Shown here piece by piece: positions 1 to 64,000 of a DNA stretch of 64,000 bases. A program made the translations under genes and the position numbers. Positions within the stretch are counted from its first letter, which is position 1. Each line of letters opens with the position of its first letter. Origin of the DNA: Gottschalkia acidurici 9a (GTDB taxonomy: Bacteria > Bacillota > Clostridia > Tissierellales > Gottschalkiaceae); NCBI RefSeq assembly GCF_000299355.1, contig NC_018664.1, positions 1,596,380 through 1,660,379 on the forward strand, in the 5' to 3' direction. The notes below the pieces were generated by a model, which was not told where the DNA came from, ran no database searches, and saw only the letters and a program-made list of their open reading frames with translations.

Positions 1-1140
1 GAAAAGATATTAGGTTCTGAAGAAAAAATGGTAGAGCTAGAATATAACATATTTTTAAATATAAGAGATAAAATAAGAGCTAATGTAATTAGAATTCAAA
101 ATACCAGTAAAATAATCTCTGAGATAGATGTCATGAATTCCTTATCTTATTCAGCCTATGAGAATGACTACAAAAGACCTACAATTAATAGTAATGGAGT
201 AATTGATATAAGAAATGGTAGACATCCAGTTGTAGAAAAAGTGCTAAGCAACGAGTCATTTGTTCCAAATGACACTCTTCTAGATTGTGATGACAATAGA
301 CTCTCTATAATAACTGGTCCTAATATGGCTGGAAAGTCTACTTATATGAGACAAGTTGCTTTAATAACTCTTATGACTCAGTTGGGAAGTTTTGTTCCCG
401 CAGATGAAGCAAATATAAGTATAGTAGATAGAATCTTTACTAGAATAGGGGCATCCGATGACCTTTCACAGGGCCAAAGTACTTTTATGGTAGAAATGAG
501 TGAAGTTGCGAACATATTAAATAATGGAACTAAAAATAGTTTAATAATACTTGATGAAATAGGAAGAGGTACTAGTACTTATGACGGTCTTAGCATAGCT
601 TGGGCGGTGTCTGAATATATAAGTGATAAATCTAAGATGGGCTCAAAAACTTTATTTGCTACACATTATCATGAATTAACTGAACTTGAAGATAAACTAA
701 GTGGAGTAAAAAACTATAAGATACTAGTTCAGGAAAATGAGAATGACGATATAATATTCTTAAGAAAAATAGTTAGAGGCGGAGCTGATAGAAGTTACGG
801 TATCGAAGTAGCAAAATTAGCAGGAGTTAGAGAAGATGTTGTTAAAAGAGCATATGAAATACTACAAAGCCTAGAAGAAAATGATATAAATAGGTCTAAG
901 AGTTCTCATCAAAGCTTTAATGAAATGACTAAAGTGAATAGAACAATAGAAAAGGATTCTAACATTGAAGTTCCTTTAGAACTTATAGCTATTAATAATA
1001 AACTTGAAGATGAAAATAATAAAAAAGAAGAGTTCATTAAAAAAATAAAGTCATTGGATATAATGAAAATAAGTCCATTAGATGCAATAAATATATTGTA
1101 TAAACTATGGGAAGATTCTAACAAACTATCTAACGATTAG
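1..1140 (+). CDS. mutS: DNA mismatch repair protein MutS, C-terminal part (5' end outside window)
   Basis: The first base of the window is already in frame, so this is the C-terminal 379 residues of a roughly 900-residue protein. MutS recognises mismatches and uses ATP to clamp on DNA and recruit MutL. Visible are the Walker A motif GPNMAGKST (fragment residues 106-114), the Walker B/D-loop region LDEIGRGTS (near 185) and the THYHE switch histidine (near 221), followed by a C-terminal helical tail. The ATP site looks intact. mutL starts 33 bases downstream on the same strand, the usual mutSL operon. Confidence 0.97.
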   Translation, partial: EKILGSEEKMVELEYNIFLNIRDKIRANVIRIQNTSKIISEIDVMNSLSYSAYENDYKRPTINSNGVIDIRNGRHPVVEKVLSNESFVPNDTLLDCDDNRLSIITGPNMAGKSTYMRQVALITLMTQLGSFVPADEANISIVDRIFTRIGASDDLSQGQSTFMVEMSEVANILNNGTKNSLIILDEIGRGTSTYDGLSIAWAVSEYISDKSKMGSKTLFATHYHELTELEDKLSGVKNYKILVQENENDDIIFLRKIVRGGADRSYGIEVAKLAGVREDVVKRAYEILQSLEENDINRSKSSHQSFNEMTKVNRTIEKDSNIEVPLELIAINNKLEDENNKKEEFIKKIKSLDIMKISPLDAINILYKLWEDSNKLSND

Positions 1141-1173
1141 ATATATATTTAAGTATACTTTGGCGGTGATACT

Positions 1174-3102
1174 ATGAGTAAATTAATAAAACTTCTGGAT
1201 GAAAAAACTATAAATAAAATAGCAGCAGGAGAAGTTGTAGAGAGACCTTCTTCTGTTGTAAAAGAACTAGTAGAGAATTCTATAGATGCTCAATCAACAT
1301 CCATAACAATAGAAATCATAAGCGGTGGAAAGAAATACATTAGAGTAACGGACAATGGTGTAGGTATAAGTAAGAAAGATATTGAGTTAGCATTTTTAAG
1401 ACACTCTACTAGTAAAATATCTAAAGTTGAGGACTTAGGTAGTGTTAATACCTTAGGATTTAGGGGTGAAGCACTCGCGAGTATTTCAGCTGTATCTCAG
1501 CTTGAAGTAATAACTAAAACATCTAGTGATTTAAGTGGAGTTAAAGCTATAATAAATGGTGGAGTAGTAAGAGAGAAATTAGATGTAGGTTGTCCAAAAG
1601 GAACAACTCTAATAGTCAGAAATCTATTCTATAACGTTCCTGTAAGACAAAAGTTTTTGAAGAGTGAAGGTACAGAAGCATCATATATAAGTGATATTGT
1701 ATATAAGCTCGCTCTAAGCAATCCTGCAATTTCTTTTAACTATATAAAAGATAATAAACAGATTGTAAAAACACCAGGAAATGGAGATATGAAATCAACA
1801 GTTTATAGTCTTTTAGGTAAAAGCTTTTTAGATTCTACTTTTGAGCTATGTAGTGAAGCTAATGGAATAAAGATTCATGGACTAATATCTAACACCTCTT
1901 TTACTAGAGGAAATAGGAGTTCTCAATATATTTTTGTGAATGGAAGATATATTAAAGATGAAAATATATCTAGATCTGTAGAAGATAGTTATAGAACTGT
2001 AATACCTTCAAATAGATATCCTGTATTTTTAATTTTTATAGATATAGATTCTATTAATTTAGACGTAAATGTACATCCTACTAAAACAGAGGTTAGATTT
2101 TCAAATAAAGATATAATAAATAAGTTCTTATATAATAGTGTAAAAGACACTCTACTTTCAAATAATCTTATACCTAAGGTATCTTTTTCAAATAAAATTC
2201 CGGAGAATAAGAATAAATCATTGAAAGAAGAACAAGTTATATTAGACATAATTGATGATAGTATAAAAACAGCTTCAAATATCGATGCACATAATTCATT
2301 TAAAAAAAATTCCAACATAATTAAAGACAATTTATCTTTATATGAGCAAAGTACTAATACGAAGGTGGATATAAAAAATATAAATGAAAATTTAAAAATT
2401 GTAGATTTTAATATGACAGAAAGCAATGAAGACAAAATAAATGAAAATCAATGCGATAGTTATGAAAATTGTAGCTGTAATAAAAGCTATCATATAAAAA
2501 CAAATAATACCCAAAATAGAAGAATACCAAAACTTAAAATAATAGGTAGATTATTTGATACGTATATATTAGGGGAAGATAAAGTAAAAAATACACTTTA
2601 TTTAATAGACCAACATGCTGCTCATGAAAGAATTATGTACGAAAAATTTAAATATCAGCTAGAAAATCAAGATGTTTATATACAAAGCCTAATGTTACCA
2701 GAAGTAATAAACTTAAGTCAAAAAGAAATAGATTTAGTAAGAGAAAATCTAAGTACTTTTACAAAATTAGGTTTCAATATGGAGGAATTCGGTAATAACG
2801 CTATAATTCTTAGAGGTGTTCCTCTAGTATTTGGAAATCCAAATTCTAAAACCTTGCTATTGGATATAATAGATAATTTAGAAGATGGAGTGAAAAGCAA
2901 CTATGACTTACTATTAGAAAAAATAATGAAATTAGCCTGTACGAGTGCCATAAAGGCAAAAGATAATATAGAAGATATAGAAATTGAAAAACTCATGGAA
3001 GACTTAGAGCTTACAGAAGAGCCTTTTACTTGTCCTCATGGAAGACCTATAATTATAGAAATAACAAATTACGAATTAGAAAAGAAATTTAAAAGAACTT
3101 AA
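1174..3102 (+). CDS. mutL: DNA mismatch repair endonuclease MutL
   Basis: 642 residues, a normal MutL length. The N-terminal GHKL ATPase shows KELVENSIDA, DNGVGI (near 61) and GFRGEALASI (near 93). After a low-complexity linker the C-terminal domain has the endonuclease motif DQHAAHERIMYE (from 479, the DQHAx2Ex4E signature), ACTSAIKA (from 588) and CPHGRP (from 620). It is therefore a nicking MutL, as in bacteria without MutH. The ATG follows a GGTGAT ribosome site. miaA begins 14 bases after its stop. The gene is intact, which matters because many nearby genes carry homopolymer indels. Confidence 0.97.
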   Translation: MSKLIKLLDEKTINKIAAGEVVERPSSVVKELVENSIDAQSTSITIEIISGGKKYIRVTDNGVGISKKDIELAFLRHSTSKISKVEDLGSVNTLGFRGEALASISAVSQLEVITKTSSDLSGVKAIINGGVVREKLDVGCPKGTTLIVRNLFYNVPVRQKFLKSEGTEASYISDIVYKLALSNPAISFNYIKDNKQIVKTPGNGDMKSTVYSLLGKSFLDSTFELCSEANGIKIHGLISNTSFTRGNRSSQYIFVNGRYIKDENISRSVEDSYRTVIPSNRYPVFLIFIDIDSINLDVNVHPTKTEVRFSNKDIINKFLYNSVKDTLLSNNLIPKVSFSNKIPENKNKSLKEEQVILDIIDDSIKTASNIDAHNSFKKNSNIIKDNLSLYEQSTNTKVDIKNINENLKIVDFNMTESNEDKINENQCDSYENCSCNKSYHIKTNNTQNRRIPKLKIIGRLFDTYILGEDKVKNTLYLIDQHAAHERIMYEKFKYQLENQDVYIQSLMLPEVINLSQKEIDLVRENLSTFTKLGFNMEEFGNNAIILRGVPLVFGNPNSKTLLLDIIDNLEDGVKSNYDLLLEKIMKLACTSAIKAKDNIEDIEIEKLMEDLELTEEPFTCPHGRPIIIEITNYELEKKFKRT

Positions 3103-3116
3103 TAAAGGATGATTAT

Positions 3117-4073
3117 ATGGAAAATAAAAAACCATTATTTATTTTGGTAGGTCCAACCGCTATTGGAAAAACTAGCTTATCCATAGAGCTTGCTAAAAGA
3201 CTAAATGGTGAAATTATATCTGCTGACTCTATGCAAATATATAAGTATATGGATATTGGAACTGCAAAAATAAAAGATGAGGAAAAAGAAGGCATAGATC
3301 ATTACTTAATAGATGAAGTATGTCCAGATGAAGAATTTTCTGTTTCTGATTTTCAAGATAGAGCTTGTAATTATATTGAGATAATCTCACAGAAAAACAA
3401 ACTTCCAATGGTAGTTGGTGGTACTGGATTATATATAAATTCACTAATTTATGACTTGGATTTTTCTAATGCTGTGTCAAACTGGAGCTTAAGAGAAGAG
3501 TATACTAATAAGGCTAGTGTATATGGTAATAAATATATATTTGATGAGTTGAAAAAAGTAGACCCTGAGTCCGCACAAAGACTGCATATAAACGATACTA
3601 AGAGAATTATAAGAGCGTTAGAAATATATCATGAAACTGGAAAACCTATGTCTGAATTTTATAAGGATTTTAGACAGCCTAGCAATAAATTTAAAATAGT
3701 TATGGTTGGGCTAAATATGGATAGAGATGAACTATACAATCGAATAAACAAAAGAGTTGACATCATGATATCTGATGGACTTATAAATGAGGTGAAAGTT
3801 CTCCTAGATAAGGGTTATAGCGAAAAGTTAACGTCTATGAAAGGAATAGGTTATAAAGAAATTATAAAATATTTGAACGGAGAATATTCACTAGAAGAAG
3901 CTATAGATACTTTGAAAAGAGAATCTAGGAGATATGCTAAAAGGCAATTAACGTGGTTCAGGAGAGAAAAAGATATGTATTGGATCAATATAGATGAATT
4001 CAAAACTAAAGATGAAATATTAAATAATATTATCAATTATATAAAGGAGAGTTTAAATATAAGTAGAATATAG
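3117..4073 (+). CDS. miaA: tRNA dimethylallyltransferase MiaA
   Basis: 318 residues. MiaA transfers a dimethylallyl group to the N6 of A37 in tRNAs that read UNN codons. The P-loop GPTAIGKTS is at residues 12-20, the substrate motif SADSMQIYKYMDIGTAK follows, then GGTGLYI, and the C-terminal RQLTWFRRE segment binds tRNA. The ATG at 3117 follows AAGGATGAT. mutL-miaA-hfq is a common Firmicute arrangement and the three genes are closely spaced, so they are probably cotranscribed up to the terminator after hfq. Confidence 0.97.
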   Translation: MENKKPLFILVGPTAIGKTSLSIELAKRLNGEIISADSMQIYKYMDIGTAKIKDEEKEGIDHYLIDEVCPDEEFSVSDFQDRACNYIEIISQKNKLPMVVGGTGLYINSLIYDLDFSNAVSNWSLREEYTNKASVYGNKYIFDELKKVDPESAQRLHINDTKRIIRALEIYHETGKPMSEFYKDFRQPSNKFKIVMVGLNMDRDELYNRINKRVDIMISDGLINEVKVLLDKGYSEKLTSMKGIGYKEIIKYLNGEYSLEEAIDTLKRESRRYAKRQLTWFRREKDMYWINIDEFKTKDEILNNIINYIKESLNISRI

Positions 4074-4096
4074 ATAATTAATTGGGGGGAATAACT

Positions 4097-4315
4097 TTGA
4101 AAAATATAGTCAACTTACAAACTACTTTTTTAAACAAAGTAAGAAAAGAAAATATAATTATTACTATCTATTTATCTAATGGATATCAATTAAAAGGTCG
4201 AGTTCAAGGTTTTGATAATTATACAATAGTCCTTGATATTGATGGTAAACAACAAGTTATATATAAGCATGCTATTTTAACTATGTCACCTGCTAGAAAC
4301 GTAGATTTCCAATAA
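4097..4315 (+). CDS. hfq: RNA chaperone Hfq
   Basis: 72 residues in an Sm fold. Hfq forms a hexamer that binds U-rich and A-rich RNA and pairs small RNAs with targets. The N-terminus MKNIVNLQ and the Sm1 core [15 protein letters not shown] are typical; the Sm2 motif is YKHAILT, close to the usual YKHA. The TTG at 4097 is preferred because a run of six G lies six bases upstream; an in-frame TTG at 4082 has no ribosome site. It is the last gene before a strong terminator. Confidence 0.96.
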
Positions 4316-4350
4316 TTTAAAACAAAATTATTTCTCTATGAAGATTCTAA

Positions 4351-4389
4351 AAAGTCTTAACTTTAAATTTAAAGTTAAGACTTTTTTTA
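4351..4389 (+). terminator. Intrinsic terminator after hfq
   Basis: Perfect 17-base inverted repeat (arms 4351-4367 and 4368-4384) followed by further T. It closes the mutS-mutL-miaA-hfq transcription unit before the AAA+ gene. Confidence 0.85.
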
Positions 4390-4449
4390 TTTGAGTATTT
4401 TTTTGGATGACAACTAATATATATTATAGTAGTTTCAGAGGTGATTATT

Positions 4450-5409
4450 ATGGACAATGAAGTTTTAAACTTATATAGAGCAGGTAAAGTTTCTTTAAAC
4501 GAAGTGTTAGAGAGTATGTCTTCAAATAATAAATATTACGATAAAAATGAATCTAAAGTTAAAACAATGGAGAAATCTAAAATAGATATTGAAAAAGAAA
4601 AGTTAAAATCAATTACATTAGAATTTGATAGTCTTATAGGTCTTACAAATGTAAAATCATTAGTTAAGGAAATTCAAGCATTTATAGAAATACAACGAAA
4701 ACGTGAGAATGAGCAATTAATCGCAGAACCAGTTGTTTTACATATGATATTTAGAGGAAATCCTGGCACTGGTAAAACTACTGTAGCTAGAATAATAGGA
4801 AAAATGTTTAAAGAGATGGGATTACTAAAAAATGGACACTTGGTTGAAATTGAAAGAGCAAATTTGGTTGGAGAGTATATAGGTCATACAGCCGGTAAAG
4901 TAAAAAAAGAAATTAAAAGAGCGCTAGGAGGTATTCTTTTCATAGATGAAGCATATTCACTAGCTAGGGGTGGTGAAAAAGATTTTGGAAAAGAAGCTAT
5001 AGATGCTTTAGTTAAGGCTATGGAAGATCATAAAGATGAATTAATACTTATTCTAGCAGGTTACGGTGATGAGATGGATTTATTCTTAGATAGCAATCCT
5101 GGTCTTAGATCTCGTTTTCCTATTAATCTAGACTTTAAAGATTATAGTATAAGTGAGTTAATAGAAATAGCAAAAAAAATATCATGTGAAAAAGAATACA
5201 AATTAACGGATGAAGCAATAAATAAACTGAAACGTGTATTAGCACAGAAGCCGGATTCTAGAACCAATGGAAACGCAAGATTAGTTAGGAATATTATTGA
5301 AAGATCTTTTAGAAAGCAGGCTGTAAGATTACAAAATAAAAAGAATCTTAATAGAGAAGATTTAATGTTAATTATAGACGATGATATACAAGGAGATGAC
5401 GTATATTGA
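4450..5409 (+). CDS. AAA+ ATPase of the SpoVK/CbbX type
   Basis: 319 residues. One AAA+ module: Walker A GNPGTGKT (103-110), Walker B LFIDEAYS (near 163), and NPGLRSRF (near 216) with the arginine finger. This matches the SpoVK/CbbX family, ring ATPases that remodel partner proteins; SpoVK is needed for late sporulation in Bacillus. The first 60 residues are charged and may be an adaptor segment. ATG 4450 follows AGAGGTGATT; an upstream GTG is part of that site. The stop overlaps the start of the next GTPase gene, so the two are translationally coupled. The exact biological role here is unknown. Confidence 0.85.
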   Translation: MDNEVLNLYRAGKVSLNEVLESMSSNNKYYDKNESKVKTMEKSKIDIEKEKLKSITLEFDSLIGLTNVKSLVKEIQAFIEIQRKRENEQLIAEPVVLHMIFRGNPGTGKTTVARIIGKMFKEMGLLKNGHLVEIERANLVGEYIGHTAGKVKKEIKRALGGILFIDEAYSLARGGEKDFGKEAIDALVKAMEDHKDELILILAGYGDEMDLFLDSNPGLRSRFPINLDFKDYSISELIEIAKKISCEKEYKLTDEAINKLKRVLAQKPDSRTNGNARLVRNIIERSFRKQAVRLQNKKNLNREDLMLIIDDDIQGDDVY

Positions 5410-6014
5410 AAAATGCTATTATAATAGGAAAAACTAATGTAGGTAAATCTTTGTTTCTCGTTAATTTTGCTGAATATTTAGGCTATGAAAAAGTATATAT
5501 TACCATAGAGTATCCAGACGGAAAAAAACTTAATAAGCAAATGTCTACGGAGCTTGCTAAAAAATATCTATCATCAAGTAAAGATTATAAAACTCGAGCA
5601 TTACAATCTCTAGATATAAAACTACCTGTATATAAAGGAAAGAAAGAAATCAAAGTAGTTGATTCTAGTGGTCTTGCAGATGGAATACATCCTGATATAA
5701 GTGTAAGAAACAGCATGATCCAAACTTTAGAAATGCTATTTAGTTCAGATATTATAATACATATAGTTGATGTGACTGATTATTTAGATAGCAATAATCT
5801 TTGGAACAATAATATTATTGATCGACAACTAGCTGACTATGGAATACCAAAGTATAAATATTTATTATTGGCTAATAAAATTGATTTGGATGAAAATGAA
5901 GATGGGCTTAATAATTTAAGTAAGTTTTTCCCTAAGGTAAAGATAATACCTGTTTCTGCCTTATATAAAAAAGGATTTAAGGAGGTGAAAGATTTTGTTT
6001 TTAAATATATATAA
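5406..6014 (+). CDS. Small P-loop GTPase of unknown role
   Basis: 202 residues. GTPase motifs are in order: G1 GKTNVGKS (7-14), DSSGLADG (near 86, G3) and NKID (near 157, G4), with VSALY as a probable G5. The Era/Obg-like superfamily assignment is clear but not the subfamily. A TTG start overlaps the stop of the AAA+ gene (TTGA) and has AGGAG eight bases upstream. Its 3' end overlaps the next membrane-protein gene by 20 bases. Coupling to an AAA+ remodeller suggests that the two act together; this is inferred from context only. Confidence 0.75.
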   Translation: MKNAIIIGKTNVGKSLFLVNFAEYLGYEKVYITIEYPDGKKLNKQMSTELAKKYLSSSKDYKTRALQSLDIKLPVYKGKKEIKVVDSSGLADGIHPDISVRNSMIQTLEMLFSSDIIIHIVDVTDYLDSNNLWNNNIIDRQLADYGIPKYKYLLLANKIDLDENEDGLNNLSKFFPKVKIIPVSALYKKGFKEVKDFVFKYI

Positions 6015-6585
6015 TTTAAAGCTATTAGTTTGTATATCTATAATATCAATTATTATTAAAATAATTGATAATGTAGTTGACAATGAAGGGTATGTAGATG
6101 AAAGTAAACTTTTACCCGAAAAAGGAATACTTCCATATGTAGTTATTATGATGGGTGTTGCTAGTATGCTAAATATAAATATTACAGTATCTTTAATATT
6201 TAGTGCCTATATTGTGGGTATGTTTGAAAACTTAAATATGACCTTTTTATTTAGTCTAAAGGGATATCAAGAATCTATCATAGTAGCTATTTTAGGTATT
6301 CTATTTATAGGATTTAATGATATGATATCTTCTATATTAGTAATATCATCTATTCAATTGATAGACGATCTGATTGATATGGATAAAGATAGAATTACTC
6401 AAAATAAAAATTATGCATTAAAATATGGAATAGTAGAGGTATCTATAGCTACCATTATACTATTTTTAATAGCTCTATTTATGTCTCCAAACAAAACTAT
6501 AATTTCATTTTTAGTATTTGGAGTTTTTCAGTTTATTGAAAACTTTATAATATGGAGGAGTTTAAATGGAACTAGAAATAGTTAA
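5995..6585 (+). CDS. Polytopic membrane protein with an Asp-rich loop, unknown function
   Basis: 196 residues with about five hydrophobic segments. Two acidic patches stand out: IIDNVVDNE near the N-terminus and LIDDLIDMDKD near residue 125. The DDxxD pattern resembles the metal-binding loops of UbiA-type prenyltransferases, but the protein is about 90 residues shorter than those, so this is only a resemblance. TTG start with GGAGGTGAAAG upstream, lying inside the end of the GTPase gene. The next small gene also overlaps its 3' end, so four genes form one tight cluster. Confidence 0.7.
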   Translation: MFLNIYNLKLLVCISIISIIIKIIDNVVDNEGYVDESKLLPEKGILPYVVIMMGVASMLNINITVSLIFSAYIVGMFENLNMTFLFSLKGYQESIIVAILGILFIGFNDMISSILVISSIQLIDDLIDMDKDRITQNKNYALKYGIVEVSIATIILFLIALFMSPNKTIISFLVFGVFQFIENFIIWRSLNGTRNS

Positions 6586-6741
6586 TATATATATATTACT
6601 GTCATTATTGTTAGGCTATGCTATAGGCAGAAGAATAGGTGTTAAACAAGGAATAGAAGAAGGTTTAGCATTAGCTCCTTTGAAATTTAAAAAGATATGC
6701 TTAATATGAGCAAGTGCCCTATATGTAATAAAGACAATTGA
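6566..6741 (+). pseudogene. Small membrane/CxxC protein gene with an apparent one-base deletion
   Basis: The zero frame from ATG 6566 (GGAGGAG upstream) encodes 47 residues: a membrane-like N-terminus with LLLGYAIGRRIGV, then GLALAPLKFKK, stopping at 6709. If the A5 run at 6689-6693 had one more A, the frame would continue as FKKDMLNMSKCPICNKDN to a stop at 6741, giving 58 residues ending in a CxxC motif. That end is also open as an 11-codon ORF at 6706. I infer a frameshift because the joined product looks like a compact membrane-anchored CxxC protein. The function is unknown. Confidence 0.55.
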
Positions 6742-6799
6742 ATATAATTTTTCTATATGATACAATACAGAAGAAAAAACAGTAGCAGAGGTGGATATT

Positions 6800-8098
6800 T
6801 TGAATAAGGATACTATAAATATATTATGTAAACAATTTGAGATAGAAAAAGAAGTCATAAATTATATAAATGATAAAGAACAACTAATAAAAAAAGATTT
6901 TTTTTCAGATATTGATGATGTAAAAGAATACAATCAATATAAAGTTATAATTGCTATGCAAAAAGCTAAGTTAAACTCTTCGCACTTCGGATGGACTACA
7001 GGCTATGGATATGACGATATAGGTAGAGATAAAGTAGAAGAAGTATACTCTTATGTATTTGATACTGAAGATGCCTTAGTAAGACCTACTATTGTATCTG
7101 GAACCCATGCCATTACATTAACTCTTTCTGGTATATTGAAGCCTAATGATGAGCTTATATACATAACAGGGAGCCCTTATGATACTTTAAAAAAAGTCAT
7201 AGGCATAGAAGGTGACATGAGTGGAACTTTAATTGATTATGGTATAAAGTACAAAGAAGTTCCTTTAACTAAAAACAATGAAATGGACATAGACGCTATA
7301 ATTAACTCTATATCTGAAGATACTAAAATGATAGCTATTCAAAGGTCAACCGGTTATAGTGATAGAAATGCTTTTACTATAGATCAAATAAAGAAATCTA
7401 TAGATGCAGTAAAAAGATACAATGAAGATATTATAGTTTTTATAGATAATTGCTATGGTGAATTTATAGAGAAACTAGAACCTTCTAACATAGGAGCAGA
7501 TATAATGGCTGGATCCCTGATTAAAAATCCTGGTGGAGGCCTTGCACTAACAGGAGGATATGTTGTTGGAAGAAAAGATTTAATTGAATTGGTAGCCAAT
7601 CGAAGTACTGCACCTGGTATTGGAAAAGAATGTGGTCTTACCTTTGGAATGACTAGAACTGTTTTACAAGGCTTATTTTTAGCCCCTCATGTAGTTTCAG
7701 AATCTTTAAAAGGCTCTTTATTAACAGCAGCAGTATATAAAGGATTAGGCTTTAGAGTTGTACCAGATCTCTATGACAAAAGAAGTGATATAATACAGGG
7801 TATAGAATTTGAATCTAGTGAAAAAATGATTAAATTTTGTCAAGGAATTCAAAGTGCATCACCAGTAGACTCTTATTTTGCACCTATACCTTCTGAAATG
7901 CCTGGGTATAAAGATGAAGTTATAATGGCAGCAGGAGCATTCGTTCAAGGGTCATCTATAGAACTTAGTGCTGATGGTCCTGTTAGAGATCCTTTCTTTG
8001 CATACTATCAGGGTGGACTTACTTATGAGCATTGTAAGTTAGGTGTAATGAAAAGTTTAAATAATCTATATACCAGTGGACTTGTAAACATAATTTAA
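6800..8098 (+). CDS. PLP-dependent YnbB-like protein (methionine gamma-lyase / 'aluminium resistance' family)
   Basis: 432 residues, a fold-type I PLP enzyme. HFGWTTGYGYDDIGRD and VRPTIVSGTHAI are signatures of the YnbB group, often annotated as methionine gamma-lyase or aluminium resistance protein. The likely PLP lysine is Lys242 in SLIKNPGGG. The substrate of this group is not firmly known. TTG 6800 is chosen because GAGGTGG lies upstream; a GTG at 6791 sits within that site. In Bacillus, ynbB also lies near hfq, spoVK and, further on, lexA, so the context is conserved. Confidence 0.88.
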   Translation: MNKDTINILCKQFEIEKEVINYINDKEQLIKKDFFSDIDDVKEYNQYKVIIAMQKAKLNSSHFGWTTGYGYDDIGRDKVEEVYSYVFDTEDALVRPTIVSGTHAITLTLSGILKPNDELIYITGSPYDTLKKVIGIEGDMSGTLIDYGIKYKEVPLTKNNEMDIDAIINSISEDTKMIAIQRSTGYSDRNAFTIDQIKKSIDAVKRYNEDIIVFIDNCYGEFIEKLEPSNIGADIMAGSLIKNPGGGLALTGGYVVGRKDLIELVANRSTAPGIGKECGLTFGMTRTVLQGLFLAPHVVSESLKGSLLTAAVYKGLGFRVVPDLYDKRSDIIQGIEFESSEKMIKFCQGIQSASPVDSYFAPIPSEMPGYKDEVIMAAGAFVQGSSIELSADGPVRDPFFAYYQGGLTYEHCKLGVMKSLNNLYTSGLVNII

Positions 8099-8114
8099 AT
8101 TTGACAAAGCTAAT

Positions 8115-8166
8115 AAAAAACATAACCCTAGTTTAGCGAGATGCTAATCTATAGTTATGTTTTTTA
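8115..8166. terminator. Bidirectional terminator between the YnbB-like gene and lexA
   Basis: AAAAACATAAC pairs with GTTATGTTTTT around an inner stem (TTTAGC/GCTAA). T runs flank it on both strands, so it can end both convergent genes. Confidence 0.75.
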
Positions 8167-8790
8167 TTATAATTTTCTAAACAATCCTATAACCTTACCT
8201 AAAATAGTAACTTCTTTGGTTAATATAGGTGCCATTTGGTCATTTTCAGGCTGCAACCTTACAAAATCTTTTTCTTTAAAAAATCTTTTAACTGTAGCTT
8301 CTTGATTTAATAGAGCTATAACTATATCTCCATTATCAGCTGTATTTTGCTGATGAACTAAAATAAAATCTCCATCAAATATACCCGCATTTATCATACT
8401 CTCTCCTTTTACCCTTAGCATAAAAGGATTATTAGCTCCCTTTAGAAAATTAGCAGGCAAAGGAAATGTATCTTCTATATTTTCTATAGCCAGAATAGGC
8501 TCTCCCGCAGTTACAGATCCTACAATTGGAACATCTACAACTTCTTTTTTAGCATATAAAGTGAGGTCTGTATTCTTATCTAAAATTTCTATTGCTCTTG
8601 GTTTAGTAGGATCTCTTCTTATGTATCCTCTTTTTTCAATTTTCTCTAAATGTCCATGAACACTAGATGTTGACTTTAAGTCTACAGCTGTACATATTTC
8701 TCTCACTGATGGAGGATAGCCCTTAGTCCGAGTTTCTTTTTTTATAAATTCTAATATTTCTATTTGTTTAAAAGACAAATCATCACACAT
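8167..8790 (-). CDS. lexA: SOS repressor LexA
   Basis: 207 residues. An N-terminal winged helix (1-70, with YPPSVREI and STSSVHGHL) joins a self-cleaving peptidase domain. The cleavage bond is Ala95-Gly96 in VTAGEP, with catalytic Ser131 in KGESM and Lys168 in EATVKRF. RecA filaments stimulate its autocleavage, which derepresses DNA-repair genes. The ATG follows GAGGTG. A LexA box overlaps its own -35 element, indicating autoregulation. It converges with the YnbB-like gene. Confidence 0.97.
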
Positions 8791-8822
8791 AGTATCAGCA
8801 CCTCACAATTATAATTTATATC

Positions 8823-8863
8823 ATTATAACATATATTCAAGCAATGTTCAAAACACTTGTTCG
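8823..8863 (-). promoter_or_regulatory. lexA promoter with LexA box over the -35
   Basis: On the minus strand, TTGAAC (8846-8851), a 17-base spacer and TATAAT (8823-8828). A Gram-positive LexA box, CGAACAAGTGTTTT, spans 8850-8863 and overlaps the -35; it has one mismatch to CGAAC-N4-GTTC. Confidence 0.8.
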
Positions 8864-8883
8864 ATTTTAATTTTTTAAATTCA

Positions 8884-8937
8884 TTGACATCAGCTTATAC
8901 TTTTATTATAATTGATATAAATACGAACATAGGTTCT
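8884..8937 (+). promoter_or_regulatory. Consensus plus-strand promoter with LexA box at the predicted +1
   Basis: TTGACA (8884-8889), exactly 17 bases, TATAAT (8907-8912). A LexA box CGAACATAGGTTCT (8924-8937) follows five or more bases later, where transcription should begin. It is divergent from lexA and points toward a short region before aroF, which lies on the opposite strand. It therefore predicts a separate SOS-controlled transcript rather than a lexA element. Confidence 0.75.
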
Positions 8938-8982
8938 GAAAATTTCATTCGTATTTATAGTTTTATAAATAAAGGATATAAC

Positions 8983-9072
8983 ATGTTATATATGTTATAT
9001 ATACACATCCCCTTTACATCCCCGAAACAACAAAAGAAGATCAATTTAATAATTGGTCTTCTTTTGTTGTGA
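8983..9072 (+). CDS. Candidate SOS-induced 29-residue hydrophobic peptide
   Basis: First ATG downstream of the LexA-boxed promoter, with AAAGGA seven bases upstream. It encodes 29 residues: MLYMLYIHIPF, a basic stretch PKQQKK and a hydrophobic tail LIIGLLLL. The size, charge pattern and SOS control recall membrane-active type I toxins such as TisB, but there is no sequence identity. The 3' half coincides with a terminator-like hairpin, so the tail composition may be imposed by RNA structure. It may be real or merely an open frame in a small RNA. Confidence 0.35.
   Translation: MLYMLYIHIPFTSPKQQKKINLIIGLLLL
9027..9070. terminator. Hairpin ending the SOS transcript and/or aroF
   Basis: Arms 9027-9046 and 9051-9070 pair over 20 bases with one G-T wobble and a TAAT loop. 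The T-rich arm CTTCTTTTGTTGT may act as the tail, although no long T run follows. It lies just beyond the aroF stop and at the end of the SOS transcript. Confidence 0.55.
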
Positions 9073-9089
9073 AATTTATAAATTTTTCA

Positions 9090-10115
9090 CTATAATTTTT
9101 CAGCTATGTCATATATTAATTTTTCTGTTTTTTCCCATCCTAGACAAGGGTCTGTTATAGATTTACCATAAACGTCCGGAGAGTCTTGTCTTCCATCAAC
9201 TAAATAGCTTTCTATCATAAGTCCTTTTACTAATTTATTTAACGCTGGAGAGTGAAGTTTACTATGAATAACTTCGCTAGCTATTCTAGTTTGTTCATCG
9301 AATTTTTTCATTGAATTAGAATGATTTGTATCAATTATAATTGCAGGATTTATGTAACCTCTTTTCTCATATTCCTCAGCAACTAGTGCTAGATTTTCAT
9401 AGTGATAATTTGGTATGCAATCACCATGTTGATTAACTGCACCACGAAGAATAGCATGAGCTAGTAGGTTTCCAGACGTCTCAACTTCGTATCCATTATA
9501 TATGAAATTATGAGATATTTGTGCCGCTTTTATAGAGTTAAACATTACACTTATATCTCCACTAGTTGGATTCTTCATACCAGCAGGAATATCCATGCCA
9601 CTTACAGTTAGTCTATGTTGTTGATTTTCTACAGACCTAGCTCCAATTGCTACATAACTTAAAAGATCAGCAACATAAGGATAATTCTCTGGATAAAGCA
9701 TTTCATCAGCAGAAGTAAGACCAGATTCTTTTATTGCTCTTATATGAATTTTTCTTATAGATTTTATACCTTCTGTTACATTAGGTTTTTCATTAGGATC
9801 AGGCTGATGCATCATTCCTTTATAACCCTCTCCTGTGGTTCTAGGCTTATTCGTATATATCCTTGGTATCATTAATATCTTATCTTTTACCTTATCTTGA
9901 ACTAGTGATAATTTATTTACATATTCACAAACTGAGTCCTCGAAATCAGCGGAGCAAGGGCCTATTACAAGTATAAATTTGTTGCTTTTTCCCTCAAAAA
10001 CCTCTCTTATTTCCTTATCTCTTTTAGATTTTATATCTACTAGTGATTTTTCTAAAGGTATAGCATTTATTATTTCTTCAGGACTTGGTATTTTATTTAT
10101 ATATTTAAAACTCAT
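9090..10115 (-). CDS. 3-deoxy-7-phosphoheptulonate synthase (DAHP synthase, class I)
   Basis: 341 residues. It condenses phosphoenolpyruvate and erythrose 4-phosphate, the first step of the shikimate pathway. Class I AroF/G/H-type motifs are present: LVIGPCSADF, PRIYTNKPRTTGEGYKG, ARSVENQQHR and IIDTNHSNS. The ATG follows GGAGG. It stands alone on its strand, with no other aromatic pathway gene nearby. No T-box or leader peptide is obvious in the 200 bases upstream. Confidence 0.95.
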   Translation of the reverse strand: MSFKYINKIPSPEEIINAIPLEKSLVDIKSKRDKEIREVFEGKSNKFILVIGPCSADFEDSVCEYVNKLSLVQDKVKDKILMIPRIYTNKPRTTGEGYKGMMHQPDPNEKPNVTEGIKSIRKIHIRAIKESGLTSADEMLYPENYPYVADLLSYVAIGARSVENQQHRLTVSGMDIPAGMKNPTSGDISVMFNSIKAAQISHNFIYNGYEVETSGNLLAHAILRGAVNQHGDCIPNYHYENLALVAEEYEKRGYINPAIIIDTNHSNSMKKFDEQTRIASEVIHSKLHSPALNKLVKGLMIESYLVDGRQDSPDVYGKSITDPCLGWEKTEKLIYDIAEKL

Positions 10116-10255
10116 ATTTGCAATTCCTCCATTTCTAAATAATTGTACTTAGAATATATAATAACATAATTTATGATAGTTTTCAGAAAATTTTGAAATT
10201 ATAGTATGAATTTAATAGCTACGAAATCTATCTAGTATAAAAGTAGTTGAATAGA

Positions 10256-10284
10256 TTGAAATTATTTGATAAATTATATATATT
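10256..10284 (+). promoter_or_regulatory. Promoter of the 10323 gene
   Basis: TTGAAA (10256-10261), 17 bases, TATATT (10279-10284), some 38 bases before a GAGAGGAGAG ribosome site. Confidence 0.5.
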
Positions 10285-10322
10285 GTGATTTAAACTAAAT
10301 TAAAGAGAGGAGAGCTATTATA

Positions 10323-10613
10323 GTGGTTAATACTGATATTTTATTAGAATACATGTTAAATTTTAGAGTTGAATGTCACCATAGACTTGATATGATGCCG
10401 GGTGATGTAACAGATCTTCCAATATTCATATATGAAGGAGCGCAAAAAGCTTCTAGGGAACAAACTATAGCTGAATTCAATCTTTCTGAAGAAGAGGGGA
10501 AGATACTAGATAAAGTTGGAGAGTTCTTTCTAACAACTATAAAAGAAAGAGATCATTATGGAGAAGCGGATGATCTTACTGTAGAGGCTATAAAATCAGG
10601 TACGTTTTTTTAA
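10323..10613 (+). CDS. Conserved-looking small acidic protein, unknown function
   Basis: 96 residues from a GTG with AGGAG upstream. The sequence is acidic and soluble-looking with no membrane segment or clear domain; notable stretches are LNFRVECHHRLDMMPGD and FNLSEEEGKILDKVG. I do not recognise the family. It is followed by a perfect 19-base hairpin. A decayed copy of its last codons and of this hairpin occurs at about 11943-12064, which implies an older duplication. Confidence 0.6.
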   Translation: MVNTDILLEYMLNFRVECHHRLDMMPGDVTDLPIFIYEGAQKASREQTIAEFNLSEEEGKILDKVGEFFLTTIKERDHYGEADDLTVEAIKSGTFF

Positions 10614-10637
10614 GATTCAAAGATAACTAGAAATTAA

Positions 10638-10685
10638 ATGATTAATTAAGAGTACTATTGTTTTTAAGTACTCTTAATTAATCAT
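10638..10685 (+). terminator. Hairpin after the 10323 gene
   Basis: Perfect 19-base arms (10638-10656 and 10667-10685) with a 10-base T-rich loop. There is no T run after it, so it may be a weak terminator or a structured 3' end. A degenerate copy lies at 12008-12064. Confidence 0.5.
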
Positions 10686-10885
10686 CGTTGCTTTACATAA
10701 TATTTTTATAGACGCCTTTATGTTAAAATTTATTCAGTGTATACTTTCGTTAAAATGAATACTTTACTTGATTTTTTTATATAGTATCTTAATAATCTAT
10801 AAGTCAAAACTTAAAAGTCAAAAGCATGATGAAGTTGCCAAAATACATAATATAAGATATAATTTTTTATAGGAGGCCGATTTAA

Positions 10886-10927
10886 ATGTATAAAAGATTA
10901 AAAAAGTTTAAAAATGTGGCTGTTTAA
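10886..10927 (+). CDS. Possible 13-residue leader peptide before the acetyltransferase
   Basis: MYKRLKKFKNVAV, with a full AGGAGG nine bases upstream of its ATG and a stop 58 bases before the acetyltransferase start. Such a strong ribosome site on so short a basic peptide resembles the leaders of inducible chloramphenicol and macrolide resistance genes. I see no convincing hairpin masking the downstream ribosome site, so the role is tentative. Confidence 0.35.
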   Translation: MYKRLKKFKNVAV

Positions 10928-10985
10928 TATTATTCTTAAATAATTTTTAGTGTTAAAATTTTATTTAGGAATGAGGTATTTGATT

Positions 10986-11639
10986 ATGTTAGAAAATCCT
11001 TTTAAGCATTGGACTGAAATGCAATATCTGAAAGACAAGGTGAAAAATCCGCTTATTGAAGTTGGAGATTATTCTTATTATTCTGGTTACTATGCAGGTG
11101 GAGAGTTTGAAGATATCTGTGTTCGATATATTTGGGGCGATGAAAAATCTCAAAAGATGTATAATCCAATAGAAGACTATGGATGGGTTTTAGATAAGAT
11201 AAAGATAGGAAAATACTGTTGTTTTGCTAGTGGAGTTGTATTTATGATGGGTGGAAATCATAACCATAATCCGAATTGGATTACAGTATATCCTTTTAAA
11301 GAAAAATTTCTTGAATCCTATAAACCAAAGGGTGACACAATTATAGGAAATGACGTATGGATTGGATCTGAAGCTATGATTATGCCAGGAATAAAAGTTG
11401 GTGATGGTGCAATTATTGCCTCGAGATCAGTCGTTACAAAAGATGTTGAATCATATACAATTGTAGGTGGTAATCCTGCTAGATTTATCAAAAAAAGATT
11501 TGAAGAATCTGATATTGAGCTTCTGTTAGAAATGAAATGGTGGGAATGGCCAGAAGAAGATATTAAAAGTGCAATTGACTTATTGTCAAGTTCTGATATC
11601 GATGGATTATATCAATTTTATAAAAATAACATTAAGTAA
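10986..11639 (+). CDS. Hexapeptide xenobiotic acetyltransferase (CatB/Vat-like)
   Basis: 217 residues with a left-handed beta-helix. The N-terminal VGDYSYYSGYYAGGEFED, the loop MMGGNHNHNPNW (His92 or His94 as catalytic base) and GNDVWIGSEAMIMPGIKVGDGA identify the XAT family, which includes type B chloramphenicol and streptogramin A acetyltransferases. The tail is the usual KWWEWPEEDI. The actual drug substrate cannot be read from sequence. ATG 10986 follows AGGAATGAGG; the GTG at 10950 lacks a site. The gene lies between the two copies of the 10323-gene tail and may be an acquisition. Confidence 0.9.
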   Translation: MLENPFKHWTEMQYLKDKVKNPLIEVGDYSYYSGYYAGGEFEDICVRYIWGDEKSQKMYNPIEDYGWVLDKIKIGKYCCFASGVVFMMGGNHNHNPNWITVYPFKEKFLESYKPKGDTIIGNDVWIGSEAMIMPGIKVGDGAIIASRSVVTKDVESYTIVGGNPARFIKKRFEESDIELLLEMKWWEWPEEDIKSAIDLLSSSDIDGLYQFYKNNIK

Positions 11640-11660
11640 TATTCAACAGATTAAGGTAAT

Positions 11661-11690
11661 AAAAAAGAGTCCTAATTAGGGCTCTTTTTT
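11661..11690 (+). terminator. Terminator of the acetyltransferase gene
   Basis: AAAAAAGAGTCC pairs with GGGCTCTTTTTT (one wobble), with a T6 tail. Confidence 0.8.
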
Positions 11691-11770
11691 ATTTGAATAA
11701 ATTTCTGTTTTTTATTCGCTTAACTTAACAGTTAAAGTATCATACCTAGTTTTATAAATATTTATCCTAA

Positions 11771-12064
11771 TTAGCCACTAAGGTTGAATTATATATATTA
11801 TTAGAAATTAGAGATAGGGAAGTAGAACTAGATATCATAATTTTCACATGTAAACTAATACGAACTGTAGGTATAAACGCAGAAGGAAAGATAATAGGTG
11901 GGACTACTAAATTCTTTTTAATATCAATAGAGGGAAAACTCACTGTAAGAAAGTCTATGGTCTTACTATAGAAACTGTAAAATCAGGTAAGTTAGAGAGG
12001 TTTTAAAAATTAATTAAGAATACTGTAAAATCCTATTATTATTTCACGAAAGTGCTCTTAATTA
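11771..12064 (+). pseudogene. Decayed region with a copy of the 10323-gene tail and its hairpin
   Basis: The segment near 11962-11989 matches the end of the 10323 gene at 24 of 28 bases, and in frame gives LTIETVKSGK against LTVEAIKSGT. The following bases repeat TTAATTAAGA...TCTTAATTAA like the intact hairpin, then a similar TTTACATAAT sequence. Before it, 11771-11971 is open with no start codon (VELDIIIFTCKLIRTVG, then GKIIGGTTKFFLIS); the function of that stretch is not recognised. The whole looks like an old, degenerating duplication. Confidence 0.5.
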
Positions 12065-12073
12065 ATTTCATAT

Positions 12074-13054
12074 TTACATAATGTTTTTATGGTTAATTAA
12101 TTTTCTGATAAAGGATTGCTTTTTAACAGCTTTTCTGAGAACTTCATCATCTACGTGAGTATATATTTGTGTAGTAGATACATTTTCATGTCCTAATATT
12201 TGCTGCAAAGCTCTTATATCTACATTTCCATGCTTATACATTAAAGTAGCAGCAGTATGTCTTAACTTATGGGGTGAAAACTTACTTTTATCAAGTCCTA
12301 TTTTCTCTATATATTTTTTAACTGCATACTGTACTGTTTGTGTACTGATTCTATTTTTTCTTTTGCTAATAAACAATGCTTTTTCATCTCTTAAGTTTTC
12401 ATTTGGTCTAACTTGAATGTATTTATTAAGAGCATTTATGCAAGCATCATTCAAGTATACAGTTCTTTCCTTATTACCTTTACCTATTACAGTTAAAGTG
12501 TCACCTCTAATTTTATCTATATCTATGCTAACTAATTCAGAAAGACGAAGCCCACAGTTCAAGAATAGAGTCATAATAGCATAATCTCTTTCTTTAAACT
12601 CTCCATCTATAGAGTCTAAAAAATCCTTTGCTTCATCTAATCTTAGATATATTGGATGTCTATAGTCTATTTTTGGTGATTCTAAATTTTGAGCTGGATT
12701 TTCATCTATTAATTTTACTGTACCATTTAAATATTTAAAAAAAGATTTTAAGCTTGCAACTTTTCTAGCCTTAGCATGGTTTCCGTTATCCATCTCTCTA
12801 TCTACAAAAGATATAAAGGCATGAAGGTCTTGGATATTAACTTTTTTCAAAATGTCTATATCTATATCTGTAATATCAATTTCTTGAAAGGGAATATCCC
12901 TTTTTACTAACCTATATCTAATCTTTAAGAATCTTAAAAATGTTCTTAGATCATAGTGATATTCTTTTACAGTATTTTCAGACTTGCCTCTAATAGTATC
13001 TATATAGTTTAAGAAATCTTCAAGTACAAGGGGTAGTTCATACATATCTATCAT
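12074..13054 (-). CDS. Xer-type tyrosine recombinase
   Basis: 326 residues. An N-terminal SAM-like core-binding domain (about 1-120) and a C-terminal catalytic domain. All active-site residues are present: Arg170 (GLRLSEL), Lys192 (GKGNKER), His262 and Arg265 (HKLRHTAA), His289 (LGHENVS) and nucleophile Tyr298 (IYTHV). Similarity to XerC/XerD suggests chromosome dimer resolution rather than phage integration, and no phage genes are near. ATG 13054 follows AAGGATGATTG. A long palindrome starts 40 bases upstream, and dif-like sequences lie 480 and 1440 bases upstream. Confidence 0.88.
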   Translation of the reverse strand: MIDMYELPLVLEDFLNYIDTIRGKSENTVKEYHYDLRTFLRFLKIRYRLVKRDIPFQEIDITDIDIDILKKVNIQDLHAFISFVDREMDNGNHAKARKVASLKSFFKYLNGTVKLIDENPAQNLESPKIDYRHPIYLRLDEAKDFLDSIDGEFKERDYAIMTLFLNCGLRLSELVSIDIDKIRGDTLTVIGKGNKERTVYLNDACINALNKYIQVRPNENLRDEKALFISKRKNRISTQTVQYAVKKYIEKIGLDKSKFSPHKLRHTAATLMYKHGNVDIRALQQILGHENVSTTQIYTHVDDEVLRKAVKKQSFIRKLINHKNIM

Positions 13055-13094
13055 TTACAATCATCCTTTCTATACTATTACTCTATTTTTATGC

Positions 13095-13130
13095 TCTAAT
13101 TAAACAAAATATACATTTTGTTTAATTAGA
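13095..13130. repeat. Palindrome upstream of the Xer gene, nested in a 20-base direct repeat
   Basis: Perfect 16-base arms (13095-13110, 13115-13130) with the loop ATAC. Read as 11-6-11 it is ATTAAACAAAA, TATACA, TTTTGTTTAAT, a Xer-like layout. The flanks 13082-13101 and 13133-13152 are direct repeats with 17 of 20 bases identical. It may be an operator of the recombinase gene, a recombination site or a terminator. Confidence 0.6.
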
Positions 13131-13530
13131 TTTCTATATTTATGTCCTAATTTCCTCTTTTTTAAGCCAAAATTATTTTCTGTTTAATCTCTTCAAAAAA
13201 ATAAGCTCTAGTTTTAACTATATATGGCTTGTTTTTATTAATACATATAAATACATGATTCGCATATTAAAACTTAAATACAGTACATTTATAGCGATTT
13301 GAATCGACATTCCATTATGTATCTACAATGTCTAAATGAAATCATTATCTAATTATGTATATTTAACATGCAATTAGACTCGATCTGATATTTTCAGTAC
13401 CAATACTCCTTTATTTTCCCAAGCGAAAAAATGTTTCTCATTTACATTTATTTCTTATATCACTTTAGAGAATACTGTCGTTTTTTAATTAAACTCTTCC
13501 CCTCTATTCCCTATCCTTTTTTCAGGTTTT

Positions 13531-13557
13531 ATTGCCTGTAATTTTATTATGTTAACT
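13531..13557 (+). other. dif-like sequence 1
   Basis: ATTGCCTGTAA, TTTTA, TTATGTTAACT. The right arm agrees fully with the Firmicute dif right arm TTATGTWAACT, and the left arm has 7 of 11 bases in common with Bacillus ACTTCCTAGAA. The spacer is 5 bases instead of 6. It lies 477 bases upstream of the Xer gene in the strand-switch region. Confidence 0.4.
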
Positions 13558-13756
13558 TACATTCATAATGCTGCTATCTCAAATCATTTTATGATTTAAG
13601 TTACATGTTTTTTAAAGTCTAATAACTATAATATACTTTTACATATTCATATATAGCCTTATCCCACTTTATTGTGAATACGATGTTTTTCTGAAATCAC
13701 TTTTTATCATTTTGTAATAATTATTATATCTTTGTTTCTTTTTTGTAACAATTCTA

Positions 13757-13785
13757 TTGAATTTTTTTTAACCTTCTGTTATAAT
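13757..13785 (+). promoter_or_regulatory. Promoter of the NlpC/P60 gene
   Basis: TTGAAT (13757-13762), 17 bases, TATAAT (13780-13785), about 35 bases before AGGAGG. Confidence 0.65.
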
Positions 13786-13834
13786 TATAAACAATAACTT
13801 TTTACAAATATTAATACCTTAGGAGGTAAACAAT

Positions 13835-14419
13835 TTGATTAATGTTAATTTTAAAAATACTAAAGACAATAAAGTAAAATCATATAAAAAAGTATTAGGG
13901 CTTTCGATGGCTTGTATATCTATAGTGGCTTGCTCTGTAATTAGTGGTACATCGTCATATGCTACTACTAATGAACCTATGGAACAACAAGAAATAGTAC
14001 AACCTGTTCAAGAGGAAGAAACTCCACTTGGATTTAAAGTTCAAGAAGAAGCTCTTAAGTATATAAATGTTCCTTATGTAAATGGAGGAATCAGTCCAAA
14101 TGGATTTGATTGTTCAGGATTTACTAAGTATGTATTAAACAACGTAGGAGTTGATATTCCTAGAATTGCTAAGGATCAGGCTATTATGGACAAGCTTGCT
14201 TCTCATAAAGACAAGGTAGTTGTAGTTAATAAAGAAGATATTCAAGCCGGTGATCTAGTATTTTTCGAAAATACACCGGGACTAGTAGGACATGTTGGTA
14301 TTGCTTTAGATGATAATAAGTACATACATGCTAGTTATTCTAAAAAGAAAATCGTAATTACTAGTAGAAGTGACTATTACTTCTCTAACAATTTTGTTAA
14401 AGCTGTAAGAGTTAATTAA
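13835..14419 (+). CDS. Secreted NlpC/P60 peptidoglycan endopeptidase
   Basis: 194 residues. A Sec signal peptide (basic start, hydrophobic 20-40, likely cleavage after SSYA) and a short acidic linker precede an NlpC/P60 cysteine peptidase: Cys93 in FDCSGFT, His153 in GHVGIA and His165 in YIHAS. There is no SH3 or LysM wall-binding domain, so it is a minimal enzyme. The start is a TTG with a full AGGAGG. It is a single-gene unit with its own promoter and terminator, and two dif-like repeats flank it. Confidence 0.9.
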   Translation: MINVNFKNTKDNKVKSYKKVLGLSMACISIVACSVISGTSSYATTNEPMEQQEIVQPVQEEETPLGFKVQEEALKYINVPYVNGGISPNGFDCSGFTKYVLNNVGVDIPRIAKDQAIMDKLASHKDKVVVVNKEDIQAGDLVFFENTPGLVGHVGIALDDNKYIHASYSKKKIVITSRSDYYFSNNFVKAVRVN

Positions 14420-14439
14420 TTTTATAATGAATACAATAT

Positions 14440-14488
14440 AAAAAGTAAAAGTTAAGTATTTGTAATACATACTTAACTTTTACTTTTT
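14440..14488 (+). terminator. Terminator of the NlpC/P60 gene
   Basis: 20-base arms (AAAAAGTAAAAGTTAAGTAT and its complement) around a 9-base loop, ending in T5. Confidence 0.8.
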
Positions 14489-14494
14489 AATATA

Positions 14495-14521
14495 ATTTAT
14501 CATAATTATATTATGTTAACT
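14495..14521 (+). other. dif-like sequence 2
   Basis: ATTTATCATAA, TTATA, TTATGTTAACT. Its last 19 bases (14503-14521) differ from dif-like sequence 1 at one position. CATAATTATATTATGTTAACT differs from the corresponding part of E. coli dif by one missing base and one substitution. Again the spacer is 5 bases. Confidence 0.4.
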
Positions 14522-14903
14522 ATGATAAATCAATCCATAGTAAAATTAAATTCATATATCCTATTATGCTAAAATAAGTTTTATCTTTTTATAGCAAAGA
14601 TGTTTCTTATCACTATACTATTGTCCATATAGAGTTCCAATTATCTCATCTGTACTAGTGCTTTTTAATTCTTTGATATTATTTTTTGGTTCTATCTCCC
14701 CTATGTGATATTCTCGTTATTACCAGTAATTAGATAAACAATTGAAATCTATAATTTTTTCCTTGTACGTTTCTTTACATAGTTGAGTAGTGTATAATAT
14801 TTAAATGTAGTATAAAAATTGATCATGGTAATATTTAATCGTGTATATAAATTATGAAATAATTTAGCTTTCGAATCTAATAACTTATGTTAGGAGTGTT
14901 TTC
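14522..14903. other. 380-base gene-free region with a possible coding remnant
   Basis: On the minus strand 14628-14716 reads as a short coding-like tail (EIEPKNNIKELKSTSTDEII, then GTLYGQ and stop) with stop codons just before it and no start. It may be a gene remnant. The rest contains the leader of the methyltransferase gene. Confidence 0.35.
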
Positions 14904-15785
14904 ATGTACGAAATATCGATCAAATGTCCTCTAAGTATAGTGGATGATAATATAGAAAAACTTCAGATCAATGAAATATATAATGTATATTATAATTCAC
15001 CTATAGTTATAGTTACCGATGAATACGGATATGACTACAAAGAAAAAAGTGGTGAGCTAGTAGATTTAGTCATAGTAGTTGATTCTGACGATAAAGATTT
15101 AGTTGATTCTCAGGTTATTTTAATAAAGGATATCTTAGACTTGAATATAGATGAGTTAAAAGTAAAAAAGTCTGATCCTATAGATTTTGAACCTAAAATT
15201 GAAGCTATAGATTTAAATAATGGCTGGATAATAGGCCACCCTAACGATTGTAAGAATGAAGATAATAATAACAAAATTAATTTTGTACACAAAGGAGCTT
15301 TTGGAAGCGGTCTTCATGAAACTACTCAGGATTGCCTAAGATATATATTAAAAGAAGACTTTTCAAATAAAACGGTCTTAGATATTGGTACAGGTTCAGG
15401 AATACTCTCTATAGCTGCCTCTATTAAAGGGGCATCAAAGGTAACTTCAATTGATATAAGAGATGTAAGAGATGAAATTGAATTTAATGCAAGTCTCAAT
15501 GATTTAAATAATATAGAGATTATAGTAGGAGATGTTATAGAAGAAGATATTAAAATTGATAACATTTACGATTATGTGTTTATAAATATAGGTGGTCAGG
15601 AAACTCAATCTATGATGGAATTTATAGATTCTAAGCTTAGTAAAAACGGTAAGCTATTAGTATCTGGGCTGGTTTCTTGGAGTTTTGATAAAGTTATAAG
15701 TTTTATTGAGTCTCACGGATATAAACTTAATGATCATTGTACTTCTAATGAATGGTGCACTGCTTGGGTTATTAAAAATAGTTAG
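14904..15785 (+). CDS. PrmA-like class I methyltransferase
   Basis: 293 residues. The C-terminal half is a SAM-dependent methyltransferase: GAFGSGLHETTQ before the SAM motif LDIGTGSGILSIAA, as in ribosomal protein L11 methyltransferase PrmA, and VFINIGGQ where PrmA has the NxNI motif. The N-terminal 100 residues are divergent and acidic, and the active-site region reads INIG, so the substrate may not be L11. ATG follows TAGGAGTG. mtnN lies 66 bases downstream on the same strand. Confidence 0.75.
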   Translation: MYEISIKCPLSIVDDNIEKLQINEIYNVYYNSPIVIVTDEYGYDYKEKSGELVDLVIVVDSDDKDLVDSQVILIKDILDLNIDELKVKKSDPIDFEPKIEAIDLNNGWIIGHPNDCKNEDNNNKINFVHKGAFGSGLHETTQDCLRYILKEDFSNKTVLDIGTGSGILSIAASIKGASKVTSIDIRDVRDEIEFNASLNDLNNIEIIVGDVIEEDIKIDNIYDYVFINIGGQETQSMMEFIDSKLSKNGKLLVSGLVSWSFDKVISFIESHGYKLNDHCTSNEWCTAWVIKNS

Positions 15786-15851
15786 TTCTTTCATTCTATA
15801 TCTGTTATAATTAAAAATAGCTTTTACAATAACTTTTATGGAGGAATTAAT

Positions 15852-16544
15852 ATGAGCATAGGAATTATAGTTGCCATGAATGAAGAATTAGAAGTAATTC
15901 TTAGAGAAATGCAAAAAGAAAAAACAGAAGTTCGTGCTAACATGGAGTTTCATGTTGGAGATCTTTTAGGTAAAAAAATTGTTGCTGTAGTTTGTGGAAT
16001 AGGTAAAGTGAACTCGGCAATATGTACTCAAGTACTAATATCAGAATATGGAGTTTCAAAAATTGTTAATATAGGTATTGCTGGAGGTATAGGCAAAGAT
16101 ATTGTTCCAGGAGACATCGTAATTGGGGATAGCCTAGTTCAACATGATATGGATGCTACTGCTTTTGGAGATAAAGTTGGTCAAATTCCTAGATTAGATA
16201 CTTTTGATTTCAAATCGGATAAATTATTAGTAGATTTAGCTAAAGGAGTATGTGAATCTATAACAGAGCATAAGTCATACATAGGTAGAATAGCAACTGG
16301 TGATCAGTTTGTTGCTGATGTTGAAAAAATAAAATGGTTATCAGAAGAATTTAATGCTCTTGCTTGTGAAATGGAAGGAGGAAGTATAGCTCATACTTGT
16401 TATTTAAACAATATACCTTTCATAGTTATACGTTCCATTTCCGACAATGCAAATACAGGAGCTCATATGGATTTTGAAAAATTTAAATATATTGCTGTTG
16501 AGAATTCTAGTAATATACTAAAAAATATGATTTCTAATATGTAA
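15852..16544 (+). CDS. mtnN: 5'-methylthioadenosine/S-adenosylhomocysteine nucleosidase
   Basis: 230 residues. It cleaves MTA and S-adenosylhomocysteine to adenine plus the thioribose. Seen are IIVAMNEE, NIGIAGGIG, TGDQFV, the substrate-binding ACEMEGG and RSISDNAN with the catalytic Asp. ATG follows ATGGAGGAAT. The convergent neighbour luxS uses the S-ribosylhomocysteine this enzyme releases, so the two form a complete SAH recycling pair, directly after a methyltransferase gene that would make SAH. Confidence 0.95.
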   Translation: MSIGIIVAMNEELEVILREMQKEKTEVRANMEFHVGDLLGKKIVAVVCGIGKVNSAICTQVLISEYGVSKIVNIGIAGGIGKDIVPGDIVIGDSLVQHDMDATAFGDKVGQIPRLDTFDFKSDKLLVDLAKGVCESITEHKSYIGRIATGDQFVADVEKIKWLSEEFNALACEMEGGSIAHTCYLNNIPFIVIRSISDNANTGAHMDFEKFKYIAVENSSNILKNMISNM

Positions 16545-16545
16545 C

Positions 16546-16587
16546 AAAAGGGTAGATTATAAATAAATTCTATAATCTACCCTTTTT
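16546..16587 (+). terminator. Terminator of mtnN
   Basis: 16-base arms AAAAGGGTAGATTATA and complement with a 9-base loop and a T5 tail. Confidence 0.8.
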
Positions 16588-16689
16588 AGTATTTTTACAA
16601 ACTATATAATTATGAATAATTATTACAATCGTTGTATAAATGTATCATGTTTTCCCGGCTTTATAATTTATGTTGTGAATAATTATTCC

Positions 16690-17124
16690 TTATATGTTTT
16701 TTACAAAGCTTTCTGCATATTCAATAGCTTCTTCTAACGAATGCTCTTTATAGTTACCACATTGTATTTCATTTGCTGCTGGTATCTCTTTAGTCTCTAA
16801 TACTTTCTTTAAAGAATTTACTAGTGGTACTTTTATGTCATTCTCACTTTTATCTCCCCATGTAGTTAGATAAAATCCTGTTCTACATCCCATAGGTGAA
16901 AGATCTATTATATCTTCTCCTAATGCTTCTTCTCTTAAATATACTGCTAATAGATGCTCTAGTGTATGTATTCCTGACATATTCATACCACCTTTGTTTG
17001 GTTGAATGAATCTTAAATCAAACTTTGATACTACATCACCTTTTGGTCCATTATAGAGTGCAGCTTTTCTTATATAAGGTGCTACTACTTTAGTATGATC
17101 TAATTCAAAACTTTCTACTTTCAT
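16690..17124 (-). CDS. luxS: S-ribosylhomocysteine lyase LuxS
   Basis: 144 residues, slightly short but complete. It converts S-ribosylhomocysteine to homocysteine and DPD, the precursor of AI-2. Metal ligands His53 and His57 (HTLEHLLA) and Cys122 (IQCGNYKEH) and catalytic Cys80 (SPMGCRTGFY) are present. ATG follows GGGGAGAAT. It has its own promoter upstream and converges with mtnN. Confidence 0.96.
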   Translation of the reverse strand: MKVESFELDHTKVVAPYIRKAALYNGPKGDVVSKFDLRFIQPNKGGMNMSGIHTLEHLLAVYLREEALGEDIIDLSPMGCRTGFYLTTWGDKSENDIKVPLVNSLKKVLETKEIPAANEIQCGNYKEHSLEEAIEYAESFVKNI

Positions 17125-17179
17125 TTTAAATTCTCCCCTTATTTATTATTTTAATATACTTAGTCTATATCTATTTAAT

Positions 17180-17208
17180 ATACTAAACTATTTGCATTTT
17201 TTGTACAA
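17180..17208 (-). promoter_or_regulatory. luxS promoter
   Basis: Minus strand TTGTAC (17203-17208), 17 bases, TAGTAT (17180-17185), about 55 bases before the luxS start. Confidence 0.5.
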
Positions 17209-17251
17209 GATATATTTACTAATTTATTAGTAGATACTATCATCTATACCT

Positions 17252-18472
17252 CTACCTTACTTCTTTAAGGGTATTATTTAATTCATTGTTTATATCTTTA
17301 ATTCTATTTACGTCACTCAATGTATTATTGTTGTTTAAATTATACTTGTCTTTAACCTTAAGAATCCTATATACACTCTCATTAACCCTTTCCTCAGATA
17401 TATTTCCATCATGTACAGCTTTCCTTAAATTGTCTACAACTTTTACCACTGTTTCATATCCATGTCCAATTAGTACTATATCACTACCTGATTGTATAGA
17501 CTTTATCGATGCATCTTCGATACTATAGTTTTCCACTATAGCTCCCATTACCATATCATCAGTTATAACTACCCCTTTAAATCCTAGATCTCCTCTAAGT
17601 ATATCACTAATTATAGTTTTAGACATTGTCGCTGGATTTTCACTATCTACTTTAGTTAATAATATATGTCCTACCATTAACATATCTATATTATTTTCTA
17701 TAGCTCTCTTGAAAGGAACTAATTCAAAATTATTAAGCCTCTCATAGTCATGATCAATCTTAGGTAGACCTACATGTGAATCTACCACTGTATCTCCATG
17801 CCCCGGAAAATGCTTAACTACTGGTATTATATTTTGAGAATTTATCCCCTTTATAACTTCTGTACTTATATTACTCACTACGTTTTCATCCTTCCCAAAA
17901 GCTCTATCACCAATTACAGTATTTTTAGCATTACTATATATGTCTAGGACAGGAGCAAAATCTAAGTTAAGTCCTAAATAGCTTACTTGTTTTCCTAGAA
18001 TACTCCCTATCTTAAAAGCAAAGTCTTTATCATTAGTACTACCAATCTCTCTACCTGTCGGAGTAACTATAAACTCTTCAGGAATTCTAGAAACCTTTCC
18101 TCCCTCTTGATCAATACCTAAAAACAAAGGAACCGGATTTTTAGAATTTTCATTTTTTAGAGAATTCATAAGCTTTATAGTCTGTTCCGAATCTACTATA
18201 TTTCTTTTAAATAGTATTATACCTCCTACCTTATACTTATTTATTAATTCTTTTGATTTTTCACTTATCACTGTGTCATCAATACCTACAAAAATTAATT
18301 GTCCTATTTTTTCTTCAAGAGTCATTTTCTTAATCGATTCTTCTATTGGATCAACTTTTTTAGATTCTACTTTATTTTTAGGTTCCATAGAATCACCATT
18401 ATTTTTGTAATTGCAACCTGAAGCCAAAACTAGTATAAATAATAATGTAATAAATATTTTTCTTCTAATCAT
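17252..18472 (-). CDS. Lipoprotein beta-N-acetylglucosaminidase, GH3 (NagZ type)
   Basis: 406 residues. A lipobox LASGC (Cys20) predicts a membrane-anchored lipoprotein. The GH3 domain has GQLIFVGI, IDQEGGKVSRI, the KHFPGHGDT loop with its catalytic histidine, DSHVGLP, and the nucleophile Asp in VVITDDMVMGAI. Such enzymes remove GlcNAc from cell-wall muropeptides; in Gram-positives they are exported, as here. ATG follows GGGAGGAC. No neighbouring muropeptide-uptake gene is seen. Confidence 0.92.
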   Translation of the reverse strand: MIRRKIFITLLFILVLASGCNYKNNGDSMEPKNKVESKKVDPIEESIKKMTLEEKIGQLIFVGIDDTVISEKSKELINKYKVGGIILFKRNIVDSEQTIKLMNSLKNENSKNPVPLFLGIDQEGGKVSRIPEEFIVTPTGREIGSTNDKDFAFKIGSILGKQVSYLGLNLDFAPVLDIYSNAKNTVIGDRAFGKDENVVSNISTEVIKGINSQNIIPVVKHFPGHGDTVVDSHVGLPKIDHDYERLNNFELVPFKRAIENNIDMLMVGHILLTKVDSENPATMSKTIISDILRGDLGFKGVVITDDMVMGAIVENYSIEDASIKSIQSGSDIVLIGHGYETVVKVVDNLRKAVHDGNISEERVNESVYRILKVKDKYNLNNNNTLSDVNRIKDINNELNNTLKEVR

Positions 18473-18623
18473 TCACATGTCCTCCCACATATAGAGTTTC
18501 TTTAACTATCTTGACTAATAATTTTGCTCAAATATAGGCATAAATATACTATTAAGTTTCCCTTTATCCTATATAAGTTGTATAATTATATCATAATAGA
18601 ATTTTGCTAAAAAGGAGAGAAAT

Positions 18624-19772
18624 ATGACAATTTCATTCGAAAAATTAAGTTTAAGTCAAAATTTAATAAATGGATTAAAAAAAGAAAGAATTAGTAAACC
18701 TACAGGTATTCAATCTAGAGCAATTCCTGTATCTTTAGATAAAAAGGATATAATTGCTCAGTCTGAAACTGGAAGTGGAAAAACTCTTGCTTATTTACTT
18801 CCTATCTTTGAAAAATTAGATACAACTAAGAAAGAAACACAATGCATAATACTAGTACCAACTCATGAACTAGCTATTCAAATAAACAATCAAATAAAAA
18901 CTTTATCAAGTAACTCTCAAATGTCAGTTACTTCTACTGCTATAATTGGTACAGCTAATATAAAAAGACAAATAGAAAGTTTAAAAGAAAAGCCACATAT
19001 TATTGTAGGATCTACCGGTAGAATATTGGAGTTGATAAAAAATAGAAAAATAGGTGCACATAATGTACGAACATTGGTACTAGATGAAGGTGATAGACTA
19101 CTGGATGAAAAGAATGTTGACGGTGTAAGAAATGTTATAAAAACTATGCAGAAAAAACAGCTACAGATTATGCTATTTTCAGCAACTGTGAATGAACATG
19201 CTGTAAATATGGCAAAATCTTTAATGAAAGATCCAGAGATATTAATAGTTAAAGAGAAAACTATAGTCAATCCTGATATAGACCATATTTATATCACATG
19301 TGATCAAAGAGATAAAATTGTAATTCTAAGAAAATTAGTAGCGTCCATAAAACCTAAGAGAGCTATAGTTTTTATAAATAAAAGTGAAGAAATCGAAATT
19401 ACTACTTTAAAACTTAGATATCATCACCTTAAAGCATATGGACTATATGGAGAATCTTCAAAGGAAGATCGTAAGAAAGCTATGGATATGTTTAGAAGTG
19501 GAAAAATACAATTACTGGTTGCTTCTGATTTAGCAGCTAGAGGACTAGATATAAAAGATGTTACTCATATATTCAATCTAGACTTGCCTCCAACATCGAA
19601 AGAATATGTTCATAGAGTAGGTAGAACTGCTAGAGCAGGTAAAAGTGGTACTGCGGTATCTATAATTACAAAAAAAGATATACCTATAATTAAGCGCTAT
19701 GAAAGAGATTTAAATATAAAATTAAATCATAAGATAATATCCAAAGGTAAGTTATTAGACACTTCATATTAA
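18624..19772 (+). CDS. DEAD-box-type RNA helicase with DEGD motif
   Basis: 382 residues, a bare two-domain helicase core without a C-terminal extension. The Q motif region and Walker A SETGSGKT (Lys53) are normal. Motif II is DEGD (154-157) instead of DEAD, and motif Ib is STGR instead of TPGR. SAT (186-188), ASDLAARGLDI and HRVGRTARAG are normal. It belongs to the bacterial cold-shock/ribosome helicase group, but the exact orthologue is uncertain. ATG follows AAAGGAGAG. Confidence 0.88.
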   Translation: MTISFEKLSLSQNLINGLKKERISKPTGIQSRAIPVSLDKKDIIAQSETGSGKTLAYLLPIFEKLDTTKKETQCIILVPTHELAIQINNQIKTLSSNSQMSVTSTAIIGTANIKRQIESLKEKPHIIVGSTGRILELIKNRKIGAHNVRTLVLDEGDRLLDEKNVDGVRNVIKTMQKKQLQIMLFSATVNEHAVNMAKSLMKDPEILIVKEKTIVNPDIDHIYITCDQRDKIVILRKLVASIKPKRAIVFINKSEEIEITTLKLRYHHLKAYGLYGESSKEDRKKAMDMFRSGKIQLLVASDLAARGLDIKDVTHIFNLDLPPTSKEYVHRVGRTARAGKSGTAVSIITKKDIPIIKRYERDLNIKLNHKIISKGKLLDTSY

Positions 19773-19796
19773 AATCAACTAGGATTGTTCTTTTTT

Positions 19797-19847
19797 AAAA
19801 ATCACTATAAACATTATTAGTATATATATAATGTCTATAGTGATTTT
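19797..19847. terminator. Bidirectional terminator between the helicase and aminotransferase genes
   Basis: AAAATCACTATA pairs with TATAGTGATTTT, with an inner ATTAT/ATAAT stem; A and T runs on both sides suit both convergent genes. Confidence 0.7.
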
Positions 19848-19857
19848 GTTTGTAGTT

Positions 19858-21048
19858 CTATTTAAGTACCTCTTCTATTCTATCTAGCCCTCTTTTTATA
19901 TTATCCATAGAAGTTGCATAAGATAATCTAACGTAATTATCATCTCCAAATGCTATTCCTGGAACTACAGCTACTTTTGCCTCTTCTAATAGTAAGCTAG
20001 TAAAGTCTAAAGAGTCTTTGATGTCTCTTCCTTTTATAGTTTTTCCTTTAACCTGAGATATGTTTGCCATAACATAAAATGCCCCTTTAGGCTTTATGCA
20101 AGATAGATAATTTATAGAGTTTATCTTGTCTACCATATAGTTTCTTCTTGATTCAAAATGTTTTATCATTTCAGATATTATCGACTGATCTCCTGCCAAA
20201 CCTTCCACACTTGCGTATTGAGATATAGAAGTAGGATTAGAAGTAGTATGACTTTGTAAATTAGTCATAACTTTTATTATTTCCTCGTGTGCTGCAGCAT
20301 ATCCTATTCTCCATCCTGTCATAGCATAAGCTTTAGACATACCATTTATAACTATAGTTAAATTCTTTATGTCTTCATTTAAAGATGCTATACTAACATG
20401 TTTTTCATTATCGTACACTAACTTCTCATATATTTCATCTGATATTATGAATATATTATGTTTTATAGCTATTTTAGCTATTTCTTGTAATTCAGCTTCA
20501 CTATATACTGTTCCTGTTGGATTACTTGGACTATTTAATATTATAACTTTAGTGTTCTTAGTTATAACCTTCTCTAAATATTCAGGAGTATATTTAAATC
20601 CATTTTCTTCTTTAGTTTCTACTAAAACTGGTACTGCATCGCATATCGTTACAAACTCAGGATAACTCACCCAGTATGGAACAGGGATTATTACTTCATC
20701 CCCAGGATTAAGAATAGCATAAAGTGCGTTAAATATAGAGTGTTTACCACCACTCGATACCAATATATTAGATGGTTTATAGTCTAAGTCATTTTCTCTC
20801 TTTAGTTTATCACATATATTTGTCTTAAGCTCTGGTATTCCTGATGTTGCTGTATATCTAGTCTTTCCTTCTTTAATAGCTTTAATGCCAGCCTCTTGTA
20901 TATTTACAGGAGTATCAAAGTCAGGTTCTCCTGCACCAAATCCTATTATGTCTATACCACTATTTCTCATTTCTTGTGCTTTAGCTGTTATTTCTAATGT
21001 AAGTGAAGGAGAAATGCTTAGAGCTTTTTTAGATAAGTTAAATTTCAT
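19858..21048 (-). CDS. Pyridoxal phosphate aspartate/aromatic aminotransferase (class I)
   Basis: 396 residues. Motifs: GAGEPDFDTP, the NPTGT loop (ILNSPSNPTGT), SDEIYEKLVY, Schiff-base Lys239 in NGMSKAYAMTGW with Arg247, and a C-terminal substrate arginine in VRLSYATS. Typical of subgroup I-gamma aspartate aminotransferases. ATG 21048 has GGAGG eight bases upstream; the ORF-initial ATG five codons earlier overlaps that site. padR lies directly upstream in the same orientation. Confidence 0.92.
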   Translation of the reverse strand: MKFNLSKKALSISPSLTLEITAKAQEMRNSGIDIIGFGAGEPDFDTPVNIQEAGIKAIKEGKTRYTATSGIPELKTNICDKLKRENDLDYKPSNILVSSGGKHSIFNALYAILNPGDEVIIPVPYWVSYPEFVTICDAVPVLVETKEENGFKYTPEYLEKVITKNTKVIILNSPSNPTGTVYSEAELQEIAKIAIKHNIFIISDEIYEKLVYDNEKHVSIASLNEDIKNLTIVINGMSKAYAMTGWRIGYAAAHEEIIKVMTNLQSHTTSNPTSISQYASVEGLAGDQSIISEMIKHFESRRNYMVDKINSINYLSCIKPKGAFYVMANISQVKGKTIKGRDIKDSLDFTSLLLEEAKVAVVPGIAFGDDNYVRLSYATSMDNIKRGLDRIEEVLK

Positions 21049-21065
21049 TATATGAGCCTCCATTC

Positions 21066-21449
21066 TTAGATTTTAATTTTATAGATATCTGATAACGTAT
21101 TTTTTATAATAGTCATAGAATCTTCAAAGTTAGCTTTATTCATTAATTTTATTTTTTTATAATGTTCATATCCACTATCTGTTATTCTATAGTATCTTAT
21201 AGACCTTTTATCTGGTTCTTGCCACCATCCCAAAATATGTCCTTCTGACTCTAAATCTCTCAATAGAGGATATATCATGCCCGGACTAGGTTCCCATTTA
21301 TTCTGTAACCTTATTTTTATCTCTTCTATTATTTCATTTCCATAATAGCTTTTTTCGGTTAATAAGTGAAGTATATATAATTTAACAAAAGAGGTCGTAC
21401 TTAATTTAGTGGGAAACTGTCTACTTCTTTCATTCTTATAATTCGTCAT
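21066..21449 (-). CDS. PadR-family transcriptional regulator
   Basis: 127 residues. N-terminal winged helix with the PadR signature LYILHLLTEKSYYGNEI and SPGMIYPLLRDLESEGHI, then a short C-terminal helix for dimerisation. ATG follows AAGAGGTGATA. It ends 17 bases before the aminotransferase start and begins 31 bases after the PHP gene, so the three are probably one operon; what it regulates or senses is unknown. Confidence 0.85.
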   Translation of the reverse strand: MTNYKNERSRQFPTKLSTTSFVKLYILHLLTEKSYYGNEIIEEIKIRLQNKWEPSPGMIYPLLRDLESEGHILGWWQEPDKRSIRYYRITDSGYEHYKKIKLMNKANFEDSMTIIKNTLSDIYKIKI

Positions 21450-21480
21450 ATTATCACCTCTTTTTTATTCATATAATATT

Positions 21481-22317
21481 CTATAGCATTTTCTTATAAA
21501 AGTCAGCTTTTTGTTTTAGTAATTTTACTGATTTTAAGTTTATATAAAAATCTCCAAGAATAGGCTCTTCATTTTCTAAGTACCCATGGCAATCAGATCC
21601 CGCTGTTTCAATTAGGTTGAACTTTTTTGCTAATTCTCTTAATTTCTCTGTCTGCTCTAAAGTGTGTTTTGAGTGTATTACCTCCATTCCATCAATATTT
21701 TGTTGCAAAACATAGTCTAGTACCAACTTATTCTTCATTAGTCCTGGGTGTGCAACTATAGAAGCTCCCCCTATAGAGTGTATGAGATCTATAGCGTCTT
21801 CTATAGAGACTTTATATCTTTCGACATATGCTGGTTTTCCTTTTCCTAAATAAATATCAAATGCACCTTTTACAGTATCAACAATCCCTTTTTCTATAAG
21901 AACTCTAGCTATATGGGGTCTTCCCATAGTACCATTTTTTGATGCCTTTTTAACTTCTTCTAGAGTAATATCTATATCTAGTTTATTTAATTTTTCTATA
22001 ATACTAGCATTACGATTTTCTCTAGCATCTTTTAAAGTTTTAGTAAACGTATTTAGTTTATTAGACTTATAATCTATAAAATATCCAAGTATATGCACTT
22101 CTTCATTTTGATATGTGCAACTTAACTCTATTCCAGGAACTACACATATACTATGTTCTTTCCCTTCTTCTATAGCCCTATCTATTCCATCTACAGTATC
22201 ATGGTCTGTGATTGCGATAGTATGTAGTCCCTTTCTATACGCCCACTCAACAACCTCTTCCGGTGTAAGTATTCCATCTGAAGAAGTCGTATGTATATGT
22301 AAATCTGCTTTATCCAT
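21481..22317 (-). CDS. PHP-domain phosphoesterase (RNase AM/YciV-like)
   Basis: 278 residues from ATG 22317. PHP metal-binding motifs are intact: DLHIHTTSSDG at the N-terminus, TDHDTVDG, GIELSC, GRPHIARVL, VAHPG and the C-terminal SDCHG. This group includes 5'-3' exoribonuclease/3',5'-nucleotide phosphatase YciV. The start is a puzzle: the MDKADLHIH start is where homologues begin but lacks a ribosome site, whereas AAAGGAGGTGAAC lies 60 bases upstream in front of an inverted repeat. An in-frame GTG at 22374 is part of that site. Confidence 0.85.
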   Translation of the reverse strand: MDKADLHIHTTSSDGILTPEEVVEWAYRKGLHTIAITDHDTVDGIDRAIEEGKEHSICVVPGIELSCTYQNEEVHILGYFIDYKSNKLNTFTKTLKDARENRNASIIEKLNKLDIDITLEEVKKASKNGTMGRPHIARVLIEKGIVDTVKGAFDIYLGKGKPAYVERYKVSIEDAIDLIHSIGGASIVAHPGLMKNKLVLDYVLQQNIDGMEVIHSKHTLEQTEKLRELAKKFNLIETAGSDCHGYLENEEPILGDFYINLKSVKLLKQKADFYKKML

Positions 22318-22374
22318 ACTTTTATCTTTAATGAGAGAGTGTCTAACAAGTACCAAACTCTCACTAAAGTTCAC

Positions 22375-23258
22375 CTCCTTTCATTTTGTACAACTTTATA
22401 TGTATACCACATTAAACTTTAAAATCTATTATTAATATTATAATTATTGAATATAGTATTTATTTTTCATAATAGAGGGTTGCTATTAGCTCAATTCAGT
22501 TTTATGTTCCTGTCACCATTCATTAAAAGACTTTTCTCTATCTCCTTCTTGATAATTAAACTCATTCATTCACCCTCTAATAAATCATATTTAGTCTTTT
22601 GGTTATTCCTAGACAAGAATCTGTATTATTTAAATTAGACTTCATAAAAATCTTATTTTAAAAGCATTATCCTATATTATTTAACTATTTTTCATTTTAT
22701 CCAACTATTCTCTTAATTTCTTGTTTTCATCTTTAAGTTCTTCCATTTCAACTATATGAATAATTAATTTATTCATATAGTTACTTTATTTTATCATCTT
22801 TAACTTTTTATGCAACAACTATATATTAGGAACATCTTTTTAATTACTATTAAATTCAATAGCAACTTTTTAAAAATATCACGATTATATTATATACTCC
22901 TGCTTCCCCGGCTACAATTTCAAAGTTAATTCTCTTAGCCTTAGAGTATTTTAATTTATCGTCTTAGATTTTATATTCTCTAATACACCGATTTCTTTAT
23001 ATACATATAGATAAGGTATATCCTAAGTTTTAAGCTCCGATGCTTCACTAATCTTCACACTTATGAGATACATTATTTTGAGAATTATTTTATCTCCAAG
23101 TATGCAAAGCTTTTTAAAAATGTTTTAGCATAGCTATCTGATACTATTTAAAAATAGTTCTACTTATATTAGCTTTGAATATTGATTGTTTAGTTTCATT
23201 ATTATCTCTTGAGTGTGATGTAATAGGTTTTTAAACTTACTAATTATTTTAGCATAGT
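22375..23258. other. 880-base gene-free region between spoVS and the PHP gene
   Basis: No convincing gene. On the minus strand two tiny frames exist: 22705-22776 (23 residues; a coiled-coil-like MEELKDENKKLRE interrupted by TAG and then LDKMKNS) and 22491-22565 (24 residues, GAGGGTG upstream). Both could be remnants of small Spo0E-like or structural proteins, but the support is weak. The remainder is AT-rich without recognised elements. Confidence 0.4.
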
Positions 23259-23291
23259 AAAAAACCTGCCTTTAAATCGGCAGGTTTTTTT
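23259..23291 (-). terminator. Terminator of spoVS
   Basis: AAAAAACCTGCC/GGCAGGTTTTTTT hairpin with an 8-base loop; T runs on both strands, lying 25 bases past the spoVS stop. Confidence 0.85.
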
Positions 23292-23315
23292 ATAAGTGAT
23301 AGGATTTTCCTAAGA

Positions 23316-23576
23316 CTATCTAGGTTCAACAATTAATTTTATAGCAGTTCTCTCTTCCCCATCAATTTCAATATCTGTAAAAGCTGGTACGCAAATAAGG
23401 TCAACACCACTAGGAGCCACGAATCCTCTAGCAATAGCTACTGCTTTAACTGCTTGATTTAGAGCACCTGCACCTATTGCTTGTATTTCTGCATTGCCTC
23501 TTTCCCTTAATACCCCAGCCAATGCACCTGCAACAGAATTTGGATTTGACTTTGCTGATACTTTTAATATATCCAT
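23316..23576 (-). CDS. spoVS: Stage V sporulation protein S
   Basis: 86 residues, the full length of the family: MDILKVSAKSNPNSVAGALA at the N-terminus and GFVAPSGVDLICVPAF in the core. SpoVS is a small Alba-like protein needed for progression to spore coat and cortex stages in Bacillus. ATG follows AAAGGGGGC. It follows rny, as in Bacillus, but has its own terminator and a 200-base leader. It supports a spore-forming host. Confidence 0.96.
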   Translation of the reverse strand: MDILKVSAKSNPNSVAGALAGVLRERGNAEIQAIGAGALNQAVKAVAIARGFVAPSGVDLICVPAFTDIEIDGEERTAIKLIVEPR

Positions 23577-23731
23577 TATAAAAAAGCCCCCTTTAATAAA
23601 TTAGTAAATATAGTTGTAGTATTTTGTATGTAATACTATGTTATTAATATTCTTCATTTAGAAAAAAAAACCTCTTTTTTTTAAAATGTTTTTTAAATTT
23701 TTTACATTTTTCACATTTAAAATCCATATAT

Positions 23732-23766
23732 AAAAATAGAGAAGACAATATTAGTTTATCTTCTCT
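23732..23766 (-). terminator. Terminator of rny
   Basis: On the minus strand AGAGAAGA/TCTTCTCT arms are followed by ATTTTTATA, 14 bases beyond the rny stop. Confidence 0.7.
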
Positions 23767-23779
23767 ACTTGTATTCTAT

Positions 23780-25314
23780 TTATTTAGCATATTCAATGGC
23801 TCTAGTTTCTCTTATTACATTAACCTTTATTTGGCCAGGATATTCTAACTCATCTTCTATTCTTTTAACTATATCTCTAGCAGTATGAACAATTTGATCA
23901 TCATTTATTGAATCAGGTTTTACCATTATGCGAATTTCTCTACCCGCTTGTATAGCAAATGATCTTTCTATCCCCTCAAAAGAGCTCGCTATTTCCTCTA
24001 ATTTCTGCAATCTCTTAATATAAGTCTCTAAAGTCTCTCTTCTAGCACCTGGTCTAGCTGCTGATATGGCATCTGCAGCTTGTACTAATATTGCTTCTAC
24101 AGTTTCTGGCTCCACATCACCATGGTGAGCTTCTATAGCATGTAGGACTTCTTTTGATTCTTTATATCTTCTAGCTAAATCTACACCTATAGCCACATGA
24201 GGTCCTTCCACTTCATGATCCACGGCTTTCCCTAAATCATGCAGAAGACCAGCCCTCTTCGCTATCTTTACATCCGCACCTAACTCTGCTGCCATTAATC
24301 CAGCTAAGTGAGATACTTCCATAGAATGTTTCAATATATTTTGTCCATAACTTGTTCTAAACGTAAGTCTACCTATTAGTTTTACTATTTCCATATGGAG
24401 ACCATGAATATTCGTTTCAAATACAGCTTGTTCTCCTTGTTCTCTTATATAGTTATCTACTTCTTTTTTTGCTTTCTCTACCATTTCTTCTATTCTAGCA
24501 GGATGTATTCTACCATCTACTATTAATTTTTCTAGTGCTATTCTTGCAACTTCTCTTCTTATAGGATCAAAGCCAGAAAGTATAACGGCCTCTGGAGTAT
24601 CATCTATTATAAGATCTATTCCTGTTAGAGTCTCTAAGGTTCTAATATTTCTACCTTCTCTACCAATAATTCTTCCCTTCATCTCATCATTTGGTAGTGA
24701 AACAACAGAAACAGTAGTTTCAGCTACATGATCTGCAGAGCATTTTTGAATAGCATAAGCTATTATCTCCCTTGCTCTCTTTTCGCCATCTTCTTTAGCC
24801 TTGTTTTCCATATCTTTTATCATCATAGCAGATTCATGAGTTATTTCTTTTCTTATATCATCAAGTAATATTTCTTTCGCTTCATCAGAAGTCAAATTTG
24901 ATATTCTTTCTAATTCTTCAACTTGTTTAGAAAGTAAATCTTCAATTGAACTTTCCTTTTCTTCAACTTCTTTTATCTTTCTTGACAATAGTTCTTCCTT
25001 CTTTTCTATCGTTTCATTTTTCTTATCAATAGACTCCTCTTTATTAAGAAGTCTTCTCTCCTGCTTTTGAAGTTCATTTCTTCTGTCACGATTTTCTCTT
25101 TCAGCTTCATTTCTTAATCTGTGAATCTCTTCTTTAGCTTCAATAAGCTTTTCTTTTTTATAGTTTCAGTTTCCTTTTTAGCATCATCAATAATTTTAAT
25201 AGCTAAATCTTCTGCAGTTCCAATTTTTCTTTCAGCAATTGATTTCCTTATTATAAATCCGATTAAAACTCCGATTGCAGTCCCTATTACTGCTCCAATG
25301 ATAATGTTCTGAAT
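23780..25314 (-). pseudogene. rny: Ribonuclease Y, apparent one-base frameshift near the 5' end
   Basis: RNase Y is the membrane-bound endonuclease that starts mRNA decay in Firmicutes. The intact part, from about 25000 down, has the KH domain ([13 protein letters not shown]) and the HD domain ([24 protein letters not shown]). The N-terminal membrane helix (IIIGAVIGTAIGVLIGFII) and coiled coil are read in another frame. The shift is at A6 (plus-strand T 25154-25159); a seventh A would join them as [13 protein letters not shown]. The zero-frame heptamer there is A_AAA_AAG, a -1 slippery site. No ATG/GTG/TTG fits the start; GGGGAGGTG precedes ATC (25317) and ATT (25314), so a rare start codon is likely. 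Confidence 0.85.
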
Positions 25315-25502
25315 GATAACGCACCTCCCCTTATTAAGTTTTCAAATTTCGTTTTCATTTTCGATTTTCAATATTTTTTCAAATTTACATAATATAAGAT
25401 AAAAAGACAATAAGTATTCACCTATTTATTTCCACCCGTTTTCATTGTATTACTTTTTAATTTATATGTCAAGCTATTTTAAGTTCCACTAGCCTTTTAT
25501 AA

Positions 25503-25548
25503 ATAAAAAGAGCAATCTTCTTTTATTCTCTAATAAAGGAAGATTGCC
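25503..25548 (-). terminator. Terminator of recA
   Basis: GCAATCTTC/GAAGATTGC outer stem with an inner CTTTATT/AATAAAAG stem, followed on the minus strand by CTCTTTTTATTT. Confidence 0.85.
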
Positions 25549-25559
25549 ATTTTTATTAT

Positions 25560-26633
25560 TTATTCAGTCTTATTATCTTTAATATTAGAATTTTGTGCTT
25601 GAACTGTAGCGTCCTTTTCAACTATATTTTTATTATCCTGTACTGACTCCTGTAATCCAAACTTTTCTCTTATTTTCTTATCTATTTCCTTTGTAACATC
25701 TGGATTATCTCTTAAGAATTCTTTTGAATTTTCTCTACCTTGACCTAGCCTATGTGATCCATAGCTATACCAGGATCCAGACTTGTTTATAATATCACAA
25801 TTAGCACCTACATCTAGTATATTACCCTCTCTAGATATACCTGTACCATACATTATATCTACTTCAGCTTGTTTAAAAGGTGCCGCTACCTTATTCTTAA
25901 CAACCTTTATTCTAGTTCTACTTCCTATAACTTCTTCACCTTGTTTTAATGCTTCAATTCTTCTTACATCAAGTCTTACAGATGCGTAGAACTTTAGTGC
26001 TCTACCTCCAGTAGTCGTCTCTGGACTTCCAAACATTACACCTACTTTTTCTCTTAGCTGATTTATAAATATAGCAGTTGTATTAGATCTCTTTATAGCT
26101 CCCGCAAGCTTTCTAAGCGCTTGAGACATTAATCTAGCCTGTAATCCTATATGACTGTCCCCCATTTCTCCTTCAATCTCAGCCTTAGGAACCAATGCTG
26201 CTACTGAGTCTACTACTATTATATCTACAGCACCACTTCTTACTAGAGCTTCAGCTATTTCAAGTGCTTGCTCTCCAGTATCAGGTTGTGATACTATTAG
26301 GTTTTCTATATCTACCCCTAAATTCTTAGCATATTGTGGATCAAGTGCATGCTCTGCATCTATGAACGCTGCAACTCCTCCAATTTTTTGATGCTCCGCG
26401 ATAGCATGAAGAGCTACAGTAGTTTTACCAGAAGATTCTGGTCCATATATTTCTATTATTCTTCCTCTAGGAAAACCTCCTATACCTATAGCTATATCTA
26501 AGTCTAGAGCCCCTGTAGAAACTGCTTCCACGTTTAATTTAGATTCTTCACCCAGAGTCATTATAGACCCTTTTCCAAACTGTTTTTCGATTTGACTTAT
26601 AGCCATTTCTAATGCTTTAGCTTTTTCACTCAT
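25560..26633 (-). CDS. recA: Recombinase RecA
   Basis: 357 residues. Forms filaments on single-stranded DNA, drives strand exchange and triggers LexA cleavage. Walker [10 protein letters not shown] (near 65), [16 protein letters not shown], the L2 loop region [14 protein letters not shown] and [10 protein letters not shown] are all normal. The C-terminal tail (from about 330) is low complexity and acidic. ATG follows GGGAGAAT, part of which lies in a CCCAGAT/ATCTGGG hairpin. A LexA box sits in the promoter. cinA is directly upstream, as in Bacillus. Confidence 0.98.
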
Positions 26634-26674
26634 ATTCTCCCAGATAATCTGGGTTCACCACCTTTTATTTTTTT

Positions 26675-26724
26675 CGAACGTTTGTTCCTATATGTATTAT
26701 AAATCAGTTTTGAAATATAGTCAA
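26675..26724 (-). promoter_or_regulatory. recA promoter with LexA box
   Basis: Minus strand TTGACT (26719-26724), 17 bases, TATAAT (26696-26701), then a LexA box GGAACAAACGTTCG (26675-26688) just after the -10. The same operator type as at lexA confirms the local SOS consensus. Confidence 0.85.
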
Positions 26725-26736
26725 TAGTACAAAAGA

Positions 26737-27978
26737 CTAATGGTTTAAATTTAAAATGTATTTTCTTACTATATCAAAAGCAGAGTTACTAGCTCTAACT
26801 TGTACTCCCTTTCTGTCTCCAATAAATATATTTTTTCTCAACTATATATTCTTCCTTAGTGGCTAGACAAATATATACTAGACCAACAGGCTTTTCTTTA
26901 CTTCCTCCGTGAGGTCCTGCTAACCCTGTTATAGATACAGCTAAATCTAGATCTCCTTTTTTAATAATCCTTTAGCCATTTCTATAGATGTTTCTTCACT
27001 AACGGCTCCAAATAAGTCTAAAGTTTCTTTTTTAACTCCGACTTCTTCTATCTTGGCTCTATTGCTATAAGTAATTATGCTTCTGTCTAATACATTAGAA
27101 GCCCCACTTATTTTAGTAAGTCTGCTAGAGACAAGTCCACCTGTGCATGACTCACAGAAGCCTATCTTAAAATTCTTTTCATTAAGTAATTTAAATACAG
27201 TCTCCTCTATCTTTTCATTATTAAAACTATATATATACTTTTTTATTTTCTTATGTATCTTCTTTTCAACTTCTCTTAATAATAAATTAGCTTTCTGTTC
27301 GTTTTTATACTTAATAGTTATTCTTATGTCTACTTGACCGTCTCTTGCATAAGTTGCTATATAAGGATTTTTATAATTAGAAATGATATCTTTTATTTCT
27401 TCCTCTAGCTGTGATTCACCTATTCCTATCGTATTTATAGTTCTGGTTTTTATCTTTATATTTGATAAATCCCATAAAAGAGGAACTACATTCTGCTTAA
27501 ACATATTATTAACTTCTCTTGGTGGTCCAGGTAGTAGTATTATCACTCTTTTGTCCTCTTTAATGAAAAAACCTGGCGCTGTTCCTTTACTATTTTCTAA
27601 AACTATACTATTGTTAGGAACATACGCTTGTTTCACATTATTTTTAGTCATATTAATATTTCTTTTTTCGAAAAAACTACTTATAGAAGACAATACTTCT
27701 TTATCCAAAATTAGTTCTCTACCTATAGTATTGCATACCACTTCTTTCGTGAAATCATCTTCTGTAGGTCCAAGTCCACCGGTATATATGATTACATCTG
27801 ATCTTTTTAATGCTAATTCAGTAGCAAATTCTATATCTTCCTTATTATCTCTGATCATAGTACAGAACCTAGTCTCTATACCTAATACTGTCAACTCCTC
27901 ACTAAGGAATTTAGAGTTTGAGTTAAGGGTCTTTCCGGCTAGTAATTCGTCCCCTACATTAATTATTTCAGCATTCAT
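26737..27978 (-). pseudogene. cinA: CinA-family protein, two compensating frameshifts
   Basis: CinA-like nucleotide-processing protein (N-terminal MoaB-like domain with NVGDELLAGKTLNSN and YTGGLGPTEDD; C-terminal NMN deamidase domain with GFCESCTGGLVSSRLT). The frame breaks after AKGLLKK at A6 (plus T 26957-26962), where A7 would give [19 protein letters not shown]. It breaks again at A6 (26831-26836), where A5 gives [18 protein letters not shown]. The total length is 414 codons, as expected, so one deletion and one insertion cancel. ATG 27978 has GAGGAGAG upstream. The first break is again an A_AAA_AAG heptamer. Confidence 0.85.
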
Positions 27979-28003
27979 ATTACTACTCTCCTCATTAGCG
28001 TAA

Positions 28004-28549
28004 TTACTTACTACCTGCAAAAAGAACTTCCTTATTTTTATATATATAATCAGCACCAGAAACCACTGTAAATATTAGTGCTAACGCTACAGATATTTTG
28101 TCAAAAGGAAAATTAATTAGGGAAAAAGGAAAATTATTTATTAATAGTGATACTATAGCTATTATTTGTGTTATTGTCTTAAATTTTCCCCAGTAGCTCG
28201 CTGCAATAGTTATACCTTCAGAAGCTGCAAGTACTCTAAGACCTGTGATTGCAAACTCTCTTGCTATAATAACTATTACTATAGCAGAGTGAATTTTACC
28301 CATTTCCACAAGTGATATTAGTGCAGCAGAAACTAATAACTTATCTGCTAAAGGATCCATGAATTTACCAAACTTAGTTATTTGATTTCTACTTCTGGCT
28401 ATATATCCATCTAGACCATCAGTTAAAGCAGCTATTATGAATACTAACGCTGCTATATAGTCACCGTACGGCATTTTTACTAAAAGAAAAAACATAAACA
28501 CAGGAACTAGAAGAATTCTTACAATAGTTATCTTATTTGCCAGATTCAT
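28004..28549 (-). CDS. pgsA: CDP-diacylglycerol-glycerol-3-phosphate 3-phosphatidyltransferase
   Basis: 181 residues, an integral membrane enzyme making phosphatidylglycerophosphate. The CDP-alcohol phosphotransferase motif is complete: DGLDGYIARSRNQITKFGKF followed by MDPLAD. About five hydrophobic helices. ATG follows GGAGATG and lies inside the last codons of rimO (17-base overlap), so translation is coupled. rimO-pgsA-cinA-recA is a standard clostridial order. Confidence 0.95.
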   Translation of the reverse strand: MNLANKITIVRILLVPVFMFFLLVKMPYGDYIAALVFIIAALTDGLDGYIARSRNQITKFGKFMDPLADKLLVSAALISLVEMGKIHSAIVIVIIAREFAITGLRVLAASEGITIAASYWGKFKTITQIIAIVSLLINNFPFSLINFPFDKISVALALIFTVVSGADYIYKNKEVLFAGSK

Positions 28550-29873
28550 TTAAAACATCTCCTATCAAGTCATACTCTAAACAATCTGATATGACTATAT
28601 TTTTAAAGGAACCTACTTCTAATTCATCTTCAGAGTTAATATAAACTACACCATCTATTTCAGGACTGTCCATATAAGTTCTTCCTATATACACTTTATC
28701 TTCAGCTTTTTCATCTATAATTACTTTATATTTAGATCCTATTTTAAAACTGTTTTTTTCTAATGAAATTTGTTGTTGCAATTCCATTAATAAATCTTGT
28801 CTTTTTACTTTAGTTTCTTCATCTATTTGATTATCTAGAAGGGACGCAGGAGTACCATCTTCTTTTGAATAAGTGAACACACCTAATCTATCAAACTTCA
28901 TCTCTTTTACATATTCATATAGTTCCATAAACTCATCTTCAGTTTCTCCTGGAAATCCTACTATCAGTGTTGTTCTTATAGTTATATCCGGAATTATCAT
29001 TCTAAGTTTATTTATAAGTCCAGTTATAGACTCTTTACTTGTTTTTCGATTCATTCTTTTTAGAACCGCATTACTGATATGTTGTATAGGAATATCTACA
29101 TATTTTGCAACTTTAGAGTTTTCTTTTATACTTTCTATTAATTCATCTTGGAAAGTATCAGGGTATAGATATAATATTCTTATCCACTCTAGTCCTTCTA
29201 TTTTATTTAATTCTTCTAGTAAATATGGAAGCTTATATTCTTTATATATATCAATACCATATTTAGTTGTATCTTGTGCTATCAATATTATTTCTTTAGT
29301 ACCATTGCTCACTAACTGATTGGCTTCTCTAATTATATCTTCTACTTTTCGACTTCTATACTTACCCCTTAAACTAGGAATTATACAATACGTACATAAA
29401 TTGTCGCATCCCTCTGCAATCTTGATATATGATGTAAACTCTTTATCATTAAGTATTCTTCTTATGCTTTCATCATAGTCCGCATCTATTTCTCCAACCC
29501 TTATAACTTTTTCACCTTTTAAAAGTTCATTAATTAAAGCAACTATATCGTTAATATTTCCGGTTCCTAATATTCCATCTACCTCTGGTAATTCTTTCAT
29601 AAGTTCCTCTCTATATCTCTCTCCTAAACATCCTGCTACTATTAACATCTTACACTTTCCATTTTCTTTATATTGAGCGGCTTCTAAAATAGTATTTATA
29701 GATTCTTCTTTAGCTTTATCTATAAATCCACATGTATTTATTATAATTATTTCTGCCTCTTCTTCATTTTCACTTAGGATGAAATTATTTTCTTTTAATA
29801 TTCCCATCATCTGTTCAGAATCGACTAAGTTTTTTGAACACCCTAAAGAAATTATTGATATACTATGATTCAT
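28533..29873 (-). CDS. rimO: Ribosomal protein S12 methylthiotransferase RimO
   Basis: 446 residues. A radical-SAM enzyme that adds a methylthio group to the conserved Asp of S12. The UPF0004 domain has Cys in LGCSKNLVDSE, NTCGF and GCLGERY; the radical-SAM cluster is CDNLCTYC in the EGCDNLCTYCIIPSLRG region; a C-terminal TRAM domain follows. SLGCSKNLVDSEQ separates it from MiaB. ATG follows AAAGGAGTC. Confidence 0.95.
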   Translation of the reverse strand: MNHSISIISLGCSKNLVDSEQMMGILKENNFILSENEEEAEIIIINTCGFIDKAKEESINTILEAAQYKENGKCKMLIVAGCLGERYREELMKELPEVDGILGTGNINDIVALINELLKGEKVIRVGEIDADYDESIRRILNDKEFTSYIKIAEGCDNLCTYCIIPSLRGKYRSRKVEDIIREANQLVSNGTKEIILIAQDTTKYGIDIYKEYKLPYLLEELNKIEGLEWIRILYLYPDTFQDELIESIKENSKVAKYVDIPIQHISNAVLKRMNRKTSKESITGLINKLRMIIPDITIRTTLIVGFPGETEDEFMELYEYVKEMKFDRLGVFTYSKEDGTPASLLDNQIDEETKVKRQDLLMELQQQISLEKNSFKIGSKYKVIIDEKAEDKVYIGRTYMDSPEIDGVVYINSEDELEVGSFKNIVISDCLEYDLIGDVLNESGK

Positions 29874-29969
29874 ATACAGACTCCTTTCATGTTTAACAGC
29901 GATTTAAATTAATTGTATGAAATTATTTTATCATATAGTTTCAGTTTAACAACACTTGTTTTTTACTTT

Positions 29970-32270
29970 TTAGCTTTCTAACTCCTCCTTGGTAATTAGA
30001 ACCTTTCTAGGCTTACTTCCCTCGTGTCCTCCAACTACACCTCTTTGTTCCATCTCATCTACAATTCTAGCAGCACGAGCGTAGCCTATTTTAAGTTTAC
30101 GTTGAAGTAAAGAAATAGATGCTTGTCCTTCATCTATGACAATTTCTATAGCTTTTGAAAGCAACTCATCTGAACCTTCAAGAGATATATTCTCTTGGCT
30201 TTCTATTTTTTCTATTACATCTTCCTCATATTCAACTTCATGCTCTTCTTTTAAAAAATTAACTATTTCTTCTACTTCTTCGTCTCCAATAAATGCACCT
30301 TGTATTCTTATTGGCTTAGATTCTCCTACTGGATTGAAAAGCATATCTCCTCTACCCAATAATTTCTCAGCTCCACTCATGTCTAAAATTGTTCTAGAAT
30401 CTACTTGTGAGGATACAGCAAAAGATATACGAGATGGAACATTTGCTTTTATAGTTCCAGTTATAATGTCCACAGAAGGTCTTTGGGTTGCTATTATTAA
30501 ATGTATTCCTGCTGCCCTAGCCATTTGGGCAAGCCTACAAATATAATCTTCTACCTCAGAAGCTGCAACCATCATTAAGTCAGCAAGTTCATCTATTATT
30601 ATAACTATTTGAGGCATTCTTTCTAATTGATCTTCTAACTTATTATTATAACTTCCAAGATCTCTTACACCTGTTTCTGCAAATAATTTATATCTTTTAG
30701 TCATTTCTTGTACTGCCCAGTTTAAAGCATTTGCTGCTTTTTTGGGATCTGTAACTACGGGGATTAATAAGTGGGGTATTCCATTATATATACTTAACTC
30801 TACTACTTTTGGATCTATCATAAGTAGCTTTACTTCATTTGGTTTAGATTTATAAAGAATACTAGCTATTAGTGTATTTATACATACACTTTTTCCTGAT
30901 CCTGTTGCTCCAGCTATCAACAAGTGAGGCATTTTCTCAATATTAGCTACCATAGGTTTTCCTGAGATATCTTTTCCAAGAGCTATTGGTATCTTTGTGT
31001 CCATTTCTTCATACTCTTTTGATTCTATTATTTCTCTTAAATTAACTCCAACTTTATTTTTGTTAGGTACCTCTATTCCTATAGCAGATTTTCCTGGTAT
31101 AGGTGCTTCCATTCTTAGGTCTGATGAAGCTAAACTAAGAGCTATATCATTAGATAAGCTTACTATCCTACTTACTTTTACACCTGGAGCTGGCTGTATC
31201 TCATATCTAGTTATTGATGGCCCTATACTTACTTGACTAATTTTAGCCTCTATTCCAAAGTTAGATAATGTCTCTAAAAGTTTATTAGCATTTTTTATTA
31301 CTTCCTTTTCTTCACTTTGATTTCCGATTCCTTCCTTTTTTCTCAAGATATCTATTGATGGAAACTTATAATCTTCATAGAAGTTAGTATTGTTTATTAT
31401 ATTTACTTTATTTAAACTATCACAAGCACTGCTATCTTTTTTATCTTCAGTATAATTTTTTTTCAAAATATCTTTGTTTTCTGTTAAATCTTCTATAGAT
31501 TCTTGTTTTGAATAGTCTAATATTTTGATTCTCTTATCATTTTCGTTTTTTTCTTCCTGATCTCCAAATACTTCAAGACTACTAACTACTTTTTCATCTT
31601 TACTTTTCATTAGATAGTCCTTCAAACCTTTGCTATCAGTCTCATCATTATTATGGGTTACTATTTTAGGCATTTTATTAGGGATATCAGTACCCATGAG
31701 TTCCTTACCTATACTTTTAGCTCCTATTATGAAATTTTTTATACTCGAATAAATTTTTCTAATAATATTTATTAGGCTTTTATCTGTAAGTGTTAATATA
31801 GATATAAGAACTATAGATGATAGTATTATATATGATCCTATTTTTCCGAATAAGGTTACTGATATATAAGAAAAAACACACCCTACTAGTCCACCACCTA
31901 TTCCTTGCTTACCAAACTCCATAGACACTTTCATTGCTTCAATAAATGTTAATTTGCCTTTCTCGAGAAAAGAAGTATGGATTATTATCACAGTACTTAT
32001 ATTAGCCAAAAAAATATAAATTATCTTTTTTGATAAATCCATGATATTAAACATAAAAATAATTGTCATTATAGTTGATATATAGGGGAGTATGTATCCG
32101 TATATGCCGAATGTAGATAATAGTATTTCTTTTATCAAACTTCCTACGAAGCCCGTTGACTCACTATATAAGCTAATTATAGATAGGATAGAGAAAGCAA
32201 CAATAGAAACATACAACGCTTCTTTATTTACTACGTTCAATCTAGATTTATTTTTTTTACTAGCTTTCAA
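29970..32270 (-). CDS. DNA translocase FtsK/SpoIIIE
   Basis: 766 residues. Four N-terminal membrane helices (to about 170), a charged linker, then the motor: Walker A GATGSGKSVC, Walker B IVIIIDELADLMM, and FAVSSQVDSRTILD. The C-terminal gamma winged helix (ASISLLQRKLKIGYARAARI) reads KOPS/SRS sequences and, in FtsK, contacts XerD. It may serve both septal DNA clearing and spore chromosome transfer. TTG start with GAGGTGATC upstream. The Xer recombinase at 12074 is a possible partner in dimer resolution. Confidence 0.94.
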   Translation of the reverse strand: MKASKKNKSRLNVVNKEALYVSIVAFSILSIISLYSESTGFVGSLIKEILLSTFGIYGYILPYISTIMTIIFMFNIMDLSKKIIYIFLANISTVIIIHTSFLEKGKLTFIEAMKVSMEFGKQGIGGGLVGCVFSYISVTLFGKIGSYIILSSIVLISILTLTDKSLINIIRKIYSSIKNFIIGAKSIGKELMGTDIPNKMPKIVTHNNDETDSKGLKDYLMKSKDEKVVSSLEVFGDQEEKNENDKRIKILDYSKQESIEDLTENKDILKKNYTEDKKDSSACDSLNKVNIINNTNFYEDYKFPSIDILRKKEGIGNQSEEKEVIKNANKLLETLSNFGIEAKISQVSIGPSITRYEIQPAPGVKVSRIVSLSNDIALSLASSDLRMEAPIPGKSAIGIEVPNKNKVGVNLREIIESKEYEEMDTKIPIALGKDISGKPMVANIEKMPHLLIAGATGSGKSVCINTLIASILYKSKPNEVKLLMIDPKVVELSIYNGIPHLLIPVVTDPKKAANALNWAVQEMTKRYKLFAETGVRDLGSYNNKLEDQLERMPQIVIIIDELADLMMVAASEVEDYICRLAQMARAAGIHLIIATQRPSVDIITGTIKANVPSRISFAVSSQVDSRTILDMSGAEKLLGRGDMLFNPVGESKPIRIQGAFIGDEEVEEIVNFLKEEHEVEYEEDVIEKIESQENISLEGSDELLSKAIEIVIDEGQASISLLQRKLKIGYARAARIVDEMEQRGVVGGHEGSKPRKVLITKEELES

Positions 32271-32302
32271 TATTGATCACCTCTAAGAACATTTCTATAA
32301 AA

Positions 32303-32349
32303 AATTAAAAAATCCTCTAGTTAAAAACTCATGTCTTTAACTAGAAGAG
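32303..32349 (-). terminator. Terminator of the tepA unit
   Basis: Minus strand CTCTTCTAGTTAAA/TTTAACTAGAGGA hairpin followed by TTTTTT, lying between tepA and ftsK. Confidence 0.8.
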
Positions 32350-32511
32350 TTGTCATTTTGTCATTGCCATGATTCCTATTATATAAGTCGTAAAAAACAT
32401 TAGAAATTTAGCTTTCGCATTGCTACGTGATTTAAGCTAAACAATATCATTATTTTAGATTCTATTTGGCAATTAATTATAGCATAATATGAGTAAATAT
32501 ACTATTATAAT

Positions 32512-33261
32512 TTATTTATTAGCTATAAGTGATTTAAGTTTATTTAAAGCTACACCAAATCCTCCTACTTCATCTATTAAACCATATTGAACTGCTTCTT
32601 CTCCAATAAGTATTGTTCCTACATCATTTGCGATTTCATCCGTATCATACATTAGCTTTTGTAGTGTATTCTCATCTATATCTGAAGTCCTTAATATAAA
32701 TTTTACTATTCTTTGCTGCATCTTTTCGAAGTACCTAAATGTTTGTGGCACTCCTATAACTAGTCCCGTCATTCTTATAGGATGAATAGTCATAGTCGCA
32801 GTTGGTGCTATAAACGAATAGTCACTACATGTTGCTAGAGGTACACCTATGCTATGTCCTCCTCCTAGTACTAAAGATACACTTGGTTTACTCAAGCTAC
32901 TTATCATTTCAGACAATGCTAGACCAGCCTCTACATCTCCTCCTAGAGTATTTAATAGTATAAATACTCCTTTAATATTATCATTTTGTTCAGCAGCTAT
33001 TAATAATGGTATTATGTGTTCATATTTAGTAGCTTTTCTTGGATCTGGTGATGATACGTGACCTTCTATTTCTCCAATGATTGATATAAACTGTATATCT
33101 TCTGGTGGAGAAACTATATTAGGAGTTCCTAAATTTTTTATATTCTGATTTGTTTCTTCACTTTCACTTAGAGTCTCGTTAGAATTTTCACTAGTTTCGT
33201 TTAAAATATGATTGTGTTTATTATCTAATATGATAATATCTTCTTTGCTAATATTTTTCAA
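32512..33261 (-). CDS. tepA: ClpP-like translocation-enhancing protease TepA
   Basis: 249 residues of the ClpP/SppA crotonase fold. ILLNTLGGDVEAGLALSE, catalytic Ser in GGGHSIGVPLAT and His in TIHPIRMTG, and the C-terminal GLIDEVGG match TepA (YmfB). The first 50 residues are polar and variable. TTG start after AAGAGGTGATA. Its place next to ftsK/spoIIIE and near mlpA and ymxH mirrors Bacillus; there, spoVF and dap genes intervene, here they are absent. Confidence 0.9.
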   Translation of the reverse strand: MKNISKEDIIILDNKHNHILNETSENSNETLSESEETNQNIKNLGTPNIVSPPEDIQFISIIGEIEGHVSSPDPRKATKYEHIIPLLIAAEQNDNIKGVFILLNTLGGDVEAGLALSEMISSLSKPSVSLVLGGGHSIGVPLATCSDYSFIAPTATMTIHPIRMTGLVIGVPQTFRYFEKMQQRIVKFILRTSDIDENTLQKLMYDTDEIANDVGTILIGEEAVQYGLIDEVGGFGVALNKLKSLIANK

Positions 33262-33352
33262 TCTTATATCACCTCTTAAGTTTTTTGTTTCTTTTATCTC
33301 TATGTATATTATTTACTAATTTTTATATTATATGCTTAGTTAAGATAATCTC

Positions 33353-33592
33353 TTATTTTTTATTAAATTCTATTATCATCATATCTTCTCCTATTTTTCT
33401 TATGCTATCCCAAGGAATTTCAACTTCATCTTTATCTCCAAATAATCTAAATTGATTTCTATCTGGTACTAATAACGATAATATCTTTCCGTTTTTTGTA
33501 TCTATAACTAAATCTGAATCATTTATTACTCCTAATCTTCCTCCATCATTTAAATTTACTATTTCTTTTCCTCCAAGTTCACTTAATCTCAT
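33353..33592 (-). CDS. ymxH: YlmC/YmxH-family PRC-barrel protein
   Basis: 79 residues: MRLSELGGKEIVNLNDGGRL start and IPWDSIRKIGEDMMIIE end are characteristic of the YlmC/YmxH sporulation-associated family. It is a small PRC-like beta-barrel of unknown biochemical role. ATG follows AGGAGGTA. Located between tepA and the M16 peptidase, as in Bacillus. Confidence 0.9.
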   Translation of the reverse strand: MRLSELGGKEIVNLNDGGRLGVINDSDLVIDTKNGKILSLLVPDRNQFRLFGDKDEVEIPWDSIRKIGEDMMIIEFNKK

Positions 33593-33703
33593 TGTTTTTT
33601 ACCTCCTACTATTTTGTATTTACTAATATGTTTATTATATTTTTTTATTTTATGTTCTTATCAATTATGATAAGGTTTATTTTGATATGTTTTTAGTGAA
33701 TTT

Positions 33704-33760
33704 AAAAAATGGTAAATTCTATACCCTTATATCATCCATAGGAATATGATTTACCATTTT
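33704..33760 (-). terminator. Terminator of the M16 peptidase gene
   Basis: AAAATGGTAAAT/ATTTACCATTTTTT arms with a loop of about 30 bases, T6 on the minus strand, ten bases past the stop. Confidence 0.75.
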
Positions 33761-33769
33761 ACTCTTAAT

Positions 33770-35047
33770 TTATATTATTTTATCATATATTAGATTTAGT
33801 TCTTTTGCCAACTTTTCTTCATCTTCTATATTTCCAACTATTGATATATTCAGAGAATCCTTACTAAAAACCTTATCTACTATTTTTCTTATATCTTCTA
33901 TTTTGACCTTATCTATTTTTTCTAATAACTCTTCTGGTGTATCTGTTCTACCTAGTAATAGTTCAGATCTACCTATATAAGACATTCGGCTAAATGTACT
34001 TTCAAGACCAAGTATATAGTTTCCCTTTAGTTGTTCTTTAGATTTATTCATTTCTTCCTCATTTATTAAGTTCTTCTTTATTTCATTTATATTTTTTACT
34101 ATAATTTCAGACACTGTTAGTATATTTTCTTTATTCATACCAGCATATATAGAGAATACACCTACATCTTTATATGAATACATATATGAGTATATAGAGT
34201 AAGCTAATCCCATATCTTCTCTAACCGTTTGAAATAACCTTGAACTCATTCCACCTCCAAATATGTTGTTTAATACTAAGAGGGGGTATAAGTCCATATT
34301 ACCACTATTTATACCCTCCATACCTAGGCATAAATGCATTTGTTCTATATCTTTAACTTTACTTATTATATTTCTATCTATTTTAGGTGGATTATTAACC
34401 TCTAAGTTTTTCTGATTTGGCTCCCAATTTCCAAAATACTCTTTTATTAAGTCCATTATATCTTCTTCTTTAAAGTTACCAGCTATAGATATCACTGTAT
34501 TCTCTGGTGTATAATAAGTTTTATAATAATCTAATATATCTTCTCTAGTTAAATTGTTTAGAGTTTCACTACTTCCTAGTATAGGCATTCCCAGTTGATG
34601 ATTATTGAAAATGCTCTTTGCTAGTAAATCAGTCACTAAATCTTCTGGTGAATCTTCGTACATCTTGATTTCTTCTAATATTACACCCTTTTCTTTCTTC
34701 ATTTCTTCTTCATCAAACTTAGAGTTAAATAGCATATCTGCTAATATCTCTATAGCGTCCGATAAATGATTATCTAATACTTTTACGTAATAGCAAGTGC
34801 ACTCTTTGCTTGTGAAGGCATTTATTTGTCCTCCTATATTATCTATGCTTTCTGCTATTTCTTTAGCTGTTCTCTTTTCAGTTCCCTTAAATATCATATG
34901 TTCAATAAAGTGTGTAACTCCATTATTATGAACATTTTCCCTTATCGATCCAGCCTCAACCCATATTCCTATAGATACTGATTTTACATAAGGTATATAT
35001 TCTGTTACTATTCTTAAGCCGTTTTCTAATGTTTTTTTATTATACAT
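33770..35047 (-). CDS. M16-family zinc metallopeptidase (MlpA/YmxG)
   Basis: 425 residues with two M16 repeats. The inverted zinc motif HFIEHMIFKGT (about residue 50) and the downstream glutamate in KGVILEEIKMYEDSPED form the active site. The C-terminal repeat lacks the motif, as usual. Orthologous position to Bacillus mlpA (ymxG) between ymxH and the YlxY deacetylase. ATG follows AGGAGGAG. Probable single unit with its own terminator. Confidence 0.92.
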   Translation of the reverse strand: MYNKKTLENGLRIVTEYIPYVKSVSIGIWVEAGSIRENVHNNGVTHFIEHMIFKGTEKRTAKEIAESIDNIGGQINAFTSKECTCYYVKVLDNHLSDAIEILADMLFNSKFDEEEMKKEKGVILEEIKMYEDSPEDLVTDLLAKSIFNNHQLGMPILGSSETLNNLTREDILDYYKTYYTPENTVISIAGNFKEEDIMDLIKEYFGNWEPNQKNLEVNNPPKIDRNIISKVKDIEQMHLCLGMEGINSGNMDLYPLLVLNNIFGGGMSSRLFQTVREDMGLAYSIYSYMYSYKDVGVFSIYAGMNKENILTVSEIIVKNINEIKKNLINEEEMNKSKEQLKGNYILGLESTFSRMSYIGRSELLLGRTDTPEELLEKIDKVKIEDIRKIVDKVFSKDSLNISIVGNIEDEEKLAKELNLIYDKII

Positions 35048-35126
35048 ATTCTCCTCCTATGTTTAAACTTAATCTATTCTATAAATAGTTGTAAAATAAA
35101 TTAGCTATACCATCAGATTAACTATA

Positions 35127-35843
35127 TTATTCTATGATATCATTAATTCCTCCAATCTCATAGCCTTTTTCTTTTAAGAGCTTTATCATTTCAGGTAATG
35201 CCTTAACAGTTTCTTCTGTAGGATGCATAAGTACTATTCCAGAGTCATCTGCTTTACTTACAACCCTATCCACGATTACATCCTTAGTACTATCTTCTCT
35301 CCAGTCTATGGTATCTATACTCCACATAATAACACTATAGTTTAAATCTTTAGCAGCCTTTACAGTATCATCATTAAAAGCACCTGACGGTGGTGCAAAA
35401 TACTTAGGTGAAGTACCTATAATTTCTTTTATTATTTCATCAGCCTTTAATATCTGCTCTTTATTTTCTTCAAAGTTTAATTTATCATAGTCTTTATGTA
35501 AATATCCATGATTTCCTATTTCATGCCCATTACTCTGTATTTCTCTTATTAATTCTTGATTTTTTTCTGCCCACCTTCCTGTAGGGAAAAATGTTATTTT
35601 AATATCATTCTCTTTAAAGATCTCCATCATTTTAGGTATATGTTCCTCACCCCAATCTATATTACAAGCAAATGCTATAGTATTTGCCTTTTTATTTCCT
35701 TTGTAATACACATCATCACGAAAAAATGTTTCTTGTGATTTGCTTCCCATGCTAATTACTAAAAAAGATAGTAAGAGTAAAAGTATAGTTAATCCTATTG
35801 CTATTTTGTATAAAGTCTTATGCCTTATATAAAATATTTTCAT
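35127..35843 (-). CDS. Membrane-anchored polysaccharide deacetylase-like protein (YlxY position)
   Basis: 238 residues. An N-terminal signal anchor (14-32), then a NodB-like domain: FACNIDWGEEHIP in place of the TFDDGP motif, the HxxxH-type metal motif in GNHGYLHKDY, FAPPSGAFN and the terminal LMHPTEET. The first motif keeps one Asp (IDW), so activity may be altered, as in the YlxY group. It lies directly after pnp, as in Bacillus. ATG follows AGGAGG. Confidence 0.88.
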   Translation of the reverse strand: MKIFYIRHKTLYKIAIGLTILLLLLSFLVISMGSKSQETFFRDDVYYKGNKKANTIAFACNIDWGEEHIPKMMEIFKENDIKITFFPTGRWAEKNQELIREIQSNGHEIGNHGYLHKDYDKLNFEENKEQILKADEIIKEIIGTSPKYFAPPSGAFNDDTVKAAKDLNYSVIMWSIDTIDWREDSTKDVIVDRVVSKADDSGIVLMHPTEETVKALPEMIKLLKEKGYEIGGINDIIE

Positions 35844-35920
35844 AGTTAAAACCTCCTAATTTTATTTATTCTTTTATTTATATACTTATTCTAAATAAAT
35901 AAAAATATAATAGTTTTTTC

Positions 35921-35959
35921 AAAAAATAAAAAAGACATAAACCTTTTTTGGCTCATGTC
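35921..35959 (-). terminator. Terminator of pnp
   Basis: Minus strand GACATGAGCC/GGTTTATGTC (G-T wobbles) with an A6 loop, then TTTTTTATTTTTT, starting at the pnp stop. Confidence 0.85.
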
Positions 35960-38059
35960 CTATTCTTTAGTTTCTTCTTCAGGAAGTGCATCTTTTCTAG
36001 ATAAGTTTATTCTTCCTTGTTTGTCTATTTCTGTTACCTTTACTAATATTTCATCTCCTACAGATAGTACATCTTCTACTTTGTTTACTCTTTCTCTAGC
36101 TATATTAGAAATATGAACTAATCCTTCTTTTCCATTTAATATTTCAACAAATGCTCCAAAGTTCATCAATCTTGTGACTTTTCCCAAGTATATTTGGCCT
36201 ACTTCTACATCTTTAATTATTTGTTCTATCATTTCCATTGCTTTTTGTCCTAATTCAATGTTTTCAGATGCAATAACTACACTTCCATCGTCTTCTATGT
36301 CTATTTTAACCCCAGTTTCATCTATTATTTTATTAATTACCTTTCCACCAGGTCCTATTATGTCTCTTATTTTATCTGGATTTACTGTCATAGTAAGTAT
36401 CCTTGGTGCATAAGGTGATAAATCATTCTTTGGCTCAGAAATCACACTATTCATCTTATCAAGTATATACAATCTACCTTCCTTTGCCTTGCTTAAAGCT
36501 TCTTCCAGTATATTTCTATCTATTCCTGCAACTTTTATATCCATCTGAATAGCAGTTATTCCTTTTTCAGTACCTGCAACTTTGAAGTCCATATCACCCA
36601 GGAAATCTTCCATTCCTTGTATATCAGAAAGTATTGCTACTTTATCTTCTTCCTTCATAAGTCCCATAGCTATACCTGCAACTGGTGAAGTTATAGGTAC
36701 TCCAGCATCTAATAAAGCTAATGTACTTCCACAAACGCTGGCTTGAGAACTTGAACCATTTGAACTTAAAACTTCTGACACTAGTCTTATAGTATATGGA
36801 AACTTATCTACGGTAGGAATCACTGGCTCTAATGCTCTTTCAGCTAATGCTCCATGTCCTATTTCTCTTCTTCCTGGTCCTCTTAAGAATCTAGCTTCTC
36901 CAACACTATATGGCGGAAAATTATAATGATGCATGTATCTTTTTGACTCTTCTTCCCCTAAACCATCTATTATTTGAACATCACTTGCAGCTCCTAATGT
37001 TGCTACTGTAAGGACTTGTGTCTGACCTCTAGTGAATAATCCTGAACCATGGGTCCTAGGTAAAAGCCCAACATCACAAGTAATAGGTCTTATTTCATCA
37101 GTTTTTCTATTATCAGGTCTTACTCCTTCTTCCACTATAAGTCTTCTAACTTCTTCTTTAGTAATATTACCTATAGTTTCTTTTATATCTTTTAGTATTT
37201 TTTCATTTTCCGGATATTTTTCAGTAAAGTATCCTATGACTTCTTCTTTTACCTTATCCATATTTTCTTGTCTTTCTTGCTTATCAAAAGTTTGAATAGC
37301 TTTAGTCATCTTCTCAGTAGCGTATTCTCTAATTTCTTTGTCTATTTCTTCATCTACTTTGAATACTACATATTCTTTCTTTTCTTTACCTACTTCCGCC
37401 TTTATTTCATTTATAAATCTGCATATTTTTATTTCTTCATGAGCGGTCATTATAGCTTCTAACATAACAGATTCATCTATTTCATTTGCTCCAGCTTCAA
37501 CCATCATAACAGCATCTTCTGTTCCTGATACAATTAAACTTAATTCACTTTTTTCTCGTTGACTACAATCAGGATTTATTATAATTTCTCCATCTATTAA
37601 TCCTATTGATACCGATCCTGTTGGCCCATCAAATGGAATATCTGATATAGTTAGAGCAATTGATGATCCTATCATAGATGCTATATCAGGAGCACAGTTC
37701 TGATCTACAGATAATACTGTTGATATCACTTGTACATCATTTCTATATCCATCTGGAAATAATGGTCTTATAGGTCTATCAATTAATCTTGAAGTTAGTA
37801 TAGACTTTTCACTAGGCTTTCCTTCTCTTTTAATAAATCCTCCCGGAATTTTACCTACTGCATATAATTTTTCTTCATAATCTACACTTAGTGGAAAAAA
37901 ATCGATTCCTTCCTTCGGCTCTTTAGAAGCAACTGCAGTAACAAGAACTACTGTATCTTCATATCTTACTAAGCAAGAACCATTTGCTTGTTCAGCTAAC
38001 TTACCTACAGTAACACTAAGCTTTTTGTTGGCTAGTGTATACTCAAATGTTCTTTCCAT
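35960..38059 (-). CDS. pnp: Polyribonucleotide nucleotidyltransferase (PNPase)
   Basis: 699 residues, full length. Two RNase PH domains (the second with [15 protein letters not shown] and GSDM-like [10 protein letters not shown]), then KH ([17 protein letters not shown]) and S1 ([15 protein letters not shown]) RNA-binding domains. Degrades RNA 3' to 5' using phosphate and is part of the degradosome with RNase Y. ATG follows GGAGGTATAAC. rpsO lies just upstream with a hairpin between the two. Confidence 0.97.
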
Positions 38060-38158
38060 GTTATACCTCCATAACGTTTTGCTTTTGCTTATTGTGTTCT
38101 ATTATATTATTGCCTCTTTTTTAAAAAATCCTTTAATATAATATTTGGATAAATTAAT

Positions 38159-38178
38159 AGAGCGGGGTATCCCGCTCT
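38159..38178 (-). terminator. rpsO-pnp intergenic hairpin
   Basis: AGAGCGGG/CCCGCTCT stem with a GTAT loop directly after the rpsO stop. No strong T tail, so it is more likely a 3'-end stabiliser, processing site or partial terminator. Confidence 0.6.
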
Positions 38179-38180
38179 TA

Positions 38181-38450
38181 TTAACGTCTTAATCCAAGTC
38201 TTTCTATTAAACTACGATATCTTTCAATATCAGTTTTTTGTAGATAATTTTGAAGACCTCTTCTTTGTCCAACCATTTTTAATAATCCTCTTCTTGAATG
38301 ATGATCTTTTTTATGACTTTTTAAGTGATCATTTAACTTATTTATTCTGTGTGTTAATATAGCAATTTGAACTTCTGGAGAACCAGTATCTCCTTCGTGC
38401 ATTTTATAATCTTCAATAATCGCTGCTTTTTCTTCTTTACTTAAATTCAT
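38181..38450 (-). CDS. rpsO: 30S ribosomal protein S15
   Basis: 89 residues, the standard length; [20 protein letters not shown] and the C-terminal [20 protein letters not shown] are diagnostic. Binds 16S rRNA at the central domain junction. ATG follows GGAGGAAGAAAA. The 130-base leader between ribF and rpsO probably carries its promoter and autoregulatory site, but no motif is certain. Confidence 0.98.
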
Positions 38451-38581
38451 TTTTCTTCCTCCTCAATTTTTAGTTCACCTTATACCAAGTATATAGTCGA
38501 GGCATCAATAAACTTAGGGTAAGGTAATAATCTACAAACCATATTGTACCATACGCATAACTGTTTGTAAATACTTAATTA

Positions 38582-39490
38582 TTACCTAGATACAACCTTA
38601 TGTATATCTGATTTAACCTGATATACCAAATCTTCTATACTTTTAAATTTCTTTTCTTCTCTAATAAATTCCAAAAATTCTATTTCTATATTCTCATTAT
38701 ATATATTTTTATCAAAATTTATTATATGTGTTTCTATGCTAAACCCAACATCATTAAAAGTTGGATTTGATCCTACGTTAGTTATACTTTTATAAGTTAA
38801 GCCATTATAATTAATATTAGTTCTATATACACCATGCTTTGGTGGAATATAATCAATCTCACATTTTAAATTTGCCGTTGCAAATCCTAGTTTTTTACCT
38901 CTTCCTTTTCCTGTTATAACTGTTCCTCTTACACAGTACGGTCTTCCGAGCATCTCATTAGCTTCCTGTACTTTGCCTTCTTTTATTAAATTTCTTATTA
39001 CAGTACTGCTAACTATACAATCATTTCTTATTACAGGTGGTATGATTTTTACTTCAAATCCATACTTTTCAGACATTCTTATTAAAGTATCCTTATCACC
39101 TTTAGCCTTATATCCAAATTTAAAATTAAAACCTATTACTACTAAATTCGCATTTAGCTTTTCAATTATTATAGTCTTAATAAACTCTTCAGGAGACATT
39201 TCCATAAAATTTTTATCAAAATTAACCATATATAAGGTTTCTATACCTAGATTTTCTAATAAGTTTTCTTTTTGACTTTTACTCATTATAAAGTTATTAA
39301 TTGTACCTAGCTTAAATTGATTAAAATTATCATCAAAAGTAAAAATACTAGGAGATAATTTTCTGTCTTTTGCCATGGATACCATTGATTCTATTAATTT
39401 TTGATGACCTAAGTGGATTCCATCAAAGTTACCTAGTGCTACAGCTGTTTTAGAGCTTAGTTTTTCATTTTTATCAGCTATTATCTTCAT
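38582..39490 (-). CDS. ribF: Bifunctional riboflavin kinase/FMN adenylyltransferase
   Basis: 302 residues. The N-terminal FAD synthetase domain has GNFDGIHLGHQKLI and FGYKAKGD; the C-terminal flavokinase domain has TGKGRGKKLGFATANL. Makes FMN then FAD. ATG follows AAAGGTGATA, overlapping the end of truB by 17 bases. truB-ribF-rpsO is the usual Firmicute order. Confidence 0.95.
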   Translation of the reverse strand: MKIIADKNEKLSSKTAVALGNFDGIHLGHQKLIESMVSMAKDRKLSPSIFTFDDNFNQFKLGTINNFIMSKSQKENLLENLGIETLYMVNFDKNFMEMSPEEFIKTIIIEKLNANLVVIGFNFKFGYKAKGDKDTLIRMSEKYGFEVKIIPPVIRNDCIVSSTVIRNLIKEGKVQEANEMLGRPYCVRGTVITGKGRGKKLGFATANLKCEIDYIPPKHGVYRTNINYNGLTYKSITNVGSNPTFNDVGFSIETHIINFDKNIYNENIEIEFLEFIREEKKFKSIEDLVYQVKSDIHKVVSR

Positions 39491-40394
39491 TAATTATCAC
39501 CTTTATAGTAATACTTTCTGCATTTTTTAAATATGAATGATCATCTAGTTCTATAATAGTTCCAATTCCAATAAAAATTTCTCCACAATATATTCTAAAC
39601 AATTCCTCTTTATTTCTCTGTATATTATTATTAAGCTTTACTTTTAGGCCATTTTTAATGGCTTGAAAGTACTCTTCATTAAGAACTATATCTCTATACT
39701 GTAATAAAGCTGTATCTATAGGCATTAAGATATCTTCAAGTGTATTATTTTCTTTAAAGTTTATAATTTCTTCTAAAGTATACGCATCTTTTATACTAAA
39801 GTTCCCGACTTTGGTTCGGATTAAAAACGACATATGACCTAGGGTTCCTAGTTGTTCACCTATATCATTGCAAAGTGTTCTAACATATGTTCCTTTAGAG
39901 CACTCTACGTCAAACAATATCTTTTTATTATCGTAGTTTCTGATTATATCTAAGCTATATATTTTAACTCGTCTTTTTTCTCTCTCTATTGTTTTTCCTT
40001 CTCTTGCAAGCTCATATAGTTTAATACCATTACGCTTTACTGCAGAATACATAGGTGGAATTTGATCTATATCTCCCTTAAACTTATCAAACACATTTAC
40101 TATTTCTTCTTCTGTAACTTCTATATTACTATTTTCGAGTATGACTCCATATTTGTCCTGAGTATCTGTGCTATATCCTAAAGTCAATTGACCTCTATAT
40201 GTTTTATTAAAGTCATTGAAATACTCTGCAACCCTAGTCGCTTTTCCTATACAAATAGGAAGCACACCAGCTGCATTAGGATCTAAAGTACCAGTGTGCC
40301 CAACTTTCTTCATATTAAAAGTCTTTCTTATAAAGCTAACTACATCATGTGAGGTCATACCAGAAGGTTTTAGTACATTAATTATACCTTTCAT
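39474..40394 (-). CDS. truB: tRNA pseudouridine(55) synthase TruB
   Basis: 306 residues. The N-terminal INVLKPSGMTSHDVV and the catalytic Asp in HTGTLDPNAAGVLPICIGKA are clear; RTLCNDIG and a PUA-like C-terminus follow. Modifies U55 in the T-loop of tRNA. ATG follows AGGTGATTTAA. Spacing to nrnA is only five bases. Confidence 0.96.
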   Translation of the reverse strand: MKGIINVLKPSGMTSHDVVSFIRKTFNMKKVGHTGTLDPNAAGVLPICIGKATRVAEYFNDFNKTYRGQLTLGYSTDTQDKYGVILENSNIEVTEEEIVNVFDKFKGDIDQIPPMYSAVKRNGIKLYELAREGKTIEREKRRVKIYSLDIIRNYDNKKILFDVECSKGTYVRTLCNDIGEQLGTLGHMSFLIRTKVGNFSIKDAYTLEEIINFKENNTLEDILMPIDTALLQYRDIVLNEEYFQAIKNGLKVKLNNNIQRNKEELFRIYCGEIFIGIGTIIELDDHSYLKNAESITIKVIINEDNS

Positions 40395-40399
40395 TTAAA

Positions 40400-41380
40400 T
40401 CACCTAAATGCTTTAATTATTTCTCTTTTTATTTGCTCTTTAGCCTCTGAAAGATTACTATATATAGTGCACCCTGCTGCTTTAGCATGTCCTCCACCGT
40501 TAAACTTCAATGCTACTTTAGATACATCTATATTTTGTTTCGATCTTAAACTAGCTTTTACAGTTCTTTCATCTATCTCTCTCAGACTACATGCAACTTG
40601 TATTGTATCTATGTCCCTAATAAAATTTACTATTATCTCTGCATCTTGAGATTTAGCTTTACAGGCATCTAAAATTTCTTTACTTATCGATACTATTCCT
40701 ACTTTATTATCTTCATAAAGCTCTAGATTTTTGATACCTTCCATTAAGAGCATAGTTTTCTCTATACTTCTATTTTGATATAACTCTATATTAATCATTT
40801 CTAAATCTATATGTTTATCTAAAAGCTTTGAAACTATTAAGTGAGTTTTGGAACTAGTATTAGTATACTTGAAGCTACCAGTATCTGTTGACATTGATAC
40901 ATATATACAAGTAGCTATGTCCTTCGATATGTCATAGTTCATACTCTTAATCAAATCATATACAACTTCACCAGTAGAACTTGCTTTACTATCTATAAAA
41001 TTTATATTACCAAATTGAGTATTAGTAACATGATGATCTATATTTACTGTATATTTTATACTATTTAATATACTTTCGTCTATGCCTAATCTATCTGTAC
41101 TTGCGCAATCTAGTGTTATTAGTAAATCGATTTTATTATATTCAATATCTGTTTTTATCAAACTCATATTAGGCATAAACTTTAGATTCGATGGTATTTC
41201 ATCGTTGATAACTATATTAACGTTCTTCCCATCGCCCATGTTTTCTATAATAAATGTAGCTAAAGCTAAAACTGACCCTACACTGTCACCATCTGGGTTA
41301 ACATGTGACATCAGGCATATATTTTCACTTGAATTTATCTTTGCTTTAAATAGATCTAATTCTTCAAATATAGCTTCCAT
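40400..41380 (-). CDS. nrnA: DHH/DHHA1 phosphoesterase NrnA (oligoribonuclease/pAp phosphatase)
   Basis: 326 residues. DHH motifs: SHVNPDGDSVGS, LDCASTDRLG, NIDHHVTNTQFG, DTGSFKYTNTSSKTH; the C-terminal DHHA1 glycine motif is GGGHAKAAG. Degrades very short RNAs and 3'-phosphoadenosine-5'-phosphate. Two bases separate it from rbfA, indicating coupled translation. Confidence 0.93.
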   Translation of the reverse strand: MEAIFEELDLFKAKINSSENICLMSHVNPDGDSVGSVLALATFIIENMGDGKNVNIVINDEIPSNLKFMPNMSLIKTDIEYNKIDLLITLDCASTDRLGIDESILNSIKYTVNIDHHVTNTQFGNINFIDSKASSTGEVVYDLIKSMNYDISKDIATCIYVSMSTDTGSFKYTNTSSKTHLIVSKLLDKHIDLEMINIELYQNRSIEKTMLLMEGIKNLELYEDNKVGIVSISKEILDACKAKSQDAEIIVNFIRDIDTIQVACSLREIDERTVKASLRSKQNIDVSKVALKFNGGGHAKAAGCTIYSNLSEAKEQIKREIIKAFR

Positions 41381-41382
41381 AT

Positions 41383-41745
41383 CTAAACACTACCTTCATC
41401 ATCTTCTTTTAGATCACTTAATATTTTAGATATTTTTATACCGTATTCTATAGAGTTATCTAATATGAATAATGGTTCTGGTGTATATCTTAGGTTTATA
41501 TTCTTACCTATTTCTTTTCTTATATATCCACTTGCAGATTGAAGCCCCTTTATAGTTTCTGTTCCACTTTTTTCATCTCCAAGAACACTAATATAAATAT
41601 TAGCATATCTTAGATCTCTCGTAACCTCGACTTTAGTTATGCTAGTCATCGAAGACACTCTTGGATCTTTGAGTCCACTTCTGATGATATTACTTACTAG
41701 TTTTTTTATTTCCTCCGAGATTCTTCCCAGTCTTTTCGAGCTCAT
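41383..41745 (-). CDS. rbfA: 30S ribosome-binding factor RbfA
   Basis: 120 residues. The MSSKRLGRISEEI start, the KH-like domain with LKDPRVSSMTSITKVEVTRD and the LRYTPEPLFILDNS end are typical. Assists 16S 5'-end maturation. ATG 41745 has AAGAGGTGG upstream; a GTG three codons earlier lies in that site. infB ends 12 bases upstream. Confidence 0.94.
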   Translation of the reverse strand: MSSKRLGRISEEIKKLVSNIIRSGLKDPRVSSMTSITKVEVTRDLRYANIYISVLGDEKSGTETIKGLQSASGYIRKEIGKNINLRYTPEPLFILDNSIEYGIKISKILSDLKEDDEGSV

Positions 41746-41757
41746 ATAATCCACCTC

Positions 41758-43713
41758 TTATCTTTTTACTTCTTCTAGAGTATAAGCCTCTATTATGTCT
41801 CCTTCTTTTAAATCATTATATCCTTCAATTCCTAATCCACCCTCATAGTTGTGGTTTATCTCTTTTACATCATCTTTAAATCTTTTTAATGATGAAATAT
41901 CACCTTCGTGAATAACCACATTGTCTCTTAGAAGTCTTACTTTACTGTTTCTTGTTACTTTTCCTTGTAATACATATATACCCGCTATAGTACTTCCAGG
42001 AACTTTGAATGTTGCTCTTACTTCCGCACGTCCTTGAACTACCTCTTTATATTCTGGATCCAACATTCCATCTATAGCAGCTTTTATATCTTCTATTGCA
42101 TTATATATTACTCGATAAGTTCTTACATCTACTTCTTCTACCTTAGCCACTTCTAAAGCACTATTAGTAGGTCTTACATTAAATCCTATAACTATAGCAT
42201 TAGATGCTGAGGCTAACATTATATCAGTTTCAGTTATAGCTCCTACGCCACCATGAATTGGATTTACCTTTACTTCATCTGTACTTAATTTTTCTAAAGA
42301 CTGCTTAACTGCTTCTACAGCACCTTTTACATCTGCTTTTATAATTACATTTAAGTCCTTTACTTCACCTTGTTGTATTTTTTCAAATAAATCATCTAGT
42401 GAAACTTTATGAAATGCTTTTACTTGATCATCTTTTTGCTTTATTCTACTTCTTTCAGCTATTTGCTTAGCTTTCTTATCATCTTCAACCATATATAGTA
42501 TTTCACCTGAATTTGGTGTTTCAGATAGTCCTAAAATTTCTACTGGAGTTGATGGACCTGCTTTCTTTATTCTTTTTCCTTTATCATCTATCATTGCTCT
42601 TATACGTCCACTTGCAGTTCCCGATACTACAGCGTCTCCTATAGAAAGAGTACCTTTCTGTATTAATAAAGTTGCGACTGGTCCTCTACCTTTATCTAAG
42701 TTAGATTCTATTATAGTTCCCACAGCTTTTCTATTAGGATTTGCTTTAAGTTCTTGCATTTCAGCAACTAAAAGTACCATCTCTAAAAGTTCATCTATAC
42801 CGTCACCTTTTAAAGCAGATACTGGAACAAATATAGTGTCTCCACCCCAATCTTCTGCCATTAAACCATGCTCCATTAATTCTTGCTTTACTCTATCTGG
42901 ATTAGCTTCATATTTATCCATTTTATTTATTGCAACTATTATAGGTACTCCTGCTGCTCTTGCATGATTTAAAGCTTCTACAGTTTGTGGCATTACCCCA
43001 TCATCAGCAGCTACTACTAAGATAGCTATATCTGTAATTTGAGCACCTCTTGCTCTCATAGATGTAAAAGCTTCGTGTCCTGGCGTATCTAAAAACACTA
43101 TTTTTTTACCTTCAATATTTACAGTATAAGCACCTATATGTTGAGTTATTCCACCAGCTTCTTTTTTAGTTACACTCGTTTCACGAATTCTATCCAATAA
43201 TGAAGTTTTTCCATGGTCAACGTGTCCCATAACTGTAACCACAGGCGATCTTTCTTCTAAATCTTCTGGCACATCTTCATAATCTAATTCTTCTGCCAAG
43301 ATTTCCTCTAAAGTTTCCTCTGTAACTTCATTTTTAACTAGTGTAAAACCATATTCATCTGCAATTAAACTTGCTGTATCGAAATCTATATCCTGATTTA
43401 AGCTTGCCATTATTCCTAAAGTTATAAGCTTACTTATAACTTTAGCCGATGGAACATTCATTTTTTCAGCTAACTCTTTTACCTGTATAGTCTCTTCTAT
43501 TTGTATAGTATTCTCATTTATTTCATTTTCTAAACTTTCTTCTTTATTCTTACTTCCTTCAGACAACAATTCTCTTAAAAGTTCCGCCTCGTCATTTTCT
43601 AATGTACTCATATGACTTCCTATTTTTAAATCCAACTCTTCTATTTTTTCCATTAACTCTTTACTAGTTAGTTTTAGCTCTTTAGCTAATTCATATACTC
43701 TTATTTTAGTCAA
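41758..43713 (-). CDS. infB: Translation initiation factor IF-2
   Basis: 651 residues, a short clostridial-type IF-2. N-terminal IF2N domains ([20 protein letters not shown], and a second near 75), then the G domain: [40 protein letters not shown]; domains II-IV end in a beta-barrel. TTG 43713 has GGGGGTG six bases upstream; the ATG five codons earlier precedes the site. Delivers fMet-tRNA to the 30S subunit. Confidence 0.96.
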
Positions 43714-43753
43714 AATATACACCCCCATTTAATTTTATAGGTGATACGTCTAA

Positions 43754-44061
43754 TCAGACTATTTTATCTATTATATTTACAATAGCTTCTGAAAACGAAA
43801 GGTCTGTAATCGATATTATAGACGATAGGCCTTTTCCGACAGCATTTCCTAATTCTTCTTTCTTACCAATTATAACATACTTTATATTACTTTTTTTACA
43901 TAGGCTTATTATTCTATCTGTAGTATTTTCCGAAGCATCGGATGCTAGTATAATTAATTTACACTTTTTCTTTTAATAGTTTGTATACATCCTGTCTCAC
44001 CTATTACTATATAGCCTGCTTTTTTGCCAATACCTATCATTGAGTAAAGCTTATTTATCAT
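43754..44061 (-). pseudogene. L7Ae-family ribosomal protein YlxQ, one-base frameshift
   Basis: About 102 codons when repaired. Zero frame from ATG 44061: SMIGIGKKAGYIVIGETGC ... TIKRKSVN, then stop. One extra A in the A5 run (plus T 43975-43979) gives IKRKKCKLIILASDASENTT and continues through NIKYVIIGKKEELGNAVGKG to the end: a normal L7Ae/L30e K-turn-binding protein. The ATG overlaps the rnpM stop. Position between infB and rnpM is exactly that of ylxQ in Bacillus. It is the fourth homopolymer lesion on this strand. Confidence 0.85.
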
Positions 44062-44320
44062 CTTTTATTTCCTCTAAGAGTTGATCATAAATCTCTCCAG
44101 GAATCTCTATCTCTAAGGCTCTATTAAGACGCTTATTTATTCTAGCCTTCTCAAAGCATTCTGCGTCATTACAAATGTAAGCACCTCTACCATTAACTTT
44201 TCCTGTTAAGTCTACTTTTATCTCATTTTCTTTATTTTTTACTACTCTTATTAGTTCTTTTTTAGGTTTACTTTCATTACATCCTACACATTTTCTAAGG
44301 GGTATTTTTCTCTTTTTCAC
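44051..44320 (-). CDS. rnpM: RNase P modulator RnpM (YlxR)
   Basis: 89 residues. Signature RKCVGCNESKPKKELIRVV and GRGAYICNDAECFEKA of the YlxR fold. YlxR/RnpM binds RNase P RNA. GTG 44320 has AAAGGGTG six bases upstream; the GTG at 44329 lies within that site. Lies between nusA and ylxQ, as in other Firmicutes. Confidence 0.9.
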   Translation of the reverse strand: MKKRKIPLRKCVGCNESKPKKELIRVVKNKENEIKVDLTGKVNGRGAYICNDAECFEKARINKRLNRALEIEIPGEIYDQLLEEIKDDK

Positions 44321-44335
44321 TAATAACACCCTTTC

Positions 44336-45415
44336 TTAATTTTCTATATTATCTATTAACTCTTCGTCACTATGTATCTCAGAGTTGTATTGACTTTCAC
44401 TTTTTATATCTATTTTCCAATTTGTTAATTTAGCTGCAAGTCTTGCATTTTGTCCCTCTTTACCTATAGCTAAAGATAGTTGATAGTCTGGAACTACTAC
44501 TAATGCTGACTTTTCTTTTTCATCTACTTCTACTTTTACAACTTTAGCAGGACTAAGACTATTCTGAATGAACTCTTTAATATCCTTATCCCAAGTTATT
44601 ATATCTATTTTTTCTCCATATAGCTCATCTACTATAGCTTTTACTCTAGCTCCTTTAAACCCTACACAAGCACCAACTGGATCTACATTTTCATCATTAG
44701 AGTACACAGCTATTTTTGTTCTTGAACCTGCCTCTCTTGATATATTATATATATCAACTATACCTTCTTGTATTTCGGGAACTTCTAGTTCAAATAGTCT
44801 TTTAACAAGACCTGGATGTGTTCTTGATAGTAATATTTGTGGTCCTTTAGTAGTCTTTTTAACTTCTAGTATATAGGACTTTATTCTATCTCCTTGGTTA
44901 TATTCTTCACCCTGAATTTGTTCACTTGGTGCTAATATACCTTCTGTTTTGCCTAAGTCTATTAATATATTATTTTTACTAGCCCTTTGAACTATTCCTG
45001 TGATGATTTCATTTTCTCTATTTATAAATTCATCAAAAACTATTTCCCTCTCAGCCTCTTTGATTTTTTGCATAACTACTTGTTTAGCAGTCTGAGCTGC
45101 AATTCTTCCAAAATTTCTAGGAGTTATTTCTACTCTTACTATATCTTCTAGTTCATAGTTAGCATCTAGTTTTTTAGCTTCTTCTATGCTTATATCTAAT
45201 AATTCATCTTCCACAATTTCTACTACATTTTTCTTAGCATATAATTTTACATCCCCTGTTTCTTTATTTACATCTACTTCTACATTTTGAGAAGATCCAA
45301 AGTTTTTTTTATATCCTGAAATAAGAGCAGCCTCTAACGCTTCAAATATTAATTCTTTAGATATTCCTTTTTCTTTTTCTATTTCTTCAAGAGCCTCTAT
45401 GAATTCGGCTTTCAT
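44336..45415 (-). CDS. nusA: Transcription termination/antitermination factor NusA
   Basis: 359 residues. N-terminal RNA-polymerase-binding domain, S1 domain (EIITGIVQRASKNNILIDLGK), then two KH domains (GACVGFKGARVKAI, LAIGKEGQNARLAAKLTNWK). No acidic C-terminal repeats, as usual for Firmicutes. ATG follows GGGAGGTC. rimP-nusA-rnpM-ylxQ-infB-rbfA form one operon. Confidence 0.97.
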   Translation of the reverse strand: MKAEFIEALEEIEKEKGISKELIFEALEAALISGYKKNFGSSQNVEVDVNKETGDVKLYAKKNVVEIVEDELLDISIEEAKKLDANYELEDIVRVEITPRNFGRIAAQTAKQVVMQKIKEAEREIVFDEFINRENEIITGIVQRASKNNILIDLGKTEGILAPSEQIQGEEYNQGDRIKSYILEVKKTTKGPQILLSRTHPGLVKRLFELEVPEIQEGIVDIYNISREAGSRTKIAVYSNDENVDPVGACVGFKGARVKAIVDELYGEKIDIITWDKDIKEFIQNSLSPAKVVKVEVDEKEKSALVVVPDYQLSLAIGKEGQNARLAAKLTNWKIDIKSESQYNSEIHSDEELIDNIEN

Positions 45416-45432
45416 CTCACTTGACCTCCCAA

Positions 45433-45897
45433 TTAAAATTTAATAGCTAAGTTTATTTTGGACGCAATACTTTTTTCTATATTTATTTTTTCTAGATTTT
45501 CATCTTCTATATATATATTCTTATCATCAAAATCTAATAGTTTTCCAACAATCTTTTTACTCCCATTTAAAGAACTGTAAAGACTTATCTCTATGTCTTT
45601 TCCTATATTTCTTTTAAAGTCTTTTTCATTTTTTAAAGGCCTATCTAGTCCTGGAGAAGATACCTCTAAAAAATAATTTTCTTCTATTGGATCTTTTTCA
45701 TCTAGCTTTTCACTTATCATTTCACTTGCCTTTTGACAGTCATCTAAATTTATACCACCTGGCTTATCTATATATATTCTTAAATACATATTAGGGCCTT
45801 CCTTTATGTATTCAATATCTACCAATTCAAATTGAAGCTCATCTGTTATTGGTTCTACCATTTCTAATGCTAATTTTTCTATGCTATTTTTTTTCAT
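45433..45897 (-). CDS. rimP: Ribosome maturation factor RimP
   Basis: 154 residues. LRIYIDKPGGINLDDCQKAS and NYFLEVSSPGLDRPLKNEKD are family signatures; a C-terminal SH3-like domain follows. Needed for 30S assembly. ATG follows TTGGAGGTGA. Likely first gene of the nusA-infB operon, since a terminator follows polC 80 bases upstream. Confidence 0.95.
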   Translation of the reverse strand: MKKNSIEKLALEMVEPITDELQFELVDIEYIKEGPNMYLRIYIDKPGGINLDDCQKASEMISEKLDEKDPIEENYFLEVSSPGLDRPLKNEKDFKRNIGKDIEISLYSSLNGSKKIVGKLLDFDDKNIYIEDENLEKINIEKSIASKINLAIKF

Positions 45898-45977
45898 CAG
45901 TTCACCTCCAACTATACACTTGCTATTTTTCCATAAAGAACATTATTTATTCTTTATATGGTAATAAAATAAATCAA

Positions 45978-45996
45978 GAGTGGGTAAATCCCACTC
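45978..45996 (-). terminator. Terminator between polC and rimP
   Basis: GAGTGGG/CCCACTC stem, TAAAT loop, followed on the minus strand by TTGATTTATTTTATT. Confidence 0.6.
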
Positions 45997-46054
45997 CTCT
46001 CCAAAAAATTTTTATTTATAATTAAATCTAGCTTATCACATTATACTGAAAAAA

Positions 46055-49000
46055 TCAAATACTAAATAGCGTTAGTTGATTACTTTCCGGAATGTTTTCT
46101 AAGCATCCGTGTACTCTGAGTGCTTCAACAACAGTTTTTGTTACCTTTGCTCTATTAACCAAGTCTTCTATAGATAAGAATTCTCCCTTTTTTCTTTCCT
46201 GTGATATATTTCTTGCAGCATTTTCTCCAACACCATCTAATGACTTTAGTGGAGGTAATATTCCATCACCATCAACTATGAATTTGTCGCTATCTGATCT
46301 ATAAAGATCCACTCTCTTCAAGTTATATCCTCTAGCATACATTTCAAGTGCTACTTCTAATACAGTTAATAGGTTTTTTTCTTTAGCTGTTTTACTATTC
46401 CCTAGATCCTCCAATTCTTTTATTTTATCTTTTACTACTTCTTTCCCTTTTACTATTAGCTCAGAGTCAAAGTCTATAGCTTTAGTAGTGAAGTATGTAG
46501 CATAAAAAGCTTCTGGATAATAGACCTTAAAATAAGCTATTCTAAAAGACATAGTTACATACGCTACTGCATGTGCTTTAGGGAACATGTACTTTATTTT
46601 TTTACATGACTCTATATACTATTCTGGAATATTATTTTCTCTCATATACTTCTCATCATCCTCAGATAATCCTCTACCTTTCCTTACATTCTCCATAATT
46701 TTAAAAGATACTTTTTTATCTAGACCGTTGTATATAAGATAGAGCATAATATCATCTCTAGTACATATTACTTCAGATAATTTTGCTACCCCGTCCCTTA
46801 CTAAATCTTGAGCATTGTTTATCCATACATCTGTTCCATGAGAAAGCCCACTTATTCTAACTAGTTCAGCAAATGTTGTTGGTTTAGTGTCTATAAGCAT
46901 TTGTCTTACAAACTTAGTTCCGAATTCAGGTATACCTAAAGTTCCTACTTCGGAATTTATATCCTCTTTAGTTATTCCAAGAGATTCTGTATTAGTGAAT
47001 ATTTGCATAGTTTTTGGTTCATCTAGAGGTATGGTTTGAACATCTACCCCTGTTATATCTTCGAGCATTCTTATTATACTGGGAACATCGTGACCCAATA
47101 TATCTAGTTTCAATATCCTACCACTTATAGAGTTGTAATCAAAATGTGTTGTTATTATTCCTGAACTTGAATCATCCGCTGGATGTTGTATAGGAGTAAA
47201 ATCATATATTTCTTTATAGTTTGGAACTACCATTATCCCTCCAGGATGCTGCCCAGATGTTCTTTTTATACCGGTACATCCCTTTACCAATCTACTTGTT
47301 TCTGCATGATTAACATTTTCTTCTTTTTCATCAAAATACTTTTTAACAAAACCATATGCAGTTTTATCTGCAATAGTACCTATGGTTCCTGCTCTAAATA
47401 CATATCCTTCTCCAAATAATTCTTCCGTATATTGATGAGCTACTGGCTGGTATTCCCCTGCAAAGTTTAAGTCTATATCTGGCTCTTTATCAGCCTCAAA
47501 ACCTAAAAATACTTCAAACGGAATATCATGGCCATCTTTTTTATAGGTAGTGCCACAGTCTGGACAGTCCTTGTCTTTTAAGTCTGCTCCCGAACCAACT
47601 GATCCATCCGTAATAAATTCGCTTTTTTTACACTTAGGACACACATAATGTGGTGGAAGTGGATTAACTTCTGTAATACTACTCATAGTTGCAGCAAACG
47701 AAGAACCTACTGAACCTCTAGATCCTACCAAGTATCCATCACTTAATGATTTTGCAACTAGCTTTTGTGCAATTATATACATAACTGCATATCCATTCTT
47801 TATTATTGAAGTTACCTCTCTATCTAGTCTTGTCTTTACTAACTCTGGTAAAGGATCTCCATATATGCTAGTAGCTTTTTCATAATTCATTTCTCTTAAT
47901 TCCTCTTCTGCTCCTTCTATGACTGGTGGATATGTGCCGTTTGGAATAGGAATTATTTCATCGATCATATCTGCTACTAAGTTTGTGTTCTTAATCACAA
48001 CTTCTCTAGCCTTATCTTCTCCTAAGTAGTTAAACTCTTCTAACATTTCACCTGTAGTTTTTAAATATAGAGGTGCCTGATTATCTGCATCTGAAAAGCC
48101 TTGACCGCCCATTAATATTCTTCTATACACTTCATCTTGAGGATCTAAAAAGTGAACATCTCCAGTTGCTACTACAATTTTATTTAACTCTTCTCCAAGT
48201 TCCACTATCTTTTTATTTATTTCTCTTAGTTCATCGTAGTCTTTAACTATTTCTTTTCTTACTAAGAAGTCATTGTTTTCTATAGGTTGTATTTCTAAAA
48301 AGTCATAAAATGAAGCTATATCTCTTATTTCATTAGAGTCTTTATTATTAAGTATTGATTTATATAGCTCTCCTGCTTCACAAGCTGAGCCTATAATTAA
48401 ATCCTCCCTATGCTTACTTAGCAAAGACTTTAACATTCTTGGTCTTCTATAAAAATAGTTTAGGTGAGATTCCGATATGATTTTATATAAGCTTTTAAGG
48501 CCTTTTTCGTTTTTAGCAAATATAATTATATGCGAAGTTTCTTCTGATTTAAAATTTATATTTTTTGATGAATATAAATTTATTTCTTCTATATTAGATA
48601 CACCGCTCTCTTGTAATATTTCTATACATTTAAGAAATATTAAGGCAGTAGCGTTTGAGTCGTCTACTGCTCTATGGTGATTTTCTAGACTTATATTTAA
48701 ATGCTTGGATATTGTATTTAGCTTATGATTCTTTAAGTCGGGAAACAAAACTCTCGATAAAGATAAAGTGTCTAATATAGTATTATCCATATTTATATTT
48801 AGTCTTTCACAATTTGTTTTTATGAAATTTGTATCAAACGATGCATTATGGGCAACTAAAACACTATCTCCTATGAAATTTATAAAGTCATTCATAATAT
48901 CTTCTATAAATGGTTCATTTTTTACCATTTCATCAGTTATCCCTGTTAATTTCGTTATTTTTTCTGGTATAGGAACTTGTGGATTTATAAGTTGACTATA

Positions 49001-50390
49001 AGTGTCTATTATTTCTCCGTTTTTAATTTTAACTGCTCCTATTTCCGTAATTCTATCCTTTTTGCTAGAAAGTCCAGTAGTTTCTATATCAAATACTGTA
49101 TATTCACATTCTATATCTCTATTTTTTAAATTAGTAACTATTTGCTTACTATCATTAACCAAATATCCTTCTACACCATATAAAACTTTTATCCCATATT
49201 TCTGCGCCGCATCCATAGCCTCAGGAAAACCTTGAACTACACCATGATCTGTTATGGCTATTGCTTTATGTCCCCATTCTGATGCTTTTTTAGCTAGTTC
49301 AGAGAAGTTACACATACCATCCATAGAGCTCATTTTAGTATGACAATGTAATTCTACTCTCTTTTCCACTGAATTATCTTTTCTTTCTTCCTTATGAGCT
49401 TTTTCTAAACCTTTAAGCATCATTATTACTTGTCTAGAATAATTGTCATATATTATATCTCCAGAGACTCTTACATATAATCCTTCTTTTAGATTTTCAT
49501 CTAAAGCTTCTTGTGTATTTTTATTTGCAAATACTTTTATAGTTATGGAGTTAGAGTAATCTGTTAAATTAAATGTGTAAAGCTTTCTATCTCCTTTTAT
49601 TTCTTTTGTCTCTACATCAAATATTTCACCTTTTAATATTGCTATACCAGTATTTATATCTACTTGAGATATTTTCATTAGTTCACCTTCCATTTTATTA
49701 CCATATAACATATTGGGTCTACGTGAACTACTTCTTGTCTTATAGCTCTCTTTTTTAGGTTTTGGATAAGTTTCTTTGTTGCTATTACTTGAACTATCGT
49801 TTTTAATATTTACTGTGTTTATTTCTTTTAGTAATATAGCCTCTTCTTTTGCTTTCATTTCATTATAATCACTTATCGTTGTAGTTAAACTTTTTTCATA
49901 TTTAAAATTAACATTAATATTTAAGTCTAATTCATCTTTAAATTTCTGAACTATCTGTTTTTGCATTTTTCTTTTATTTAAAGCATATAAAGCTACTTCA
50001 TTATTAATAAAAAATACAATATTATTTTTTTCTATAGTCCAATTCATTTCGTCTATCCAAGCAGTACTTGAAGGAATTTCTTTCTTTATAATAAATATAA
50101 TATTTGACATATAATTTTCAATGAATTTTTCTAAATTTTTATCCTGCAAATTATATTTTATATATATATTTATATGATTAAATTTATTAAAAATTTTATT
50201 TAAATCCATAGTAAGCTTATCTAGTTCTTCTTGATTTATTATTTCGTCTGAACTTAATATCATTTTAAGATTTTTTTTATCTGTATTTAAATAAATTTTT
50301 ATCTATATTCATCTTTAATATCTTATCGTTGTTTATTTCTAATTCTATATCCTTAGCAAACTCATATAAACTTTTTTTAGCTGAAGTCAT
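46055..50390 (-). pseudogene. polC: DNA polymerase III alpha subunit PolC, with an N-terminal frameshift and an internal TAG
   Basis: Essential replicative polymerase of low-GC Gram-positives; repaired length about 1444 residues, as expected. Order: N-terminal domain, OB fold, PHP (LHCHTKMSSMDGMCNF), proofreading exonuclease (VFDIETTGLSSKKDRITEIG, HNASFDTNF, HRAVDDSNA), zinc motif (CPKCKK...CPDC), palm (DIDLNFAGEYQP) and C-terminus. Lesion 1: from ATG 50390 (AAGG upstream) the frame stops after DKNLFKYR; removing one A at A5 (plus T 50296-50300) joins it to the main frame. ATG 50263 could also start the main frame. Lesion 2: TAG at 46621-46619 in [21 protein letters not shown], where homologues have Trp (TGG). 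Confidence 0.9.
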
Positions 50391-50406
50391 ATCTAAAACC
50401 TTCTTT

Positions 50407-51063
50407 CTATCTTTTAGATACTTTCATAACCCCATCTTGAGATACGATTTTGTTTATAAGGTCATCTTTCACTCCATAATTAGGTAGTTTTAAATCCATA
50501 TCTAAAGTTATTAAATCTCCACTATCATCTTCACTAAACTCTATTTTTTTTATACTTATTTTCATATCTTCTATAATTTTATATATATTTTTTATTTGTT
50601 CCAATTTATTTGTAACAATTATGCTAATTATTAGATTGTTGCTTTTCTTCATTATATTTTCTTCTATCTTTTTAAAAAGTATCAATGTAATTAATACCAT
50701 TAGTGTTGCAGCTATTCCACCTAGATAAAAACCTGATCCGATCGCTAGTCCTATGCATGCAACTGCCCATAATCCGGCAGCAGTCGTAAGCCCTTGTACT
50801 GAATTACCTTGCATTATTATAGTTCCTGCACCTAAAAAGCCTATTCCACTAATCACCTGAGCTCCTAGTCTATCCACCTGAACATTAGGATATATTCTTG
50901 CTAAATGTATTGATGTTAACATAACTAGCGTAGATCCTATACATACTAATATATGAGTTCTAATACCTGCTGGTCGTCTTAATTTTTCTCTTTCTATTCC
51001 TATACATCCCGACAACACAACAGATAGTAGAAGTCTTATTATTATTTGCTGTGATGAAAGCAT
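50407..51063 (-). CDS. MgtC/SapB-family membrane protein
   Basis: 218 residues. Five helices with the MgtC signature GIEREKLRRPAGIRTHILVC and GFLGAGTIIMQGNSVQGLTTAA, plus an ACT-like cytosolic C-terminal domain. Linked to Mg2+ and acid adaptation in other bacteria, mechanism unsettled. ATG follows AAGGAGATAG. Seven bases separate it from the preceding glycosyltransferase gene; polC follows 16 bases later, so all may be cotranscribed. Confidence 0.9.
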   Translation of the reverse strand: MLSSQQIIIRLLLSVVLSGCIGIEREKLRRPAGIRTHILVCIGSTLVMLTSIHLARIYPNVQVDRLGAQVISGIGFLGAGTIIMQGNSVQGLTTAAGLWAVACIGLAIGSGFYLGGIAATLMVLITLILFKKIEENIMKKSNNLIISIIVTNKLEQIKNIYKIIEDMKISIKKIEFSEDDSGDLITLDMDLKLPNYGVKDDLINKIVSQDGVMKVSKR

Positions 51064-51070
51064 ACTTTAA

Positions 51071-51706
51071 CTATCTCCTTGCTTTAAAAGTTTTTATTAC
51101 CTCCCAGTACATTCTCATTCGTTCTGTGAATCCCTTAACCACACCAAATTTCTCCTCTTTCATCATATGTGTCAGCTTTTCAAGAGGAATCCTCTTAGAA
51201 TTTATATTATTCTCTTTTACATATTTAGTTACTGCAGCTTCTACGCCGTACCTAGTCATTTCTATATCTGAAATATTATCTATTATATATCTTCTTATTG
51301 CCCTTTGACCGGATAAGTAAGGAGTAACTTTTTGAGCAAAGTCAGTTGATAATCTGCCTTTGTTGAATAACCCTATAGTCATATCTACTTCTCCTTCTAT
51401 AACAGGTAGAAGCAAGTCCTCTATATGTTTAGTATTTAGTCCTATAAGATCAGCATCTAATAAAAGTATAATCTCTGAAATACACTTATCAACCCCTTCT
51501 TTAAGTGCTCCTCCTTTACCTAAATTTTCCGATAGGTCTACTACTTTTACGTTATAGCTTTTTGCTATCTCTACGGTTCTATCTGTAGATCCATCACTCA
51601 CTACTATGATATCGTCTATTATTTTTACCTTCTTAATCTCACTTAATACATCTCCTATTGTCTTTTCCTCATTGTAAGCTGGTACAATAGCCGTAATGGA
51701 GTACAT
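51071..51706 (-). CDS. Family 2 glycosyltransferase
   Basis: 211 residues, a short GT-A enzyme: AIVPAYNEEKTIGDVL, VVSDGSTDRT, the DxD region LLLDADLIGL, then a helical C-terminus with no membrane segment. Resembles glucosyl-3-phosphoglycerate synthase or dolichyl-phosphate-type GT2 proteins, but the acceptor is unknown. ATG follows AGGAGGAGT. Lies between ispG and mgtC. Confidence 0.82.
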   Translation of the reverse strand: MYSITAIVPAYNEEKTIGDVLSEIKKVKIIDDIIVVSDGSTDRTVEIAKSYNVKVVDLSENLGKGGALKEGVDKCISEIILLLDADLIGLNTKHIEDLLLPVIEGEVDMTIGLFNKGRLSTDFAQKVTPYLSGQRAIRRYIIDNISDIEMTRYGVEAAVTKYVKENNINSKRIPLEKLTHMMKEEKFGVVKGFTERMRMYWEVIKTFKARR

Positions 51707-51791
51707 ACCTAACTCCTCCTTATAATTTTAGCCTATAGTTTATCTATCTCAGATAATAGTTCCTTTACTATATCTTTTTCATTTACCTTTT

Positions 51792-52778
51792 TTATAATTT
51801 TCCTTTTTTAAATATAAGAGCACAACCTACTCCACCTGCTATACCTATATCAGCCTCTTTGGCTTCTCCTGGGCCATTTACCGCACATCCCATTATAGCA
51901 ACCTTAATAGATTTAGGAATATTCTCAAGTGCTTTCTCTATTTTATTTGCTAACTCTATCAAGTCTATTTGCGTTCTTCCACAAGTAGGACATGATATAA
52001 TCTCAACTCTATCCTTGAGTAAACCTAATGTTCTAAGTATTTGTTTTCCTACTTTAACTTCTTCAATAGGATCCCCAGTTAGTGAAACCCTCAAAGTATC
52101 TCCTATTCCCATTAATAGTAATGCACCTATTCCTATAGATGATTTGATAGTTCCTCCCCATATAGTTCCTGCTTCTGTTATTCCTATGTGAAGTGGATAG
52201 TCAATTTCTTCAGATATTTTCCTATATGACTTTACTGTTAGATCTACATCCGTGGTTTTCAAGGAAACTTTTATATTAGTATAATCTAAGTCTTCTAATA
52301 TCTTTATATGTTCCATAGCACTATATATCATAGACTCACAGTTAACGCCACCAAACCTTTGAAGTACTTCTTTACTGATAGATCCAGAGTTTACGCCTAT
52401 TCTAATCGGTATGTTTTTCTCTTTACATGACTTTACTACCTCTTGAACCCTTTCTCTATCTCCAATGTTCCCCGGGTTAATTCTTAGTCCATCTATACCA
52501 TTCTTAACAGACTCTAAAGCTAGCCTGTAGTCAAAATGTATATCTGCTATTAATGGAATATGTGTTTGTTTTTTTATCTCACTTATAGCCTTTGCTGCTT
52601 CCACATCTAAAACTGCTAGTCTAACTAAGTCGCACCCTACATTTTCTAAGTCTCTTATTTGATTGACAGTAGATTTTATATCTCTAGTATCCGTATTAGT
52701 CATAGATTGAACCGTTATAGGAGCACCTCTTCCTATACGTACGTTGCCACATATAATTTCTTTAGTTATTTTTCTCAA
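51792..52778 (-). CDS. ispG: (E)-4-hydroxy-3-methylbut-2-enyl-diphosphate synthase
   Basis: About 328 residues. MEP pathway iron-sulfur enzyme: PITVQSMTNTDTRD, HFDYRLAL, GLRINPGNIG, and Fe-S cysteines in ISCPTCGRTQ and AIMGCAVNGPGEAKEADIGIAGG. Starts either at GTG 52787 directly after the rseP stop or at TTG 52778; the latter fits AGGTGAGAAG better and family N-termini. Third isoprenoid step gene of this operon after dxr, with uppS using the product. Confidence 0.93.
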   Translation of the reverse strand: MRKITKEIICGNVRIGRGAPITVQSMTNTDTRDIKSTVNQIRDLENVGCDLVRLAVLDVEAAKAISEIKKQTHIPLIADIHFDYRLALESVKNGIDGLRINPGNIGDRERVQEVVKSCKEKNIPIRIGVNSGSISKEVLQRFGGVNCESMIYSAMEHIKILEDLDYTNIKVSLKTTDVDLTVKSYRKISEEIDYPLHIGITEAGTIWGGTIKSSIGIGALLLMGIGDTLRVSLTGDPIEEVKVGKQILRTLGLLKDRVEIISCPTCGRTQIDLIELANKIEKALENIPKSIKVAIMGCAVNGPGEAKEADIGIAGGVGCALIFKKGKL

Positions 52779-52787
52779 ACTTCTCAC

Positions 52788-53819
52788 CTACCTAAATAGT
52801 CCAGCGATTTTATTTAAAATATTAAATTTAACTATGTCATTATAAGCTACCACTATCATTAAAAGTATTAGTAGTATAAATCCTATCATGTGTATAAATC
52901 CTTCTTTATTAGGATCTACAGGCTTTCCTCTTAATAGCTCTATAAATAAGAATACTATTCTACTTCCATCTAACGCTGGGATAGGTAATAAGTTAAATAG
53001 TCCTAAGTTTATACTTATTAGGCCAGTAAAAAGTAACACATACATAAATCCATATTTAGATACTTCACCTACGGCATATACTATACCTACTGGTCCTGAT
53101 ACTTCATCTTTGTTAATATTTCCCTGGAAAATTCGACCTATAAACTCTAGCATCATTTTTATAGTTGATGCAAAGTTTTTTACTGATTCCTTTACTGCGC
53201 CTGTAAAACTCCTCTCTGTTCCTCTCTCTACACCTATTACTAATCTATTCTCTTTTTCAGCATTTACAGGCTCAATATTAAAGGTTTTCTCTTTTTCATT
53301 TCTTAATACGGTTATTTTTATATTTTTATCTCCTGATTTATCAATTTCCTCTATGACATTGTCCCAACTTTTTATTTCTTTATTATTAATGTTTATTATT
53401 TTATCTCCCTCTTTTAATCCCGCCTCTTGTGCTGGCATTCCTTCTGTAACTCCACTTATGGTAGTTGTTGGTGTTCCTATTGTATAAGCATGTATAAAGA
53501 AAACTACTAAAGCAAGTATAAAGTTCATAATAGCTCCTGCCGATACTATAGCAATTCTAGTTCCAATTGGTTGCTTTCCAAAACCTCTCTCGCTATCTGA
53601 ATCCTCATCTTCTCCTTCCATCTTTACGAATCCACCTATAGGAAGTAATCTCAATGTATAGTCTGTCTCACCTTTTTTAAAACTTAAAATTTTAGGTCCC
53701 ATACCTATAGCAAATTCATGTACCAATACTCCCGATAGTTTAGCCACTATGAAATGTCCAAACTCATGCACTAATACTACTATGAAAAATACAAAGATTG
53801 TGAAAATAGCTGTCTTCAA
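52788..53819 (-). CDS. rseP: RseP/RasP site-2 intramembrane zinc protease
   Basis: 343 residues. HExxH in VVLVHEFGHFIVAK, a PDZ domain (EGMPAQEAGLKEGDKII) and the second motif PIPALDGSRIVF in a C-terminal helix. Cleaves anti-sigma factors and signal peptide remnants. TTG start after GGAGGTG, overlapping the dxr stop by four bases. Conserved uppS-cdsA-dxr-rseP-ispG order. Confidence 0.95.
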   Translation of the reverse strand: MKTAIFTIFVFFIVVLVHEFGHFIVAKLSGVLVHEFAIGMGPKILSFKKGETDYTLRLLPIGGFVKMEGEDEDSDSERGFGKQPIGTRIAIVSAGAIMNFILALVVFFIHAYTIGTPTTTISGVTEGMPAQEAGLKEGDKIININNKEIKSWDNVIEEIDKSGDKNIKITVLRNEKEKTFNIEPVNAEKENRLVIGVERGTERSFTGAVKESVKNFASTIKMMLEFIGRIFQGNINKDEVSGPVGIVYAVGEVSKYGFMYVLLFTGLISINLGLFNLLPIPALDGSRIVFLFIELLRGKPVDPNKEGFIHMIGFILLILLMIVVAYNDIVKFNILNKIAGLFR

Positions 53820-54979
53820 TTAAATACACCTCCGTTTTTCAAATAAGTGTTTGCTCTTTCTCTTGACCATTTATCAACATCTATTATATCATCTAAACTA
53901 GGATTTATTATGTTTTTATGTAAAGACATAACCTGTTCTATTAATAGAGGTATATCTAAAAATCTTATTTCACCTTTTAAAAATAATTCTACAGCTATTT
54001 CATTAGCAGCATTTAGCACAGTCGGTAGTGTTCCCCCTTCTTTCATTGCTCTTATTGCTAATTCTAAACAAGGGAATACTTCTTTATTTGGTGGTTCAAA
54101 TGTCAATTCTTTTTGATTAAGTAAGTTTAGCTTTTCTACATGACTATTGTATCTATCTGGATATGTTAACGCATATTGAATAGGAGTTCTCATATCAGGT
54201 GAGCCCATTTGCGCTATTACACTTCCATCTATAAACTCTACCATTGAATGAATTATACTTTGTGGATGTACTAGTACGTCTATTTTGTCTATATCCATAT
54301 CAAATAACCACTTTGCTTCTATTACCTCTAATCCTTTATTCATAAGTGTAGCTGAATCTATAGTTATCTTCTTACCCATAGACCAATTAGGATGATTTAA
54401 TGCGTCTTTGACTTCTACTTGCTCTAGATCTTTTTTTGTCTTTCCTCTAAATGGTCCTCCAGATGCAGTTAAAATTATTTTTTCTACCTCATCTTCTTTT
54501 CCACTTTTCAGACATTGAAATATAGCCGAATGTTCACTATCAACTGGTATCATTGAAACTTTTCTATTTTTAATTTCTCTCATAACTATTTCTCCGCCAG
54601 TCACGAGAGTCTCTTTATTAGCTAGAGCTATAGTTTTTCCTTGCTTTATAGCTTCTACTGTTGGTATAAGCCCTATCATTCCAACAACAGAGTTTAATAA
54701 TATATCCGAGTCTTCTTCAGTTGAAACTTTTACAAGACCTTCTAGTCCATATTCCACCTTAATATTATATGGTCTTAACTTGTCTTTTAAAATTAAAGCC
54801 TGTTCTTTATCACCAACTGAAACTACTTTAGGTCTAAACTCTAAAGCTTGTTCTTCTAACATCTTTATGTTTTTATTTGTAGATAAAGATACTACTTCAA
54901 AATTTTTATTATTTCTGACAATGTCTAAAGCTTGTGTTCCTATAGATCCTGTGGATCCCATTATACTAATCTTTTTCAA
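53816..54979 (-). CDS. dxr: 1-deoxy-D-xylulose-5-phosphate reductoisomerase
   Basis: 387 residues. NADPH site MGSTGSIGTQALDIV, LANKETLVTGG, the metal/substrate motif PVDSEHSAIFQC, TASGGPFR, and LNHPNWSMGKKITIDSATLMNKGLEVIEA in the core. Commits DXP to the MEP pathway. TTG start with GAGGTGATAG. 34 bases after cdsA. Confidence 0.97.
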   Translation of the reverse strand: MKKISIMGSTGSIGTQALDIVRNNKNFEVVSLSTNKNIKMLEEQALEFRPKVVSVGDKEQALILKDKLRPYNIKVEYGLEGLVKVSTEEDSDILLNSVVGMIGLIPTVEAIKQGKTIALANKETLVTGGEIVMREIKNRKVSMIPVDSEHSAIFQCLKSGKEDEVEKIILTASGGPFRGKTKKDLEQVEVKDALNHPNWSMGKKITIDSATLMNKGLEVIEAKWLFDMDIDKIDVLVHPQSIIHSMVEFIDGSVIAQMGSPDMRTPIQYALTYPDRYNSHVEKLNLLNQKELTFEPPNKEVFPCLELAIRAMKEGGTLPTVLNAANEIAVELFLKGEIRFLDIPLLIEQVMSLHKNIINPSLDDIIDVDKWSRERANTYLKNGGVFN

Positions 54980-55013
54980 ACTATCACCTCAGTAGAATAT
55001 ATTTAATTTTAAT

Positions 55014-55781
55014 TTACAGCATATACGTTATATAATAATAAACTATAGGAGTTACAAAGAGTATACTATCGAATCTATCTAAAACTCCACCGTGTCCTGG
55101 CATTAAATTTCCATAATCTTTGATACCAGAGGATCTTTTTATTGTAGATGCAGTCAGATCACCCATCTGAGCCATTATAGATAATATTATACTTAAAATA
55201 GAAATTCCTATAATGTTATCGATTCCAATTTTTCTTGAAAATATTATCATAACAACCAGTGTACCTATTATTCCTCCTATTGATCCTTCCACTGTCTTTT
55301 TAGGACTGATCTCAGGACATAACTTCTTTTTTCCTAAAGTCATTCCTGTAAAATATGCAAATGTATCAGTAGCAAAAGCCCCTATAAAAACTAACCATAT
55401 ATATACGTTATCGTTCAAAAGATACATATGATAAAAAAAGAAAGGTACATATAAGCCTCCAAATATAGTTATAGATATATCCTTTACATTATATTCACTT
55501 TTTAATACTAATAAGCATAGTGATATTATTAAATATAAAAATAATATAAATCCAAGTATATTATTTTTCGTGAAATTCAGTAAAAAAAGGCCTATTGCTA
55601 ATGCATAATTTATCCAGCTTATAGGATTAATATTTTCAATTTTTCTTATTGCCTTATTAAATTCATATACTCCCACTAAGGATAGTAGTAATACACTTAG
55701 ATCAAATATAATTCCACCATTCATAACTATCGTTATAAGTAAAGCTAAGCCAATTAGCCCAGATATAATTCTAGATTTCAT
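55014..55781 (-). CDS. cdsA: Phosphatidate cytidylyltransferase
   Basis: 255 residues, about eight membrane helices. The CdsA signature near the C-terminus is MPGHGGVLDRFDSILFVTP; also CPEISPKKTVEGSIGG. Makes CDP-diacylglycerol, the substrate of PgsA at 28004. ATG follows TAGGTGATT. Ten bases from uppS. Confidence 0.96.
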   Translation of the reverse strand: MKSRIISGLIGLALLITIVMNGGIIFDLSVLLLSLVGVYEFNKAIRKIENINPISWINYALAIGLFLLNFTKNNILGFILFLYLIISLCLLVLKSEYNVKDISITIFGGLYVPFFFYHMYLLNDNVYIWLVFIGAFATDTFAYFTGMTLGKKKLCPEISPKKTVEGSIGGIIGTLVVMIIFSRKIGIDNIIGISILSIILSIMAQMGDLTASTIKRSSGIKDYGNLMPGHGGVLDRFDSILFVTPIVYYYITYML

Positions 55782-55791
55782 TATTAATCAC

Positions 55792-56553
55792 CTAAATTCC
55801 CCCATACCTTCTACTTCTATTTTGAAAATTAATTATTGACTTATAGAGATCTTCTCTTTTAAAGTCTGGCCATAGTGTATCTACAAAGTCTAGTTCTGAG
55901 TATGCTATTTGATATAGTAAGAAGTTACTAAGTCTTCGTTCTCCACTAGTCCTTATAAATAAATCTGGATCAGGTTGATTCTTCGTATATAGATATTCTT
56001 TAATAGTATTCTCATCTACTTTTTCAATATCTATTTTTTTATTTTGTAAATCTGAATACATATCTTTAAACGCTTTAGTTATTTCTTGTCTACTTCCATA
56101 ATTGAGAGCTATATTTAAATTTAGTTTATCGTTATTTTTAGTCTTACTGGTAGCATTTTCTACTTCAATTTTTACTTTTTCTGATAATACACTCTGCTCT
56201 CCTATTATATTAACTTTTACACCATTTTTATGTAAGCTATCTATCTCTTTTCTTAAGTATTCTACTAATAGCCCCATTAAAGTATCCACTTCTTTCTTAG
56301 GTCTTTTCCAGTTTTCAGTCGAAAAAGTATACAAAGTAAGATATGGTATGTTTAGTTCTCTAGTTGCTTCTACTATGTCTCTTACCCTTTCTACACCTTC
56401 TATATGCCCTAAAGTTCTTGGTAGAAATCTTTTTTTAGCCCATCGTCCATTGCCATCCATGGTTATAGCTATATGTTTCGGTAGTTTTTCTTTATCAATT
56501 TTTTGTAATAATAAACCGACAGATTCCTTTTTTGAATTATTTGATATCTTCAT
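55792..56553 (-). CDS. uppS: Undecaprenyl diphosphate synthase
   Basis: 253 residues. Catalytic Asp in ITMDGNGRWAKKRFLPR, GHIEGVERV, LTLYTFSTENWKRP, and the terminal DLFIRTSGERRLSNFLL. Makes the C55 carrier for cell-wall precursors from MEP-pathway isoprenoids. ATG follows GGAGGGTAAG. A terminator-like hairpin lies 30 bases upstream, so expression may be attenuated relative to frr. Confidence 0.97.
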   Translation of the reverse strand: MKISNNSKKESVGLLLQKIDKEKLPKHIAITMDGNGRWAKKRFLPRTLGHIEGVERVRDIVEATRELNIPYLTLYTFSTENWKRPKKEVDTLMGLLVEYLRKEIDSLHKNGVKVNIIGEQSVLSEKVKIEVENATSKTKNNDKLNLNIALNYGSRQEITKAFKDMYSDLQNKKIDIEKVDENTIKEYLYTKNQPDPDLFIRTSGERRLSNFLLYQIAYSELDFVDTLWPDFKREDLYKSIINFQNRSRRYGGI

Positions 56554-56583
56554 TTCTTACCCTCCTTCGATCTGTATAACTTG

Positions 56584-56612
56584 AAAAACCCCTCCTAAAT
56601 AAAGAAGGGGTT
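56584..56612 (-). terminator. Terminator/attenuator upstream of uppS
   Basis: Minus strand AACCCC/GGGGTT stem, 14-base loop, T5 tail. It overlaps the end of the small frameshifted gene inside an otherwise continuous operon, so it may only reduce read-through. Confidence 0.65.
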
Positions 56613-56812
56613 AGAAATAACCAATTATAATAGTTAGTTTATTTTCATGTTCTAAAGCTTTTAATATTCTAGCTTCTGTCAAGTTTTCTTGTTTTTCTTT
56701 ATTCCAAGCCAAGGTTTCTTTTATTTCTATATTAAAGTCTATAGTGTTGTTTCTTTTTTATCAACTCTATTCCTTCTTTCAATGGTAATCCTAGTATATC
56801 TAGTTTTTCCAA
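56611..56812 (-). pseudogene. Small conserved clostridial protein between frr and uppS, frameshifted
   Basis: TTG 56812 (GGAGGT upstream, inside the end of frr) starts MEKLDILGLPLKEGIELIKK and stops after HYRL. If the A6 run (plus T 56754-56759) had five A, the frame continues as IKRNNTIDFNIEIKETLAWN ... RILKALEHENKLTIIIGYF, about 66 residues. Small proteins with a LDxLGLPLxEAxxxL start at this position are known to me from clostridia, with no function. The lesion is an apparent insertion. Confidence 0.6.
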
Positions 56813-56818
56813 GTGATT

Positions 56819-57376
56819 TTATACCTCCATAAGCTCTTTCTCTTTAGCTATAACCAATTTATCTATCTCATCCGTAGAGTTATCTGTTATTTTTTGTACC
56901 TGATCTTCAGCCTGTTTTCCTTCATCTTCTGTTATTTCATTTGATTTAACCATCTTCTTTATAGCATCATTTGCGTCTCTTCTTTGATTTCTTATAGCTA
57001 TCTTAGAGTTCTCACCTATTTTTTTAACTACTTTAGTTAATTCTACTCTTCTTTCCTCAGTTAATTGAGGAATCATAAGTCTTAATATCTTTCCATCATT
57101 AGTGGGATTCAATCCTAAGTCTGATTTTAGTATAGACTTCTCAATCTCTCCTAGTATACTAGCATCCCACGGTTGGATTACTAACATTCTAGGTTCTGGT
57201 GCAGATATATTGGCTATTTGATTTAAAGGCGTTTGAGCTCCATAGTACTCTACAGTTATTCTATCTAGTAATGTAGGATTTGCTCTACCTGCTCTTACTC
57301 CAGATAATTCATCTGCACAAGAATTTATAGTCTTTTGCATTTTTTCTTTGATTTCTTCATGAATTTCTAACTTCAT
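56819..57376 (-). CDS. frr: Ribosome recycling factor
   Basis: 185 residues, the standard length: [38 protein letters not shown] and [20 protein letters not shown]. Splits post-termination ribosomes with EF-G. Only three bases from pyrH. ATG follows GAGGAATAA. Confidence 0.97.
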
Positions 57377-57379
57377 ACT

Positions 57380-58096
57380 TTATTCCTCCTCTACTGTTGT
57401 TCCTATTTTTTCACCACTAACCACTTTTATAATATTGTCCGGATCATCTATTCCAAAAATGATTAGAGGAATTTTATTATCCATACAAAGTGAAGTCGCC
57501 GTAGAGTCCATGATTCCTAATCCTAAGTTTAAAATATCAATATATTTTAAGTGTTCGAACTTTTTAGCTTCTGAATTTATTTTAGGATCTGAATCATATA
57601 TGCCATCTACACCTTTTTTCGCAAGCAAGATAACATCTGCCTCTATTTCAGCAGCCCTTAAAGCAGCTGTAGTATCTGTTGAAAAATATGGATTTCCTGA
57701 ACCTGCAGCAAATATAACTACCCTATTTTTCTCAAGGTGTCTTATTGCTCTTCTTCTTATATATGGTTCTGCAATTTGTCTCATTTCTATTGCTGTTTGA
57801 ACTCTAGTTATAACTCCTATTTGTTCTAGAGCATCCTGTAACCCTAAAGCATTCATTGTAGTTCCAAGCATACCCATATAGTCCGAAGTTGCTCTATCCA
57901 TGTCTTTAGTACTTCTCCCTCTCCAGAAGTTTCCTCCACCTACAACAATGGCTACCTCTACATTCATTTCTTGGACTTTTTTAATTTGTTTAGAAATATT
58001 TAGCACAGTGTCCGTATCTATTCCAAACCCCTTTTCACCAGCTAATGCTTCCCCACTTAGTTTAAGTATTACTCTCTTATATTTAGGTTGACTCAT
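57380..58096 (-). CDS. pyrH: Uridylate kinase
   Basis: 238 residues of the amino-acid-kinase fold: [21 protein letters not shown], the [13 protein letters not shown] motif and [17 protein letters not shown]. Phosphorylates UMP to UDP; hexameric and regulated by GTP/UTP in relatives. ATG follows AGGAGTG. Preceded by a very long palindrome after tsf. Confidence 0.97.
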
Positions 58097-58153
58097 TAAA
58101 ACACTCCTAGCATGTATATTCTACATCATAGTTTAAAAATCCTTTATTTTAGT

Positions 58154-58200
58154 AATTTATTCAAATGGAGAACACTAAGTGTTCTCCATTTGAATAAATT
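58154..58200 (-). terminator. Perfect 22-base inverted repeat between tsf and pyrH
   Basis: Arms 58154-58175 and 58179-58200 are perfectly complementary around a TAA loop, starting at the tsf stop. No T tail on the minus strand, so it may act as an RNase-processed or partial terminator hairpin. Confidence 0.6.
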
Positions 58201-58846
58201 AAATGTTCATTTGTTTTGCTACTTCTTCTGCGAAATTCTCTTCTTTCTTTTCTAGTCCTTCTCCAACTTCAAATCTAACAAATCTTCTTATTTTAATGTT
58301 TTCCCCTATTGTTGCAACTTTTTCAGCTAAAAGTTCATTTACAGTAACATCAGGATTTTTTATAAAAGGTTGCTCTAACAAACATATTTCTTTAACATAT
58401 TTTTCTATTCTTCCTGTAACCATTTTTTCTGCAATATTTTCTGGTTTACCTTCATTTATAGCTTGTTGTTTTAATATCTCACTCTCTTTTTCTATTTCTT
58501 CAGTAGAAACTTCTTCTCTAGATACATATTTTGGATTAGAAGCAGCTATTTGCATTGCTAAATCTTTAACAAATTCTTTGAATCCTTCATTTTTAGCAAC
58601 GAAGTCTGTCTCAGTATTAACTTCTAATAAAACTCCTATTCTACCACCATGTATATACGCTTCAACTATACCTTCCGAAGCTATTCTTCCCGCTTTTTTA
58701 GCTGCAGAAGCTAATCCTTTTTCTCTTAAAGCATCTATTGCCTTTTCAATATCACCATTAGTTTCTTCTAATATTTTTTTACAATCAAGCATTCCAGCGC
58801 CTGTTCTTTCTCTTAGCTCTTTTACCATTGAAGCTGTTATCGCCAT
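58199..58846 (-). CDS. tsf: Elongation factor Ts
   Basis: 215 residues, the short form of EF-Ts. [18 protein letters not shown] is diagnostic, with [17 protein letters not shown] in the core and [17 protein letters not shown]. Nucleotide exchange factor for EF-Tu. ATG follows GGAGGAGA. rpsB lies 85 bases upstream with a hairpin in between. Confidence 0.97.
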
Positions 58847-58878
58847 CTATTTCTCCTCCTATATGCTTTTATTTAATT

Positions 58879-58934
58879 AAAAAGGTAAGAGCAGTAAGGG
58901 AATCTTTCCCTCTAAACCCTTACCTGTCTTTTTA
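58879..58934 (-). terminator. rpsB-tsf intergenic hairpin
   Basis: CAGGTAAGGG pairs with CCCTTACTG and the flanks AAAAAG/CTTTTT extend it, with T5 at the minus-strand end. Likely attenuator between the two genes. Confidence 0.55.
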
Positions 58935-59630
58935 CTCTTCTATTTGTTGTCCTTGTTTACCTTCTAATACAGCATTAGCTATAGTTTCTGTAAGTAATTT
59001 TACCGCTCTGATAGCATCATCATTACCTGGTATTACATAGTCAACTTCATCTGGATCACAGTTAGTATCTACTATTCCTACTACTGGTATTCCTAGTATT
59101 TTTGCTTCTCTAACTGCAATTTTTTCTTTTCTTGGATCTACTACAAATAGAACATCTGGTATTCTTTTCATATTCTTAATACCACCTAAGAATTTCTCAA
59201 GTTTTTCAGCTTCATTTTTAAGCTTAATAACTTCTTTTTTAGGAAGCACTTCGAATATTCCTTTTTCTTCCATCTCTTCTAATTCTTGAAGTCTTTCGAT
59301 TCTTTTTGTAATAGTCTTAAAGTTTGTTAGCATACCACCTAACCATCTTTGGCTTACATAATGCATTTCACTTCTTTTTGCTTCACTTTCGATAGATTCT
59401 TGTGCTTGTTTTTTAGTTCCAACAAACAGTATCTCTCCACCATCTAAAATAATGTCTCTTACAACATTATATGCATCTTCAACTTTCACAACTGTTTTTT
59501 GTAAGTCGATAATGTAGATTCCATTTCTTTCTGTAAAGATGTATTCCGCCATTTTAGGATTCCATCTTCTTGTTTGGTGTCCAAAATGAACACCTGCTTC
59601 TAATAAATTTTTCATACTAATTACTGACAT
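58932..59630 (-). CDS. rpsB: 30S ribosomal protein S2
   Basis: 232 residues: [50 protein letters not shown] and the terminal VPGIVDTN-type motif [19 protein letters not shown]. Starts the rpsB-tsf-pyrH-frr operon. ATG 59630 has GGAGGTGC upstream, overlapped by a short upstream frame. Consensus promoter 100 bases upstream. Confidence 0.98.
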
Positions 59631-59646
59631 TTTTTTGCACCTCCAT
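59617..59646 (-). CDS. Overlapping 9-codon upstream frame in the rpsB leader
   Basis: MEVQKNVSN, with GGTGGAGG eight bases before its ATG. Its coding sequence contains the rpsB ribosome site and its stop lies in rpsB codons 4-5. It could compete with or couple to rpsB translation. It may also be fortuitous. Confidence 0.3.
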
Positions 59647-59733
59647 AGTTTTTACCTCCACCCTCATCAACTTTTCAAGGGGCTTAAAGCACTTCCTTAA
59701 AAATCAAAGAGTGTGTGTAGTTTTACCTCTAGT

Positions 59734-59762
59734 ATTGTACCACACCTATAATACTTTGGCAA
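59734..59762 (-). promoter_or_regulatory. rpsB promoter
   Basis: Minus strand TTGCCA (59757-59762), 17 bases, TACAAT (59734-59739), giving a leader of roughly 100 bases. Confidence 0.7.
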
Positions 59763-59766
59763 TGTT

Positions 59767-60219
59767 TTACTTGAAATTATTATTAACTTTTAGTATTGTT
59801 TCTACCTCTCTAATTCCTTTACCAAACCTTTTAGCTATTTCGCTTATATGTATTCCTTGTTTATGCATCTCTATGATCTTATCTGTTACATCTATATTTT
59901 TAGTTATAGTATTACTTTCTTGATGTAACTGAGTAGTGTTTTCATATGGTATTTTCTCAATACTATTACTAACGTATTCTTCCTCTATTTCTTTGTCTAA
60001 TTTGTCATCTCGTTTTAGTTCGGAGTAGTTTATATTAGAGTCTTTTTTATCATAATATTTTTTAATATTCTCCATTTCTGTGCTTTTAGGTAAGGTAAAT
60101 GTGGACTCTTTATTTTGATTGTTTTTATCATTTCCATCTATATTATCTAAATTGATAGTTATTAATACTATAGATACTATTATTATCACTATTCCAAAAG
60201 TAAGTAATAACATATTCAT
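59767..60219 (-). CDS. SwrB-like/DUF6115 membrane-anchored protein
   Basis: About 150 residues. An N-terminal membrane helix (LLLTFGIVIIIVSIVLI), a long polar linker rich in Asn/Asp/Lys, and a C-terminal helix-turn-helix-like segment IIEMHKQGIHISEIAKRFGK followed by REVETILK. That tail and the place between sigD and rpsB match SwrB (YlxL) of Bacillus, which promotes flagellar assembly. Start codon uncertain: GTG 60234 or ATG 60219, neither with a strong site. Confidence 0.65.
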   Translation of the reverse strand: MNMLLLTFGIVIIIVSIVLITINLDNIDGNDKNNQNKESTFTLPKSTEMENIKKYYDKKDSNINYSELKRDDKLDKEIEEEYVSNSIEKIPYENTTQLHQESNTITKNIDVTDKIIEMHKQGIHISEIAKRFGKGIREVETILKVNNNFK

Positions 60220-60314
60220 AATTATTTTATCCACAAATCAATAAGATTATATTTAAATCTGATTATATGGATTCATTCACCTCTTTCTTACTTTTGCATA
60301 CCAAATATCCTGCT

Positions 60315-60635
60315 TTAGATCTTTATATCTATATTAGCACCCAATGTTGTATTTTTTGCTTTTTCTTCATCCTGTGAGGCCTTTGCTTTTCTATCTTTCT
60401 TTCCTTTATTTTCTCTTTTACCTTTTTCTTCATTCTCATCATTATTATTTATTTTACTCTTTTCTGTTTTTTCACTATCATTTACTTTTTTTAATTCATG
60501 CTCAAACTTTTTATTTTGTTCAGATATTTGATCCTGTAAAAGGAATTTTTGTTTATCTTGATTATTTTGCTCTATTCTTGAAATTTCTTGAGTCTTTGGA
60601 ACTATGATTTTTAAATCAATAGGTCTTATACTCAA
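60315..60635 (-). CDS. Hypothetical charged protein next to fapA
   Basis: 106 residues. A short ordered start MSIRPIDLKIIVPKTQEIS, then a lysine/glutamate-rich coiled coil and a very basic low-complexity tail (KGKRENKGKKDRKAKA), ending TTLGANIDIKI. TTG 60635 has GGGGTGAT upstream; the ATG 12 codons earlier overlaps the end of fapA. Similar-looking proteins sit next to flagellar genes in other clostridia; no function is known. Confidence 0.6.
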   Translation of the reverse strand: MSIRPIDLKIIVPKTQEISRIEQNNQDKQKFLLQDQISEQNKKFEHELKKVNDSEKTEKSKINNNDENEEKGKRENKGKKDRKAKASQDEEKAKNTTLGANIDIKI

Positions 60636-60660
60636 ATAAATCACCCCGTTTTGAATGTTG

Positions 60661-62526
60661 TTAGTAAGCACCTATCCTAATTTGACCTTCTTGCTTATCC
60701 ATGTATATTGTACATCTATTCATTTCTTCTTGGATAAGAGTACTACTATTTCCCATAATTACTCTTATTCCAGGATAGATTGTGTCTTCCACTTTTATTT
60801 CACCCATAGAGGCATTTTCTATTCTATTGTTTATATTTTGTAATTCTGCTTTTAAAATTTCCAGTTTTTGCTCTAATTGTAGTTTAGCTTTAATACTCTT
60901 ATTTAACATTTCTTTTTTTTCTTCTGTTAATCCACCTTCTGTATTTAATCTCGTGAGATGCTTAACTATTTTATCAAATTTATCTATATCTATTTCTGTA
61001 TTTTTTACAGCTGATTTTAAATTTTCTTGATCAATTCTTAATTTTGGATCTAATCCAACTTCCAATAATGTTGCTGTAGCCATATTAGAACCTATAATTT
61101 TAGCATCTATTTTCTTAGATGCTTTACATGATCCGCCAACTATAAGTCCTTTTCTACCTCCTACTATAACTGAGTTTCCACTAACTATTTCACTATGCAT
61201 TATAGCCTCAGAGTGTATATCGCCTTCAGAGTAAAGCTTAGCATTTTCTATATATTTGCAAACTATATTCCCTTTAGCCTCTAATTCTGCAACATTATAT
61301 CCTTGTACTCCTCTTTTTATAATTATATTTCCGTCACTCTTTATTACGGCACCTTCAACTACTCCATCTATTTCTATATTTCCTTTAGCAGTTACTTTGA
61401 ATCCCGTAATAACATTACCTTTAATTTTTATACTTCCATTAAATTCAACATTTCCTGTTGAATTATCTACATCACTATTTATACTATATACATCGTGTAC
61501 TACAACTTTACCATTTTCCAGGGTTACTTGACCATCAACCTGTGTTATTAGTTTAGTACCATCATCAGAGAGAACTATATTATTGCCATACTTCAACGTT
61601 TCCTCTTTCCCAACTTTATGTTTAATTACTCCTCCCAATACATCTACACCATCACTTCCTTGTGTAGGAAGTATCTTTTCCGCCAATATATCTCCTGCTG
61701 CTATATTAGATATTAGATTTAAATCTCTAAAATTTACGCTACCATCTTCTAGCACTTGAGGAGTGCTCTCTCTATTATCATTAAAATTATATTTTATATA
61801 CCCGTCTACCCCATCTATTGGTAATTTGCCTTTGGCTATTAATATCTTATCATTATACTTTTTCCCATTTAAAGTTTGTCTAATAGCTTCCTCATCTATA
61901 TCAACTTTTATTCTTTCTGTTACTATATTCATTACTTCTTGTAGCGAAAGATCTTTCCCTCCATAAGAAGGAGTAATTATCATATAACCCTCCATCTTAT
62001 CATTTGATATCGCTATATCAACTTTAGAATCTATAACTTTCTCTTGTTGACTAGGTGCTATTTTAACTGGCTTACCTTCTGCATTGCTAACAATTTTTCT
62101 TATATCATCATAGTTTACTTCATCTATCTCTCTTCCTGCTACTTTTTCTATCACCGTTTCATAGCTTACTCTGATAATCTCTCCAGGATGAACTGTTAAG
62201 TATACCCCGTCACTCAAATAGGTTATATCGAATGATCCTATATCTTTGTCTATAAGATCTTCTTCATCTTCCCATATTTCTGATAAAGGCATTTCATTAT
62301 CTTCTTTTTCTATTTTTACTTTAACTTCAAAACAATTATCCTTAGAGCAATCTTTAGCTTTCATTTTTATTTTATATTTTTTTATACTTATTCCGGCGAT
62401 AGTTCTTCCTCTTTCTAGTATTTCTATATCTACCTGCTCAATTTTCTTATTAAGTTCCTCAAGACCTTCTTTTATCAACTTATCTTTATTTCTTCCCTCA
62501 AGAACGATAAAATTTTCATTAATCAT
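60661..62526 (-). CDS. FapA family protein (DUF342)
   Basis: 621 residues. N-terminal Jag-N-like segment (1-100) followed by the DUF342 beta-helix: repeated VTAKGNIEIDGVVEGAVIKS and GNIIIKRGVQGYN turns around 370-460, and a C-terminal coiled coil (EQKLEILKAELQNINNRIEN). Often encoded with flagellar and sigD genes; the molecular role is unclear, with links to polar localisation or c-di-GMP-like control in some species. ATG follows AGGAGGATAG. Confidence 0.85.
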   Translation of the reverse strand: MINENFIVLEGRNKDKLIKEGLEELNKKIEQVDIEILERGRTIAGISIKKYKIKMKAKDCSKDNCFEVKVKIEKEDNEMPLSEIWEDEEDLIDKDIGSFDITYLSDGVYLTVHPGEIIRVSYETVIEKVAGREIDEVNYDDIRKIVSNAEGKPVKIAPSQQEKVIDSKVDIAISNDKMEGYMIITPSYGGKDLSLQEVMNIVTERIKVDIDEEAIRQTLNGKKYNDKILIAKGKLPIDGVDGYIKYNFNDNRESTPQVLEDGSVNFRDLNLISNIAAGDILAEKILPTQGSDGVDVLGGVIKHKVGKEETLKYGNNIVLSDDGTKLITQVDGQVTLENGKVVVHDVYSINSDVDNSTGNVEFNGSIKIKGNVITGFKVTAKGNIEIDGVVEGAVIKSDGNIIIKRGVQGYNVAELEAKGNIVCKYIENAKLYSEGDIHSEAIMHSEIVSGNSVIVGGRKGLIVGGSCKASKKIDAKIIGSNMATATLLEVGLDPKLRIDQENLKSAVKNTEIDIDKFDKIVKHLTRLNTEGGLTEEKKEMLNKSIKAKLQLEQKLEILKAELQNINNRIENASMGEIKVEDTIYPGIRVIMGNSSTLIQEEMNRCTIYMDKQEGQIRIGAY

Positions 62527-62547
62527 AAAGCTATCCTCCTAAAAAGC

Positions 62548-63291
62548 CTAATAATTTTCAATGCCTTGCCTTTTTAAATTATTCTTCATCGTTATAATAG
62601 CCTTACTGTGTATTTGAGATATTCTTGACTCTGATAAGCTAAGAATATTCCCTATTTCCTTATAAGTTAATTCATCATAATAATATAAAGAGACAACTAA
62701 TTTTTCTTTTTCTTTTAAATTCTCTATAGTATCTAAAAGAATACTCTTTATTTCTTTATTTTCGTAAACCTTTTCAGGACTTTGTGCTCCCGTATTGTTC
62801 ATAGATACTTCACCTTTGAGCTGTAGTGTTTCCTCTAAAGATACCATATTTAAAGTCACAGTTTCAGCTAGAATATTGTCTACTTCTTCTAGTGTTATAT
62901 CCATGCTTTGAGCTATTTCTTTTGTTGTAGCACTCCTACCCAATTTATTTTCCAGCTCACTAATTACCTTCTCTAGTTCTTTAGATTTCTTTCTAACACC
63001 TCTAGGTATCCAATCTAATTTTCTCAGGTTATCAATTATGGATCCTCTTATTCTAATTTGTGCATAAGTTTCAAACTTTAAGTCTCTGTCAAGGTCAAAT
63101 TTATCTATAGCGTCTATGAGACCAAATACACCAAATCCAACTAAGTCATCATACTCTATATTCCCTGCATAGAAGTTATACATTCTTCCAGCTATTATTT
63201 TTACCAAGGTTGAATATTGTGTGATAAGTTTCTGCTTATATTTAAGTTCTTCAGTTTTTTTATATGTTTTCCATAGTTCATCTATATCCAC
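62548..63291 (-). CDS. sigD: RNA polymerase sigma factor SigD/FliA/WhiG family
   Basis: 247 residues. Region 2: LVGFGVFGLIDAIDKFDLDR and FETYAQIRIRGSIIDNLRKL; region 3 with KSKELEKVISELENKLG; region 4 helix-turn-helix LTYKEIGNILSLSESRISQI. The IRIRGSIIDNLRKLDW motif identifies the flagellar sigma factor. Drives late flagellar and chemotaxis genes. GTG start with GGAGGTGG upstream. Its order cheC-cheD-sigD equals Bacillus. Confidence 0.94.
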   Translation of the reverse strand: MDIDELWKTYKKTEELKYKQKLITQYSTLVKIIAGRMYNFYAGNIEYDDLVGFGVFGLIDAIDKFDLDRDLKFETYAQIRIRGSIIDNLRKLDWIPRGVRKKSKELEKVISELENKLGRSATTKEIAQSMDITLEEVDNILAETVTLNMVSLEETLQLKGEVSMNNTGAQSPEKVYENKEIKSILLDTIENLKEKEKLVVSLYYYDELTYKEIGNILSLSESRISQIHSKAIITMKNNLKRQGIENY

Positions 63292-63320
63292 TTTTCCACC
63301 TCCATAAAGGTGTACATATA

Positions 63321-63803
63321 TTATATAGTCTTAACTCCATGTCCAATTGTCTTTATAAGTAAGCTTCCATCTGTAGAATCTAGCTCTATGGTTCTACCAA
63401 AGTTTCCTCCTGTATCCTCTGCTACAATACGTATGCCTACTTCCTTTAACTTTTTTTTACATGCTTCTATATTTCTAGCTCCTACCCTTAGAATATCATT
63501 TTGCGTTGAGAAGTTGAACATTTGAGCTCCACCTGCTATCTTAGCTACTATATTTCTTCTTATAGCCCCTAAACATATCATTTCCCTTAACATTTCGTCT
63601 ACAGCTGTATCTACGAATTTTGCTTTATTAGAATTATTCTTTATTTCTAAACTTGAAGGTAACATTATATGTGCCAATCCAGCGACCTTGCTAACCTTGT
63701 CATATAAAGTTATTCCTACGCAGGATCCTAGTCCTAAAGTTATAAGTACATCAGGTGATTTTGATATTTTATAGTCTGCCATACCTATTTTTATTTGATT
63801 CAT
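63321..63803 (-). CDS. cheD: Chemoreceptor glutamine deamidase CheD
   Basis: 160 residues. Catalytic Cys in LGLGSCVGITLYD and His in GLAHIMLP, with Thr in the ITLG region; KIAGGAQMF and EDTGGNFGRTIELDS complete the family pattern. Deamidates receptors and stimulates CheC. ATG 63803 or GTG 63806, overlapping the cheC stop. Confidence 0.96.
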   Translation of the reverse strand: MNQIKIGMADYKISKSPDVLITLGLGSCVGITLYDKVSKVAGLAHIMLPSSLEIKNNSNKAKFVDTAVDEMLREMICLGAIRRNIVAKIAGGAQMFNFSTQNDILRVGARNIEACKKKLKEVGIRIVAEDTGGNFGRTIELDSTDGSLLIKTIGHGVKTI

Positions 63804-63805
63804 CA

Positions 63806-64000
63806 CTACGATACCCCTAAGCTTTTCAATATTTTCTCAAAGGAATCTACTTCTGGGATTAAAAACAAATCACCATTTATACTTCTCTCTCCTTCTTCAA
63901 ACTGTGTTTCTATAAATATAGCATGATCACCTGTATGGCCAAACTGTATGGCCGGAACACTTAGTATTGCTCCAGCCATATCTATACATATTGAAGGCAC
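63806..64000 (-). CDS. cheC: CheY-P phosphatase CheC, C-terminal part (5' end outside window)
   Basis: The last 64 residues, open to the window edge. DMAGAILSVPAIQFGHTGDH, ETQFEEGERSINGDLFLIPE and the terminal FEKILKSLGV match CheC. Works with CheD in adaptation. The stop overlaps cheD, so translation is coupled. Confidence 0.92.
   Translation of the reverse strand: MPSICIDMAGAILSVPAIQFGHTGDHAIFIETQFEEGERSINGDLFLIPEVDSFEKILKSLGVS

What the first reader, a model, noticed from the sequence alone, without database searches (positions are those of the whole stretch)
8884..9072. SOS-regulated small transcript and possible hydrophobic peptide beside lexA
A perfect TTGACA-17-TATAAT promoter has a LexA box at its start site and faces away from lexA. 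The resulting transcript would be only about 150 bases and ends in a 20-base hairpin before the convergent aroF. Its first ATG, with AAAGGA, opens a 29-residue peptide with a basic centre and hydrophobic ends, similar in character to the LexA-controlled toxin TisB. No larger gene explains the promoter.
Basis: partly seen in the sequence, partly recalled or inferred. Interest (0 to 1): 0.6.

Follow-up and report, generated by a model that had tools for sequence, protein, structure and literature searches.

The report
Orphaned SOS promoter beside lexA
Beside the DNA-damage repressor gene lexA sits a perfect, damage-switched promoter that in most relatives drives a cell-division brake (yneA); here that gene is gone, so the promoter would make only a short RNA that probably encodes nothing.

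Summary
The promoter (TTGACA-17-TATAAT, 8884-8912) and LexA box (GAACATAGGTTC, 8925-8936) are real and far beyond chance. In 31 of 38 lexA loci of the same order, and about 59 of 80 named Clostridia loci, the same slot holds a LexA-controlled promoter of near-identical layout driving yneA, the LysM/transmembrane SOS division suppressor. This genome has no yneA; its slot is filled by aroF and neighbours, between lexA and xerC. The element is therefore an orphaned yneA promoter. It keeps the -35, the -10 and the downstream operator intact, but has lost the operator in the spacer. The remaining transcript is about 150 nt and structured. The 29-residue "TisB-like" peptide is poorly supported: its basic centre and leucine tail are the translated arms of the hairpin beside aroF's stop codon, its own stop codon begins on that hairpin's last base, and it has no transmembrane segment, homologue or predicted antisense partner. 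Most likely: an SOS-inducible leftover promoter making a non-coding RNA. A co-opted sRNA or micro-peptide is not excluded, because among yneA-less loci only this one keeps promoter plus box. No congener was available to decide.

The parts
8884..8889 (+). -35 hexamer TTGACA of the orphaned yneA-type promoter
   Evidence: 12/12 promoter; only perfect site in the window; comparable position relative to lexA in relatives with yneA
8890..8906 (+). 17-nt spacer; in yneA-bearing relatives it holds a LexA box, which here has decayed (4/8)
8907..8912 (+). -10 hexamer TATAAT
8925..8936 (+). LexA box GAACATAGGTTC (8/8), at about +6 to +17
8916..8959 (+). 5' stem-loop of the expected transcript, 12-bp perfect arms TATAAATACGAA/TTCGTATTTATA
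   Evidence: fold -10.0 kcal/mol against -3.4 +/- 1.8 in shuffles
8983..9072 (+). 29-codon ORF (MLYMLYIHIPFTSPKQQKKINLIIGLLLL), judged probably not a gene; weak AAAGGA at 8971-8976
9027..9070 (.). 20-bp hairpin beginning 20 nt after the aroF stop codon; probable shared or aroF terminator, supplies codons 16-29 of the ORF
8167..8790 (-). lexA (207 aa, Peptidase_S24 + LexA DNA-binding domains)
   Evidence: TIGR00498, 241.5 bits
8851..8862 (-). lexA's own LexA box GAACAAGTGTTT, by the lexA promoter (8851-8823)
9090..10115 (-). aroF (DAHP synthase), convergent; occupies the slot where relatives have yneA

Best explanation
The feature is the SOS promoter of the ancestral lexA/yneA divergent pair, orphaned when a rearrangement removed yneA and placed aroF and its neighbours beside lexA. 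LexA should still repress it through the operator at 8925-8936. After DNA damage it should fire rightward and make a short (about 150 nt), structured RNA that stops at or near the hairpin shared with aroF. That RNA most likely encodes no functional protein. Shown here: promoter, box, homologous position and layout in relatives, absence of yneA, rearranged neighbourhood. Inferred: LexA binding, inducibility, the transcript's ends, and lack of function.
For: 31 of 38 order-level lexA loci carry a divergent YneA-type ORF behind a promoter of at least 11/12 with a LexA box 7-18 nt after the -10 (at least 7/8); this locus has 12/12 and 8/8, gap 12 nt. About 59 of 80 named Clostridia lexA loci show the same pair. 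In the same-family genome G002 that ORF scores 58.7 bits against NCBIfam YneA (cutoff 60) and passes Pfam LysM. This genome (2 contigs, 98% complete) has no YneA hit, and its LysM domains sit only in ORFs of 238 aa or more. Synteny: the usual lexA-yneA-xerC has become lexA-[promoter]-aroF-96aa-acetyltransferase-xerC. No yneA remnant in 8791-13150 at E < 0.2. CGAACNNNNGTTC otherwise marks recA, the uvrB/uvrA junction and a recD2-linked gene. Published: a yneA-type gene is divergent from lexA with LexA sites in C. thermocellum (PMC8457756), and the slot commonly holds SOS division inhibitors (PMC6851548).
Against: A useless promoter should decay, yet -35, -10 and one operator are perfect while the spacer operator is randomised. 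Of 6 other yneA-less loci in the order, none keeps promoter plus box, and none of about 16 informative yneA-less loci among the named Clostridia does. So loss was either recent or the transcript does something. No sequence at congener distance was available.
Confidence: 0.75

Rival explanations
1. The promoter was kept because its RNA has been co-opted as an SOS-induced regulatory small RNA, stable through its 5' stem-loop and 3' hairpin, acting by base-pairing or as antisense to the aroF 3' end if it reads through.
For: Promoter and box perfect despite loss of the gene and of the spacer operator. The RNA folds far better than shuffles (z -7.2), with a 5' stem-loop unmatched in 200 shuffles. 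No T-run follows the hairpin, so read-through into aroF antisense is possible.
Against: Most of the folding energy is the hairpin next to aroF: without it the fold is near ordinary (13 of 200 shuffles as good). No sequence conservation in 248 other genomes of the order, no Rfam match.
Confidence: 0.15
2. The 29-residue ORF encodes an SOS-induced membrane micro-peptide: a TisB-like toxin, or a minimal replacement for YneA in the slot that usually holds a division inhibitor.
For: SD-like AAAGGA and first ATG open for 29 codons: 0.2% of shuffles, or 0.9% when the hairpin is kept and the rest shuffled. The slot holds unrelated small membrane division inhibitors in other Gram-positives (PMC6851548). 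The start region is predicted to be in a stem, as the tisB RBS is sequestered (PMC7708055).
Against: Best 19-residue hydropathy 0.51, so no membrane-spanning segment. Codons 16-29 lie in the aroF-side hairpin, two of whose three frames are open anyway. The stop codon starts on the last base of the hairpin, so a terminated RNA would barely contain it. No family or homologue. No antisense promoter of 9/12 or better. The SD and ATG could simply be the old yneA start.
Confidence: 0.07
3. The box at 8925 is kept mainly as an auxiliary operator for lexA autoregulation and the rightward transcript is incidental.
For: It lies about 65-75 bp from lexA's own operator (8851-8862) and the spacer operator has been lost while this one stayed.
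Against: It sits exactly at the start site of the perfect divergent promoter, and that promoter is itself perfect, which this idea does not need; most other yneA-less loci keep only lexA's own box.
Confidence: 0.05

Closest known systems
lexA/yneA divergent SOS promoter (Bacillus subtilis YneA; Clostridium thermocellum Clo1313_1450)
   Same: Divergent from lexA, consensus promoter with 17-nt spacer, LexA box just downstream of the -10, comparable distance from lexA.
   Different: No yneA gene behind it or detected anywhere in the genome; the LexA box normally in the spacer is gone; aroF is convergent instead.
tisB/istR-1 (E. coli type I toxin-antitoxin)
   Same: LexA-controlled short transcript with a 29-codon ORF and a start region predicted to be paired.
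   Different: No 20-residue transmembrane helix, no antisense RNA promoter found, 5' leader of about 64 nt (too short for a standby site about 100 nt upstream), ORF running through a terminator-like hairpin, no homology.
SosA (Staphylococcus) / DivS (Corynebacterium) SOS division inhibitors
   Same: Position beside lexA under LexA control.
   Different: Those are real ORFs (SosA 77 aa, conserved across staphylococci) with a membrane segment; this ORF has neither conservation nor a membrane segment.

Membership tests
lexA/yneA divergent SOS locus | Consensus promoter divergent from lexA with a LexA box 7-18 nt after the -10 | tested here: met
   12/12 promoter and 8/8 box, gap 12 nt; 31 of 38 relatives share the layout
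lexA/yneA divergent SOS locus | LexA box inside the -35/-10 spacer | tested here: not met
   4/8 here, at least 6/8 in all 31 yneA-bearing loci
lexA/yneA divergent SOS locus | LysM/transmembrane yneA ORF behind the promoter | tested here: not met
   No hit in the genome, none in 8791-13150 even at maximum sensitivity; LysM only in ORFs of 238 aa or more
TisB-type type I toxin | LexA-controlled promoter | tested here: met
   Sequence level only
TisB-type type I toxin | Small peptide with a central transmembrane helix (20 residues in TisB, PMC11449926) | tested here: not met
   Maximum 19-residue hydropathy 0.51; two short hydrophobic runs split by PKQQKK
TisB-type type I toxin | Antisense RNA antitoxin | tested here: inconclusive
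   No minus-strand promoter of 9/12 or better between 8900 and 9066; a trans-encoded or weak one cannot be excluded
TisB-type type I toxin | Sequestered RBS with a standby site about 100 nt upstream (PMC7708055) | tested here: not met
   RBS predicted paired but the leader is only about 64 nt
TisB-type type I toxin | Toxicity on expression, membrane depolarisation | not testable with these tools
   Needs experiment
SosA/DivS-type SOS division inhibitor | Single membrane-spanning segment and conservation in relatives | tested here: not met
   Hydropathy; no similar DNA in 248 other genomes of the order

The most novel reading that the evidence does not exclude
After yneA was lost, its promoter was kept by selection and now drives a new SOS product, either a structured regulatory RNA or a micro-peptide, that took over or replaced part of the DNA-damage checkpoint.
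Probability: 0.18. Interest if true: 0.6.

Novelty: new variant of a known kind. Interest (0 to 1): 0.32.

Why it matters
The lexA-adjacent slot is the standard home of Gram-positive SOS division inhibitors. Here the switch remains and the brake is gone. That gives a test case for what happens to a strong stress promoter once its gene is lost, and raises the question of how this organism halts division after DNA damage. It also shows how a plausible toxin-like ORF can arise from translating the A-rich and T-rich arms of a terminator-like hairpin.

Tried and rejected
Rfam scan of the whole window: no match. The first genome-contig scan with LexA alone gave nothing, so the second used a LexA alignment. 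DNA search of the 211-bp element in 249 genomes: only AT-rich chance matches outside its own locus. Sensitive search for a yneA remnant in 8791-13150: best E 0.27, noise. Considered and rejected: the whole 71-codon TTG frame (8857-9072), which begins upstream of the -35; and a transmembrane peptide (hydropathy). The strong fold (z -7.2) as evidence of an RNA family was discounted, because it rests mainly on the hairpin next to aroF. The retention argument (20 of 20 promoter and operator positions intact while the spacer box is random) is suggestive only, since the date of loss is unknown. The motif GAACNNNNGTTC alone is not evidence, being at chance frequency genome-wide.

Full report
What is there. 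At 8884-8912 the + strand reads TTGACA, 17 nt, TATAAT, the only perfect 12/12 promoter of that spacing in the 64-kb window (0.12 expected). A palindromic LexA box, GAACATAGGTTC, lies at 8925-8936, about 6 nt after the expected start. The box motif alone is at chance frequency in the 3.1-Mb genome (19 sites, 20 for the reversed control). The stricter CGAACNNNNGTTC has only four distinct sites: this one, one upstream of recA (window 26676), one between uvrB and uvrA, and one in the promoter of a gene next to recD2. So the box fits a working LexA regulon. The joint chance of a perfect promoter with an exact box 7-18 nt behind it is about 4e-4 per genome.

What it is. Comparison with relatives explains it. 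LexA loci were collected from 60 related genomes and 30 of them re-read around the divergent side. Together with eight more loci from genomes that have lexA but gave no nearby hit in the YneA profile search, 38 loci were scored. In 31 of them the gene divergent from lexA is a roughly 100-residue protein of the YneA type (membrane segment plus LysM domain). All 31 have a promoter of at least 11/12 with one LexA box in the spacer and another 7-18 nt after the -10. The copy in G002, the nearest genome by LexA identity (76%), scores 58.7 bits against NCBIfam's YneA model (cutoff 60) and passes Pfam LysM. Eighty named Clostridia loci give the same picture: 59 clear YneA neighbours, most with near-identical promoters (a few of these are the same genomes as in the first set). 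Published work reports the same divergent pair under LexA in Clostridium thermocellum (PMC8457756) and describes the slot as the usual home of Gram-positive SOS division inhibitors (PMC6851548).

The gene is missing here. A YneA profile finds nothing in this genome (2 contigs, 98% complete). Its LysM domains are all in ORFs of 238 residues or more, and the region from lexA to xerC holds no remnant at maximum sensitivity. In most relatives the order is lexA, yneA, xerC. Here it is lexA, promoter, aroF, a 96-aa ORF, an acetyltransferase, xerC. The -35, the -10 and the downstream operator are intact; the spacer operator is gone (4/8). The feature is best read as an orphaned yneA promoter.

What it would make. 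The RNA from about 8919 would be about 150 nt: a 12-bp 5' stem-loop, an AU-rich hairpin over the possible start codon, and a 20-bp hairpin that begins 20 nt after the aroF stop codon. The z-score of -7.2 comes mainly from the last hairpin; without it 13 of 200 shuffles fold as well. That hairpin lacks a following T-run, so the 3' end is not certain and some read-through antisense to aroF is possible.

The peptide. The 29-codon ORF has an SD-like AAAGGA. Such an ORF arises in 0.2% of full shuffles, and in 0.9% when the hairpin is kept and the rest shuffled. Its codons 16-29 are the two arms of the hairpin: the A-rich arm reads KQQKK, the T-rich arm LLLL, and two of the three frames through it are open anyway. 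The stop codon begins on the hairpin's last base. The best 19-residue hydropathy is 0.51, against 2.1-2.2 for two YneA proteins, so it is not a membrane peptide like TisB, which has a 20-residue transmembrane helix (PMC11449926). No antisense promoter is seen, the leader is too short for a tisB-like standby site (PMC7708055), and nothing similar exists in 248 other genomes of the order. The SD and ATG could be the old yneA start running into aroF's downstream sequence; this is inference.

Why it is not fully closed. None of the other yneA-less loci examined (6 in the order, about 16 informative named ones) keeps both promoter and box. Twenty specified positions are intact while the neighbouring operator is random. 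Either yneA was lost recently, or the promoter is under selection for a new product (small RNA, peptide) or as a second operator for lexA. No genome of the same genus was held, so this cannot be decided here.

Verdict. An orphaned stress promoter is a modest but clean finding.

Noticed in passing
G000:C2:242635-243263 (L165, L142); relatives L166, L167, L169, L171, L172, L173: A 193-aa protein gene near recD2 has a LexA box inside its promoter spacer (TTGACATCGAACACATGTTCGATTAAAAT). The family is present in 43 of 60 relatives and 7 of 10 loci read have an 8/8 box upstream, mostly in the same spacer position. Pfam gives only a sub-threshold ComK match (4 of 9 members, best E 0.0012). It may be an undescribed SOS-controlled, ComK-like family.
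   Followed up: partly
window 26676-26687 (recA at about 25563-26633, minus strand); G000:C2:2157921: CGAACNNNNGTTC boxes upstream of recA and at the uvrB/uvrA junction, so the genome has a conventional Firmicute-type LexA regulon.
   Followed up: yes
Loci L131, L132, L133, L136 (genomes G031, G043, G017, G101): Diverged LysM-type genes beside lexA; at least three of these genomes gave no YneA profile hit, so one search's count of 172 of 249 genomes with yneA is a lower bound.
   Followed up: partly
L145 and L149 near position 1501: Two copies of a transposase-type ORF (MIKSVKIRLLPTKEQ...) each carry a GAAC-N4-GTTC site some 60-70 nt upstream of the start; this could be chance, or SOS control of the element.
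   Followed up: no
window 9090-13054 compared with L138 and L139: aroF, a 96-aa unknown ORF, a hexapeptide acetyltransferase (CatB/Vat-like) and xerC are reshuffled around lexA among the genomes of this family; in G001 lexA itself faces the other way.
   Followed up: partly
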